Shown here: positions 1 to 64,000 of the stretch, one piece after another | Layout: every line of letters starts with the position of its first letter | Position numbering within the stretch: position 1 is the stretch's first letter | Assembly (NCBI RefSeq): GCF_021130785.1 | Contig: NW_025777533.1 | Coordinates: 29,591-93,590 of the forward strand | Length of the DNA: 64,000 nt | Direction: 5' to 3' | Source: Homalodisca vitripennis | Lineage: Eukaryota; Arthropoda; Insecta; Hemiptera; Cicadellidae | Notes under the pieces: model-generated | Seen by the model: the letters and a program-made list of their open reading frames with translations, nothing else | What the model was told of the DNA's origin: nothing | Databases searched by the model: none | Program-made: the position numbers and the translations under genes

Positions 1-420
1 CCAGGGACTGAGTCGCTCCATGGCGCCAAAATCCTCACTACGCGACTGCTTGATAAGATCTTTAAGAATAAAGTAACTCAGGATATCCTGCTTAGTGTGT
101 ATTATGCCTTTGTACATAGTCAGCTAAACTATGGAATCATCCTTTGGGGAAACTCTGGTTATTGTGATAAGTTGTTTGTTTTGCAAAAAAAATCATTAGG
201 CTTATTTGCAATTTGCCAAATTTGACTCACTGTAAACCATATTTTATCAAATAAGGCATTCTTTCCCTCCCATCCCTGTATGTTTTTTCTACACTAATGT
301 ACATTAAAGAAAACCGTTATGCTTTTCAACATATAGCTGATATTCATGGCTATGAAACAAGGAATAGGCTAAATATTGTTACAAAAAGATGTAATTACTC
401 TAGCACTCGAAACAGCTTTG
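1..420 (+). pseudogene. CR1/Jockey-like reverse transcriptase, C-terminal part (left half, interrupted)
   Basis: The frame reads GAKILTTRLLDKIFKNKV...SVYYAFVHSQLNYGIILWGN...LFVLQKK, the typical region after the YADD box of CR1/Jockey reverse transcriptases (thumb and LQKKAIR motif). A frameshift in an A-run near 186-194 and at least one internal stop near 255 break it. It continues to the left of the window. The mariner copy at 421-1681 cuts it, and the frame resumes at 1682 (RGIKLFNALPNDVK), so this is one older element split by a younger one. Confidence 0.75.
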
Positions 421-1681
421 TACGAGGGTGCTATTTATATTTGTGGCCTAAGAATGAAAACACAAGCATTTAAAGACAAAATCTATTTTATTGTTTTTCT
501 AAATATTCTGCATGAAGATCAATACACTTGACCATGCGTTGGAACCAATTTTCAAAGCACTTTTTCCACTCCGATTTAGGTACTTCTAAAACATGGGTTT
601 TGAATACAGAAACTGCTTCTTCAGGTGTAGAAAACCGTTGTCCACGTAGTTTTTTCTTGATGTTCAGAAACAAAAGAAGTCATTAGGTGCCAAATCAGGG
701 CTTGTAAAAACTCCATTGTTTCAGCCGATCGGTGGCAGCTCGCATTGTCGTGATGCAGAATGATGCGTCTTTTCTTGGACTTTTCCCGAAGTATCTCAAA
801 GACTTCTGGCAAACAAATAGTGGTGTACCATTCCGAATTAACCGTCTTACGTTGCTCTAATGCCACAGTCGCCACATGAACGGTTATGCCGAAGAAACAG
901 ACAACCATTTGCTTTGATGTGCTTCTTCCATGAACAACTTTGGTTGGATTTGGCTCTTCTTGAAAGACCCATACGGTAGATTGCTGTTTTGTTTCAGGAT
1001 CATATGAGTATATCCATGATTCGTCACCTGTGCAGATATTATAAACTGCTTTTGATGTACCTTGAGCGAATTTCTGCAACATTTTCTTGCACCAATCAAC
1101 ACGAGCATCCTTTTGCGCGTTTGTCAGGTTATGCGGTATCCAACGTGAACAAACCTTTTTCACATGCAAATGTTCATGCAAGATCTTATTGATGCTTGCC
1201 ATACTAATGCCTAAAGAAGCCTCAATCTCACAATATGTTACATGACGATCATGTTTTATCAGGTCATGCACAGCATCGACGTTTTCTGGCACAACAACCG
1301 TTGTTGGACGACCTTCACGGGATTCGTCCTTGAGTGATTGATTGTCGGCCACGATTGAATTCGTTATACCAGTTTTTAATGGTGCTGTAAGAAGGTGCTT
1401 CATTACCATATAAGGAAATAAGTTCATCTAAGCACTGTTGTCGTGTCAGGCCACGTCGAAAGTTATGAAAAATTATTCCACGAAAATGTTCACGAATTAA
1501 TTCCATTTTCTCCTAAGATCACTTTTTCAACGTGCTATCACTAACACTAACAACAATAAAATGACAAAATGTTTTCGTTGAGGTTATGTTTAACAATGTG
1601 AAGGTTGCACTGGAAACGTCAGCTGGTGCCTAGCAGCAATCAGTGTTGCCAAGGCCAGAAATATAAATAGCAGCCCTCGTA
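421..1681 (-). mobile_element. mariner element with terminal inverted repeats and TA target duplication
   Basis: Both ends match: TACGAGGGTGCTATTTATAT at 421 and, on the other strand, TACGAGGGCTGCTATTTATA at 1681, about 30 bp of similar terminal repeat. TA flanks each side as expected for Tc1/mariner insertion. Length 1.26 kb is standard. The insertion lies inside an RT coding region. The ends and protein resemble the mellifera-type branch, which is an impression, not an alignment. Confidence 0.92.
488..1506 (-). pseudogene. mariner transposase, inactivated
   Basis: ATG at 1506 begins MELIREHFRGIIFHNFRRGL, the N-terminal helix-turn-helix. The first frame runs to about 1320, shifts, and continues as DESREGRPTTVVVPENVDAV..., with the linker RWIPHNLT and catalytic TGDESW and HHDNASCH blocks. 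After EFLQ a small deletion removes roughly 11 residues, including the usual LMxHPPY, and shifts the frame; SPDLAPND, which carries the third catalytic Asp, follows in another frame with a stop two codons after. The tail (NIKKKLRGQRFSTPEEAV...HAEYLEKQ) ends at 488. The D-34-D spacing is therefore lost. A transposase by family; this copy should be dead. Confidence 0.9.
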
Positions 1682-1740
1682 TATCGGGGCATCAAGTTAT
1701 TCAATGCATTACCTAATGACGTGAAAGGGTTACCTGATCT
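1682..1740 (+). pseudogene. CR1/Jockey-like reverse transcriptase, end fragment (right half)
   Basis: YRGIKLFNALPNDVKGLPDLVK follows directly from the SF(V) codon before the mariner. 'G-K-LFNALP' is the usual ending block of CR1/Jockey-type proteins. It is the continuation of the fragment at 1-420. Confidence 0.7.
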
Positions 1741-2260
1741 AGTCAAGGGTTACACACCTGATACTTTTAATGCCGACAAAACAGGTCATTTTTACCAGTG
1801 TCTTCGTGACAAAACTTTAACTTTTGTTGGTGACACTTTGATGGCTACGAAGATAAGAATAGTAAACAAAGAGTTACATTGCTGCCGGAACAAATCAAAC
1901 TGGCATCATGAAGCTTATACCATAGATGATAGGAAAATTGAAAAATTCAAGGTGTTCCATAAAGGTTCAAAGTTTTCCAATGGACTACACTTCAAACAAA
2001 AAGTCTTGAATGAATTCAGGTGATTTTGAGAAATGGTTAATGGATTTGGACAGAAAAACAAAGAAAAAACTCGTGTTTATTGACAATGCTACTGCCTACA
2101 GTAACATCTCAGAAATGAAAAAAGTAAAAATCGAGTTCTTACCTCGAAACTACAGCTATTAGATTAAGGAATAATTAAGAATTATTGTATAGTTCATTAC
2201 AGAAAGGAAGTTGTGCACCTCTTCCTTTGTGACCTTTAAGAAAAAGAGCCCTACAAAAAT
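1741..2260 (+). pseudogene. Tigger/pogo-type DDE transposase remnant
   Basis: The frame reads TPDTFNADKTGHFYQCLRDKTL, matching the first catalytic block of Tigger/Jerky transposases (usually NADETG). Later blocks are FSNGLHFKQKVLNEFR, then, after a frame change near 2023, LVFIDNATAYSNI (second catalytic Asp) and VKIEFLPRNYSY. The third Asp block (QPLDQG in the family) is replaced by a stop and IKE. The central part between DKTL and the second block is diverged and shortened. Clearly dead. It abuts the RT fragment with no visible terminal repeat. Confidence 0.72.
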
Positions 2261-2784
2261 AAGCATACTAAGGGTGGTTTTAATGTCACTAGCGCTCTAG
2301 GTACTTTACACAATTGCAACCCTCATACTCTGGATCCTCTGGGATCTGGGGGTATGAATTACTAAATAATAAGCACAAATAATAGGTGTTCCATAAAACT
2401 CAGCAGAGTGCATCTTTTTGAGTTCTTGATTTGCTAGTTTTGGTTCTTGGTTTTGGAATTTTCCTTAAATCTCTTTCTTTCTATTGGCTCTGTAATTACT
2501 CTTCTTTTGTTTTTGTTGGAGAGTCTTTCCATTACCAACCACCTATGGACCCCGGACAACTGGCAGTCGTAAGGAGTTTCATGGACTAAAATTCTTCATA
2601 TATTGTCAGTTACCTTACAACATTACGTACTACCCACCCACCCTTTTGTTAATTAATTAGAATATTGTTTGTATTTAATTCATTGTATGACAATTCTCAC
2701 TGTTTTCATGTTTCACATTTTTGTCGATTTTTACCTTCCACTTTTATACATCCTCTTCCCCTTTTGATTCATTATCAATCCATT
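2261..2784. other. Unassigned intergenic sequence
   Basis: AT-rich sequence between the Tigger and hAT relics. I see no coding signal or repeat structure. Confidence 0.4.
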
Positions 2785-3380
2785 TTTTTTTTCCGAGCAA
2801 CAAAGGTTTTCTTCGAGCTTTCATCATTGCAAAATCATTAATGACGTTTTTATAATCAAGTGCCAGTGTAATATAATTTTTGGTGCAAAACAACATCAAA
2901 CTGTTGAGTTTTTCAATTTCCATTGTAGATCTTGTATAAGACTTAACTCTTTTAAGGGCAGAAAAGCCCCCTTCTCCTATTCAATTTGTGGCAGGAAGTG
3001 TAAGATAAATTCTTAGTGCAGCTTCTAAATTTGGGAAGGACTTTCCAAATTGTTTTTCTTGATGTAGGTATAGATTCCTCTTGTTGTCATTATTTTTGTT
3101 CCACTTCCATATAAATTTTGAATTGTTGACATTCTTGCACAAGATATTCTTCATCAATGTCTTTTAAGTAGGTTTGAGCCAAATTTTTCACCTCATCTGT
3201 TGTTACATTTTGTGGTTCTTTCTCTTGGAGATTGCTGAAAATTTGAAATGTTTTGAGAGCTTCGTAACAATTTCTTATTTTGTGCAACTGAATTACAAGA
3301 TTGTCAATGATCGGTAAGAACACTCCAGTACTTTTGATAATTATCCCACCAGATTTAATCTCAGTATCCCACTTCACTTG
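2785..3380 (-). pseudogene. hAT-type transposase remnant (C-terminal half with dimerisation region)
   Basis: From 3377 the frame reads MKWDTEIKSGGIIIKSTGVF...LPIIDNLVIQLHKI..., ending DEEYLVQECQQFKIYM at 3090, similar to ZMYM-like hAT proteins. Downstream, frames contain FPNLEAALRIYLTLPATN, a stop, then IGEGGFSALKRVKSYTRS and DFAMMK, which is the conserved hAT dimerisation region. In-frame stops and frame changes show it is dead. No terminal repeats identified. Confidence 0.72.
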
Positions 3381-3388
3381 TGCTTATG

Positions 3389-3691
3389 TGATTTGTGATT
3401 GTGATTCTCTACTCGTGACTTGTACTTGAGACTTGCATTCTCTGCAGTAACAAGCGCCTGGTTAACTCCTAGCAGCTTTTGGTTATGTTTGAACCCTTGT
3501 CTTCCCCTTCTTTTCTTCTTTGTATTCTTTATTTTTGTATGTATTAATACCTCTCCCACCTTACGAAGAGAACAGATTCCAATCCTCAAAACATTGTGTA
3601 ATATCTATTGTAACATGTAATGATGGCAAATGCCAGGAATCCTATTATCCTTTCAAACCTTCTATCGTCAATAACAAACTTTAAACAAAGA
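3389..3691 (+). repeat. Copy 1 of a dispersed repeat: 3' end of an old Penelope-like element
   Basis: About 300 bp that match 9908-10199 throughout, including TTGCATTCTSTGCAGTARCA, CCAATCCTCAAAACATTGT and CATCGTCAATAACAAACTTT near the end. The 9.9-kb copy follows a GIY-YIG endonuclease fragment, so this is probably the 3' untranslated part of the same element. Both copies stop near the same point (AAACAAAGAA). Confidence 0.7.
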
Positions 3692-3865
3692 AAATCAAGT
3701 AGTTAGCATTAGGATGCAGCATTACATCTCTGTAATCCCAAAATACCGTATTAAGAACTTTCCTTGAAGAAAGATAGTTCTTGGCTTTGAGGTCTGTACA
3801 AATGGTTTGTAAATTGAAATAATGAGCGTTTTCATTAATAATTATCTTAGAGTTACATAGTAAAA

Positions 3866-4093
3866 TATTAGTTCTGAATTTGTCTCAGAAACATTCAAAA
3901 TTTAATTTTGTGGAAGTGAAATAACCTTGAAGTTAATCGAAACTAAGCTTGTGTAGTCTTCTTAATATACTTTTGGGATGCGCAAAAGGCCCCTAAAGGT
4001 TACAGTGCATGGCAATAGGCTGCCTATTAAAAGAAAAGTATGTAACAATTTTTTTAAGTTGGTCACAGATGTCATAAAAAATAACAAAACTTG
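3866..4093. repeat. 228-bp tandem duplication, unit 1
   Basis: Starts TATTAGTTCTGAATTTGTCT. It is repeated directly in the next 228 bp with a single difference seen (TTACAGTGCATGG versus TTACAATGCATGG). Confidence 0.93.
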
Positions 4094-4321
4094 TATTAGT
4101 TCTGAATTTGTCTCAGAAACATTCAAAATTTAATTTTGTGGAAGTGAAATAACCTTGAAGTTAATCGAAACTAAGCTTGTGTAGTCTTCTTAATATACTT
4201 TTGGGATGCGCAAAAGGCCCCTAAAGGTTACAATGCATGGCAATAGGCTGCCTATTAAAAGAAAAGTATGTAACAATTTTTTTAAGTTGGTCACAGATGT
4301 CATAAAAAATAACAAAACTTG
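4094..4321. repeat. 228-bp tandem duplication, unit 2
   Basis: Directly abuts unit 1 and is almost identical, so the duplication is recent. Only this copy continues into the flanking CCAGATAGGTC sequence, so unit 2 carries the older right-hand context. Confidence 0.93.
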
Positions 4322-4430
4322 CCAGATAGGTCTAGCCATTATTTTTATTCCTGATGATAAATCAGGAATTAATTTTTGGCATTTACTTAAATTGTATTTT
4401 GCTGCTGGCAGTTTATAAGGAAGAGTCATA
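4195..4430 (+). repeat. Left arm of a diverged inverted repeat
   Basis: GGGATGCGCAAAAGGCCCCT ... GCATGGCAATAGGCTGCC ... TTTGCTGCTGGCAGTTTATAA is present again in reverse complement at 4745-4970. Translations of the two arms also resemble each other (MHGNRLPIKRKV and VHGNRLLLIRREV), which suggests copies of one degraded element in opposite orientation. Family unknown. Confidence 0.6.
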
Positions 4431-4744
4431 AACTTGTATTACCAGTACTGAGGAATAGGGATGTGTTGTCGTTCGATCATGACCTGTTCAATTTACTGAA
4501 GCCAAAAACGAGTGATCTACATTGTAGGTTTAAAAACTTTCTCTCCCATTTAATTTTCCTTTCTTTCATTTTCTTTCAAGAATACTGGTTCAAAGGTAGT
4601 TTGAAAATTGCCATCTTCAGTCAATAAATAAAAATGTTAACCTGTTCGCTCCCTGATGGCATACATAATGTGCAAAGTGGTTTGTTTCAGTTGACCCATG
4701 TTAAATAATAAACACTTCACCAAGGTACCAGCCATGCTGAATAT

Positions 4745-4970
4745 AACTTCTCACAAATGAAATTTAATAAGCTGCTTGAAATATTTTTTGTTTTAATATG
4801 AGGTGGTTATAGATTAATTTATACATTAACCAATTTATTAGATTTAAGAACATCTTTACTGGTGGCATACATATGGCACTTAGTTTATGATAATTAACTT
4901 CTCTTCTTATAAGAAGCAGCCTATTACCATGCACGTAAGTGTCAAGGGCCTTTTGCACACCCCAGATACT
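4745..4970 (-). repeat. Right arm of the diverged inverted repeat
   Basis: Reverse complement begins GGGGTGTGCAAAAGGCCCTT and continues through GCATGGTAATAGGCTGC to CAAGCAGCTTATTAAATTTC, paralleling the left arm. Spacer is about 315 bp of unassigned sequence. Confidence 0.6.
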
Positions 4971-6229
4971 TCCATGAAGCAGCCAGTTTACAGTTTCATC
5001 ATTTCTACAAACTACTCAAAACAACCGATCAGGTACTCTTGGAGAAATTCGGAACCCTTATCCAGACTACCAAAGATAGCGTAGTGCACTCTTGCTATTA
5101 CAGGACAATCATGTCAAAATAAATTATGTATTGTATTAAATGAGGGAATTTCTCTGACCGAAGCATCTTTAACAACTTTATTTTTCATGGTTTGAGGGAA
5201 CTATGAGGTATGGTATTATCCACTATGGTGGTGGATTGCATACTGTACTATCTTGCAAAGTAAAAATGTTATTATTATTCAACAATTTGCAATTAGAAAT
5301 ATTTATCATCTAAGAAAATTTGACAGAGTAACACATTTTTGAGGAACGAAATATATTTACTTTCAATAAAATATGCACTGTACTGTTAATTGTATATTCA
5401 TAAAAATTTGTACAGATGTGAATTTAACGAGTATTCTTGAAATTCCCACTTGATTTCTAAATGTACAATTAAAACTGAAAACTTGCACAAGGAAATAGCT
5501 AAAAAACATTGTGTTTATCAGGAAATACAATATTTAATCATTTCATTTTACAAGGCAGTGACGAGCTGATGTTTGAAAATAAACCAAAATTTAAGATGGA
5601 AGCGAAACAGTATATTCACCACATGATAATATAATAAAATGCTCCGTGATATGGTTGCTGATCATTATTTTGCATTTAAAGAGTTGTTATGTACTTTGTA
5701 TTATGTTTAATGAATTCTGTTATTGCATTTTTATTTACAATTTCACTATCCTGTTATTGAATTTAGTTGTTTATTATTTGTTAATATTGTTGTTTCTTAT
5801 TTGTTTGTTGTTCTATTATTTATAAATCTAGGTTATTGTATGAGATATTACATCATAATTAGATGTCTTTGTTGTTGTTGTTGTTGTTTTTTTTATTACT
5901 CAATTATCTAAAAATCTAAGTCTATAATCATAGGATAGCTTACTTGCACTAGGAGTCACTTAGATTGCCCTTTTGTTAAAAACATTTGTTGTTGCTTTAA
6001 TTGTAACTGTATTTATTCTGTTTTGTAGGAATAGAGTTTTATTTTTAAAATGCTTTATTTATTTGTTTAAAATTATTAGCATTAGTTTATAAAACTTAAA
6101 TTCAAAATGGAATTTTTCTGGGCGTAATGGAGGAGGAATGAAGAATATTAGACTGTTGAGCATACATATGAAAATTATTCAAAAATTATATGAATAATTT
6201 GTCTTTATGAATTACGCAAGTGCCACCAA
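4971..6229. other. Unassigned AT-rich sequence
   Basis: No convincing coding or repeat structure. A (GTT)n-rich stretch lies at 5866-5890. Confidence 0.4.
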
Positions 6230-6970
6230 TTCTTCTTGGCGACCACTGCTGTCTTGGTGGGATTGACACTTAAGCCCATCCCATAACATCATTTTCCCAT
6301 CATTTTCAGAGCTGCATTTGTCACTTCCGTGACTGTTGTGTTAAACTTGCCACTCATAAGAATTCAAATGTAATCTGCATAACCATGTGGGAAAAAAGTG
6401 ACTACTGTTCAAAGACACAACTAGGATCCACAGAAGGGTAGAAAGGACACCACCCTGAAGACAGCCACTTGTAGTCCTTGCACTGATACCCTCTCTCATA
6501 AGAGTGGTAGTAACTACCTTATCTGTAAGTAAGGCCCGTATATAGTCACATATCTGCTCATTAATACCATGTCTCGAGATTGCATTGACAATTACCTAAC
6601 AACGTGTGTTGTCCAAAGTTTCTTTAATATCCAGAAAGACGCCTATGGCTACTTATTTTGCTGTTAATGCATCCATTTGATGCAAAACTGACTCGCAAGA
6701 TCCTCATGGAGTAAGCATGCTGATTTGGATGAAGAGGCTCTCCTAAAGAGATCCCTCCCAAACAAACGTAGTAATCATCTTCTCCATGGCTTTGAAAAGG
6801 AAGGAGAGGAGACATTTAGGACAAGCTGATCTAGCTTAGACCTCCCCTGCTTCAGTACAAACACCACCCTGGATGCTCTCAGATATAGGAACATACCTGA
6901 GAGCCACAGAGAACAGCCTGTACAACCAGGAAGGAGAAGATCCAACCCCTGCTTCAAGCAAACTTGTCTA
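6230..6970 (-). pseudogene. Degenerate non-LTR reverse transcriptase fragment (R1/I-like)
   Basis: Scattered minus-strand blocks in shifting frames fit an RT: RVVFVLKQGRSKLDQ (like KVVFIPKPGK), SPSFSKPWRR/KAMEKMI, GEPLHPNQHAYS, ESVLHQMDALTAK, then AIGVFLDIKETLDNT and a QGGVLSTLLWILVV block followed by HGYADYI. These correspond in order to RT motifs 1-5, with CPQGGVLSPLLW and GYADD as the usual forms. Many stops and frame changes. Sequence 7000-8100 on the same strand may be its decayed upstream part (for example LYLPYDDQ near 7550), but I cannot show that. Confidence 0.65.
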
Positions 6971-7365
6971 ACTCTGTTCCCACAAGAGGTTTTGTAAGGA
7001 CTTACTTAATTCTTCTGAATGTTGATATGCCAATCTCCAATGTGAATCAGTGGCATGCCTTGGAGGTTTCATTCTATCACTAAGTGGTTGATCCTTGTCA
7101 TAAGTGATATAGTCCAGAAATGTGTTCCCATCATAAGTTTTGAACCTTGTGGTTGTATAGTGCAAGAGCCTCATGGTGGGTCTTCAAAATACCCCAAGGT
7201 ATTGCTCTTCCCCTCATCCTCAACAAGGTAATTCAGAGTTCCTCCAAACTACTTTGGATCTCCTCCTGTTAATGGCATGACAACTGAGATTAAATGAACT
7301 CACAATTGCAGAAGTAAGTTAAGACTGTCGGTGAATTTGTCCAGCTGGACTTGTAAATCTGTTTC

Positions 7366-9402
<2,037 letters not shown>

Positions 9403-9624
9403 CATCAGGTGGGGGAGTTAAATGTGAGAATTAAAGAACATAAACAAAATGCGAAAAAAGAACTAGTGGAAAAGTGTAAAATTGCTCAACATTGCTGGTT
9501 TGAAAATCATCAAATGAAATGGAATGAAGTCGACATAATACACTGCGAGGAGAGTTTTTTTAAACAAAAACTTATTGAGGCTTCATACATAAAATTAGCA
9601 GACCAACCACTAAGTCAACCTTAG
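9403..9624 (+). pseudogene. Penelope-like GIY-YIG endonuclease, C-terminal fragment
   Basis: Frame reads LNVRIKEHKQNAKKELVEKC...IAQHCWFENHQMKWNEVDII...EESFFKQKLIEASYIKLADQPLSQP. This is the second half of the GIY-YIG endonuclease of Penelope-like elements: the R-x-x-EH, IAEHC and 'FFK-K-IEA-YIK' blocks. The GIY-YIG motif itself is missing upstream, so the element is 5'-truncated or decayed. It differs from the array at 56-63 kb and belongs to another lineage. Confidence 0.75.
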
Positions 9625-10199
9625 GTTGAGGTTATACCACTTTGGGTACCAATATTAAAAAAGGAACTAACTAGAAAACCTTAAAGATTATACCAATTAA
9701 AGAAACTTCAACCAACAAAATTCGTACACACAGCATGGAATTAAGGTCTAGGATCAAAACATAGGGCCGGAAGTGGCTTGCCTTTATCCCTTCCTCCCCC
9801 TAACCATCGCCATCCTGACCCATTGTTACAGATGACTCAATGCAGTGCCAAGGAAAGAGCTGACATCGATTTTCGTGTTAGTATCCCTCTTTCATCCGTG
9901 CTGGTGTGATGTGTGATTGTGTTTTTCGTACTCGAGACTTGCATTCTGTGCAGTAGCAAACGCCTGGACTAGACTCCAAGCAGCTTTTAGGTATGTTTAA
10001 ACCCTTTTCTATCCCTTCTTCTCTTCTTTCTTTTCTCTATTGTTGTATGTACTAATACCTCCCCTACCTGACAAAGAGGAAACATTCCAATCCTCAAAAC
10101 ATTGTATTATACCTTTTTTTAACCTTAACAATGGAAATGTCCATAGTCCAGTTATCCTGTCAAATCTTCCATCGTCAATAACAAACTTTAAACAAAGAA
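9625..10199 (+). repeat. 3' region of old Penelope-like element; copy 2 of dispersed repeat
   Basis: Continues the endonuclease fragment. From 9908 it matches 3389-3691 almost end to end and stops at the same ACAAACTTTAAACAAAGAA, which probably marks the element's 3' end. Confidence 0.65.
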
Positions 10200-11703
10200 G
10201 CGGCTGATTCCTTCTGTTTTGAACCTTCTCACTGTACCTGTTTTTCTGATGTAAATGTTCTTTGATTGTGTATTGGAAAAACTTGAAACTGACATTTTTT
10301 TTTTTTAAGAAAAAAGGTTTTACTCTTCCTCTTGCAAAGCATACAGATTTGTGTACACTAATTGAAACACAGGTTAGAGCAATCTTTCTGATTTATATTT
10401 ACTTTAAAATCTTTAATTGGTAACTTATTGTTATTTAAAAAAAAGCACATTTGGAAATTGGTTTGATGAAGTGTGAACTAAATTAGTTTTATATATGACC
10501 ACAATTTCATAATTCTTCAGGTTTGATATGTAACCAACTGGGTCACTTACTAGTAGTGCTAGACAATAAATCAGAAGACCAGTTTTGTTTTGTTCTCTTA
10601 GAACCAGAAGTTGAGAAATTGCTCTTAGTCCTAAAAGGACCTTTGGGCTGCTTCCGGAGTGGCAGGATATTCTGGATAGTTAAGATTGGGGGTAGGGACC
10701 GCCTCATGTCAAGATCCACGAGGAAGGATTTTGGCCATTAATCTAGTCATGTCTCCTTGGAAGAAGGGGAAGCCAGCTCTGTACCTGCCTCTCCAGTCAA
10801 AGCAGACAGGAGGTGGCAGGCCCTTTGTTTAGGCTAGCCCTTAACACTTAGGGAGCCCTACTAACTCCAACAGTCATTTCCTGCATTAGACTATATCTAT
10901 TGATCTACTCTTGTATCCCAATATCTCGACATTTGTAATTAGTGATTTGCCATTCCTGAACTCCATAAGGCTGCCATAAGATGTAAATGACACATAGGTT
11001 TTTTGCTGTATCTAGTGTAGGTTTAACCTTGACTTGACATGTGTCTAGAACTCATAATACCTGTAGCTGACCATTGACACCTTTAATTAAACAGAAATGG
11101 AGACAATCTAGCTAGATTTATGCATTGTGTTCAAGTTGCACTGATAATGCTCAACCTGGGTGTGTTCAGTATTTGAACACTGTTGCAAAGCAGATTACCA
11201 TGCCAGAAAGACACTGCTGTCCTTGAGATAAGATAACCTTACACATAATACAACAACAAAGGAATGTTTACCCTTCCGCCAGGCTTGTTGAATTTTTCTA
11301 AGAAAACAAACAAAGATTAAGTGGAGTAAGGCGAATAATATTAACGTTTTGAAACTCCATTGAAAGTAACATTTGTTTTTTTTTTTTTTAAATCACTGTT
11401 TTTTGGATTACGAACCGATATTAAAAATGGGTAGAGATTTCACAATAAGAGTAAAATGCAAGTTTAAAGTTTATGTACTTCAAATTATAAATTAAAGTTA
11501 GCATACAATCATTATTTTTACATGTACTAACAAAGTTCTTTTTAATATGAAAATGCAAATTATTATTTATTTTTTATGTAATCTGTCAGGAACAATTTGG
11601 ATTTCAAAATGAGGAAACAATACTGACGGTGTTAACTGTACCATTTGCTGGGATAGTATGTGGGCTGAATACAGAGCCACCCTAATGCTGTGTAAGAAGT
11701 GTT
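10200..11703. other. Unassigned sequence with a possible short exon
   Basis: At 10310-10372 a T-rich tract and AAG precede 21 open codons (KKGFTLPLAKHTDLC...), followed by GTTAGA. At 11591 CTGTCAG precedes EQFGFQNEETILTVLTVPFAG. These have splice-like edges but I recognise neither sequence, and phases do not chain cleanly. Confidence 0.25.
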
Positions 11704-11775
11704 GGAAAATGTGAGCATAGATATGCTGGAAAATGTGGGCATAGATATGCTGGAAAATATGGGCATAGATATCCT
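11704..11775. repeat. 24-bp tandem repeat, three units
   Basis: GGAAAATGTGGGCATAGATA plus TGCT repeats at 11704, 11728 and 11752 with one or two changes per unit. Confidence 0.93.
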
Positions 11776-12037
11776 CGTACCATTGGATAGGTGATAAAAT
11801 ACTAACTCACTATTCAAAAGTACTCTACAAAATAATATTTTAGATTTGTAAGCTAATAATATATTTAAAATACTCATGTAGGCAATAAATTAATTTATAA
11901 TCGAAATAATGGAACTCAGTAGTAACTATCATTTCTTTTTAAACATCTGATAGTCTTTAATTTCTTGTCATTTGACCATTAGCAGTATTACAAGGGTAAA
12001 TATGGTACTATAAAATCAGATATTTCTTTGATTCAGT

Positions 12038-12159
12038 GGTATATGTAAATTGCATTGGTTGTACGTATTATATATGGACTTAAGCATTTTCCAGATGATC
12101 GGTATATGTAAATTGCATTGGTTGTATTATATATGGACTTAAGCATTTTCCAGATGATC
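12038..12159. repeat. 63-bp tandem duplication
   Basis: GGTATATGTAAATTGCATTG begins units at 12038 and 12101. The second unit lacks four bases (CGTA) but is otherwise the same, through TTTTCCAGATGATC. Confidence 0.93.
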
Positions 12160-13053
12160 ATACTAGAGTACCAAGAATAGCAGCATGAGAAGGAAGCACA
12201 GATGGATCAAGTAGACATAAAGGGATCTGAGTGTTGAAGGACCAAATTTCTGCACCTCCAAAACTCTGGGTTCCTTCATAACCTTGTAATCAGAAATGTT
12301 TACAATACATCTGTGTGCAGTTATTTAACTGTAATCATTATTTTTAACACTTAAAAATATTGAAAACAAAATACAGCAGTGATGTAACAAAATCCAGTGA
12401 CGTCGTTGACATACCCAGGCTGACATTACAAGTGTGTCAGACATACGCTACAGAGCGTTAACCGACAACTGCTGAGCATCAAGCACTAACCTGACCTCAA
12501 TACTGCTGTTCTGATAAACATTCATAGTATTATACTTGTCTATAGTATTCAGGCTCTGATCTTATATGTGAGTCTGCATTATATGAAATAAAAGAGAAAA
12601 AAGAATCACTCTTTGTATTAATGGTGTACTGACCATCAGTGCAAACCTTGATGCTGCAATGATGGACTAAGATTAGAGGAACCTATAGTTATAAAAGGTA
12701 TTTAAATACCCTACAAAAAAATAATAACAAAATGACAGATTTACTAACAAGCTATAACATTACAAGACACAGGCTTCTAGCAACAATAATTACTTCAACC
12801 ACATAAACATCAATAGACTGGATATGTTCTAATCTACTTTCAGACCATACATCACCCAGATGATAGTCATAAATACCCAAAACATCCTCTAAATACAGTA
12901 AACCCCAAAGAAAAAAAGGTTTAGTGAGAGAGGGGAATTTCAATACAAACTTGAAAGACTTTTTAGGAATGAAGACTATGTAGAGATTAAAAAAAAACTA
13001 AAGATGTCGACTTAACGTATAATACATTCAAAATATTGTTAAATACTTTTTAG

Positions 13054-13216
13054 ATATTGTATCTCCCTACACCACTTCAAACAAAAAATCTAAAGCAGCA
13101 CAGTACTTTTGGGCTACTAAGGAGAAGATTTGTACAAGCTAGTTACAGGTATTTCTGCACTGAGTTGATGGAAGAAATAGCTGCAAATAGGAAAAAGGAT
13201 TATGTCTTAAAACTTA
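13054..13216 (+). other. Possible exon of an unidentified gene
   Basis: A TACTTTTTAG acceptor precedes an open frame containing LLRRRFVQASYRYFCTELM and EEIAANRKKDYVLKL, with a GTAAAG donor at about 13217. The amino-acid composition looks like real protein and unlike its transposon neighbours. No family recognised. The 3' end of a CR1-like element begins only about 20 bp further on. Confidence 0.3.
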
Positions 13217-13232
13217 GTAAAGACCAAAACAA

Positions 13233-15278
13233 TATAGTCAATAGTCAATCATCTTTATTTACACATCATCAAGATCTGTATTGGTGTCAACAAAATAAAT
13301 AAATTAATTAATAACATACATCACTAAATAGCTTCAGTTTCTTGCTTTACAATGTCTTGACCAGGTCCAGGTATTCTTTAATGGAGTAGACAGGTCTCTC
13401 CATAAGCCATTTTTTTAGTTGAGTCTTCAGTTCTGTCCCTTCTAGGTCTTTCAGTGTTGGTGGCAGCATGTTGAACAGTTTACGTCCCATGTAGGAGGGT
13501 TTCTTGGTGTATTGAGTCGTATAATGAGTAGGTAGATGATAGTAACTCTTCGGGTTCTGTCCAAGTGAAAATCCCTGCCCCTTGGAAAGTCTGCTTCTTT
13601 GGTGTAAATGATAACTGCATGGATGTAAAGAGCGACAACAGTTAAAATTCCGAGTGACTTGTAAGCCTCTCTGCAACTGTCTTTTGGATTAAGGTCTGCA
13701 AGCGCCCTAATCACCTTTTTCTGTAGAACAAAAACTTTGGTGAGTTTTGCCTCAGATGTCCCACCCCAAGCTGCCAGGCCATATCTAATGTGCGATTCAA
13801 CCAACGCATAGTAGGCTGTCTTTGTTACATCTATACCACCTATCCATTTCATACGACGTACTGCAAATATTCCAGTACTGATTTTTTTGTTAAGATGTCA
13901 GTGTGATTCGTCCAAGATAGGTTAGAGTCAATAGTAATTCCCAATAATTTTGTGTGATTTTTAACTGAAATGTCAGGAATTTCTGGACAGTTGTCTCGTC
14001 TTCTACTGAAATTTATTTGTGTTGTTCTTAATGGGTTTATAGCTGTCATTATTCAGGCAGTATTTAAGTGCTTTATTTGTTGAGTTTAAAATGTTTGAGT
14101 ACAGTTCTTGAGCTGAGTCATTGCTACAAATCAGGGTTGTGTCATCTGCATATTACCATAATACTACCATAGAGTACGGGTTCTACATTCTCAGTTGTAA
14201 ACAGCTGTGGGAATTCATTTGTAAACAGTACAAATATAAATGGTCCCAGTACCGAGCACTGTGGTACTCCTCGTACTATTGGTAGTGGTTCAGATTTATA
14301 AACTAGAATTCTCCCATTAATTGATTTTTTGACCTCAACCATCTGCTTATGCCCTTCAAGGTAGCTTTCTACCCAATCTCCAGCCTTTCCTTTGATTCCC
14401 AGTTGTAACAGTTTCTGAAGGATAAGTTTATGCCCTAGGCAATCAAAAGCCTTACTATAGTCCAACAGAATTGCTGAAACGTGTTTGTGATTCTCAAGTT
14501 GGTCAGTCACAAATTCGACTAGGCTATTTATTGCTGTGATGGTAGATCGTCCTTTTAGGAATCCATGTTGGTTTTTGGTAATGAGATTGTGTTGTTCCAG
14601 ATGCTTAAGCATTCTTGAAAGGGCTATTTTTTCAATTATCTTTGAAAAAGTGGAGATAAGTGCAATCGGTCGAAAATTGGTCAAAAAAATCCGGTAGGTT
14701 TTGTTGTGGCTCCATTTTTGTGTTTAGGGTAGATTTTTGAGAGTTTCAGTGCAGAAGGAAATTGGCCAAGGCTAAAGGATTTGTTAATTATGCTTACAAG
14801 TGGTCCTGCTAATTGTTTTGCACAGTGTTTGATAGCCTTTGATGGGATTTCATCTACTCCACAGGATAAGTTTGACTTTAGGGACTGTATGGTTTTTAGA
14901 ACTTCCTCTTGGTTTATTGGTGTGAATTCCATATGAGGGTGGTTAAAATTTTGTGCTCTGTGCTCAGAGGGAAAGGTTAGGTTTTGGTGCTGTTTTCTAG
15001 TGCTCTTCTTAGAATTAAGTTGAAGGCTGTGAATGCCTCTTCAGCATCTTTGGCATTATGCACACTGCCCCAGTTTACTGTGAGCTGTTTTAAAGCAGTC
15101 AAGATTATTTTTGTTAAAATTTCGTCTTGTCAGGGTTACTTGTGTCTTGTTTTTGTTTAATGCAAAGTCTATGGTACATAATTGACCAGTGTGATCGGAT
15201 AGCCCAGAATTGATGATAGACCAGCCTATTTTACTATCTGGTATGTTCGTGCAGATACAGTCAATGGATGTCTGGGAT
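13233..15278 (-). mobile_element. CR1-like non-LTR retrotransposon, 3' part (interrupted)
   Basis: Minus strand. From the insertion point: end of endonuclease (SIDCICTNIPDSKIGW..., SGLSDHTGQLC), linker, then RT from about 14932 (EVLKTIQSLKSNLSCGVDEI, NFRPIALISTFSKIIEK, NQHGFLKGRSTITA, LLDYSKAFDCLGHK, RGVPQCSVLGPF) and YADDTTLIC in a shifted frame near 14140, then the thumb (SHIRYGLAAWGG, VLQKKVIRALADLNP) and the closing MGRKLFNMLPP...ERPVYSIKEYLD. The 3' end has AATAAAG and a GATTGACTATTGACTAT-type tail at 13235-13252, as CR1 elements end in short repeats. Several frameshifts make it dead. Confidence 0.85.
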
Positions 15279-15796
15279 TCCCTCAGGGGTAGTCGAACCT
15301 TTCTGCTACACGGGAGGCTTTCCTCTCTGGAGAGGGAGCTGGCGACCCCGGGGTTACCTGAGCCAACTGTGAGCGTCTTCGTGCTCACAGCCTTTCCTCT
15401 TTCCAGGCAATCCTTGCCTAACCCTTATTTTTCGACCCCTCTTGGATGTCTTTTCTTTCTTCTTTCTGACCGGCGCACATTGGGAGGCCAGGGAGTGGCT
15501 GAGCCCGTAGCACTGTTGTGTTGCAGGGGCTGCGTGTGACTCGACCGCCGATAGGTTAATACCCAGTGTGCGTCAGGGGCCAGCCCCTTCGGGCCGTGGT
15601 CGGGGAGTGCGGCATGAGTGCAGAGGTCGGACTCTGCACTGCCACGGGCGACCCCCAGCACGTCTGGTTTCCGGTGCTGGGAAAACGGAGGCCAGGCCTC
15701 AAGGAACTGGGGTAGGGACATTGTTTCCGAGGGTATACCCGCTCCTGGCTATTCCGGGCCGTCCCTTGCCGCACGATGCGCTGGTTCTGAACACCC
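15279..15796 (+). promoter_or_regulatory. 5' untranslated region of the R1/LOA-like element
   Basis: GC-rich leader before the first ORF1 ATG. Non-LTR elements carry their internal promoter here; no specific motif was verified. Confidence 0.55.
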
Positions 15797-17460
15797 ATGG
15801 ACTCTTTATCACAAAAAAACACAACTGAAATCAAAAGCGGAGAAGAGCTTCAACCTTTCACTCGAAGCTCCAAGATAGCTAGGACGCCGCCTAAGGCAGT
15901 AGTCCCATTAGCGGAAGCCTCGGCAACGAAAGTGAGTGGCAAGGCCGAAGCAACACCGAAGGTGCCTGGAACGGGAATGAAGACATCACCCCCTCCGGTA
16001 TGTTTTCACATCCCCGAAATGCAGGGAGAAGGTGCAGTTAAAACTACTGGGGTGCCCAAGGACCCAGATCCCAAAATCCCCCAAATGGTTGAGAAAAATA
16101 ACACCTTAAGTACTCTTTCTACAACTTTCGAGCTAGGCCTGTTGCAGCAGCAACAAGCTGATGCCGAAAAGGAGGAGGAAAAGCACCTTTTAGAGATCGA
16201 AGTTTTTATCAAGAAGATGGAGACAGCTGTTAGGCAGCAGCCTAACGTTAACCGTACCATCCAGATGGCCTGCCAAAGATTAAGGATTTGTTGGCCACAG
16301 TAATGCAATGCCGAAAGATCAGGCACAAGGCAAGAGCCCAAGAGTATACCTTAGCTTCTCCAAAGGCTGGCAATGCTAACAAAAAGCGGAAGGTAAGAAC
16401 CTCATTACCTTCTAGCCCCGATGCGACACCTGTGGTGATAGCGACGGCAACGCAGACTTCCCCTGTGGTGTCCAAAAATTCCACCGAATACAGGATAAGC
16501 CCCCCTGAGCAACACCCAACTGATAGCCCGCGTACTACTTACGAGGAGGGTGATGTCCAACAGTCACCTGAGAGGCAGTGGGAGAAAAAGTTGACGAGAA
16601 GGGAGAAGAGGCAGAAGAAGCGGGCGGAGGTCGCTACAAAGAAATTAGGTGACGGAAAGACGCCAAAAATGACTAAGTCTACTCCGGCCAGGGCAGCGTC
16701 AAGAAACCCCGCGGCGCTAAAACACAAACCGAGTAGGCCTAGGTTGGAAGCAATATTGATCAAGCCCTCCGGGGGGCGATCGTTTGCTGAAGTCTTGGGG
16801 GAACTCCGGGCGAAAGCCAAGCCAGAGTCAGAGACTGTCATTAAGGCAATTCGACGGACCCAAAACGGGGATGTATTGCTCGAGCTGGGGAAGTCGAAAG
16901 ATAAAGCCGCTTTTGCTGAGAGCTTAAAAAAAGCACTCGGAGACAAGGGGTCCGTGCGGTCACTCGACCCAAAGGTATCGATTGAAATTCGTGACCTTGA
17001 CGGACTCACCAATGATAGCGAGGTAACAGAGGCTATAAAGCGGGCTATTCCCGAATTAAAAGAATCTACATTTAAAGTATGGCTCACAAAGCCGAACCGC
17101 AGCCAGCAGCGAATGGCGGTCGCCGAATTAGGTGAGAGACACGCCAATAAGCTGTTGGCTCTCCAACATCTGCGAGTTGGCTGGGTGAGTGGCCGGGTTA
17201 AACGAAGAGTTGTCGTCCCACGGTGCTTCCGCTGCCTTGGGTTCGGCCACTCCTCTCGAGCCTGTAAGGGGCCTGACCGCACCAATCACTGTTTTCAGTG
17301 TGGTCAGATCGGACATAAGAGGCAGGATTGTAACCAGAACTCCTGTTTCATTTGTAAAGAAGCTGGCAGTAAGGGTAACGCCCTGGAGCACATACCGGGC
17401 TCAGGACGGTGCGGTGTGTTTAAGGCCGCACTTGAACGGGCAAAGGGGAAAGCTCAATAA
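15797..17460 (+). CDS. ORF1 (gag-like, CCHC zinc knuckles) of R1/LOA-like element, one frameshift
   Basis: ATG at 15797 (MDSLSQKNTTEIKS) opens a frame to 16303; the protein continues in another frame from about 16265 (LPKIKDLLATVMQCRKI) to the TAA at 17458-17460. The shift lies between NRTI and DGLPKIKD near 16255-16265 and needs one base. The product is a basic nucleic-acid-binding protein: Gln/Glu-rich coiled-coil-like part, KRK-rich middle, an RRM-like region and zinc knuckles CFRCLGFGHSSRAC and CFQCGQIGHKRQDC (both C-x2-C-x4-H-x4-C) followed by a looser third CFICKEAG...H...C. Role: packaging of the element RNA. Everything but the shift appears intact. Confidence 0.85.
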
Positions 17461-20438
17461 TTCGGCTCCTCCAGTGCAATCTAGAGAGATCCAGGACAGC
17501 TGATAGTCTGCTTGACCGGCTGGCCCAAGAACATGGTGCCGACGCGCTCTTAGTGAGCGAGCAGTATCGAATTAGGGACCCTTCGGTGTGGTTTCCCGAC
17601 ACACTCCATACTGCTGCTTTCTGGGTGCGGAATCCACAAGAAGTTTTGATGCGGAGCCATGGACAAGGCCGAGGATTCGTCTGGGCAAGGTGTAGGGACG
17701 TTACAATTTTTAGTTGCTACCTCACCCCCAACGAGGCCATCCAGGACTTCCGCGATAAGATCGACTGCTTGGAAGAGAGCGTGATTGGTACCAGTGGACA
17801 TGTCATCGTTGGTGGGGACTTCAACGCAAGGGCTGTCGAGTGGGGAATGTCTCTCACCAATTCCCGGGGGAAGTACATCCTGGACTTTGCTGCCAGGGCT
17901 GGACTCGTTGTTATCAACGAGGGCAATACGCCTACTTTCCAGCGCCCCGGGCAAAGAGGCACGATCCCCGACATAACCCTTGCGTCTGAGTCACTCTTGC
18001 CGCGGATCTCACACTGGATGGTGCTTGATGATTACACTGCCAGTGATCATCAGTATATCTTGTTTGATGTAACGGACGGCCTGCGAAGAACCTCTGCACC
18101 TCGAGAAGTACCGCTCCAGTGGAATACTAAGAAGCTGGACGCGGGAAAGTTCACCGATGTTATCTTACGGGCAACAACGCGGGAACCTGCGGTGCACGGT
18201 GGGGCTTGCACCGAGACATTGGTTTCGTCAGTGATGGGACTAATAACCTCGGCCTGCGATAAGTCCATGCCGCGCAGGAGAATAAGGTGCAACAAGCAAC
18301 CCGTTTATTGGTGGACAGACGAGATTGCGGATCTCCGTAGAGCCTGTTTAAGAACCAGAAGAGTTGCCATGAGAGCTAGAAATCCCGCAGACCGAGGTCG
18401 TAAGACGGAGGCCTATAAGGCTGTAAGAAAGACTCTCCGCCGGGCTATCAACCGGAGCAAGCATGACTGCTGGCGGAAACTCAGGGAGGACGTCGATTCC
18501 GATCCATGGAGTCTGGGGTACAAGATTGTAACCCGAAAGATTGGCGCACGATCACCTCCATCCGTCATGGACGGCGCCACCATGGAGAAGGTTGTCCAGT
18601 CCCTGTTTCCAACTCATCCGCCGAGGCAAGAAGTCATATTCGATAGGGTGGAGGACATCCCGCTTTTCAATAATGAGGAGCTGGAGACAGCTGTCCTCTC
18701 CCTGAAGAACAACAAGGCTCCTGGTCCAGATGGGATTCCGAGTGAAGCTCTTAAACAAGTTTTCCAAGTCAATCCAAGGATTTTATTAAATGTGTATAAT
18801 GCCTGCCTTTCTGAAGCGGTGTTCCCGTCCCGGTGGAAAAGAGCCAGGCTTGTACTAATTAGCAAGGGGAAAGGTGACCCTGACCTGCCTTCGTCCTACA
18901 GGCCTTTGTGTATGTTGGACACAGCAGGGAAACTTTTTGAGAAGTTGATCCGCTCCCGACTGACATTAGCCGTGGAAGCTGTCGGGGATTTGTGCCCCCA
19001 CCAGTACGGCTTCAGGAAGGGGCGGTCAACCATTGACGCAATTGAAGAGGTCCGGAGAGCAGTTCAGATGGCTGAGAGTCATAGTCGGTACTCTCGTCGA
19101 GTTGTGCTTCTTGTTACGCTTGATGTCAAGAATGCTTTCAATTCGGCGAGATGGGCTGATATGTTAGATGCATTGCGGAACACCTTTCGCATCCCAGCGT
19201 ACCTGCTCAGGCTCATCGAAGACTATCTTCGAGCCCGACTCCTTATATACGACACTAAAGAAGGGACGCGGACAATGAATGTGACCTCCGGCGCCGCGCA
19301 GGGCTCAATCCTGGGTCCGGATCTCTGGAATGTCTCCTATGACAGCCTTCTGAGGTCCGAGATGCCGGATGAGACAGTTTTAGTTGGGTACGCCGATGAC
19401 GTCGCAGCACTGATTGCCGCACGCAACGTTGAGCTGGCCCAGCTGAAGCTGAACCAAGTCATGCGCGTCGTGAACAACTGGATGGAGGATCACGGGCTAT
19501 CTCTTGCTTTGGCTAAGACAGAGATTGTAATCTTGACTAAGAAGAGGATTGACACTGTCGTTCCACTTCGCGTGGGTGGGGTGACTGTCCAATCTACTCG
19601 TGCCGCCGTGTACCTTGGGGTTATGGTGGACAATAAGCTGACCTGGAGAGACCAAATTTTCCGTACTGCGGACAAGGCCGCTAAGGTAGTGCAATCCCTT
19701 AGTAGGCTAATGGCCAACGTCGGTGGTCCCAGGTCTAGCCGAAGACGGCTCCTCATGTCTGCAGTCCAGTCCGTCCTCCTGTACGGAGCTGAGGTGTGGG
19801 CAGATGCATTAAATAAGGAGGTGTATCGGATGCGGCTTGCTCGGGTGCAGCGACAAGCAGCTCTCAGAGTCGCATCAGCATATCGTACAGTTTCTGAGCC
19901 TGCCGTCCTGGTGATTGCTGGAGTCATCCCGGTCAAACTTCTGGCTGAGGAGAGGAAAGCAATATACCAGCGAAAAGGCGAGATCGGCAAGGAACGTGCC
20001 ACATCAGAAGAGCGCACCCGCACCTACCGGCAATGGCAGGAGTTGTGGGATCAAGAGACCCGAGGACGTTGGACAGCACGGCTGATACCGATGGTCCAGC
20101 TCTGGGTGAAACGGCGACATGGTGAGGTGGACTATTACCTCACCCAGTTTCTCACCGGTCATGGATATTTTCAGTCCTACCTTTTCTTGATGCGAAAGAC
20201 CGGTTCACCGGACTGCATTTATTGCCCGGGTGTTCCCGATGATGCGGAGCATACATTCTTCCGCTGCCCACATTGGGAAAGGCCCCGCCTTGAGGCAACA
20301 CGCACTCTGGGTGTTTTTTCGGTGGACTCTGTCTGTCAAGTGATGCTGGAGGGTCAGGACAACTGGAACTGTGTGTCTCATTTTGTCCAGGGTATTCTCC
20401 GCGCTAAAAAGATAGATCTAGACCTAAATGCGGTTTAG
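17457..20438 (+). CDS. ORF2 (endonuclease-reverse transcriptase) of R1/LOA-like element
   Basis: About 990 codons without a stop. The frame is open upstream of 17553 and reads RLLQCNLERSRTADSLLDRL, GADALLVSEQYR, which is the true endonuclease N-terminus, so GTG at 17553 is not the start. No ATG is present there; the ORF overlaps the ORF1 stop (CAATAATT). Endonuclease blocks: GGDFNARAVEWG and TASDHQYILF. RT blocks: KAPGPDGIPSEAL, SYRPLCMLDTAGK, QYGFRKGRSTIDAI, LDVKNAFNSARW, GAAQGSILGPDLWN, VGYADDVAALI (catalytic Asp pair), YLGVMVDNKLTW. C-terminal zinc motif CIYCPGVPDDAEHTFFRC (C-x2-C-x8-H-x4-C). All key residues present. Confidence 0.92.
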   Translation: MIRLLQCNLERSRTADSLLDRLAQEHGADALLVSEQYRIRDPSVWFPDTLHTAAFWVRNPQEVLMRSHGQGRGFVWARCRDVTIFSCYLTPNEAIQDFRDKIDCLEESVIGTSGHVIVGGDFNARAVEWGMSLTNSRGKYILDFAARAGLVVINEGNTPTFQRPGQRGTIPDITLASESLLPRISHWMVLDDYTASDHQYILFDVTDGLRRTSAPREVPLQWNTKKLDAGKFTDVILRATTREPAVHGGACTETLVSSVMGLITSACDKSMPRRRIRCNKQPVYWWTDEIADLRRACLRTRRVAMRARNPADRGRKTEAYKAVRKTLRRAINRSKHDCWRKLREDVDSDPWSLGYKIVTRKIGARSPPSVMDGATMEKVVQSLFPTHPPRQEVIFDRVEDIPLFNNEELETAVLSLKNNKAPGPDGIPSEALKQVFQVNPRILLNVYNACLSEAVFPSRWKRARLVLISKGKGDPDLPSSYRPLCMLDTAGKLFEKLIRSRLTLAVEAVGDLCPHQYGFRKGRSTIDAIEEVRRAVQMAESHSRYSRRVVLLVTLDVKNAFNSARWADMLDALRNTFRIPAYLLRLIEDYLRARLLIYDTKEGTRTMNVTSGAAQGSILGPDLWNVSYDSLLRSEMPDETVLVGYADDVAALIAARNVELAQLKLNQVMRVVNNWMEDHGLSLALAKTEIVILTKKRIDTVVPLRVGGVTVQSTRAAVYLGVMVDNKLTWRDQIFRTADKAAKVVQSLSRLMANVGGPRSSRRRLLMSAVQSVLLYGAEVWADALNKEVYRMRLARVQRQAALRVASAYRTVSEPAVLVIAGVIPVKLLAEERKAIYQRKGEIGKERATSEERTRTYRQWQELWDQETRGRWTARLIPMVQLWVKRRHGEVDYYLTQFLTGHGYFQSYLFLMRKTGSPDCIYCPGVPDDAEHTFFRCPHWERPRLEATRTLGVFSVDSVCQVMLEGQDNWNCVSHFVQGILRAKKIDLDLNAV

Positions 20439-20644
20439 ACCTTTGACTTTCTGATGGCTGGATAGGCGCGAGCCCTGAGTGCTTAGGTAAAATTCAGACC
20501 TAACCTGAAGTAATGTGACAAACAGTTTCCGGGTTGGGATCCTGAAGTATAGAGGAGGTTTTTAGTGGGTAGTTTACCACCTTGTGAGAGTCCCACACTA
20601 CAGGCTGGCCACCTGTGTGCGTAAATGCATTTTCCTTCCTCTCC

Positions 20645-20694
<50 letters not shown>
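20439..20694 (+). other. 3' UTR and poly(A) tail of R1/LOA-like element
   Basis: About 208 bp after the ORF2 stop, ending in CTCCCT and an A run of about 48. The long pure A tail suggests a young insertion. Confidence 0.88.
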
Positions 20695-20697
<3 letters not shown>

Positions 20698-21120
20698 ATG
20701 TCTGGGATGTGTTAGTTATTCTGGTTGCAGGGAGTGGTAGTCTTTTGATTCCATAAGTAGCTAGTTCTTCTTCAAATAAAATAGTATCTGTATTTTGAGA
20801 TAACCTGTCAAAATTTACATCACCTACTAAAATAATTGGTCTGGTTTCAGATTGTGCTGTAGTCAGTATGTTAGATATTATTTCTATTGCTTGTTTAGCT
20901 TGTCCTCCAGGCGAACGATAAACTCCAAGCAACTAAAGTGTGTGACCTTTCAAGCTTAATTTTATTAGGGCAGCTTCATAGGTCAGTTCTAAACAGTGGG
21001 CAGATATGTCCAGTGCATTGATCCCCTTGTTTGTTGTTTCTTGTGCATATATAGCAACTCTACCTAGTTTGTGACATTCTCTGCTGTAATCTGCCATTAG
21101 CACATAAGCCATGTTTGTGT
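20695..21120 (-). mobile_element. CR1-like non-LTR retrotransposon, 5' part (endonuclease)
   Basis: Right-hand piece of the element at 13233-15278: ...GRVAIYAQE..., LLGVYRSPGGQAKQAI, ILVGDVNFDR, EELATYGIKRLPLPATRITNTSQ, whose reading joins exactly to TSIDCICTN across the insertion. These are apurinic-endonuclease blocks. A stop lies before LLGVYRSP. No ORF1 seen, so the element is 5'-truncated near 21120. Confidence 0.82.
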
Positions 21121-21179
21121 TTGCATTTTAATACAACAACATATAATATTGTTTTTTATTGACCAATAAATCAAAAGCA

Positions 21180-22150
21180 TTATGGCAGATCATAAATCAA
21201 GAAAGGAGGAAGTAAGTGTAAAACAAAATGGAATGATATTTCAAGTGAATGGAAGAATTTTAAGACAACCAAAATATCCAGCAGATAGCTTCAACAACTT
21301 CTTTCCAGTGCTGCAGAAAGAGCATTCACTGATAATACCCAAATAAATAGCACTGGTAAAATATTTATAATTGGCAACCAGAGGAAATAGATGAACCCTC
21401 TCTGTATTCTGCTATTATTGAAGAAGTCCTAGGAGCTATAGATTCACCTTTAACATAAGACATCGGCTAGCATTGATGAAATTTCAGCCAAACAAGTAAA
21501 GAACAGATAGCATACCATTAATACCCATAATTAACAAATCATTTTAATGAGGTATTTTTCCATCAAAACTCAAAAGTTTAAAACTGGACCTACAACTGAA
21601 ACAAGCAGCTACAGACCAATTCCTTTCCTACCAACATTTTCAAAAAAGTGGTTTTTTTTTTAGATTTTAGTTAAATAGATCTGGATATTTGATCTGTTAA
21701 CTAAAAAGCAAGATCTTTTTTTTTTTTTTTTTTTGAAAGGCTGCAGCTCTTTTATACAATAATTAAAAATATAATAGACAAGCTGGAAGAAGACTGTGTG
21801 GTGACATGCCTATACCAACAATTTAGTAAGGCTTTCGATTGCTCAAATCATGAGTGTTTACTTGGTAAGTTAAACAGTCTACGAATCACTGGAACAACAC
21901 TGTCTGGTTCAACAGCCATTTAAATAATATACAGCAGCTGGTGGAAATTCAATGATGAACCGTTAGTTATGATAGATGATAACCTAACATGGTGACTTCC
22001 TATTGACCAGCTGTGTAAAAAACTCAGCTTAGGAATTTATGTCATACTAAACAAATGTATGTAAATGTAAACCTGTGTTTTTTACTTACAATGTAATGTT
22101 TTTGATGCAATACTATACTCTATGTATATGTAAATAAAGATTGATTGACA
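21180..22150 (+). pseudogene. Degenerate CR1-like reverse transcriptase relic
   Basis: Plus-strand blocks in broken frames: EEVLGAIDSPL, SIDEISAKQVK, SSYRPIPFLPTFSKK, FSKAFDCSNHECLLGKL, then a 3' end GTAAATAAAGATTGATTGAC at about 22131-22150, like the tail of the CR1 element at 13.2 kb. A T run interrupts at about 21717-21734. Opposite orientation to the neighbouring CR1 copy. Confidence 0.65.
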
Positions 22151-22199
22151 AACAAGAGTACAACCGCAAAAACTGTGTATTTTGTACTTTTTGAATCCC

Positions 22200-22525
22200 A
22201 CCTTAGATAGGGGTTAGAATAGCCAGATCATACCTGGAAAGAGTTCTTATTCAGCAGAAAAGAGTGATTAGGTGCCTTGCAGGACTGAACTATCAAGACT
22301 AATTTAAAAACTAAAAATACTCTGAACTATCAAGACTAATTTAAAAACTAAAAATACTAACTGTAGTGGTACTATACATAAGATAATTCATCCTCCATAT
22401 AGTTAGGACTAACCAAGACAGGCACAGGGATTTGCTTCAGCATAATATCCAAAACGTACCCAATTTTGGAGTCAGATTGTTTTTAAATCTGCTGACTGGA
22501 CATTGCTCACTAAATTAACACCTGT
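22200..22525 (+). pseudogene. CR1-like RT C-terminal relic with internal duplication
   Basis: ERVLIQQKRVIRCLAGLNYQD matches the LQKKAIRILAGL block; after it a 37-bp unit is duplicated and the frame resumes around LKILTVVVLYIR. Separated from the preceding relic's apparent 3' end by about 50 bp, so a separate fragment. Confidence 0.55.
22285..22358. repeat. 37-bp tandem duplication inside RT relic
   Basis: CTGAACTATCAAGACTAATT starts units at 22285 and 22322; the units look identical. Confidence 0.92.
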
Positions 22526-23995
22526 TTAGGATGGGTATCTCCAAGTTGGAGATGTTACGTTTATAGGGAATCTGGAGCTCTACTATACATGTTTCAAAGA
22601 GCACTTCTAAAACCTGCTGATGTGAGATTTTTAGCTCCTTGGGACATCTAAAGGTGTATATATATTTTCATGTTTATCACAATCAATTTCCAGGGTCATA
22701 GTTACAGGGTTACATATTACCTTGCCCTTTCGATTCCTACTGTATCATTTAGTAAGTACTTTTACAAATATGAAATTAGACTATAAGTCAGGTGGTTGCA
22801 ACTTGTAACAGTAATCATATCAAGAGTTTAAGTCAAACTGATCAAATGTAATAGATGAAGTGAATAAAACGTAATATCAGTTGCATTACGCTGATTTATA
22901 AACAATTCCTAGACCCCATAGTATTTGCTGTAGATTAATGTGAATAAAACTTACCTTTGCTGCAGTAACTGCTTTATGTTTGTGGAGCCTGGCTTTGTTC
23001 CAACCTCATTTCAGTTCAGTCTGCCGAAACAATGTCCATCATGGCGATTGACGGTCATGCACGTACGTGTGCGTAAACATGTCGTTGATAAACAACTTTC
23101 ATGTTTTGAGGAAGAATATGTAAATCTTTTTTGGAAGCTATTACTTGGAATTTTGGACTTTACAATAAGTTTCCATGACTGCTGGGTGTTCAGTACAGTA
23201 TGATGAACAGGATTTGGTTCAGAGGAATGTTTTCCAGAGCACAATCAGGACTCCCACTTCATCACTGGATAACATCATCAAGAGGTGATTTGAGCATTGC
23301 ATCACATTGCAATTAAGCCTTATACGCTTGAATTTTATCACACATCTTGAAGAGCCAAGGAGTCCATAACAGAAGTAGACTTTTGGCACTTAGTATTATC
23401 CGCAGGCCACATTTTGTGAAACAGTTCTTGTTACAGGAGACACACAGGCATCCCGTACTTCTGGCGAAAGAAAAACATCTCTCGAGATAGTACCCAAATT
23501 CAAGCTCTTTAAATTTGGTACTACTATATTTTATGAAATCCTAATCTTAACCTGCTTGTATCGCGTAATAACAAGAAGTAGATAGGGCCGTAGTGGCCTA
23601 CTTCTTGCTGAAATTGCTTCCTTCTGGGAGGTATAATATAATTGTTTTAGGTCATCTGTAACAAAAAATGGTCCGAGATAATACCAAAGTAGCCTTGCAT
23701 CTCATCACCCATCTTGGAGAATCAGGAGTCCGTAACAGATGTAAAACTAACAACTACCATCTGTTCTGGATGGCCTTACTCCATAATGGTAACAGTTGTC
23801 TATTCACTTCGTTTTAAGAAAATGCTACTACTTTTTTTACTCACTTCACCTAATGTCTCAGTGCTGGATTTGAAAGGATTCAAAATTAATTAAATCCATA
23901 AAGTGTACTAAAATTATTAATTGATATGCCTAAACTGGGAACAGGAGGGTTAACTGGGTTTTTAAATGACTTCTCGAAATGTCTTACGATTAACA
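22526..23995. other. Unassigned sequence downstream of ITM2
   Basis: No gene recognised. A short similar block occurs twice (CATCTTGAAGAGCCAAGGAG at about 23343 and CATCTTGGAGAATCAGGAGT at about 23710), possibly two degraded copies of a repeat. Confidence 0.35.
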
Positions 23996-24345
23996 TTTAT
24001 TGCATTACAAATATTTTATTCAGTACATCAATCATACACATATATTTATGCTTACTTGTTGCCTAATAATATACTCATCTCAACAAATACACCGACTACG
24101 CTATCTTAAATACGTTAATAAATTATAAAAAATAAAACTTAAGCTTAAAAAGACAAATGTATTTCGAACAAGGACAATAAACCTTAAAAATTTTAAATGG
24201 TTGATGGTGATATTTTGTCGTGTATAAAGTTATCTACCTGTAAGTAGCACATTGAAATGCGAAATAGGTGGTTAAAACTCGAGTACAATTACAAAGTTAA
24301 CTTGAATTTACATAAACATATATGTTATGGCTCCGGATGACTCTC
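23996..24345 (-). other. Probable ITM2 3' UTR
   Basis: AT-rich sequence after the ITM2 stop. Two AATAAA hexamers on the minus strand near 24019 and 24001 are candidate polyadenylation signals. Length and end are inferred only. Confidence 0.4.
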
Positions 24346-24473
24346 CTATGTGTGGCTGTGCTCGCGCTCAAAGTCCTTCAGTTCGTCCTCGTTCACGATG
24401 GAAAGTTTCAGGTATTTTCCGGAGAAGTGGGTGAAGGTGACGGGGGATGTCTCATCGATGCTCCTCTTGAAAA
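24346..24473 (-). CDS. ITM2: ITM2 exon 7 (cleavage site, released peptide, stop)
   Basis: After a TTGCCAG acceptor it completes a Val codon, then FKR|SIDETSPVTFTHF... ending EREHSHT and a TAG at 24348-24346. The KR pair is positioned like the furin site of other family members. The 38 residues after it contain no cysteine. Downstream on the minus strand, AATAAA occurs at about 24001-23996 and 24019-24014, giving a plausible 3'UTR of about 330 bp. Confidence 0.88.
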
Positions 24474-27400
24474 CTGGCAATAATTGTGATTGTTAATATA
24501 AAACATTCTTAGAAACTATAACCCTGTTACAACTAAAGAACCTACCGATATTTACACCAAATTCCTGACAACGAAAAGAAAGAGCTCAACATAACAAATA
24601 AACCTGTATTTTCACACTTAATTGCTATTCCTGATACAGAATTAAATGAAGTGAGAACAACTATAGACAGTCTAAAATCTAAAAATTCTGCTGGTATTGA
24701 TGAAATATCCTCTAAAATCCTAAAATATTGTTCAGATGAACTAGTTATACCTCTTACATCCATATTCAATCATAAAATATTGTTCAAATGAACTAGTTAT
24801 ACCTCTTACATCCATATTCAATCAATCATTCAGAGAAGGCATCTTCCCATCAGGTATGAAATTGTCCAAGGTTTATCCCAAATTCAAGAAAGGAGATAAC
24901 ACTGCAGTAGAGAATTATAGACCCATGTCGCTTATTTCAACCATATCAAAAGTGTGTGAAAAAATAGTCCTCAAGAGACACTTAACTCTTTGTATAGAAA
25001 ATAACCTACTGTCAGACAACCAGCATGGTTTCACAAAAGGCAAATCAACTTCTACAGCAATGATTACACTGGTTGAGTACATTATTGACAGCTTAGAAGA
25101 AGGCAGTCTGACAACAGCTATTCTGCTGGACTTAAGCAAGGCTTTTGATTGCCTCAGCCATGAACGAATAATTAAGAAGCTGGAACACTTGGGCGTGACC
25201 AACAGAGCAAAAAAATGGTTCAAAAGCTATCTACAGGACAGAAAACAATTGGTAGAACTCAAACACACAACCAAAGGAATCACAAGAGAAGTTAAGTCCT
25301 TTCCCCTACCAGTACAACGAGGTGTGCCGCAAGGGTCTGTGTTAGGACCAGCCTTATTTATTTTATTTATAAATGACATGCCTCACCACTTAAGAGGTCT
25401 TTGTACTCCTCTCATGTATGCAGACGATACCACCCTCCTGTTACGGGAGACAACAACGGATAGGCTTGCAGTGAGCTCCTATATCGCCCTCAACACAGCA
25501 TATGAATATTGCTCCGGAAATGATCTTGTGGTCAATCTCTCAAAAACCAGCCAGTTGGGATTTGGGAGAAGAGCAGTTGATGTTCCAGTGATCCCTGACA
25601 TAGGAATGGAAACACAAGCCTCATTCTTAGGTATAATACTAGACGAAAAAAGGCCTGGACCCCACAACTTGACCATCTTACCCACAAACTTAACACAAGC
25701 ATATATGTCATTAAGCAAATCAAATCTATCAGCGGCACAGAAACAGCAAAAAACGGCATATTTCTCACTATTCGAAACTCACCTGAAGTATGGAAATGGA
25801 ATAGCTGTATGGGGGGGAAAAAAATCAGCAACAAATCTGCAAAGAATACTTATTTTACAAAAGAAGGCCATAAGGATTCTAGCTGGACTTGGAAGGATGG
25901 AAAGTTGTAGAGAAACGTATAAGAATCTGGGTATTCTCACAGTTGTTGCAATCTACATCCACGAGCTAATATACTGCATGCGGATGCAGCAGAACTACCC
26001 AGAAACAGAGATATATACCCCCTTCAACTGTATAAAAGAAAGCCGTCATACAATGGGAGGAAACTTTACAACCATCTACCACCAGAGCCGCAATTGAAGA
26101 AGGGGAAACCCTTGAAATTGGCACTGCAGGAATGGCTAAGGACCCACCCATTCTATACACTAGAGGAATACATGCAGAGAACAATGTAACCATTACCTTC
26201 ATATTTTCTTACTTTATTTGTCATTTCAAATAAAACAAATTGTAAAATTGACTCCATTTGTAATCTCTAAGATTTATATAAAGATTATTCTGATTCTGAT
26301 ACACCAAATACTGTATTACATACTTATTGGCATAAAAAACCTGAGTTCTGAGATACACAGTGATATTAGGATAGCAGGAGAGAACACTATACAAGTTATA
26401 AGAAATATCATAAGCACACGCCTCTTCCATAGCTACGCTCTTATTTTTGTTAGGATTATTCAGAAAATAATTTAATCCAAAATTCATTGCATGTGTTAAA
26501 GAATATTGATTTGGGTACTTTCATGGCCTTACTGACATATCATATTGTGCTGACAAGGCCAAGTATTTGTAATAATATAATGAACAAATAAATAAACTAT
26601 CAAGAACTTTTATCTCATTTTATAAATACATTTTTTCAATCATAATCTAGAAGGCTTACTTTATTTAAAATGAAATAACTTGATGTTCTGTGTGTGTTCA
26701 ATTTTAATTTCTTTTTCAAAACAGTTGATAAGTGACAAAATGCAATCTAGATTAGTATTTATAAAAACTGTTATTGCCTGAAAAACAGATCAAAACTAGG
26801 ATCAACTAAACCCTTATTTATAAGATCGCTAAGGTGAGTACAATGGTTAGGATTTTCTTCAGAGTATGTGTCTACAAAGGATTATCAATGAATTATAAGA
26901 TAGATTGACAACATGCTAAAAAAAAAGATTGAAACATTTCAAGCTAAATGAATTCAATTAAGAGAGGTTTCAATACACATAGTTCCTTAACATTATATCA
27001 ACACAAATCGTAAGGTAACTACTAACCTCCAGATACGATTTTCTCCAGTTTGTAAATGGGGAAGCCGGCACACTCACGCTCTATATACAATCCAACGGAG
27101 CGAGTCTCGGTGATCGGAGGTATCACTACACGCATGGTCTCCTTCACCGTCTCGGTGTCCACATCATAGTATCCTAAACATGACCAGAAATCACAGATTC
27201 TTCATTGATATTCTTTAAGATTACAAGTAGCATCAATGAAAATAAGATGTACATAGTTGTTAAGTCTGATTATAAAGAGTATTAGTGGTCTTAATCGTGT
27301 TGCCTCCAAGAGTAGAATTCCTCTATTGTATAGCTGGTTCTCTGCAGTAGCCAGTTCTTCATTGCTGTTTTCATTTTCTTGAGATTATCTTGATTATTCT

Positions 27401-30400
27401 TGATTCCTTCTGGCAGAGCATTAAAGAGATTTTTCCCAGCGTAGGTAGGTTTTTTCTCAAATAAGGTTGTTCTGTGAAGAGATAGTGGGAAGTTTTGACC
27501 ATGTCTTGTGTTGAAATGAAATGAAATGAAAAAGTGCTTTATTTTCCCTTTAGTTGTGTATACACATTTAGGTCCCCACAGTGAACCCAACTTCAAACAC
27601 TTGACAGCATTGGTCAAAATGACCGTCAGCTGGCTGGCTTTAAACTATAGGAGTATTAAATACAGTAAAAAATAAACTGCTAAACTACCAAAATTTTCAC
27701 AAAACGAAATTTGTACAGTAAAAGAGAAAAAGTAAAAACACATTTACATCCTAAAGGCAGTTAATACAATATATTACATTGATACAAATATACAGATACA
27801 GTACAGAAAAAGGAATATAAAAGTAAAGACTGAATCCTTATCTTAATGGTCTCTCCTGTGATGTATAAGTGCAATATAAACTCGTAATCTACGTAACTAT
27901 GTACATTATAACTAGCGCGTTATGTTTGCACAGTTTTCCTTACTTATTAAGAAACTAAAAAAGAAAAATCTAAAAATTGAATTCCTGTATTAAATTCCAC
28001 CGGTACCTCCAAGCGTCCTTCATATAATCCCCTAACGCCTGCCAATCCCTCCCATTCAAAAATTCCAAAAACTCCCTTTTACTTAATATACAATTTCCTT
28101 AACGTTGTTTTCGAATATTCCTGAGAATAGAACATATGGCTACAAAGTGGAAAACTGTTTCATTCTCTTGCAGGTTGCACAAAGAACAGGTAAAAATTGA
28201 ATTTGTCAGCCAAGGCTTGTAATTTAAGCTGACAAGTTCTGCTCGAGCTTTAATAACCCATGAAATAGTACCAACATCAAGGTTATTACTGATTGCACTT
28301 CTGTCCCCAAGATCAAGATCAAGGGTCAGGTACTGATGGTGATAACGAGAGGTCCCTGCTCTGCCCACACAGTCTGCATGAAACCTATCCCTCAGCCCCT
28401 CTACCACACTCATCAGCTGTGTCTGCAGTATGTCCAACTCCTGCACACTGAAATCTACCTCAACTCCCACTCTGACACCTAACTCTATCCACCTTCTGCA
28501 CCATGCGCTCTTACCTTCGATAGTTTGTCTTGCTAGAATGTTTGGTAGGCGGTCTTCACCCCAGGACAAAATTTTCATAAAATATGAAAGATTCAGTTTC
28601 AGAGTGTATATGAAAATAGTTTCAATATTTACTTCTAAGTGGATCGCATAATTAGGTGTGTTGTGCGGCAGCCGGAAAAGTCTCTTAATAAATTCTCTTT
28701 GAACACTTTCTATTCCGTTGCTTTCCAGACATCCCCAGACTTGTGCTCCATAGCAAAGTATTGCTCTAATAACGGCTTCGAAACATTTAAATTTTGCACT
28801 GATTGGGACCCTGGAGTTACCTATTAAATTGCCCCACATTGTGTTCATTGTCATTCTCGCACATCTGGATTTTTCTTTGAATTGTTGATTCCACGATAAT
28901 GCGGATGTGAACGACATACCTAGATACTTATAGCTATTGACCACCTCGATTCTGTTTCCTTTATACCACCACTTACATTCAGAGCTCAGCTTACCCCCTT
29001 TCCTAAACATCATAATCTTAGATTTATTCAAATTAACAGACAGATTCCAATTTTCGCAGTAATTTTCTAACCTTTTTATCATATGCTGTAGTCCTGTTGG
29101 AGAGGGGGAAATTATAACTATGTCGTCCGCGTACATAAGCATATTTACTTTAGTCCCTCCAAAACTGCATCCCCCTTCTAGCACCTCTGGCAAATCATTA
29201 ATGAACAGCGAAAACATTGTTGGACTAAGTATGCAGCCCTGCCTCAAGCCCATGTTAGTGTCAAAACTGTCAGTGACTCCATGTCTTGTGTTATGCTCAT
29301 AGAGACCACCATTTCGAGGAAGGTCTCTTGTTTGGTAATACAATATTGTTTCTATTATGTAAAGGGATGTTACCGTAAGTATTTTCAATTCTTTAAATGT
29401 AGTGATACAACTTTCTCTAGGTCCTAGGTCGCCCATTAAACGTATTGATTTCTTTTGGATTTTGAGGACTTTTGAAAGGTTGAATTTTGTTATGCTTCCC
29501 TATGCTGCTATTCCATACCTACGATGACTTTCAAATAGCGCATAGTACGCTATTTTAGTGGATTCAAGGTTGCTAGTTGCATGGGTTCGTCGAAAGGCAT
29601 ATAGAGATGATTTTAGCTTTAGGCATAAATTTTCAATGTGATTTGTCCAAGTTAACTTATTATTTATTGTTATACCTAAATAATTCATGTCTTCTGCTTC
29701 TTGGAGGTCAGGGAGTTCGGACACATAGTTTTTATTAGTTCCTATAGTGATTTGCTTAGTCTTGGAGCTGTTTAATACTAGATCATTGTATCTGCAATAT
29801 TGTTGGGCTATATTAAATGAGATGTAAGAGTTTATTTCCAGCTGTTCAACATCCTTTTGGGCAGATAGCAGAACAGTATCATCTGCATACATAATAGAAT
29901 TTGTGTAGTTTTCCAAGAATGTTGGCAAGTCATTTGTGAATAAAATATATAGGATTGGCCCTAGGGCCCTTGGGGAACACCTCGAGTCACTGGTAGCCTT
30001 CCAGTCCTGACAGTGCAGGTGTCTCCATTTCTTCTCTGTTTGACCTCCACAACTTTGTATCTTTCACTCAAGTAACTCTCAAACCATTTTAGAGCTGACT
30101 ATTGAATGGCAAGAGATTGTAGTTTGGCTAGGATTAGGTTATGGCCAAGACAGTCAAAAGCTTTACTCAGGTCTAGAAAGATACTGGTGATGGTGTTGCC
30201 TTCTTCTAGGTTGTCTATAATAAATTCAACAAGGTCCACTATTGCAGTGAGGAATCTAGACAGAGTGATTTTTTCTATTACTTTAGATACAGTCGGTAGT
30301 AATGAGATGGGACGGTAGTTTGTTGCTTCGTCTTTATTTCCTTGTTTATATTTAGGATATATTTTGGCCAGTTTTAGGTTTTTCGGGAATCTGCCTTCAT

Positions 30401-33400
30401 AAAGGATAGGTTAGTCATGTGGTGTATTGGTCTTAAGAGTTCAGCCTCGCAAAATTTTATGATTTTTGAAGACATTTCGTCCAACCCAGAGGAGGTTTTA
30501 CTTGCTAGTGAGTGGATTGTTTGTTTAATCTCCATAACTGTGGTAGGGGTCATCTCTGTCATTATGGTTTCTATGTTGTACAGTGGATATATACTATGTT
30601 GTCATTTGATATTTGTTGTTGTTTTAGGGTGTTGTCAGCAATATTAACAAAGAAGGTGTTAAGGTGGTTAGCGATTTTATTTGGGACTGTTTCTTGTACT
30701 TTATCAATTTTTAAATGAGTCAGGCCTGGTGTTGTTTGGTTTTTAGGTGCTCTTTCTCTATTTATAATTTCCCAGATTGCTTTGGTTTTATTGTTAGCTT
30801 GATTTATATAGTCTGCATTGGCCTCCTTCCTAAGGTCTCTGAGTTTTAGATCATAAGCTTTCTTCTTCCGGTTTGTGTCAGGCTTATCTTCTATTCTTCC
30901 TGTGAGATTGAACTTGTCCTGCGCTTTAATAAATTCTTTTCGTAAGATCAAGGCTTCTTCGTTGTGGTATGTATTCCTTTTAGAGTGATGTTGTTTCTTG
31001 GTTTTGAACGGACAGGCAACATCTAAGGCCCTAGTAAAGGTGATAAGGAAATTGTCATAAGCATCATCAGTGTCGTTTGATTGTGTCACATTTTCCCAAG
31101 TTTCTGTGGCTAAGAGGTGTTGTAGGTTGTTTAGGTTTCTTGGGTTTGTATCCCTATATGTTGAAGATGTTGAGTTGTCAAGTATTTTAGGAAGACTAGC
31201 TGTGCAGTATTGACCGGTATGATCTGCTAGACCAGTGTTACAGACTTCTACATTTAGTTTACCTGGAGGGAGGTTAGTGCAGATAATGTCAATAGAGGAG
31301 TTAGAGGTGGCTGTGACTCTCGTTAGTGGCAGGGCAAGTCTCCTAAGGTCATGTAAGGCCAACAGTCCATTTAGTGAAGCTTGTTCTCTGTTATTGGTAA
31401 GGTTATCAATGTTGATATCTCCTGTGACAATGATGTAGGAGTTGTTTGTATGTACTTCTGTTATAGTGTCATCTAAAACTTGGAGTGTTGTCTCAATATT
31501 GGCATTTGGTGGTCTATAATAGCCCAGTATAAGTCTATTTTATTGCTTATTTTTATTGTTATTCCAGTTACCTCACATACCATTTCTACACTGTATTTTT
31601 CCAGGTTAAGAGAGGTAGTTTTGTTGGCTAGCTTATTGTGTTTATATATAGCAACACCCCCTTTGATATGTTCTGTTCTACCGTATGCACACACACACTA
31701 CTAAAATTACTGAGCCTTAAGTGACTAATGGTTTGTTGCTTTAGTCCGTGCTCAGTTAGGACCACTATGTCAGCTGGTTTTGTATACAATAAGTGTTCTA
31801 GTCTTTCGATTTTATTGCTTACTCTGTCTATGTTCTGTTGGAAGATTATAAGTCTCTGTGTTGTTTTTTTATTTGATAAGTCGTGTTCCAGAAAGTCCTT
31901 GTTTTGAATTTCTTTTCTTTTCTGTGTCGCAGGCCTAAAAAATTACTTTTGTGTTGGTGTTAGCTGTTGTTTCTGTGGCAGATGTCTCTCCATCAGTAGA
32001 GTTGTCTGTGGCATATGCTATGTTGGCATTAAGTGTCATATCATCCGAAGATATTTGCAAATTTGATGTTTGAGTTTCCTGGTTGTTGCTCAGAGTGTCG
32101 TGTTTCGAGTGTTGTTGCTCAAATGTGTTTCGAAATATCCAAAATCGAACATGAGTTGCCTCTTTGAATTAGTTGTCCCTTCTAGTATTTTTTGTTTATT
32201 ATTTTGTAGTGTTCTATGTGTTTGTTGAAAAACTCTTCTATGCATTCACTGGGATCTCGAAGTTTCGCAGAGATTGGCGGAGATGTGACAACTGCCGTTG
32301 TAGATGAAATTGCGGTAGTGATTTGGATTTTATGGACCCTCCCCGTGGAGTGATTGTATGACCCTTTAGTTTCTTTCTCTTTCTTGTCATTATGATGTGC
32401 GATTGCTTGAGCTTTTACTTCTTGCAGAGATACACTGAAATGATTTTTTTCCTCGGCTTGCATTCTTTTTTGTGACTTTGGGGGAATTGCAGTAACTATA
32501 ACTCAGCCTTTTTGTAGTAGCGGGGGTCACTGCCGCTGGGTTAATTTTTATATCATGCAGTTGTTCTTGAAAAGAGTTGAAATGGTGTTCTATGTGGTTT
32601 TGGCGGACCTTCATTTTTGTCAGCTCAAGAAGGAGGGGTGTAGTCATGAGTGATATGGTGCTGGACTCTGAAGTATCGGTCTGTGTTCCTGAGTGTTTTA
32701 CAGTTGTTAAGGCTTGTTTTGGATAAACTTGATCAATATAATTAGTTTTCTGTTTTTTAAGTTCATCTTGAAGTTTTTTAATTTCTTTTTCATAATTTAA
32801 AACAATTTGTTCCTTCTCCCGGTCCTGCTCCTCAAAAGTTTTGACTAATTCTATTTGAAATTGTTTCTCTTTGATGAGCTGATGTTCAATTTGATTTAGA
32901 GTTTCAGTTAAGACCAAATTTCTATTGATTAGTGCGTCTTTCTCATTTTCCAAATCTTCAATTTTCATTTCATATTCAATTTCACTGTATTTTTTAGGTC
33001 TGTGATATGTTGTGGTAGTTGGACATTTTTGAGTTTTAAATTATTTAGGTCTTGTTTTAGTTTTCCATTTTCGGCCAGCAAGGCATTTCCTACCTCAGCA
33101 GCTAAGGTAAGTGAAGTTTCAAGGTCATCATCTTCCAAGTTTTTAATTTTTCCTTGAACTTCATCAATTGTTACTTGTGTCAAGGAAGTGAATTCATTCT
33201 TAATGACTGGTTTGTTTGAGGTGTGGTCAGTTTTATGGTCAAGGATGTGGGAAGTGCTTGGTAGTTGCTTATCTGCAAGGAAGTAAGATTGATGAGTGCC
33301 TGCTTCATTGGCCGTAGTGTCAAAATTTGAGGTTACTTAATCTAATTTTTTACAGTTACTGCATTTCCACACATTAATTTCTGTAGTAGTCCATTTTTAA

Positions 33401-36400
33401 GGGTTTTTTTTCCAAGTATATTCTGACATCCAGCGTGGTGGTACCACATATTGCAGGGTCCAGAACATTTTATTCCTGAGAATTTAACTCCTACGGTACA
33501 AGAGCCACAAGGATACTTTGTTGGCATTTCAAATCTCAGTCAAGTTAAGACTGGGTTAATAAAGTGATAAATATTTATTCAGGTTGGTGTAATGTAAAAG
33601 AGTTTGTGAGAGGCAAATTATTTAACAGGGAGTCAGTTCTTCAAAGTAGAAGTGTGTCAGAAGGAATGTATAATTTTATTTGATTGTCAGGTTTAATCAA
33701 GTACCGTGTCAAGTAGAATAATCTAGACAAGCATTGAGAGTGAGATGGTAGTATACAGCAGTGTTGACCAGTGTGTGAGGTCAGTTGTGGGACTGCAGAC
33801 TCAGCAGCAGCGGGTTACTGCTCCCAGTCCGAGTTGACACACTAGCAACTGTCACAGGTGGTGATGAGTTGGAGACTCAATACTAGTGAGTTGGCCAATT
33901 CTTGTCACGTCACTTGTTGGTCATTTAGGTTAATTTGAATTATAAATTAGACTTGTCATTTTTTATTAACAACTCAAACTACTAAGAACTTTTTGATTGA
34001 GTTAATATTTTACTTAGTGAATTCTTGAGAAGTTCTTTATAAAAATGATAAAAAGTTATTAATATGCTGCCATTGTGAAGTAGGTCAGCTTTTACTTTTC
34101 TTAAGTTTTTGTTGTAAATTTAAGTTTCTTGGTGGAGTTTAGAAATTGGTGAGTAGACTTACGGTTGTTCCAGTTAAGGTTTGTGCACAAGTTTAGTATG
34201 AAAAGTAGTGTTTTGAAAATGCAGTCAACAAACAGTTTGTAGGTGACCATTTGGTTTCCACCAATGCCAAAAAGGAGGTATGGTATTCACTCATCCATAC
34301 CATTTAATCATGACAGTTTGCTAAATTCTGACTGAAACATGTACCTGAAACGTAGTACTGATCATGAATCGTCCTGTGTTGGTAGTGCCTGGACAACATT
34401 GAACGAAACTCAATGATAATACAGAACATCGTCAAACTAAAAAGTCATACTCAATGAAATTCTCCGAAGACTTGATCCTGGAGTTATGGATTAAGTACTC
34501 AAGTGTATAACATATTTTGATGTTACGAAAGACGACTCAAAAACATGTATACAGTGCAACAATTATCAATAAAAAGGTAGCAAAGTAGAAATGAGCTTTG
34601 CTGAATTTTTTACTTTGTTTTACAGAGATAGGTTTGTAGTACATAAATATATACTTGTTCACGGAAAAAAGTTTATTTTAGTGACTTTTTCAAATTTTTT
34701 ATATATCTTCCACTAATTCCTATTCACTATCTGTGTCCATGTCATAATCACGCAAACAAATACTTAAAGACATGCAAGAAAAATACACGGTAGAAGTTCG
34801 CAATCAGCGACTATAGCGAACTCACCAAGGTAAAACAGTAATGACAGAGGACCAAGGAAGTGCTGACATTTAGTAGAAAATGCCTAGAACTACTTTCGTG
34901 ACGTGTGGTTGTCACAGAAATGCTTCTTGTGCAATATTATGGCAGACGACAGAATAAAACAAGAACAATAAAACAGTCCATAATATTACATCAGTAGCAC
35001 ATTTTTACGCAACCACTATGAACATTATATTACATAAAAATCCAGTAAGGTCTCGCAAAACTAGGAAGCTTACCTGCCACGAATCAATGCATTAATTGCA
35101 TAAACTCAATTAGATACACTTGCCATATATACTTGTTCCGTTGCAAACACAAAGAACACGAACAGATGATTCCTCTGTTTGATTCCACATTTGGGGTTGT
35201 TAAACAAATTATTTTACTCTCACATGTTACACGGTGAAGATATTTTAGATCATTTAACTCAGACACTTTCACAATCAAAGAGTGTCACCTCTCGGATGAC
35301 ATACATAAAACTTAATCTTCTCCAATTACTTTCAAACAGAATATGACTCACCCTGCCACATCTTGCGCACAAGGTCGATGAGGTCGCGTGGCGGAAGCAC
35401 CTGGCTGCGGTTCAGAGGCATCACGTAACAACGGCGGGCTTCAACATCAATGATACCAGTCTTGTTCTGCAACATCATTATATAAAGTTCACCCATGTAA
35501 TGATAGGTGGTGGTTTCTAAATTTAAATATTTTAAAGAAACCATTATACACCTTTATCAAAAAGAAAACAAGATCTTTTAAATATGCAGTTATAAATATT
35601 TTAAAAAAATAACTACTATCAAATTTGTTTGACCTACATATTGTTGATGTTTTTTTTTTTTTGCTACAACAATCAATTATATTTAGATAAAATACAAATA
35701 AAGTATTTCTTTAACAAAGTTCAATAAAATAGTCTAAATTGTGCTGGAATTTTAAAAATATTTCTATGGCTTAAATAAAAATATCTATCAAGTAAAAGAA
35801 GGATTAAAAAGGTTAAACATCAATCTGGAAAAAGTGATCACATAAAACGTACTGCATTGAAATCGTGGATGAATCGGCTGCTCCTGCCGCCGTTGAAGGT
35901 GGGGACGAAGATCTTCTCGTAGCTGTACGAGTCTCCATCGATGTCGAATTCTTCTCTCATGAATTGATCAGCCTTGGAGTTTTGAACCTCTGGAAACTGA
36001 GAACACAAACACTTCAGTTTGATTTCAATTCTTATTTCACGCATATTTTTCTGTCTTACCATTGGTAGAGACCCGTTATTACTTGATTGATGTCTCTAAT
36101 AAAGATTTGTACTAACAATGGAACATTTTTAATTGGGTAAGTCTCATCATCTGAAACATCTACTTTTCACCCCAAGTGAAGTAGAACAGAATAAACTTTG
36201 TGTACCGGTAGTTCAACCTTTTAAAACTGCCTAATAACACCAAAAACTAAGCCAAAGAAACCACAACATTTAAAAGGGATACAGAGTCCAAATATAAATG
36301 CCTATACTGTATTTTAAGAACTACAAAACTTATTTTTTTATTTGTTACATTATAAAAAGGGATTCCTGAATATATGAGTATGTCTCAAACTTGAAAACAT

Positions 36401-39400
36401 ATTATACAAGTTTATATTTTTAATACTAATAATATGTTTTATTAAATTGAGGTAAAAAACCAATTTCTAATCACTCCTTACCATAATGAAATAAATTTAC
36501 ATAAAAACTCAATTTTTATATTTATATACAAAAACAAAAAGTATGACATAATATGTTTTAGCAATCATCAAAACAGGTAACATCTTAAATAGATACGGCG
36601 ATACACAAAGAAACAGAAAATACAATCTTACACTAAAATATTACTTACATAACTACATTTGTTACTTTGATTAGCCTATCTAAGAGTTTCCATACAGGAA
36701 AGTATAACAAAAACACGTTTTAGCGATTGCTTGTTTGTTTACTGTCAATTTCTGACACAAACTTCAACTGAAATGTCTACATAACCACCAATTTCCTTAT
36801 TTTTCTTATCTATGTACTGTTTTTTGACAAACATTAATCAAAATATATACAGAATAAATGTAAAGGTTTTAGTGCTAACTTCTAATATATCATAGAAAGT
36901 CCTCAGTATTCGCTACAATAAAATTATGAACACCCCATATAAGGAAAGTTCACCCAACCTTACACAAGATTAACTGTATATCACCTAATAAACTCTGTAG
37001 CAATTTAAAAATTTGTATCAGTGAAGAAACCGAGTAGAAAAACAATACAGAATTAACATTTAGAAAGCGATCAGTGAACAAAAAGCAACAACAAATACTA
37101 AAATTATAAATACTTTCAAAGTGTTAACTGAAAGCATTGATAAACTTTATTGAACAGCAACTAGTACAGTGCTTGTTTCCACAAGGTTTTAAAACATATA
37201 TGCACATCACACAGATCTGGTGAATAAGTAACACTCAAATTTAATAAAAATTGTTGGAAAATTAAGAATTATTAATATTTAACAGAATAAGGAATCGATT
37301 GTTGCCCAAATTTAGTATGTGAATCAATCAATTACTTTCTTCACAACTGTAGGCAAATAGACAGCAAATTCTACCAAACATTATACATAAAATATTGTTA
37401 ACAATGCTCACTTCAGAAAATATTGTTAACAATGCTCACCTCAGGGATGAACTTGCCGTAGTCCCCAAAGAGAGCGCCCTGTTCACCTTGTCCATATGGG
37501 ATTCGGCACCAGCCTCGAAGTCGATGCATCTGCAACATTTGCACAAATTAGCTGAGCCTACTCCATACTAAATTTTACTTTACTAAACTTCAATTAACTT
37601 ACTTTTATACAGCTAAGACAAATAATTTTCTTTGTGTTTATAAACTCATGTAATATGAAACTCTTGTTAGTTATTATGTTGATAAATCAGCCTTTATTAA
37701 TCTTCTACCTTTCTCAACTATATTCTGCCAACAATGGTTTCGTCAAAAAAATCTATTTTGACGTTAACAGTAAAAAGAATATGACAGTAACAAATAATTT
37801 TCACAAATTACAGCCCAAGATATCAGAAGTTTATTTATGGAAAATGAACCTTTCTTGACTAAAAATTTATAATCTATATTTATTGTTTGTTATCTGTTTA
37901 ACTTAAATGAAACTCATTATATGGGGGAACACGTACATAAATTAAAATACAAAATATTATTGAAAATATATTGGTTATTACTATTTATCTGCAAAATATG
38001 TTTATCCAAATTTGCTTTTTAATGACAACTAGATAATTCTGAATACTTGGCTGGTTCTGAATGCATATTTCACGTACCAAAAACAGCTGAGAAGCAAATA
38101 GTACACTGACACTGCAATTGATAAAAACGGAAAAATAAATGTTAACACCTCTTGACAATCTTGTAGACAATGTAAAAATTTGGGGACAAATATTAAGTTA
38201 ATTAAACATGGAGGCATGATGAAAAGACCATCTGTTAATGCTGTAGAGACTTGAATCCCCTAAAAAGCTGTTCTGAAAGATTGTAAATGCCGGAAGGAAA
38301 GATCAAATTTCTTCTAAATCGCTTGGAAGTTCTAAAGGTATAAAACATGAACTTTATACGATTCATAATGAAAGAGATTTTTTCTCTCACTCTTTCTTTC
38401 CCACATCTGACGGTTCTGTCTTTTGAAGATGGTATAATAAGTTGATTTGCACCCCCACTTAATTCACAAAGGAAAATATCAATATCTTCTGTGAACTTCA
38501 AAATACTTAGTAAACTTATCTAGCAAGTCACCTGGGAGTGGGCGAACTGCTTGTACATGTAGAAGCCGCCGAGGACTCCGCAGCACATGACAAGAAGGGC
38601 CATCAACAGTAGACAGGCAGTAGTGACAGAGGACGCCCGACGTGCGCGTGCACGCAACACCAGGTAGCGAGGGTCCTGTGGTGGTAGTGAGTCTCCAGCT
38701 CTCTCGGCACCACCCTCCACATCCTGGTTGGGCTGTAAAATCTCTCATTTCAGTGCATTTCAAGGTGATATTTTGGGAACATTAATATATTAACAATATT
38801 CCAACATTACACAAACAATTTTACTCTGCTTTTCATAAATTGTTACACTTACACAGTACCGTTTATTTTTTCAATATTTTTATCTAGTCCAATTGTTTTA
38901 ATAATTCCAAATTTATAAACTGGATGAAATTAAATGGCTTACAATTAGTAAAACGAACTGCAATAGCTTCTGAAATTCTTTGTGACTGTTATACATTTAC
39001 ATTCTATGTACTTGTTAAATTTTCAAATCCAAAGAGAACTAAATGTAATGAGAATTATCATTAACAGCATCACAGTTTTTTACAAATTTACACCACTATT
39101 TTGCCAAATATTTTAAACTATTGTGTATATTTCAAGTATCAGCATCCAATATTTACAAAGACTTTGTAATGAGTATTATGAAGGTTTTTGTGAGTTCTTG
39201 CGATTGGTTATAAAACACGTGATATACTCATCTTGAGCATGTCAATGGAATTCATGTGGAGCCAAAATGGTAATTTAAATGTTTTAACAACTGTGAATGT
39301 AATAATAATTCTCACTGAATTTCTTGGCAGAAATACTCACAGTTTTTTGTGATTAATTTCAAAATTTTCACTCAAAAGATAGGTCTTATATTTGAACACT

Positions 39401-42400
39401 GTATAGCCTAGATAACATCAAAATAGACGAAGAAAACAATGAAATGTTCATTTAGGCCTATTGGTTTAGCAAAAATACTATTAGGGGTTCATACAACTGC
39501 TGTGCTTCTTCAGACAACAACAAAAGTGCATACTCTTCATCTCATTAGTTTGTATCAGATTCACATACGAAAAAGATAATCAATGTTTGAAAAAAATACT
39601 GATGAGGTATAGAATGTTTTCATAAATTACATTGAATAAATAAGGTAACCTGCTGAATGACAAACCTTACTACAACAGGTCAACAAATCTTTTAAAATAT
39701 CACATATAAATTGTCAGACCACTAAAAATTTCAATGTAATAATAGCTACAAAACTTTTTAAATAGCTAAAGTGACTATTTTTATTGTCTAAAAAATTTCC
39801 CGGGGGAGTGCCCCCCGAACCTCTTTTATGCTGGGAAGGTATTCCTTCCCCCAGGGGCCCCCCAAACATAATTTTCATCTACGCCACTGTTACTCATTGA
39901 GACTGGCCTTGGCTTGAACAACAAACAACATTTGAGCTAATAACATAATCATTTCATCAAGCCCAATCTCTGTACATGCAGTTTGGTCATCTCAAGGTGC
40001 AAAGTCTGTGTAAGCACAGAGTGTCTTATATAAATTCAAGATTTCACTCTCTCCAAGTGTGCTGTCTCCCTGAGTGACTAAAGGGCAATCAAAAAGTAGA
40101 TGCTCTATGCTGATGTGCAGTTTTAACTCTGTAAAGGGGATGCTAAACCAGTCCAGGACTTTTTCAAATCTTGTATATTGATTGATGCCTTCCTCAGAGT
40201 TATTTCAAGCATTTAGCCAAAACAAAAAATTGGAAAAATATTTTTTGAATGTGAGCGCATTTGAATTTCAATTCAAACTTGGTGTATTGGTTAACAATGG
40301 TACAGCACATAATATAGAGGAAATTTGAATAGGATTTTCTAAACAATTTCCCAAGTACATGTTTTGGAAATTTTTAGATTAAAATTTTAAAACCAATTTT
40401 GAAAAAGAATTTGTCTCAAAATTTCCATAAGGTTACCTTCATTATGAGTTGTAATAATTATTTAAAGAACTGCCATCCAAGCAATTTGTACTGTTTTTTT
40501 AGGCTTTATATAGCTATAATTCAAAAGTGGTTTCAAATTCTTTATTGAAATGTGTGCTTTTCTTAATTTCAATAAGGAAATGCCTTGTACATTGAAAGAA
40601 ATTACGTTAACAATTTAACTGAACACAATAAATTGTACTGTTTCTTAGCTAAATTACTTTATACCGATTTTTCAAATTATCCGCTAAAAGTAGTGTGGAG
40701 GAAAGATCGGGATATATTTTATTACAAGTTATGATAGCAAAACACAAACAGAACGTAAATGAGCATGTAGTTTTACCACTCATATCCAAGCACATTCAGT
40801 ACCCTGTCTTGCAAGCATTAGTGGATAACTTATCAGCTCACCAGGTTGTTAAGATAACGTATCTCTGCAGCTGTATGAGCTCACAGACCTTGACTCAATG
40901 TATAAGCTTGATTGTTCCATTACTATTGAATTATTAGAAGAATGATGCAATATGTGGTGCAAAAACAAAAAACTTTTATCAAAATTACAAAATAAAAAAA
41001 TAATCTAATTAATCATTTGGAGCAACCTTTTCACAAATTGCAATAACTTCTACAGGAATACTAAAACCCTAAACTGTTTAGAAATTAAAAATTGTATTTC
41101 AACCATAAGTCATTAGAAAGATGTAAAAATTCCTCTCCAAGGATTAAGCCAGAACTGAAGTTTTTCAAATAGCAATGTTTGACCCTAGGACCATTTCTAG
41201 TTGACCCAGTTGTTTACTGACCACAAATTGACCACTTTATGGCTGATTTGTATTCACTGGTTAGAATAGATAAAAAATTATTATTACCGGTGACAGACCA
41301 TTTAATGACATATTAAGTGAAAGCTTACAAGTTCTAATTTATTTTTAGTGGTATTTGACTTATTTTTAGCTCTAAGGTTGGTTTCCAGTCTTAATTAGTT
41401 TTTTCAGCTGTTATTTTGTTTGCATCAGGTGCGCAGCTAAAACAGCTGTTTGTAAACAAAAGAGTTTTGTTTGGTTGGTCACAGTCTTCTGCGTTATTGT
41501 GTTTTAGTTTTAGCCATTAGTGATGTTTTATTTACACTTTTTATACAGATCGTACATCAGGAATTTTTATGATAATACTAATTAAATAATTGTTTAGTAG
41601 AGATAAAAACCTGTTAAGACTAGAGGTACAGCAACCATTCATCCAGCCATACATCATCTACCTCATTCTACTATTTCCTTTATTAGGAGTGTATTTGTTT
41701 TAAAATGTTCACCAGAATAGAACCTTGAGGGTGTCCAACCTAACTTATTCTCCAGTAAGAGTATGATGTTTCCAAACTCTTCTACTTTTACCTTTTGGAA
41801 CCTTCGTGTATTCAAAAAGACTCCAGGCAATACATCTACCCCCATATTGTTCCATATTTATTGAGAAGGACTAAAAAAGACATCACACCTTTTAAAACCA
41901 CCAATCAGATGAATGATACTTAACACAAAATATTGAATCCTGCCTTTGAAAGTGTTCTGGCTGAAGCACAAGAAGCTTTGTTACATGACCACTCGTATTT
42001 GTCTTATAAAATCAGAGAAAATATCCTAAAAGACAAAGTTGTAGAGCTGTCAACAAACAAAGTTTTAGAGATGTCCTTAACTCTTGCTGTAGCAGCCTCC
42101 TTCTAAATAAAAAGTCTACTAAAGAATGAAATAAGTGATCTTACAATTAAATATGGCACACCTCACTCAGAATTACAAGACAGACTAAAAGAATCTGTAA
42201 ACAAAATTGAAACCCTTTCACAACACATTGTAAATCTAAAAAATAAAGAAACTTGGAAATTTCACATCTACAGAATAAACTAAAAACCAAATAAATATTG
42301 ATCATTAAGTTTAATGATATGCACAAAGGGAAAAATTGACTGTGAATACAATATCAAAATTCTTATAGAAAAAGTGAAAAAATCTACTTAACAATGACAG

Positions 42401-45400
42401 TAAACTGAATCTTGCTAATTCAACATTTCAAAATACCAATGTTGAATATAGAAAAGTCTCAGCAATAACTGAGAATACGCCCAATCTACAAGACCAATCA
42501 CTAAAAGAAAATGAAGTGAAAAGCCAAAACTTCCAATGAAGCATTGAAAGTTAGTAAACTTGATGCTGAAGGTGAAATACAATCATTGCAAGTGGAAAAA
42601 GAAAACCCCATAATGCTAAATAAAGAGATTTGAAAACATATAACTTCTAGAGATCACCATTTCTACGTTCAAACTAAAGAGATCGTAGTGCCAACTTCCA
42701 TTCTGATGACAGCCTCTAGGCGCAGCTACTTACATGCAAAGCAGATATGGGAAAAGTAAACACACACCACCCATCCAACCTATTACAGGACACAGGTAAT
42801 TGTAACGTAGTTACCACTGAACCTCAGATTCACCGAAGCCTGAATGAACCGTTGTTCTAAAACATGTATCATCCAATGATGACATAGGTGGAGCCAGTCA
42901 CACCTCTTTTGAAAAAATGTGTCCGCCCGCATCTTTTACCATAGGACCTCAGTATGAAACATCATCCAATAATGACATAGAAGGAGCCAGTCGAACATCC
43001 TTTAATAATAAACTGAACAACTGCTCAAAGATTCCTCCAATAAATGAGCAAGGAAAAAAGCTAAAGAAGAGTGAATTTTGGAGCACACACTACAAAAAAA
43101 TCAATACTAAACCAGGATCATACTCAATTGCCAGCACACTATGTAAAAAAAAAAAGAAAACTAAAAACTCCTGGCCCAAATAAAAATCTCCATCAGGTCA
43201 CTATCACAAAAAATCTCAGAATACTTCCACCAAAACACACGGGGTTTACCAAGAAAAAGCTAGAAAGGCTAGACCACTTACTTAGTACCCTAAAACCCAT
43301 CACCATCATTTTGACAGAACACAGCTTAAACTCTAACAACTTAGCACTAAAGAAAATTGATGGCTACACCCTGGTAGCTAGAGAAGACAATCGACTGGGA
43401 GGAGTTGCAATTTATATAGAATCATAATCAGACTTAAATGCAGATCAAGTTAATGTATCTGACTACTGTGTGGAATTGTTGTGTGAAGCTGCATTGGGAA
43501 GATTTAGCATGAAGAATAATTCTTTATTCGTGCTTGGTATCTATCGACCACCTGGTAGACCAATAAAACAAGCCATTGAAAATAATGTCTAATATATCAA
43601 CTTTGTGCAAGCTGAATCAAAATCCTAAGTGATAGAGTGATGTTAACATCAATAGCCTAGATCTAAATTCTGACAATGCATGTTTTGAAGAAGAACTACT
43701 CTTCTAAGGTATCAGAAGACTCCCTTTACCAGCACCTCGAATAACCAATACTTCTAAGACCTCCATAAATTCAAATTCAAAAGTTTGCATATGTAAAAAT
43801 ATCCCTGATCTAGCTGGGGAATATTGGTACCATGTGCTTAATGCCCGTAATGGTGAAGAAGCTTAAACAATTTTGAGCTGTTACTCTTGTGTGCAGGAAT
43901 TGTTCTAGGAGTCACGGGTTCAATTCCCGTGCCTTACATTAGGGATTTTTGCAGTCGTGTATACTTATGAGAGTCACTTGTCTGTAGTAAAGATGGCGGG
44001 AGAGCCCACCTTAAATTGGCGATAGTTGGTTTCGTTAGAAGTGTATTCTTGTTTAAGAATACCAGACCCAAAACACACAGTTTTCATGTTTTGTCTTTCC
44101 TATTAAAAAAACCATTTGTTTGTGTTATTTTATATTTTGGAAATTATTTACAACTAAGTAACTATAATAATAGCTTTTAAGAGTTATAATCCCACTTAAA
44201 CCATATTTAGCGCTTCAAGAAAAATTACCAGCAATTAGAGGATTAAATATCATTACAATGTTGCACTGCAAATCATGCCGGATTCTATCAGCTAATTATA
44301 GGCCTTTATGTTACGTTAAAATTCAACCATGGAAATCAAATAAATTTTAGAATTAGAACAAGAACCAAATACTTGTTGTCATTCAAAAATGTGTTCAATA
44401 AATGTTTTGTAAGTGAGGTTCCAACTTTCCAGCGATTTCAACATTGAGTTTAGCTCCAGTTTACCTTCCTCTTATTGCATTGTCTGGAATCTGACACTGT
44501 CTCAGACTTGACTCATTGATCTATAGTCATATTCGTCTGAAGAGATCCAAAAATGTCTGTGACAAGAAGCTCAAAGCGAACCCATACATCGTTTTGACAT
44601 CAAAGATACGTAGACTACAAATTCACCTAGTACATTATCGTATTTTGTTGTTTTAGGATTTTGGAGGTTTATCTTTTCTATTTTAGAGTGTCAGCCATTT
44701 AAGATCATTTTCCTGAATACAGAAAAAATACAAATTTTTCAGGTAATTTTACAAGGAATTTTAACCATTTAAAGTAGGAATTTCATTCGTTATAAAACTA
44801 GACCCAAAGTAAATTACTAAAGTTAAAATTAATTTTTACAGCGTGTATTTATGTAACTATGACTTTAGGGAAATCACTTGTTTTAAAATAATTGATGACT
44901 TTTGGAAAATTAAATGTTTCTGAGTAAACATGAGCAACATATTGCTTAATAGAATAAAATCCTTTATGAGTAATAAAACATGTCACTCCTTCTAGCTGTT
45001 TAAATCATACATACTGTAAAAATGTCACATAGATCATTATCTGTAGCCATTTTTATATTGATCTGGTTACAAGGTATCCCCAAGTACCAGTTAAAATACC
45101 AATAATTTCCTCATGGAAAGATCAAGAAATTATATTAAATTTTTTTCCTGTCCTTGGGAAAAACTAAAAGGGCTGTGATTCATATTTTATAAAATATTTA
45201 TTAAGGTAACACCTATTGCACCATCTTAACAAAACAGGGAAGTAACTTAAAAACTGGAAAAGTAATTCCAACACAGTGGTTTTAAGTATTTAACCCTTTT
45301 AAGGCCAATGACCAATTGAGTTGCACTAGTCTCAAAGGCCAGCTCCTGATTTTGCTTAGGTACCTTGAAGTCCAGGCTATTTTGGTTCCTTTTTGCACAG

Positions 45401-48400
45401 TTTTAGTAAATAAGCTGTAACTTCCATATTGCTTAGTAAAAATTGATAATTTTTGTTTTAATTTGTTTCTAAAATTATAGGCTTGGACAGGAAACTATAA
45501 GGTTGGTTATATAAAATAAAAAAAATTTTTTACATACATGTTTGTATGTAAAATTTGTAAGCGTAGTTTACTTTTTTTGGTTTTAACACCTCATAAAAAA
45601 TACAAAGGATTGTTTTGCACCCAAGTAACACATATTTTCTAAAACTACGTATTATTCACAACAAACATGCCAATTTTCAAGTGCTTATCAATAATAAAAG
45701 TGAAGTAGGCACGAATTATTCAAAATCTGCAACTGCGGCTTATTTGTGAAAATTGTAGAAAAGCTAGTCTTGTCTTCAGTTTTTACACAAAATATTTTTT
45801 TCTTCATACATCTCACAAGAATGCATACAAAATAAACCCAAAATACTGTTAGTAGTTAAAAAGTTCATTCATTTTCTAATTCATCTTTAGAATTATCATC
45901 GTACAAAGCATCTAAATCACTATCACCTAAATCCCCAACACCGTCAACAAACTGAACACCGGTACCACTAGCAAGTAAATTGTTTACTAAAGTGTTTCCA
46001 CTTGTAGGTGATTTGCCTCTCGTTCTTTTGCTCACATTTAGCCTACACTTAATAGTTCACTGCAAATCCTCAAAAATACCTATAACATCGCACATAATTA
46101 CTGAATTGCATCAACAAAATATAACCACAACAAATTTAACCTATACACTACAACGCCACTGTAGTAAGACATACGATTTCATCGAAATGCATAGATGTAT
46201 AATAATAGAAATTATGCAAGAAACGGCAGTGTTTGCGTTTACTCATGAAGCCCATCTAACCCCAAACAAGAAAATATCATGGTTGGTGGCATTTGGAAAG
46301 TTTACTGGCCAGTAAAACCGGAAATAATGGACGGCTACCTATTGTAGCCGTCGGCCGCGAACGCCATTATGATCACGGCTACCTATTGTAGCCGCCGGCC
46401 GCGAACGCTATTTTGATGACGGCTACAATAGGTAGCCATCGGCCTTATAAGGGTTAAATCCAAGAGTATAAATTAGGATAAATAATAAGCAAAAGATTTT
46501 ATGAGAAAACATTTTAAGTTAGCCATAAAATAAATAGAAATTTCTGAAAATGTACATGTATACTACCATAAAAACTACTCCATACCCTACTGCATATTGC
46601 TTTACATGGAGTAACAAAGCTATTGGTTTATGATAAACTACATCTATTTTTAAATTAGATAAATTAATAGCTCTGAAAATCCAACCAAAATTTCCATTTT
46701 ATAAAACTTAGGTAGAAATGAACAATTATTTGCTCTTTCTTGGCCTTTTTAGACAAGGAGAGACGGTGCCAAACCTATTTCTAGACAAGACAAGTGAAAT
46801 AAATTTGCATTTATCATTCAAGTATAATACATTACGAAACAAGCTTGGGAAATAGGTATTTATCAGATAAGCAATGATAATTTTTGCACCGAATATTTAT
46901 GCGAATTTGGAAAACACTTCCAAGATAAGTAACTAATAAACATTTTTCATAATACTGAGTATAAACAGAAGAAAGCATCATTTTCTGTACACAAAAAATA
47001 GAAAAAGGCCAAAAAATTGCTTTTAGTAGTAGGCTATGATTTTACATTTTTTTCACTTTTATCACTACATAATATAATTCAGTAAAATTTGAAAGGTAGA
47101 GAATCGCGTCGACAAATATTTAAAGAGTTCTCAATAATGAAAGTACCATCTATGTATATTATTATTTAGTAAGAGTTAACGTAAACCTGGATGAATATGA
47201 GATGAGTCAGGACATTCATAGATATTCAATTTGACGCTTAAAGCACTGTATATGGATATGTCTGCACCATCGGAATTGTAGTAAACACAGCATAAGAAAT
47301 TATCCGTATTGTCTTATTTTAGTTTATTGTGTACAATATAATTCACAAAAATTCTGTAAATGTGTAGGAATGTATAAATGTATTGATTTATGACGGTTGG
47401 GAAGCAAATTGGATTGTGTGTGGCATGAATAATCAATAAAAAAACCAGTGACCTCATTATTGATGTTTCCTCATACGTGCCCACATATTGGTGCGTCTAC
47501 ATGTAAAACTGGTAGAGCTTTTAAAAAAATCTGCAATTATTATTACTTATAACAATATAATACAAATGTAACTTTGGCAAAAACGGATTCTTTATTAAAC
47601 ATGTAAATGGACACTAGTTACAACAGGGGCCAAATTTTCCTCAGCACTTTAAGGGTTAAAACTGTAAGACTTCAGAAAATGAAAGTAGGTCACTGCTTTA
47701 AGGAGATTCAACTTCTCAGTGATAATGCATGGTCGATAAGTCTCAATAAATTTTAAATTGTCTTTAAGAATTGGCTAAGATAACTCCCTTAAACACTGTT
47801 CATGAATGCTTTGTCGAATATGATGCTATGATACAAGTACCTTATTGTTTTATTGTAAAGTTTGTTATTTTTTAATTGTATCTGTTTTAACTTTGTTTTT
47901 CATTTATTTGATTGTGTTTGGGTGTTACTTTAATTAAATAGAAACTATAAGTCTTACAGTTAAAGCTTTCTAGTCACACTGTTGATAATTCTTGTTTATC
48001 TTCCTTTTTTTTATAAATTATATACATATTTTCTTATTGTAAAAATTTTACTTTTAACCCTAGAAAACTTTAATAATGTTGATCATCAGATCAAGAATAT
48101 GTGAACCATTAACAAGAAAATAATTTTAACTGCAAAATAGTTTACATTAGTATTATAGTAGATGTTTACTGTTTCTGGCAATGTCTATTGTACATTTGGA
48201 TATTTAATGACAATGAAGCTTCTTGATTCCAAGGCGTTTACCTAATTCCTTTGTTTTCCTCAACATTGATGTCAATGAGCTTAATAAATTAATAGATTTA
48301 ATAAAAACAGTAATACAAAAGTATTTGACCCACCTTTGGCCACTGTCAAAGAATTTTTAGTGTTATTTTTTCATAAAATAAGAGTTATAAACCATTAGTA

Positions 48401-51400
48401 TTAATATATAATTGTATTTTTAACAATTAATTAGCTATGCGACACTAAGCTCCCAGGTTTCTGAAGAGAAACATTGATGGATTTGACACGAGTTCCTATT
48501 TTTATCATATCACAGTTCAACTTTATTGCCGTGAGAAAAGCGGACCCTCACACGTGCAGCCGACAGTAAAATTAAAGCATCTCCTCTTAATAGGGAAGCA
48601 GATGTTTTTATGAAAACTACACTTAAATTACACAACTGTCAATCATATATACATTATTACCTTCATCAACATCCGATTGAATTGGTAAACTCCCTAAAGA
48701 CAATTTATATCTGAGAATAATGTATGTTTGACACTGGACTGTGTGTTGTGAGATGTTATAATTGTGTTACATTTGAATAGTAATAAAACTCATAATAACT
48801 GTACAACAATAAACAATTATGCTAAATTTTACATTTAAACAATTCCTATGCTATTTCTGTCCACAAAAAGCCTTGAAATTAAAAAATAAATAAATATAAA
48901 AGTAGGTGTGAAGGAGAGTGAAAATCTGTTAAAGTTGTAGTCAAATCAAATGTCTAACACAAATTAAATAGAAAAATTCCTAAAAATGATTGATAGTGGC
49001 TGTCATGACCTGGGTGATATGATATAGAACCCATTAAGGAGATATCGCAAAATGCACAAATGTATGCAATTAATATAGGCTGTGATACATTAAAACGCTA
49101 AAAACTTTCACAGTTAAATTGTAAACTAGGTTTTATAGTGTTGAAACGTATAGGCAAGTATGAAAAATAAAGATATGATAAATAATTAGTCACACAACAA
49201 AAGAATTAAAAATTGTTTCAGTAAACAAAGAATAATAAAAATTTCAACAATACATATCATTGATGTTTGTAATGTAAAATTTATTATATTTTTTTTTTTT
49301 TAAATCAAATAAAATTGTTTAGTTGTACATAAAAGAAATATGTTCCAGTACAGAGCCTGACAAATTTGATATGGACCATAACAAGTATTTACTTGTTTAA
49401 AGGAATTTGCGGTGGTATTAAATGAGTTAGTATGATGTTTAAGTTATAATTTACTAAAGTAAAATGAGTACTACTATAGATCTTAACACTGCAATACTTA
49501 AAACTGCAAAACTAAGAGAATTAATAACGTTTGTGTCCAATCAGGAAGGACAACATAAGTCATACACTTGAATAAATTATAGACAGGAAAGATTAATTAT
49601 CATTTAACTACCTAGATATTTTAACTCTTTTAGTGCCAGAGATAAAATCAAATCCATGTTGAAAAGTGCCAAAGGGTTTTGGGCGGAAAGGCAAGCAAGG
49701 TTTTAGAAAAAATGTACATATATTTTATTTTTGATCATAATAAACTCCTTTTACTTCTTTTTAAAGCTATATAAAGTACATATCAGAAACTAATTAACAT
49801 TTTTATATATAACTATAAAAATTAAAAAATCACTTTAAACAGCAAAATTTCCACAGAAACAAAAAAATGAAGTTTGAGGTGAAATAACTGTTATAAAAAA
49901 AATATTATTTTGAAATTTCAATATTTCCATGATGAAAAAATTTTAAAACAACCCAAAATCATGTGTAATAATCTAATATTGAACCATAAACAAATTCTTA
50001 ATAAATAGTTAATTGCTAGATATTGTAGGTATTTACTAAACAGGTTTCAGAAAAAAATTCACTTAAAATTTATTTTTAATCATTAAAAGCTCCTTTTAAA
50101 TTCGTTTGAAAGGTAAATGAATTGTCTATAATATATCTATATATGTCTAATTGTCTATATATATATATCACAATAAGATGTTTATATAATAAAAAAAAAC
50201 TAAAAATCACTTTACACAATGACTTTTCTACGGAAACAAAATAAAAATCCAGTTTAAGATAAAATAACTAATGTATTTTAAAATTTTAATACTTGTATGA
50301 TAAAGAGCATTTTAAAACACCCTAAAATCATGTGTTTTAACCTAATATCGTACAGTAAACACAATTATAAAAATTAGTTAAGTGCTAGAGGTTTGATTTG
50401 CAAAAAAATTTGGAAAATATTCAGTTAAAAGTTTTTTTCCACCATAAATAGCTTTTTTATAATTCTTTTCAAAACACCAATACTTATAATATTAAAACAA
50501 TGCAAGATCTTGTGTAATATAACAATAATACTAAAACAAAACTCAAAACATATAAGTAACCTTATTCAGGCAATTTCCAAACCAACTCTACAACACTGTC
50601 TTCATTGACACTCAGAAGTGACTGTTATCTCTTTTTTTTATTAATTTTAATACCTAATAGCCTATAACTTAGAAACATTTTAAATTTATACGCACAATTA
50701 TATAACATAAAACTTTCTCGTCACAACACCGTGATCGCGATCCAACTGAGAAAGTGTTGTATTTTAGTTACAGTAGTTGTTTACATCAACTAACACATTA
50801 AAAAGTAGAAATAATAATTGAAAAGGTTAGTTTAGTTAATGTGGTATGATATCAGCCAGTATAGGATGTTATAGAGGTACTACAAATGAAATAGAAATCG
50901 TATCGTTCTGAGACTCCGGCAATCTTTGCATAGGAACATATCGTCTTGGAGCGAGACTCTCGGCACTCGAACGTGTTTTTACATCATCTTGTAGCGAGAT
51001 CCCTGGCACTTAAAGGGTTAACTAATACCCTAAAATCACAAATAGACAATTTTCCTTATTTTCCATTATTCTACTTTATTTACTTTATGTTAAACACGAA
51101 CACAAAATAACTAATGACGATGCCAAAACACAAAGTACGTCATTACTTTGGAATGTACAACGCAGAAAAGTCTGACCGCTTATGAAATGGCTAAAAATAA
51201 TTATTTAAAACGAGATGCACAAGATAGATGTGCATTGGTAGAAAATGTTGCAAAAATGTCTATGAAGAAGAACAAGAACACAGGAATAAACGTAAACAGT
51301 GAGGTAGAATTTGATCACGTCATTATTGTCTGTCAGACAGAAAGGCAGAAACTATTGCAAAAATGCTCATACGACTAAAATTTCTTCTACTTTGTTGGCC

Positions 51401-54400
51401 TCTCGAGTGTTGGTATCTCGATTATCCCCTCCACCAATACTTACTCCTCCTTAGCTTGTTATTCCCCTCCCTTTAACCTTGATTCCCCTCAGTCTCTTAT
51501 TTGAGATATCAAAAACATCAAACATATTATCAGTTATTGTGCAGTTATGGATCGCGACCGCCTAAATATCCATTCTGGGAATGAAAACAAACTGTTTTAA
51601 GAAATTAATAAAAGTGATTTGAGGGTAGGGTACAATAAGCGGACCCGGTTTTTTATATCGAAGAATATAGTCATCGATACCTAATATTCGCATCTCAAAC
51701 CTAGACTATCAATCGATATAAAAGTACCTATAGTCCTCAATAACAATCATATGTTTTAAATTAAAATATGAATTTCATATTTACAGTGATCAAACAAATT
51801 ACTATACTGATCAAACAAAATTAGGAAAACTGAAGACGACCATATTTACTCCTCTCACAGTTATAGTTGTTTCTTTCCCATAAATTTCACATAATGGGTT
51901 TTTCGGTACGAGTCCAACATGTTGAAGCCACGAAGAAGGAACGTCGTGTAGTTTTTTAAAATTGACTGCCATTTTTAATAATCAGAATTACTTATGTAAA
52001 ATTGAAATATTATCCTACGTGTATTATTTTAGAGTGTTTACAGCTGTTGATATAGATTATTTAAGTTAATAGTTTAAAATAATTAATCAGTATCGATTGA
52101 TTATGTCAATGGTTATGATTAAGTAATATCGTTTGCCAATTTTGATATAAAAACCGGGTCCGCTTAACGTACCATACCCGTGATTTGATATTGTTGTAGC
52201 TATCCAATGCTAACAATATCAAATCTCATGATGCATTTGGGTTTTACATACAATTCTAAGACTTTTTATTTTTTTGTATTGTTTTGATATAATTAACCTT
52301 TAAGCCACTGGGAACATTGAAAGTTTTACAAACTCTTTCTTCAACTGTTAATTAAAGAGGCATAATTTTCCATTTGCAAACAAAACACTTAAAACTCAAG
52401 AATGTTTTAAAAATTATTACTAAATAATTTAAATAAGCATTAAAAATAAGGTAAAGTTCACAATAGAAAGTTTACTTTAAAATTAATAGGCTGTGATCTC
52501 AATGGTAGCTACCTTCAGTTGATCACCCTATATACCTATACCTAAACCTTATATCGACAAGTTTTTTGTCAATAGAATATCATACAAACATAATAATCAT
52601 TTGTCCAAAAAATAAACTATATCAGAAAAGTATTGTTTTAATAACATTTATATTACTTTTTTAACATTTTTCCAATTGCTCCAAGAGTGTTTAACCCTAG
52701 AACTGTTAATCGACATAATTATGTCGGTTAATGCCGCTTTTGTGGTGTTAACCATCAAAATTTTGTCGATCAAAACATTCCCTCGTATAATTACTTTTTA
52801 TAATATACTCCGGTAAAGTATCGATATAATTCATGCACTATTGGATTCGGGAAGAAAAATGCTAAGGAACAGATGAGTTTTATTCCTCTTTGTATTATGG
52901 TTATGACGTAGCAAGCTTGTTATTTTGAATGTAAAAGAAAACGCGACGCCGTTTGTTGTGACCGCCATATTGCCGCTGCCGTTCTGTATCACTTTCGTGC
53001 CGAGCTGTGGATATTTGTAAGTTTTAATAGTTTTACGCGTGTTTTAGTGTCGTATTTAATGTGTAGTGTGTTGTTTGATGTCGTAGTAGTGTAAACATAT
53101 ATATTTTAGAATAAATCAATTTCTATTTACTGAAATATGTTTGAGAAATTACCGGCTTTGTGTAGGCTATGGCAAAATGACTTGGCTAAAATTCATTTTA
53201 CATAGTTTGTTATTGTTTTCACTTACTAAACGTTATTTATAGCACTCTTTTAGCTTTGAAGTAACTATTTATTTTTGGTAAATAGATAGTTTTCACAATA
53301 AAATATATATTTCCTGTAATTGTTTTGGTTATAATATATAATAACTGTTTGGGTTATTCTATATTTTTTCAATATCTTTAGTTATATTTATAGTTTTCTA
53401 ACTACATAATATTTCCTATTACTTATAAACCATAAATTTATAAATTTTGATATAGTACAAGCTTTAGAAACTATTTTATATTTTGCTGAATGAAAATTTT
53501 TCGCAAAATTTTTGAATAATGGCAAAATTTAACTTTTTTTACTTTTCAAAAAATAATTTATGGTAATTATTTCATTACTACTGTACATTCTATTTTATTC
53601 TAAGTAATAAAATATGCAAAATAACATGTATTCATAGATAAATGTATTAGCAAAACTTGTTTTACCAAAGTATTACGTGTACACCCGATTTTCAGAATTT
53701 ACACGCATCGCTGCTTTTTGTTCTATAGCTTTATGATGCTTTCATAAATGTGTATAATGTTTATGTTTTTCTGAAACTAGATAAAATTTGACACAGAATG
53801 GCTATCTCACTTATAAATATTTCTCACTATAACTTCATTTGCTAGGTATGGTCCCCCCCAAATTTAAGAAATATTTTTTCGTAAATTTTATATTTGATTA
53901 AAAAAATTGTTTATTAGAAAATTGTTGATGGTTAATTTTACAATACAGTGCAATTCTACGTTTAATTCTGAATACAAAAATATATACTCTTATTTATATT
54001 GCTTTTATTTTATATTTTTAATAATTTTTTTAAAAAAACCTTGCGCGAAGCTCCAAAACAGCCCGACACTACAGGATGAAATGACCGCCAGTTCTAGGGT
54101 TAATAAAATGTTTCACTACCAAAGGTTGCAGTAGCTTAATAAGATATATCAACCAATATTATAATTGTGCAACTTGACAGCCAAACAGTCAAAATTATAT
54201 ACTATAACTGTATTAATGTTCAAACATATATTGCCACTACCTTTTAGGGCACTCCTTACAAAAGTATAATCTAAGGTCTTAACAATTTGTAAATATGAAT
54301 AATTTTTAATAGTACAAAAGACCAGACAACATGGATATACAATTATCTAGAATCCTGAACTAGGCTACCCTGCTTGAATTCACATAAAATTATCATAAAA

Positions 54401-54804
54401 ATTTTGATTCAACATGTAGATCTACAGCTAACTCTTTTGCTGCTTATTACTCCTATTAAATCTTTCACGGTTTACCCTATTGACATAAATAAGAAAAGGT
54501 AAAAAATATGGACATTGTTACAAATCATTTAATTTTAAAAGATATATAGATATAAATTCATTATAAATTATTCATAGAAATAATACATTACATTTATATA
54601 CAGATAATCGTTCTTTTCTCAAACTTAACTATGAATAAGTGAAGTTGTAAAACGAAAAGAATCGCGCAGATAGCAAAAGTAAATCAGTATCAGAGGTCAA
54701 GCAACTAATTCTAATTACTTATTTACCAAGCATTCCGCAACAACCAGGGGTTGATCAAGTTTGTCAATTTTCTTCTCACTAATTGGTTTTGTAATCACAG
54801 TCAT
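24346..54804 (-). CDS. ITM2: ITM2/BRI family integral membrane protein with BRICHOS domain (7 exons)
   Basis: Coding exons on the minus strand are 54804-54727, 38732-38532, 37529-37440, 35996-35853, 35466-35352, 27173-27027 and 24473-24346. All have AG acceptors and GT donors and matching phases (introns 1-4 phase 0, introns 5-6 phase 1), giving 300 residues. The protein starts MTVITKPISEKK, has a cytoplasmic N-terminus, one hydrophobic membrane segment at about residues 65-84, then a luminal part. The BRICHOS region (about 157-252) contains FIHDFNA, the RRCYVMPLN block and two cysteines (C184, C244) that correspond to the conserved BRICHOS pair. A Lys-Arg site (residues 261-262) lies where furin-type proteases cut ITM2 proteins, leaving a 38-residue C-terminal peptide. 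Known members are type II membrane proteins of the secretory pathway that are proteolytically processed. Identification is from remembered family sequence, not from a search. UTRs and start of transcription are not resolved. Confidence 0.9.
24500..26200 (+). mobile_element. CR1-like reverse transcriptase element in ITM2 intron 6, antisense to the gene
   Basis: Plus strand. Frame 1: ELNEVRTTIDSLKSKNSAGI, DEISSKILKYCSDELVIPL up to about 24772, where a 52-bp duplication shifts the frame. Then GMKLSKVYPKFKKGD, NYRPMSLISTISKV, NQHGFTKGKSTSTA, LDLSKAFDCLSHER, RGVPQGSVLGPALF, MYADDTTLLLRE, LGIILDEKRPG, ILQKKAIRILAGLGR. A further shift near 26015 separates the end block (GRKLYNHLPPEPQLKKG, YTLEEYMQ). 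RT motifs are otherwise well kept over 1.2 kb, so it is moderately young. 5' truncated: no endonuclease. Confidence 0.85.
24721..24824. repeat. 52-bp tandem duplication breaking an RT frame
   Basis: TAAAATATTGTTCARATGAA starts units at 24721 and 24773, one base different. 52 is not a multiple of 3, so it shifts the RT frame. Confidence 0.95.
26201..27026. other. Remainder of ITM2 intron 6
   Basis: AT-rich, no feature recognised up to the exon 6 donor. Confidence 0.4.
27027..27173 (-). CDS. ITM2: ITM2 exon 6 (BRICHOS end)
   Basis: 147 bp after a GTTTAG acceptor, entering in phase 1 and leaving in phase 1 before GTTAGT. It encodes YYDVDTETVKETMRVV...SVGLYIERECAGFPIYKLEKIVSG. ERECAGFPIYKL aligns with the second BRICHOS cysteine region of ITM2 proteins. 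Confidence 0.9.
27290..27498 (-). pseudogene. CR1-like element in ITM2 intron 5: C-terminal end of ORF2
   Basis: Minus strand: HGQNFPLSLHRTTLFEKKPT, YAGKNLFNALPEGIKNN..., RTSYTIEEFYSW, stop. This is the closing block of CR1-type proteins. It is separated from the rest of the protein by the insertion at 27513-29278. Confidence 0.8.
27513..29278 (-). mobile_element. 5'-truncated non-LTR retrotransposon nested in the CR1-like element
   Basis: Bounded by the 14-bp target duplication CCATGTCTTGTGTT (27499-27512 and 29279-29292). Its 3' end on the minus strand has AATAAAG and a (TTTCA)n tail (27513-27530). The insert starts inside the RT: DSFDTNMGLRQGCILSPTMF, so about two thirds of the element is missing by 5' truncation, the usual result of incomplete reverse transcription. 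Lineage differs from CR1 (GLRQGCILSP); perhaps I/Vingi group. Confidence 0.88.
28099..29278 (-). CDS. Reverse transcriptase C-terminal half of the nested element (truncated)
   Basis: About 390 codons open from the truncation point: GLRQGCILSPTMFSLFINDL, NMLMYADDIVIISP (catalytic Asp pair), LSVNLNKSKIMMFRKGG, YKYLGMSFTSALSW, CYGAQVWGC, and a C-terminal CSLCNLQENETVFHFVAIC zinc motif (C-x2-C-x9-H-x4-C). Stop at 28099. The upstream part of the same open frame (29279-29436, GDLGPRESCITTF...LYEHNTRHG) belongs to the host CR1 element, so the long ORF is an accidental fusion of two elements. Confidence 0.85.
29293..31720 (-). pseudogene. CR1-like ORF2 (endonuclease and RT) in ITM2 intron 5, several frameshifts
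   Basis: Minus strand, N to C: endonuclease blocks RTEHIKGGVAIYKHNKL (about 31680), LALPLTRVTATSNSSIDIIC, TGLADHTGQYC; linker to 30571; RT from 30562 (IKQTIHSLASKTSSGLDEM), NYRPISLLPTVS region near 30290, SKAFDCLGHNLI near 30150, then YADDTVLLSAQKD at 29880, YLGITINNKLTW, ESHRRYGIAA, and the LGPRESC...LYIIETILYY block up to the insertion at 29292. Shifts near 30565, 30370, 30090, 29940 and 29500. Same strand as ITM2. Confidence 0.82.
32160..33527 (-). pseudogene. CR1-like ORF1 with PHD-like zinc finger and coiled coil
   Basis: ATG at 33527 begins MPTKYPCGSCTVGVKFSGIK, then CSGPCNMWYHHAGCQNI, a PHD-type Cys/His arrangement found in ORF1 of CR1-group elements. After a break, 33183-32965 and 32968-32390 are leucine/lysine/glutamate-rich heptad-like sequence (KIEDLENEKDALINRN..., QKTNYIDQVYPKQAL), consistent with a coiled coil for ORF1 multimerisation. 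Frameshifts near 33340, 32965 and 32390. Belongs with ORF2 at 31720-27290. Confidence 0.7.
33528..34260 (-). other. Probable 5' leader of the CR1-like element
   Basis: Non-coding sequence upstream of ORF1, less AT-rich around 33750-33880. The outer boundary is not defined; I see no clear target duplication. Confidence 0.35.
34261..35351. other. Remainder of ITM2 intron 5
   Basis: No feature recognised. Confidence 0.4.
35352..35466 (-). CDS. ITM2: ITM2 exon 5 (BRICHOS core)
   Basis: 115 bp after a GATGTTGCAG acceptor: NKTGIIDVEARRCYVMPLNR... to ...LVRKMWQ plus one base, then a GTGAGT donor. The CYVMPLN...VLPPRDLIDL block is the most recognisable ITM2 sequence and holds the first BRICHOS cysteine. 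Confidence 0.93.
35853..35996 (-). CDS. ITM2: ITM2 exon 4 (start of BRICHOS)
   Basis: Forty-eight codons, FPEVQNSKADQF... to ...RSSRFIHDFNA, after a GTGTTCTCAG acceptor and before a GTACGT donor. FIHDFNA matches the ITM2 segment in which a bound-water-like 'I-V-HDFN' motif opens the BRICHOS domain. Confidence 0.9.
35997..37388. other. ITM2 intron 3, nothing recognised
   Basis: AT-rich intron with no gene, repeat end or conserved block that I can support. Confidence 0.45.
37389..37444. repeat. 28-bp tandem duplication covering the ITM2 exon 3 splice donor
   Basis: Units at 37389-37416 and 37417-37444 differ by one base. Each carries CTGARGTGAGC on the minus strand, so the real donor (37439-37438) has a copy 28 bp further into the intron. 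Confidence 0.93.
37440..37529 (-). CDS. ITM2: ITM2 exon 3
   Basis: Thirty codons, MHRLRGWCRIPYGQ... to ...GDYGKFIPE, between a TGTTGCAG acceptor and a GAG|GTGAGC donor. Phase 0 both sides. The last bases of this exon and the donor are duplicated 28 bp downstream (see findings). Confidence 0.85.
37530..38531. other. ITM2 intron 2, nothing recognised
   Basis: No coding or repeat signal that I can support. Confidence 0.4.
38532..38732 (-). CDS. ITM2: ITM2 exon 2 (transmembrane segment)
   Basis: The exon begins after a TTTTACAG acceptor and ends at a CAG|GTGACT donor, 67 codons, phase 0 at both ends. It encodes PNQDVEGG..., an Arg-rich stretch (RARARRAS) on the cytoplasmic side, then the membrane segment ACLLLMALLVMCCGVLGGFY and YKQFAHSQ. 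Positive charge before the helix fits a type II orientation. Confidence 0.9.
39795..39890. repeat. GC-rich repeat fragment in ITM2 intron 1
   Basis: A block with G and C runs (CCCGGGGGAGTGCCCCCC, CCCCCAGGGGCCCCCC) in very AT-rich surroundings, followed by TTTTCATCTACGCCACTG. It looks like the end of a transposon, but the family is unknown. Confidence 0.45.
39950..40190 (-). pseudogene. Possible retrotransposon C-terminal relic
   Basis: Minus strand reads DWFSIPFTELKLHISIEHLL, FDCPLVTQGDSTLGESEILN, resembling the 'EHILFDCP' block near the C-terminus of I/Jockey-type proteins. Short and isolated, so weak. Confidence 0.35.
40191..41909. other. Unassigned part of ITM2 intron 1
   Basis: A 60-codon minus-strand frame at 41845-41663 (MGVDVLPGVFLNTRRFQKVK...) has protein-like composition and may be another transposon relic. 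I do not recognise it. Confidence 0.3.
41910..43800 (+). pseudogene. CR1-like 5' part: decayed ORF1 and endonuclease
   Basis: 41920-43200 holds broken Lys/Glu/Leu-rich frames (VLAEAQEALLHDHSYLSYKI, ESVNKIETLSQHIVNLKN) like the coiled coil of ORF1. 43200-43790 is endonuclease: HTGFTKKKLERLDHLLSTLK, PITIILTEHSLNSNNL, RLGGVAIYIES, stop, then LFVLGIYRPPGRPIKQAIEN, CFEEELLF, GIRRLPLPAPRITNTSKTSI. It parallels the endonuclease at 21.1-20.7 kb. It ends before the RT, so it is 3' truncated or deleted. Confidence 0.7.
43860..43940 (+). repeat. tRNA-like T-arm with B-box, possible SINE remnant
   Basis: CACGGGTTCAATTCCCGTG (43913-43931) is a perfect T-arm hairpin containing the B-box GGTTCAATTCC. I find no convincing A-box or cloverleaf upstream, so this is not a functional tRNA gene. 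A tRNA-derived SINE head or a decayed tRNA is possible. Confidence 0.4.
43941..45289. other. Unassigned part of ITM2 intron 1
   Basis: AT-rich; nothing recognised. Confidence 0.4.
45294..46453 (-). mobile_element. piggyBac-like element 1 (non-autonomous)
   Basis: Flanked by TTAA (45290-45293, 46454-46457). Terminal repeats CCCTTTTAAGGCCAATG and, on the other strand, CCCTTATAAGGCCGATG. Start CCCT and TTAA target are piggyBac hallmarks. On the minus strand at about 46025-45870 a frame reads SKRTRGKSPTSGNTLVNNLL and an acidic DGVGDLGDSDLDALYDD, like the acidic N-terminus of piggyBac transposases, then stops. So it may be an internally deleted derivative. Confidence 0.72.
46331..46445. repeat. 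44-bp subterminal repeats with a palindromic 17-mer
   Basis: ACGGCTAC units begin at 46331, 46375 and 46419. The first two contain GGCTACCTATTGTAGCC, the third the reverse complement core GGCTACAATAGGTAGCC. CGGCCGCGAACGC follows in units 1 and 2. They lie just inside the right end of piggyBac-like element 1. Confidence 0.88.
46458..49620. other. Unassigned part of ITM2 intron 1
   Basis: AT-rich. A lone piggyBac-type right end (CAGCACTTTAAGGGTTAA, ending at about 47657) has no partner that I can find. A TTAACCCTAGAAAAC motif at about 48055 could be a lone left end. Confidence 0.4.
49625..51017. mobile_element. piggyBac-like element 2 (non-autonomous)
   Basis: Flanked by TTAA (49621-49624 and 51018-51021). 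Ends CTCTTTTAGTGCCAGAGAT and, on the other strand, CCCTTTAAGTGCCAGGGAT. Subterminal GCGAGACTCTCGGCACT near 50952 and GCGAGATCCCTGGCACT near 50995 are related repeats. No transposase frame. Confidence 0.7.
51148..51378 (+). other. Short open frame, unrecognised
   Basis: 75 codons (ECTTQKSLTAYEMAKNNYLK..., REEVEFD-like end QTERQKLLQKCSYD). Composition is Lys/Asn-rich and protein-like, but no family is recognised and no splice context is clear. It lies just outside piggyBac-like element 2. Confidence 0.2.
51623..52179. mobile_element. MULE-like MITE with 9-bp target duplication
   Basis: 557 bp. GTGATTTGA flanks both sides (51614-51622, 52180-52188). Terminal inverted repeats of about 36 bp: GGGTAGGGTACAATAAGCGG and, on the other strand, GGGTATGGTACGTTAAGCGG, both continuing ACCCGGTTTTT. 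A 9-bp duplication fits Mutator-like elements. No coding frame inside. Confidence 0.85.
52695..54099. mobile_element. piggyBac-like element 3 (non-autonomous)
   Basis: Flanked by TTAA (52691-52694 and 54100-54103). Exact 11-bp terminal repeats CCCTAGAACTG at both ends in inverted orientation. A perfect 16-bp palindrome CGACATAATTATGTCG lies near the left end (52711-52726). No transposase frame. Confidence 0.82.
54727..54804 (-). CDS. ITM2: ITM2 exon 1 (start codon, 26 codons)
   Basis: ATG at 54804-54802 opens MTVITKPISEKK and runs 26 codons to ...VVAECL, then a GTAAAT donor (54726 downward). It is too short to stand out as an ORF; it is accepted because the N-terminal wording is typical of ITM2 proteins, the start is the first ATG of the frame and the phase 0 end joins exon 2. 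Intron 1 that follows is about 16 kb. Confidence 0.85.
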
Positions 54805-55080
54805 TTTACTGTATTTTTAAATACACAAAATTTCAACAAAACACGACGTTAAAGTCACTTCCGATGACAACTGCTATTGTACTGCTCCTGTTGTTATGTT
54901 GTTTTATTTTTGTTTCGTTCCCTTCCCCATGAACCTCTTCAGATTCTCTGTTGTTATTGGTTCATTGCTTGGGTTGGTGCCCTAGATGAGAGAAATCGAA
55001 CTGTCTGCGGATAGGTCCAAAGGAAATTTAAACAACATTTTTACACACACAAAATAGTAGACATGTATACATACACAGCG
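54805..55080 (-). promoter_or_regulatory. Probable ITM2 5' UTR and promoter region
   Basis: Immediately upstream of the start codon on the minus strand; less AT-rich than its surroundings. I see no clear TATA box or initiator, so this is assigned by position. Confidence 0.35.
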
Positions 55081-55832
55081 AGGTCAGGACGGTCGATGCT
55101 CATTATGCCTGTGTAATAATTTGATTCTTATAACAAAGTATAAAAATATTAATTATATATTTGTGTTCAGTATACAAAATACGTCAAATTCCAGTATATA
55201 CATAATATATAACAAATCTGTCCTCTTTGGAGATTAGGCATTTCCGAATATATTTCTGGTTCAAAAGAATTTTATCTAAATTAAGTATAACACTTCGTAA
55301 AGATACCCCTAAATTACAAAAAAAATAAAATGTCTGCACTCTTGAGTCATAGCCGCAGCTACATATTTTTTCAGGAGGGGTAAGCTCTAAATTTACCACC
55401 GTTTACGATCACTCAATATCAGCAGTTAAAAAAAATTGTTACTTTCAGTTACCAGTAGTTTCGCACGCAATTTTCAAGATCTAAGAGCTTGCTTCTTGGT
55501 GAAATCATTTATAATGTAATATAATGGAATCTTATGACAACTTTTTCACTCAAATGAAAGTATATGTAGTAATTATTATTTTGGCGTCCGTAATTAAGAA
55601 TTTTAAAAGTTAAATAAAATGTTTACTGGCTCATTTCAGGTTTTGCGCGTGTTGAAGTATACATTTTTAGTTAAATTAAACTATATTTCTGACGCCACAG
55701 TTGAGGCATTATCCCAAATAACCTAATCAAGGAAATACTTATAAATAAAGGTCACAAGAACCTGCTTTGGTCAAAAAGTTTACTCCCGGCCTTTTAATTT
55801 ACATTCGGTGAAAGATTGTCACATTAAGAAAA
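55081..55832. other. Unassigned sequence between ITM2 and the Penelope array
   Basis: AT-rich, nothing recognised. Confidence 0.4.
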
Positions 55833-55896
<64 letters not shown>

Positions 55897-55917
55897 TATA
55901 TATATATATATATATAG
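55833..55917. repeat. (TA)n microsatellite at left edge of Penelope array
   Basis: About 40 TA units with one TACTATA interruption near 55895. The truncated Penelope copy begins directly at its right end. Confidence 0.95.
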
Positions 55918-55924
55918 TATTCCA

Positions 55925-56729
55925 AAAAAGTTTATCTATACGAGCCAAGAAGCTATGCAGCAATGATATAGACTTCCTAAATTACATTGAAAAATTAAGC
56001 AACACTTTTAAACATTTAAATTACCCAGACAAAATTTTAAAAAATCAAATAAACAAACCAAAACATCCAGCAAGCTTCAATTATAAAACACAACCAAAGT
56101 TTATTACACAGTTTTTTCCTGGACTACACAAAATTAACAGTATTATGAAAATTGCCCATAATGTCCTACTTTCCTCTCCAGATACCCAAACTTTTATGGC
56201 TAAAGCACCTAGAGTAATATTTCGAAAACCTCCAAATTTGAAAAACAAACTTGTCCAACCTAAACTACCTAAATTACACCAACCCGTTACTAATGGATGT
56301 GAACCGTGCAACAAACCACGTTGCGGTTCTTGCAAAATTATGAAAAACTCTAGGGAATTCAAAAGTAACGTAACAGGTTTAACTTATCCCATCATTGGCA
56401 AAGTAAACTGTGACTCTAAGAATGTAATTTACCAAATTAATTGTAAATTTTGTGACAAACAGTACATTGGACAAACATCTAACCACCTTAGAGTCAGAAT
56501 AACAGGGCACAGATTTGATATTTTCCATAAAGACAAGGAGAAGCCATTGGCCAAACATGCTGCTGAGCACAAAAAAGACAAAATTGAAGAATGTTATAAC
56601 CTTAAAGGAATTAATAAGGTCTTCCCTTGTCATGAAGAAAATTTAAATAGATTAAAATTAAAAAATCTGGAACAAGCACATCAATTACTTTTAAAATCAA
56701 AATACCCAAATGGTCTAAATTTAAGATAA
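55925..56729 (+). CDS. Penelope copy A: RT end fused to GIY-YIG endonuclease (5'-truncated)
   Basis: The frame passes without a stop from the RT end (RAKKLCSNDIDFLNYIEKL, KHLNYPDKILKNQINKPKHP) through FITQFFPGLHKINSI into the endonuclease, so in this family RT and endonuclease form one protein. Endonuclease features: CEPCNKPRCGSCKIM zinc-binding cysteines, NVIYQINCKFCDKQYIGQTS (GIY-YIG variant), LRVRITGHRFDI and FPCHEENLNRLKLKNLEQAH, ending NGLNLR at 56729. Only the truncated RT prevents it from being complete. Confidence 0.85.
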
Positions 56730-56871
56730 TTTTAACTTTTCCAAATTTCCATCTGTGCCATTAATGATATATCAGCTGGGTTTTTGAATGTTTTAGTTGC
56801 GTATTTAAATTTTTGGTTATTTTATTTTATTTGTTGTGTTTCTTGTTTCTTGTTTTCTTCATTTATATTAT

Positions 56872-56917
56872 GCTTCCTGAAGATGTGGGTATTAAATCCC
56901 ACGAAATATATAGAAGC
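56872..56917 (+). ncRNA. Hammerhead ribozyme motif, Penelope copy A
   Basis: 46 nt. Stem I GCUUC (56872-56876) with GAAGC (56913-56917); core CUGAAGA (fits CUGANGA); an extra U; stem II GUGGG with CCCAC around loop UAUUAAAU; GAA; stem III from self-complementary AUAUAU; A at position 17. Predicted cleavage after 56912. Hammerheads are known from Penelope-like elements. The extra U before stem II and the loop-less stem III are unusual. Activity is not shown by sequence alone. Confidence 0.78.
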
Positions 56918-57077
56918 CTTGTAATCTTCGTTTTTCATTTCAATAAGTGAAATAATATAACAGCCACTTGGTGATCAACCATCGTCAACACGAAGCCTTT
57001 TGGTAAAAAGTCTCTCTTCTACACTTCTTATACACTAGTGTTTATTTTCCGTTAAAGCTCTCAATTTGTTCATCAAA

Positions 57078-59195
57078 ATGAATACGCATACTAGCAAAAA
57101 GCATTTAATGAAACAGTTCAAATATCATTCATTAAAAATTGTTAAAATTAACTGTCATGTTATGTTCATTGGCACTTTATTGTCTTTCGGCCTAACCCCT
57201 CCAGGTCTCAGTCCTAAATTTCCTTACTCTGGTCTACCACCTGCTATGCACGAAGCTGTTAAAATTTTAGCTATCAAGACAAGTTTTGAACTTTCTAAAT
57301 TAGTATTGAAAGCATATAAATCCATGGCAGAAAACCATGGTAAAGAATTAAGAATCATATATGATTGTCTATTATCCCAATATGATAGTGATTCTCTTCA
57401 TAATGACATTAATAATATAGTACGAAAGCTACAGAGTTTTATGACTAAAAAAACTGAAAAACTTTCAAATAAGTTGTTACAAATTTGTAGAAAAACTATA
57501 AATAATGGTGAGGAAATACCCACTAAATGGAAATGCTTCAGTGACACCGATTCTAATAATGTTATACCACCCTTATATGATGGAACAAATTCTTGTGTTG
57601 AACAATCACCGAACACAAATGTAGACCCCATTATTGAAAAAGTAGCCAAACAAGATACAAATAATGCCAGTGATCTTCTTGAATCGTGCATTGAAAATAT
57701 ATCTGACTATCAACCTAACAAAGATGAACTTCAAGTTCTTTCAAAAGGTCTCACGTTTTGTCCTACTCCAAAATTTAATCAAATAAGCCTAATAAACGAC
57801 GCTCTTACCTTTTCCCGGGAATTAAGACTAAAATTTTTCTTCAGCAAACAACAAAACATTTGTAATGATGAAATTCTTCCTTGCTTGAATAGGTTCAAAC
57901 AAAAATCGGATTGGGAACCTCCCCCTCTCCCTGCAGATCACCCGATTGAACAGTTTATTAACATTGTAGTGTCTAATTTGTCAAATCCGGAATTTCAAAA
58001 CTCTTTAAATAAGAAGAATAACTTATCCCAAAATGAAATTCGAGCCATTAAATCACTGAAAAACAATCACAATATAATCATTCTCCCGGCTGATAAAGGA
58101 AGTAAGATTGTTATTTTAAATTTAAAAGATTACATTGAAGAAGCTACCACACAGTTATCTGATACAAATACATACAAGCCTCTGGAGGAAGATCCTACAG
58201 ATAAATTTAACGAAGTTATCAAAAAATACCTCAAAGATTATGGTCCCAATCAAGGTTTGTCTTCAAAGAATATTGAATTATTAAGTCCAAAATGGCCCCG
58301 AACACCAATATTTTATACACTCCCAAAAATCCACAAACCCATTCGTCCTCCACCTGGTAGACCTATTGTTTCTAGCTATGGGAGTCCAACAGAAAGAATT
58401 TCAGCTTATATTGATGATCAACTGCAACCTTTTGTAAAATCATTACCATCCTATATAAAAAATTCTACTGACTTCATTGAAAAAATTACTACTGTTAAAC
58501 AACCAATTCCTGAAAATTCAATTCTAGTAACAGTAGATGTAAATTCTCTATACACAAACATACCACATAAAGAGGGTCTGCAGGCTGTAGAGAGTGTTCT
58601 AGACGCTAGAAAAAATAATGTTATTCCATCGACCAACTTTTTGATTAATTTAATGCAATTCGTCCTTACAATGAACAATTTTAAATTCAACGACAAAAAT
58701 TATCTACAAATTTCGGGTACAGCTATGGGCACCAGGATGGCTCCCTCATATGCTAACCTATTCATGGGCGAATTCGAGAAGAAATTTCTAGCCTCACAAA
58801 ATCTTCAACCATTAAAATGGGTACGTTTCATCGATGATATATTTTTCATATGGCATCATGGATTGGAATCTTTGCAAGAATTTTTGAAGAATCTCCAAGA
58901 GTTCTCTCCTTTGAAGTTTACATGGAACTATTCTGATGTTATAATAACTTTTTTAGATTTAGACATTTTCTTAGAATCAGGCTACATCAAAACAAAATTG
59001 CATGTTAAAACAACAAACACAATGAACTATCTAAATTTTTCAAGTTGCCATCCAATATATATAAAAAAGTCTATTCCAAAAAGTTTATCTATACGAGCCA
59101 AGAAGCTATGCAGCAATGATATAGACTTCCTAAATTACATTGAAAAATTAAGCAACACTTTTAAACATTTAAATTACCCAGACACAAAATTTTAA
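57078..59195 (+). CDS. Penelope copy B reverse transcriptase (ends at a frameshift before the endonuclease)
   Basis: ATG at 57078 (MNTHTSKKHLMKQFKYHSL); a TTG just upstream in frame is not needed as start. 705 codons. Order: N-terminal region with PPGLSPKFPYSGLPPAMHEA, then RT core: IKSLKNNHNIIILPADKGSK, FYTLPKIHKPIRPPPGRPIV, VTVDVNSLYTNIPH (motif A), ISGTAMGTRMAPSYANLFMG (motif B), WVRFIDDIFFIWHH (motif C, catalytic Asp pair), FLDLDIF (motif D). A two-base insertion (CACA for CA) in the NYPD codon region near 59184 ends the frame at 59195 and separates it from the endonuclease at 59300. Confidence 0.92.
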   Translation: MNTHTSKKHLMKQFKYHSLKIVKINCHVMFIGTLLSFGLTPPGLSPKFPYSGLPPAMHEAVKILAIKTSFELSKLVLKAYKSMAENHGKELRIIYDCLLSQYDSDSLHNDINNIVRKLQSFMTKKTEKLSNKLLQICRKTINNGEEIPTKWKCFSDTDSNNVIPPLYDGTNSCVEQSPNTNVDPIIEKVAKQDTNNASDLLESCIENISDYQPNKDELQVLSKGLTFCPTPKFNQISLINDALTFSRELRLKFFFSKQQNICNDEILPCLNRFKQKSDWEPPPLPADHPIEQFINIVVSNLSNPEFQNSLNKKNNLSQNEIRAIKSLKNNHNIIILPADKGSKIVILNLKDYIEEATTQLSDTNTYKPLEEDPTDKFNEVIKKYLKDYGPNQGLSSKNIELLSPKWPRTPIFYTLPKIHKPIRPPPGRPIVSSYGSPTERISAYIDDQLQPFVKSLPSYIKNSTDFIEKITTVKQPIPENSILVTVDVNSLYTNIPHKEGLQAVESVLDARKNNVIPSTNFLINLMQFVLTMNNFKFNDKNYLQISGTAMGTRMAPSYANLFMGEFEKKFLASQNLQPLKWVRFIDDIFFIWHHGLESLQEFLKNLQEFSPLKFTWNYSDVIITFLDLDIFLESGYIKTKLHVKTTNTMNYLNFSSCHPIYIKKSIPKSLSIRAKKLCSNDIDFLNYIEKLSNTFKHLNYPDTKF

Positions 59196-59299
59196 AAAAT
59201 CAAATAAACAAACCAAAACATCCAGCAAGCTTCAATTATAAAACACAACCAAAGTTTATTACACAGTTTTTTCCTGGACTACACAAAATTAACAGTATT

Positions 59300-59884
59300 A
59301 TGAAAATTGCCCATAATGTCCTACTTTCCTCTCCAGATACCCAAACTTTTATGGCTAAAGCACCTAGAGTAATATTTCGAAAACCTCCAAATTTGAAAAA
59401 CAAACTTGTCCAACCTAAACTACCTAAATTACACCAACCCGTTACTAATGGATGTGAACCGTGCAACAAACCACGTTGCGGTTCTTGCAAAATTATGAAA
59501 AACTCTAGGGAATTCAAAAGTAACGTAACAGGTTTAACTTATCCCATCATTGGCAAAGTAAACTGTGACTCTAAGAATGTAATTTACCAAATTAATTGTA
59601 AATTTTGTGACAAACAGTACATTGGACAAACATCTAACCACCTTAGAGTCAGAATAACAGGGCACAGATTTGATATTTTCCATAAAGACAAGGAGAAGCC
59701 ATTGGCCAAACATGCTGCTGAGCACAAAAAAGACAAAATTGAAGAATGTTATAACCTTAAAGGAATTAATAAGGTCTTCCCTTGTCATGAAGAAAATTTA
59801 AATAGATTAAAATTAAAAAATCTGGAACAAGCACATCAATTACTTTTAAAATCAAAATACCCAAATGGTCTAAATTTAAGATAA
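59300..59884 (+). CDS. Penelope copy B GIY-YIG endonuclease
   Basis: 194 codons from the internal MKIAHNV methionine to NGLNLR; the sequence is the same as in copy A. The true N-terminus is the RT frame, lost through the upstream two-base insertion. Cys block CEPCNKPRCGSC, YIGQTSNHLRVRITGHR and a conserved Glu in HEENLNRLK are present, so the nuclease domain itself is intact. Confidence 0.9.
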   Translation: MKIAHNVLLSSPDTQTFMAKAPRVIFRKPPNLKNKLVQPKLPKLHQPVTNGCEPCNKPRCGSCKIMKNSREFKSNVTGLTYPIIGKVNCDSKNVIYQINCKFCDKQYIGQTSNHLRVRITGHRFDIFHKDKEKPLAKHAAEHKKDKIEECYNLKGINKVFPCHEENLNRLKLKNLEQAHQLLLKSKYPNGLNLR

Positions 59885-60026
59885 TTTTAACTTTTCCAAA
59901 TTTCCATCTGTGCCATTAATGATATATCAGCTGGGTTTTTGAATGTTTTAGTTGCGTATTTAAATTTTTGGTTATTTTATTTTATTTGTTGTGTTTCTTG
60001 TTTCTTGTTTTCTTCATTTATATTAT

Positions 60027-60072
60027 GCTTCCTGAAGATGTGGGTATTAAATCCCACGAAATATATAGAAGC
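60027..60072 (+). ncRNA. Hammerhead ribozyme motif, Penelope copy B
   Basis: Same 46 nt as copy A: GCUUC/GAAGC stem I, CUGAAGA, GUGGG/CCCAC stem II, GAA, AUAUAU, A. Predicted cleavage after 60067. Distance to the copy A site is 3155 nt, equal to one unit, so double cleavage of a read-through transcript would release one monomer. Confidence 0.78.
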
Positions 60073-60232
60073 CTTGTAATCTTCGTTTTTCATTTCAATA
60101 AGTGAAATAATATAACAGCCACTTGGTGATCAACCATCGTCAACACGAAGCCTTTTGGTAAAAAGTCTCTCTTCTACACTTCTTATACACTAGTGTTTAT
60201 TTTCCGTTAAAGCTCTCAATTTGTTCATCAAA

Positions 60233-62095
60233 ATGAATACGCATACTAGCAAAAAGCATTTAATGAAACAGTTCAAATATCATTCATTAAAAATTGTTAA
60301 AATTAACTGTCATGTTATGTTCATTGGCACTTTATTGTCTTTCGGCCTAACCCCTCCAGGTCTCAGTCCTAAATTTCCTTACTCTGGTCTACCACCTGCT
60401 ATGCACGAAGCTGTTAAAATTTTAGCTATCAAGACAAGTTTTGAACTTTCTAAATTAGTATTGAAAGCATATAAATCCATGGCAGAAAACCATGGTAAAG
60501 AATTAAGAATCATATATGATTGTCTATTATCCCAATATGATAGTGATTCTCTTCATAATGACATTAATAATATAGTACGAAAGCTACAGAGTTTTATGAC
60601 TAAAAAAACTGAAAAACTTTCAAATAAGTTGTTACAAATTTGTAGAAAAACTATAAATAATGGTGAGGAAATACCCACTAAATGGAAATGCTTCAGTGAC
60701 ACCGATTCTAATAATGTTATACCACCCTTATATGATGGAACAAATTCTTGTGTTGAACAATCACCGAACACAAATGTAGACCCCATTATTGAAAAAGTAG
60801 CCAAACAAGATACAAATAATGCCAGTGATCTTCTTGAATCGTGCATTGAAAATATATCTGACTATCAACCTAACAAAGATGAACTTCAAGTTCTTTCAAA
60901 AGGTCTCACGTTTTGTCCTACTCCAAAATTTAATCAAATAAGCCTAATAAACGACGCTCTTACCTTTTCCCGGGAATTAAGACTAAAATTTTTCTTCAGC
61001 AAACAACAAAACATTTGTAATGATGAAATTCTTCCTTGCTTGAATAGGTTCAAACAAAAATCGGATTGGGAACCTCCCCCTCTCCCTGCAGATCACCCGA
61101 TTGAACAGTTTATTAACATTGTAGTGTCTAATTTGTCAAATCCGGAATTTCAAAACTCTTTAAATAAGAAGAATAACTTATCCCAAAATGAAATTCGAGC
61201 CATTAAATCACTGAAAAACAATCACAATATAATCATTCTCCCGGCTGATAAAGGAAGTAAGATTGTTATTTTAAATTTAAAAGATTACATTGAAGAAGCT
61301 ACCACACAGTTATCTGATACAAATACATACAAGCCTCTGGAGGAAGATCCTACAGATAAATTTAACGAAGTTATCAAAAAATACCTCAAAGATTATGGTC
61401 CCAATCAAGGTTTGTCTTCAAAGAATATTGAATTATTAAGTCCAAAATGGCCCCGAACACCAATATTTTATACACTCCCAAAAATCCACAAACCCATTCG
61501 TCCTCCACCTGGTAGACCTATTGTTTCTAGCTATGGGAGTCCAACAGAAAGAATTTCAGCTTATATTGATGATCAACTGCAACCTTTTGTAAAATCATTA
61601 CCATCCTATATAAAAAATTCTACTGACTTCATTGAAAAAAAAATTACTACTGTTAAACAACCAATTCCTGAAAATTCAATTCTAGTAACAGTAGATGTAA
61701 ATTCTCTATACACAAACATACCACATAAAGAGGGTCTGCAGGCTGTAGAGAGTGTTCTAGACGCTAGAAAAAATAATGTTATTCCATCGACCAACTTTTT
61801 GATTAATTTAATGCAATTCGTCCTTACAATGAACAATTTTAAATTCAACGACAAAAATTATCTACAAATTTCGGGTACAGCTATGGGCACCAGGATGGCT
61901 CCCTCATATGCTAACCTATTCATGGGCGAATTCGAGAAGAAATTTCTAGCCTCACAAAATCTTCAACCATTAAAATGGGTACGTTTCATCGATGATATAT
62001 TTTTCATATGGCATCATGGATTGGAATCTTTGCAAGAATTTTTGAAGAATCTCCAAGAGTTTCTCTCCTTTGAAGTTTACATGGAACTATTCTGA
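60233..62095 (+). CDS. Penelope copy C reverse transcriptase (frameshifted)
   Basis: Same protein as copy B up to FLKNLQEF. Two indels against copy B: AAA added at about 61640 (an extra Lys, in frame, KKITTV) and one T added at about 62060 (GAGTTTCTC for GAGTTCTC), which shifts the frame and stops it at 62095. The right frame resumes at about 62070 (KFTWNYSDVIITFLDLD) to the A-run near 62350, where an extra A shifts it again (ends 62399). Motif C FIDDIFFIW is present before the break. Confidence 0.9.
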   Translation: MNTHTSKKHLMKQFKYHSLKIVKINCHVMFIGTLLSFGLTPPGLSPKFPYSGLPPAMHEAVKILAIKTSFELSKLVLKAYKSMAENHGKELRIIYDCLLSQYDSDSLHNDINNIVRKLQSFMTKKTEKLSNKLLQICRKTINNGEEIPTKWKCFSDTDSNNVIPPLYDGTNSCVEQSPNTNVDPIIEKVAKQDTNNASDLLESCIENISDYQPNKDELQVLSKGLTFCPTPKFNQISLINDALTFSRELRLKFFFSKQQNICNDEILPCLNRFKQKSDWEPPPLPADHPIEQFINIVVSNLSNPEFQNSLNKKNNLSQNEIRAIKSLKNNHNIIILPADKGSKIVILNLKDYIEEATTQLSDTNTYKPLEEDPTDKFNEVIKKYLKDYGPNQGLSSKNIELLSPKWPRTPIFYTLPKIHKPIRPPPGRPIVSSYGSPTERISAYIDDQLQPFVKSLPSYIKNSTDFIEKKITTVKQPIPENSILVTVDVNSLYTNIPHKEGLQAVESVLDARKNNVIPSTNFLINLMQFVLTMNNFKFNDKNYLQISGTAMGTRMAPSYANLFMGEFEKKFLASQNLQPLKWVRFIDDIFFIWHHGLESLQEFLKNLQEFLSFEVYMELF

Positions 62096-62399
62096 TGTTA
62101 TAATAACTTTTTTAGATTTAGACATTTTCTTAGAATCAGGCTACATCAAAACAAAATTGCATGTTAAAACAACAAACACAATGAACTATCTAAATTTTTC
62201 AAGTTGCCATCCAATATATATAAAAAAGTCTATTCCAAAAAGTTTATCTATACGAGCCAAGAAGCTATGCAGCAATGATATAGACTTCCTAAATTACATT
62301 GAAAAATTAAGCAACACTTTTAAACATTTAAATTACCCAGACAAAATTTTAAAAAAATCAAATAAACAAACCAAAACATCCAGCAAGCTTCAATTATAA
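62070..62399 (+). pseudogene. Penelope copy C: displaced RT C-terminus
   Basis: Continuation of the copy C RT in the next frame: TWNYSDVIITFLDLDIFLES through SLSIRAKKLCSNDIDFLNYI to NYPDKILKKSNKQTK, where an added A (AAAAAAA) misframes the linker to the endonuclease. Confidence 0.85.
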
Positions 62400-62460
62400 A
62401 ACACAACCAAAGTTTATTACACAGTTTTTTCCTGGACTACTACACAAAATTAACAGTATT

Positions 62461-63045
62461 ATGAAAATTGCCCATAATGTCCTACTTTCCTCTCCAGATA
62501 CCCAAACTTTTATGGCTAAAGCACCTAGAGTAATATTTCGAAAACCTCCAAATTTTAAAAACAAACTTGTCCAACCTAAACTACCTAAATTACACCAACC
62601 CGTTACTAATGGATGTGAACCGTGCAACAAACCACGTTGCGGTTCTTGCAAAATTATGAAAAACTCTAGGGAATTCAAAAGTAACGTAACAGGTTTAACT
62701 TATCCCATCATTGGCAAAGTAAACTGTGACTCTAAGAATGTAATTTACCAAATTAATTGTAAATTTTGTGACAAACAGTACATTGGACAAACATCTAACC
62801 ACCTTAGAGTCAGAATAACAGGGCACAGATTTGATATTTTCCATAAAGACAAGGAGAAGCCATTGGCCAAACATGCTGCTGAGCACAAAAAAGACAAAAT
62901 TGAAGAATGTTATAACCTTAAAGGAATTAATAAGGTCTTCCCTTGTCATGAAGAAAATTTAAATAGATTAAAATTTAAAAATCTGGAACAAGCACATCAA
63001 TTACTTTTAAAATCAAAATACCCAAATGGTCTAAATTTAAGATAA
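62461..63045 (+). CDS. Penelope copy C GIY-YIG endonuclease
   Basis: 194 codons. Two substitutions relative to copies A and B (PNFKNK for PNLKNK, LKFKNLEQ for LKLKNLEQ). Upstream, a TAC triplet is duplicated (GGACTACTACAC, in frame). Catalytic and zinc residues retained. Confidence 0.9.
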   Translation: MKIAHNVLLSSPDTQTFMAKAPRVIFRKPPNFKNKLVQPKLPKLHQPVTNGCEPCNKPRCGSCKIMKNSREFKSNVTGLTYPIIGKVNCDSKNVIYQINCKFCDKQYIGQTSNHLRVRITGHRFDIFHKDKEKPLAKHAAEHKKDKIEECYNLKGINKVFPCHEENLNRLKFKNLEQAHQLLLKSKYPNGLNLR

Positions 63046-63187
63046 TTTTAACTTTTCCAAATTTCCATCTGTGCCATTAATGATATATCAGCTGGGTTTT
63101 TGAATGTTTTAGTTGCGTATTTAAATTTTTGGTTATTTTATTTTATTTGTTGTGTTTCTTGTTTCTTGTTTTCTTCATTTATATTAT

Positions 63188-63233
63188 GCTTCCTGAAGAT
63201 GTGGGTATTAAATCCCACGAAATATATAGAAGC
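63188..63233 (+). ncRNA. Hammerhead ribozyme motif, Penelope copy C
   Basis: Identical 46 nt to copies A and B; predicted cleavage after 63228. It lies 35 nt before the element runs into (TA)n, so the motif sits close to the element's 3' end. Confidence 0.78.
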
Positions 63234-63266
63234 CTTGTAATCTTCGTTTTTCATTTCAATAAGTGA

Positions 63267-63267
<1 letters not shown>

Positions 63268-63328
<61 letters not shown>
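63268..63328. repeat. (TA)n microsatellite at right edge of Penelope array
   Basis: About 30 TA units directly continuing GAAATAATATA, where copies A and B instead continue into ACAGCCACTTGG. Confidence 0.95.
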
Positions 63329-63332
<4 letters not shown>

Positions 63333-63360
63333 AATAGAAGAAAAAAGACTTCAAATAAAT

Positions 63361-63398
63361 CCTTTAATATTTCGACTTTATTGTCGTTTTCAAAAAGG
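63361..63398 (-). other. Penelope-like terminal hairpin, degenerate hammerhead-like
   Basis: Minus strand: CCTTTTT GAAAA CGAC AATAAA GTCG AAATATT AAAGG. A CGAC/GTCG stem followed by GAAA and an outer CCTTT/AAAGG pairing imitates the hammerhead layout, but the CUGANGA core is degraded (UUGAAAA). Probably the 3' end of a different, oppositely oriented Penelope-like element. Confidence 0.4.
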
Positions 63399-64000
63399 TA
63401 CAAAAAGTGAATATAATGTAAGAATTAAAAGTAAATCTTTGAAATTTTTATAATCAGCTGAAATTTTCTATTCTGATTTATAGTGTAATTTATAAACTCC
63501 TTGGTATATTATACTAAAAATTGATTTCTATTAAAATTAAAATTTAGATTAATAATATAAAAAGGCGTTCTAAACAGCATAAAATTAAATTAAATATTAA
63601 CAATTTTGTAGTTTTGTAATTGCATAATTATAAAAAATTAATAAATTTAAATATATATAATTCTTAGTCTAGAAAAGAATAAGTGGTTGAAGCATATTTG
63701 TATCCATTTCCCCTGTTTATTTTTCCTGAAACCACGGTAAAGATAATATATATATTAAGTCAAAGGAACCAATCACGACGTGTAAAAAGGAACGAGTAGG
63801 TACTTTACGTGCAAACATTCATAGCTTTGTTCATAATATGGGTTTTATAATAACATTTAAATAGTACTCTTCCTATGTATTAGATAGTTTTAATTGGTCA
63901 CTGGTAAATTATGTAATAAAAATTAGATAGTAACTTTGCCTTTCCAATCTGCACAATACTACTGATCAAGCACTGTTTTAATGTTAGTTAAAATTTGATT
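63399..64000. other. Unassigned AT-rich sequence to window end
   Basis: Nothing recognised; may belong to the minus-strand Penelope-like element suggested at 63361-63398. Confidence 0.35.

Follow-up and report, generated by a model that had tools for sequence, protein, structure and literature searches.

The hammerhead ribozyme motif described here occurs once per unit in the pseudo-LTR of a Penelope-like element (PLE) and belongs to the minimal type I. In the explanation that we regard as likely overall, the RNA copied into the genome is mostly uncut, the motif acts mainly as a landmark of the RNA 3′ end and the predicted cleavage is optional. The landmark role is inferred from spacing.

The window analysed, a stretch of 64,000 nt from Homalodisca vitripennis, contains consecutive units of the element on the plus strand. 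A 5′-truncated unit (55902–56961, corresponding to unit positions 2094–3155; 99.2% in a blastn search with the unit) is followed by a first full unit of 3155 nt (56962–60116), which served as the reference unit of the analysis, and by a second full unit (60117–63275) with a TA tract at its end. The second full unit is 99.6% identical to the first, and the two differ by 4 substitutions and 10 gap columns.

In the first full unit, a reverse transcriptase ORF spans 57066–59195 (first ATG at 57078; RVT_1 E-value 1.2e-10 with 57081–59192 as query), and a GIY-YIG-like endonuclease ORF spans 59300–59884 (PF01541, 17.9 bits, below the cut-off of 22.6). In the second full unit, the corresponding reverse transcriptase region (60221–62399; RVT_1 E-value 2e-11) is divided into two ORFs (60221–62095 and 62070–62399), and the endonuclease ORF at 62461–63045 scored 18.0 bits against PF01541, also below 22.6. 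The ORF list places the endonuclease ORF of the truncated unit at 56145–56729. All of these are on the plus strand. The reverse transcriptase was typed by the general RVT_1 match and by its many relatives, several of which have a precomputed GIY-YIG domain. Copies of the element are tandem or partial-tandem, 5′-truncated and located at AT-rich or TA-rich insertion sites. Judged from its sequence features, namely the reverse transcriptase, the sub-threshold GIY-YIG match, the tandem copies and the TA-rich insertion sites, the repeat unit is a Penelope-like element. A scan of viral contigs for a relative found none.

Three identical 46-nt motifs start at 56872, 60027 and 63188, at spacings of 3155 and 3161 nt, and the repeat search yielded the same period. 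This verifies the initial annotation, which had placed three identical motifs one unit apart. Each lies in the pseudo-LTR, between the endonuclease ORF and the ORF of the following unit. Motif 1 (56872–56917, plus strand) consists of stem I (56872–56876/56913–56917), the core (56877–56883), an extra U (56884), stem II (56885–56889/56898–56902), GAA (56903–56905), AUAUAU (56906–56911) and A (56912), with the predicted cut between 56912 and 56913. Motifs 2 (60027–60072) and 3 (63188–63233), on the same strand, have predicted cuts at 60067/60068 and 63228/63229; in motif 3, 42 nt separate the cut from the start of the TA tract.

The type I hammerhead core is present at all three places (C3 U4 G5 A6 N7 G8 A9, G12 A13 A14, A15.1-U16.1 and H17), while stem III is reduced to the short palindrome AUAUAU. 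Stem II does not directly follow A9, as the extra U intervenes. Alignments of known hammerheads include insertions of one or two nucleotides where the core meets the adjacent stems (PMC10085705), so the extra nucleotide does not bar membership of type I. At the level of sequence, the motif is confirmed as a minimal type I hammerhead like those known from other PLEs, with self-cleavage as a prediction. The earlier identification of a hammerhead in a Penelope element is upheld.

A strict descriptor (CUGANGA, 0–1 nt, 5-bp stem II, GAAA, U-H, 5-bp stem I) matched only the three motif places on both strands of the window, and none of 300 dinucleotide shuffles of the window gave a match. When relaxed to 4-bp stems, it gave one match per 300 shuffles. 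That the resemblance arose by chance, with no RNA function, is hardly credible. The three motifs are repeats of one sequence and were counted as one independent occurrence, which is the point in favour of chance; the empty shuffles, the covariation described below and the position just before the DNA end speak against it.

The isolated 46-mer folds nearly as proposed (−12.3 kcal/mol, z-score −3.77), and in its lowest-energy fold the extra U is also paired to G12 (probability 0.75). In longer contexts, the prediction of stem I is poor, with a probability of about 0.11 in 56840–56960, 0.05–0.06 in 56872–57100 and 0.00 in three longer stretches that include upstream sequence. The double hammerhead was calculated at −26.2 kcal/mol and a pair of monomers at −23.0 kcal/mol, but when the dimer is folded freely its minimum (−28.0 kcal/mol) is a different structure.

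The initial annotation had named a search with hammerhead models as a check and the lack of any hit as an argument against its reading. No match to the Rfam hammerhead models was found in the whole window at E ≤ 1 or in 56840–56960 at E ≤ 10, and none was found with relaxed thresholds in ten further loci (L025 and L047 excluded). However, related motifs that do co-vary went undetected in this search as well, so that the absence of a match is not diagnostic. Hammerheads of this form thus escape the Rfam models.

Across the 2.3-Gb genome, the exact 46-mer occurs 107 times (control 0), and a loose pattern without stems matched 223 times (control 0). Among the matches listed for the loose pattern, both stems were also present at three places, which represent two other classes; L041 and C4:4996696 were dropped from these matches as they have no stems. 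A second hammerhead-like motif in the window, with a UUGAAAA core, belongs to another PLE (63361–63398, minus strand); the window sequence at 63289–63659 is similar (90%) to the PLE end in locus L017. For the motifs at L018, L020 and L027, which are not linked to a PLE in this analysis, no TA tract lies within 150 nt.

Exactly one nucleotide lies between A9 and stem II in all 13 motifs kept, i.e. the window motif and 12 others. The bulged U reported initially is therefore present next to stem II, but is not peculiar to this instance. This set leaves out two weaker matches judged to be chance, one on the minus strand of L022 at 863, without an inserted nucleotide, and one on the minus strand of the window at 9059, which has an inserted G and for which stem I was not required. 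A role of the extra U as start-codon maker was rejected, as other motifs have C or A at that place.

Diverged motifs elsewhere in the genome retain the fold by paired changes, including C3-G8 to U3-A8. Covariation statistics were obtained for stem II and C3-G8 of seven motifs, with 500 shuffles and slid controls. All 28 cells were paired, and 8 cells were changed on both sides, compared to a shuffled mean of 2.2; no shuffle reached this number and the slid controls gave 0. Two of the five covariation measures were not above shuffles: pairs changed on both sides were as numerous in 70 of the 500 shuffles, and further pair types in 212. Stem I pairs, compared outside these statistics, also vary between classes.

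We consider it unlikely that the motif is an inactive hammerhead relic carried along by young copies. The missing Rfam match and the weak stem I in context would suit a relic, as would the existence of core-changed copies (CTTAAGA twice, CTGGAGA once). Yet several diverged classes retain the core and the stems by paired changes, which a relic would not do.

The position of the DNA ends relative to the predicted cut provides additional means to compare explanations. Nine of the 12 motifs with a readable end, spanning six classes, have the DNA end 35–52 nt past the predicted cut; the background rate for such a placement is 0.8%. At the other terminus, the 5′ ends of 14 readable arrays were used, and solo copies were excluded because they had been chosen for containing the whole motif. 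None of the 14 ends lies within 10 nt of a predicted cut. A 123-bp side array at L029 connects unit position 1182 to 3106; this joint lies 1 nt away from the predicted cut, which fits some use of cut RNA. The genomic copies do not resemble self-cut monomers.

According to the initial annotation, a transcript through the array could self-cleave into monomers whose 5′ end is defined. Taken further, this gives a rival explanation in which every motif of a multi-unit transcript is cut and the resulting linear monomers are the source of the copies. The motif spacing of exactly one unit agrees with this proposal, as does the L029 joint, but the 14 array 5′ ends and a 3′ terminus past the cut speak against it. 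With the DNA end 42–47 nt beyond the cut, a linear monomer would yield only a short stub. Moreover, a core change common to two units of the C3 array is absent from the exact motif further along. Copying of linear monomers into the genome is thus quite improbable, and the genomic ends do not support it.

Self-cut monomers might instead be circularised, and reverse transcription round the circle would then produce arrays of head-to-tail units whose 5′ end is random. A fixed 3′ end with variable 5′ ends is compatible with such circles. Units of one array are also often nearest each other: the window units are 4 differences apart, compared to at least 13 to the other full units in the comparison, and seven changes are common to all four L022/L023 units. 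On the other hand, some changes are common to only part of an array (three of the four L022/L023 units have 3 in common, and two C3 units have the core change), and the first L025 unit is nearer to L026 (0.8%) than to its own neighbour (2.9%). Unequal exchange could also yield these patterns, and we regard the circular route as unlikely, though not as refuted by them.

In the preferred explanation, with a mostly uncut template, the PLE array would be transcribed as a multi-unit RNA. By pairing via AUAUAU, two motifs could form a double hammerhead whose activity would probably be weak or assisted by the protein of the element. Since the copy extends past the downstream motif, the RNA copied into new sites would mostly have escaped cutting there. 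The motif may thus serve mainly as a 3′-end landmark or fold, and cleavage would be an optional step of RNA processing. This explanation draws on the motif counts with their controls, the covariation, the PLE proteins, the DNA ends past the cut, the 14 array 5′ ends and the behaviour of an Anolis PLE described below. The points against it are the missing Rfam match, the poor prediction of stem I in longer RNA, the two covariation measures not above shuffles, the motifs at L018, L020 and L027 and the L029 joint.

Minimal type I hammerheads of PLEs were reportedly described by Cervera and de la Pena in 2014, and a 2017 article by Lunse, Weinberg and Breaker is said to state in its title that PLE hammerheads cleave as dimers. 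The pseudo-LTR position in tandem units, the minimal stem III and the dimer-permitting palindrome are features shared with published PLE hammerheads, as described in PMC7761336 and PMC6155905. The suggestion that the self-complementary AUAUAU stem III might act in a dimer agrees with these hammerheads. Two further features, the lone nucleotide inserted after A9 and the 35–52 nt to the DNA end, were measured here.

The PLE 'PAc' of Anolis carolinensis (PMC11167929) likewise has tandem units, a hammerhead near the ORF start and a reverse transcription start beyond the cut. In the Anolis PLE, reverse transcription begins internally beyond the hammerhead, cleavage requires the protein and hammerhead mutants still insert (PMC11167929). 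The hammerhead AUG of 'PAc' starts its ORF, whereas in the present element the in-frame AUG at 56883 runs into a stop after 13 codons, and the ATG of the ORF is at 57078. Separately, a candidate spliced start can be drawn by eye (GT 56889 to AG 57038) that would connect the hammerhead AUG with the ORF.

Animal retrozymes and newt satellite hammerheads (PMC7229834) are also of type I, one tandem unit apart and weak in stem III, and amphibian satellite hammerheads cleave as dimers (PMC7229834). Retrozymes are non-autonomous and about 170–400 nt long, while this unit of 3155 nt contains ORFs and encodes its own reverse transcriptase; identity as a retrozyme was therefore rejected. In rotifer Terminons (PMC6431247), the hammerhead is likewise a 3′-terminal fold just before the target-meeting sequence, but Terminons end in telomeric repeats, whereas this element ends in TA tracts and has an endonuclease-like domain.

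Tentatively, PLE hammerheads in the H. vitripennis genome might form a subclass, marked by a single nucleotide inserted between A9 and stem II and by a short, near-fixed 35–52 nt from cut to copy start. What is conserved would then be the positioning of the reverse transcriptase at the functional RNA 3′ end. Cleavage would be a side reaction under regulation whose cut end is occasionally left in DNA, as the L029 joint suggests.

PLE hammerheads with a short stem III and dimer cleavage are already published, and this element adds another. A review calls the role of the hammerhead in PLEs unknown (PMC7761336). The present genome contains 107 exact copies, several diverged motif classes and insertion ends that are clear, so that end counts can be used to address this question. 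The counts obtained here favour a role linked to the 3′ end over cut linear monomers as the principal template.

The 46-nt sequences at positions 56872, 60027 and 63188 of the window are identical and lie 3155 and 3161 nt apart, which is the repeat period; this agrees with the initial annotation of three hammerhead motifs set one unit apart. Since they are repeats of one sequence, they count as one independent occurrence. The motif comprises stem I (GCUUC/GAAGC), the core CUGAAGA, an extra U, stem II (GUGGG/CCCAC) with an 8-nt loop, GAA, AUAUAU and A, with predicted cut sites at 56912/56913, 60067/60068 and 63228/63229. When both strands of the window were searched with a strict descriptor for the core and stems, these three places were the sole matches, and 300 dinucleotide shuffles of the window gave none.

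For the isolated 46-mer, the predicted fold agrees with this anatomy (-12.3 kcal/mol, z -3.77), the extra U being predicted to pair with G12 (probability 0.75). Stem I was predicted poorly within its flanks, with pairing probabilities of about 0.11 in 56840-56960, 0.05-0.06 in 56872-57100 and 0.00 in three stretches of 201, 301 and 451 nt that take in more of the 5' flank; in these, the 3' strand of stem I is predicted to pair with a U-rich segment instead. For a pair of motifs, a nested double hammerhead was evaluated at -26.2 kcal/mol compared to -23.0 kcal/mol for two monomers; the free minimum of the dimer (-28.0 kcal/mol) is a different structure. The A9-U-G of the hammerhead is an AUG that shares the frame of the main ORF and lies 195 nt before its ATG at 57078; reading from it ends at a stop after 13 codons (window 56883-56924). 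An RNA cut at 56912/56913 would have the AUG of the ORF as its first AUG.

The host is a Penelope-like element (PLE), whose first full copy (56962-60116, 3155 nt) is used here as the reference unit. The array consists of one 5'-truncated unit (unit positions 2094-3155) and two full units, with TA tracts on both sides. The unit encodes a reverse transcriptase (RVT_1, E 1.2e-10, query started one codon past the first ATG at 57078) and a GIY-YIG-like domain scoring 17.9 bits, under the cut-off of 22.6. These domains lie on two separate ORFs in the first full unit; the second full unit has a further break within the reverse transcriptase region itself. A protein search yielded 1963 relatives from 7990 scored candidates. 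Identities refer to the best 120 of the 1963; the best match among the relatives listed shows 54%, and two Macrosteles quadrilineatus proteins among the matches listed are 55 and 50% identical across about two thirds of the query.

In the 2.30 Gb assembly, which contains the window, the exact 46-mer occurs 107 times (57 forward, 50 reverse; control 0), and the PLE family has more than 100 copies. Twenty stretches fetched around such places (stretches from this genome carry L-numbers) contain solo 5'-truncated copies and arrays with up to five motifs, and the copies end at unit position 3147-3155. Among 26 tails fitting the tail pattern, 9 lead into the next unit, 16 into a (TA)6+ tract and 1 into a TG repeat. 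The 5' end of the copy at L028 6618-6941 carries two additional tandem copies of unit 1404-1564, the hammerhead not being involved. Copies of this PLE at L025 4494-4584, L026 2372-2453 and L047 (reverse) 3080-3162 start directly after 3' ends of other families that bear a hammerhead, at the TA tracts of those ends, which would fit a preference for old PLE ends as insertion targets. At window 43913-43930, 18 nt match the end of the tmRNA model, perhaps as a fragment derived from a tRNA; a search for tRNA genes gave none.

A stemless pattern (CTGANGA with CGAAATATATAG fixed) matched 223 times genome-wide (control 0). The matches listed are mostly copies or decayed copies of the window family, and include three places (L038, L039, L040) in two other classes, CTGAAGA-C-GGC..GCC and CTGAAGA-C-GGT..ACC, with stem I paired too in all three. 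L041 and C4:4996696, also among the matches listed, lack such stems and look like chance. A third motif type combines a UUGAAAA core with CCUUU/AAAGG and occurs at PLE ends in L017, L022 and the window (63361-63398, minus strand). The latter belongs to the 3' end of another PLE (63289-63659, minus strand, 90% to L017), has a U3-A8 core, and shares one TA tract with the array in opposite orientation. The U3-A8 exchange belongs to the known natural variation of hammerheads (PMC3088659). A local scan (L009-L028 and the window, 262 kb) gave further motifs in L018, L020, L025, L026 and L027, compared to 0.05-0.15 matches per class in shuffled data; the L047 motif is of the L026 type. Two scan matches were dropped, L022 minus 863 (no nucleotide between A9 and stem II) and window minus 9059 (inserted G).

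The bulged U had been regarded as peculiar to the window copy. Exactly one nucleotide (U, C or, in L025, A) separates A9 from stem II in all 13 motifs kept (both window motifs, L017, L018, L020, L022, L025, L026, L027, L038, L039, L040 and L047), so it is a shared trait instead. Known hammerhead alignments have one or two nucleotides at most inserted there, according to PMC10085705.

Covariation was assessed for seven motifs (both window motifs, L017, L022, L038, L039 and L040); scan matches, which had been selected for pairing, were left out. Pairing holds in all 28 cells scored for C3-G8 and stem II pairs one to three (shuffled mean 74.9%), eight cells changed on both sides (shuffled mean 2.2) and the covariation score is 0.881 (shuffled mean 0.285), values reached in 0/500 shuffles each, while slid alignments gave no both-side-changed cells. 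Two measures were unexceptional, the number of pairs changed on both sides (3 vs 1.7 shuffled, reached in 70/500) and that of additional pair types (5 vs 4.4, 212/500). Some selection remains in this set, as the minus-strand window motif, L017 and L022 were first spotted by eye; these three are closely related to one another. The suggested Rfam search, run without an accepted PLE hammerhead as positive control, gave no match to a hammerhead model in the window, in the motif or in ten loci, among them the sites of nine other motifs. The models may simply be poorly suited to minimal forms.

It had also been proposed that transcripts self-cleave into monomers with a defined 5' end. A tandem-joint search without motif requirement found 25 joints at 13 loci (control 0). 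With L025 added, the 14 array 5' ends (blastn) lie at unit positions 1260, 1657, 1765, 1978, 2094, 2567, 2776, 2826, 2885, 2961, 2998, 3011, 3033 and 3118, none of them within 10 nt of the predicted cut at 3106/3107. With 1260 as the lowest value, the first 1250 nt contain no array start, and in none of the 14 does the first unit come close to full length. Monomer release at the cut as the source of copies is thus not supported by genomic copies, whose DNA end also falls beyond the cut. In its favour, L029 1011-1736 (G000:C6:120418900-120423000) contains 5.9 repeats of 123 bp, each made of unit 3106-3155, 1-14 and 1123-1182, and the joint 1182/3106 lies 1 nt from the predicted cut. One joint would fall within 1 nt with a probability of about 3/3155; with some twenty breakpoints examined, this joint is only suggestive. 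Since the DNA end lies past the cut, the copied RNA would have been uncut at that motif, or circular. Units are often nearest to those of their own array, the window pair showing 4 differences compared to at least 13 to the other full units compared, a pattern that would be expected from copying round a circular RNA. However, two C3 units share the core change CTTAAGA while the exact motif follows further along the same array (C3:44681080), among the four units of L022/L023, three have 3 changes in common on top of the 7 present in all four, and the first L025 unit differs by 0.8% from L026 and by 2.9% from its own neighbour. Such subset-shared changes and the L025-L026 closeness could come from unequal exchange.

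In PMC11167929, an Anolis PLE forms tandem units, reverse transcription starts internally beyond the hammerhead, the ribozyme is active only with protein, mutants still insert and RNA-seq lacks ends at the cut. PLE hammerheads, minimal forms and dimer action are treated in PMC6155905, PMC7761336, PMC7229834, PMC11722881, PMC6466107 and PMC6431247, and the role of PLE hammerheads is called unknown in PMC7761336. Passages of PMC11014351 gave nothing further. Pairing CTGAAGATG with Penelope in a literature search retrieved nothing related, and, judging by titles and abstracts, a second search on Penelope-like elements, hammerheads, template switching and tandem arrays listed no paper on these points.

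In the last window copy, 42 nt separate the predicted cut from the first TA tract. This distance is 35-52 nt in nine of the 12 motifs with readable flank, representing six sequence classes, compared to 0.8% of random positions in fetched sequence. L022 is outside the 12, as it lies within a tandem pair with no measurable end. In L018, L020 and L027 no TA tract lies inside 150 nt, and no link of these motifs to a PLE was seen; L038-L040 are assigned as putative PLE-like ends by resemblance in this distance alone. Taken together, the motif represents a published kind of hammerhead, here predicted and well conserved, and its short distance to the DNA end is the more informative regularity.
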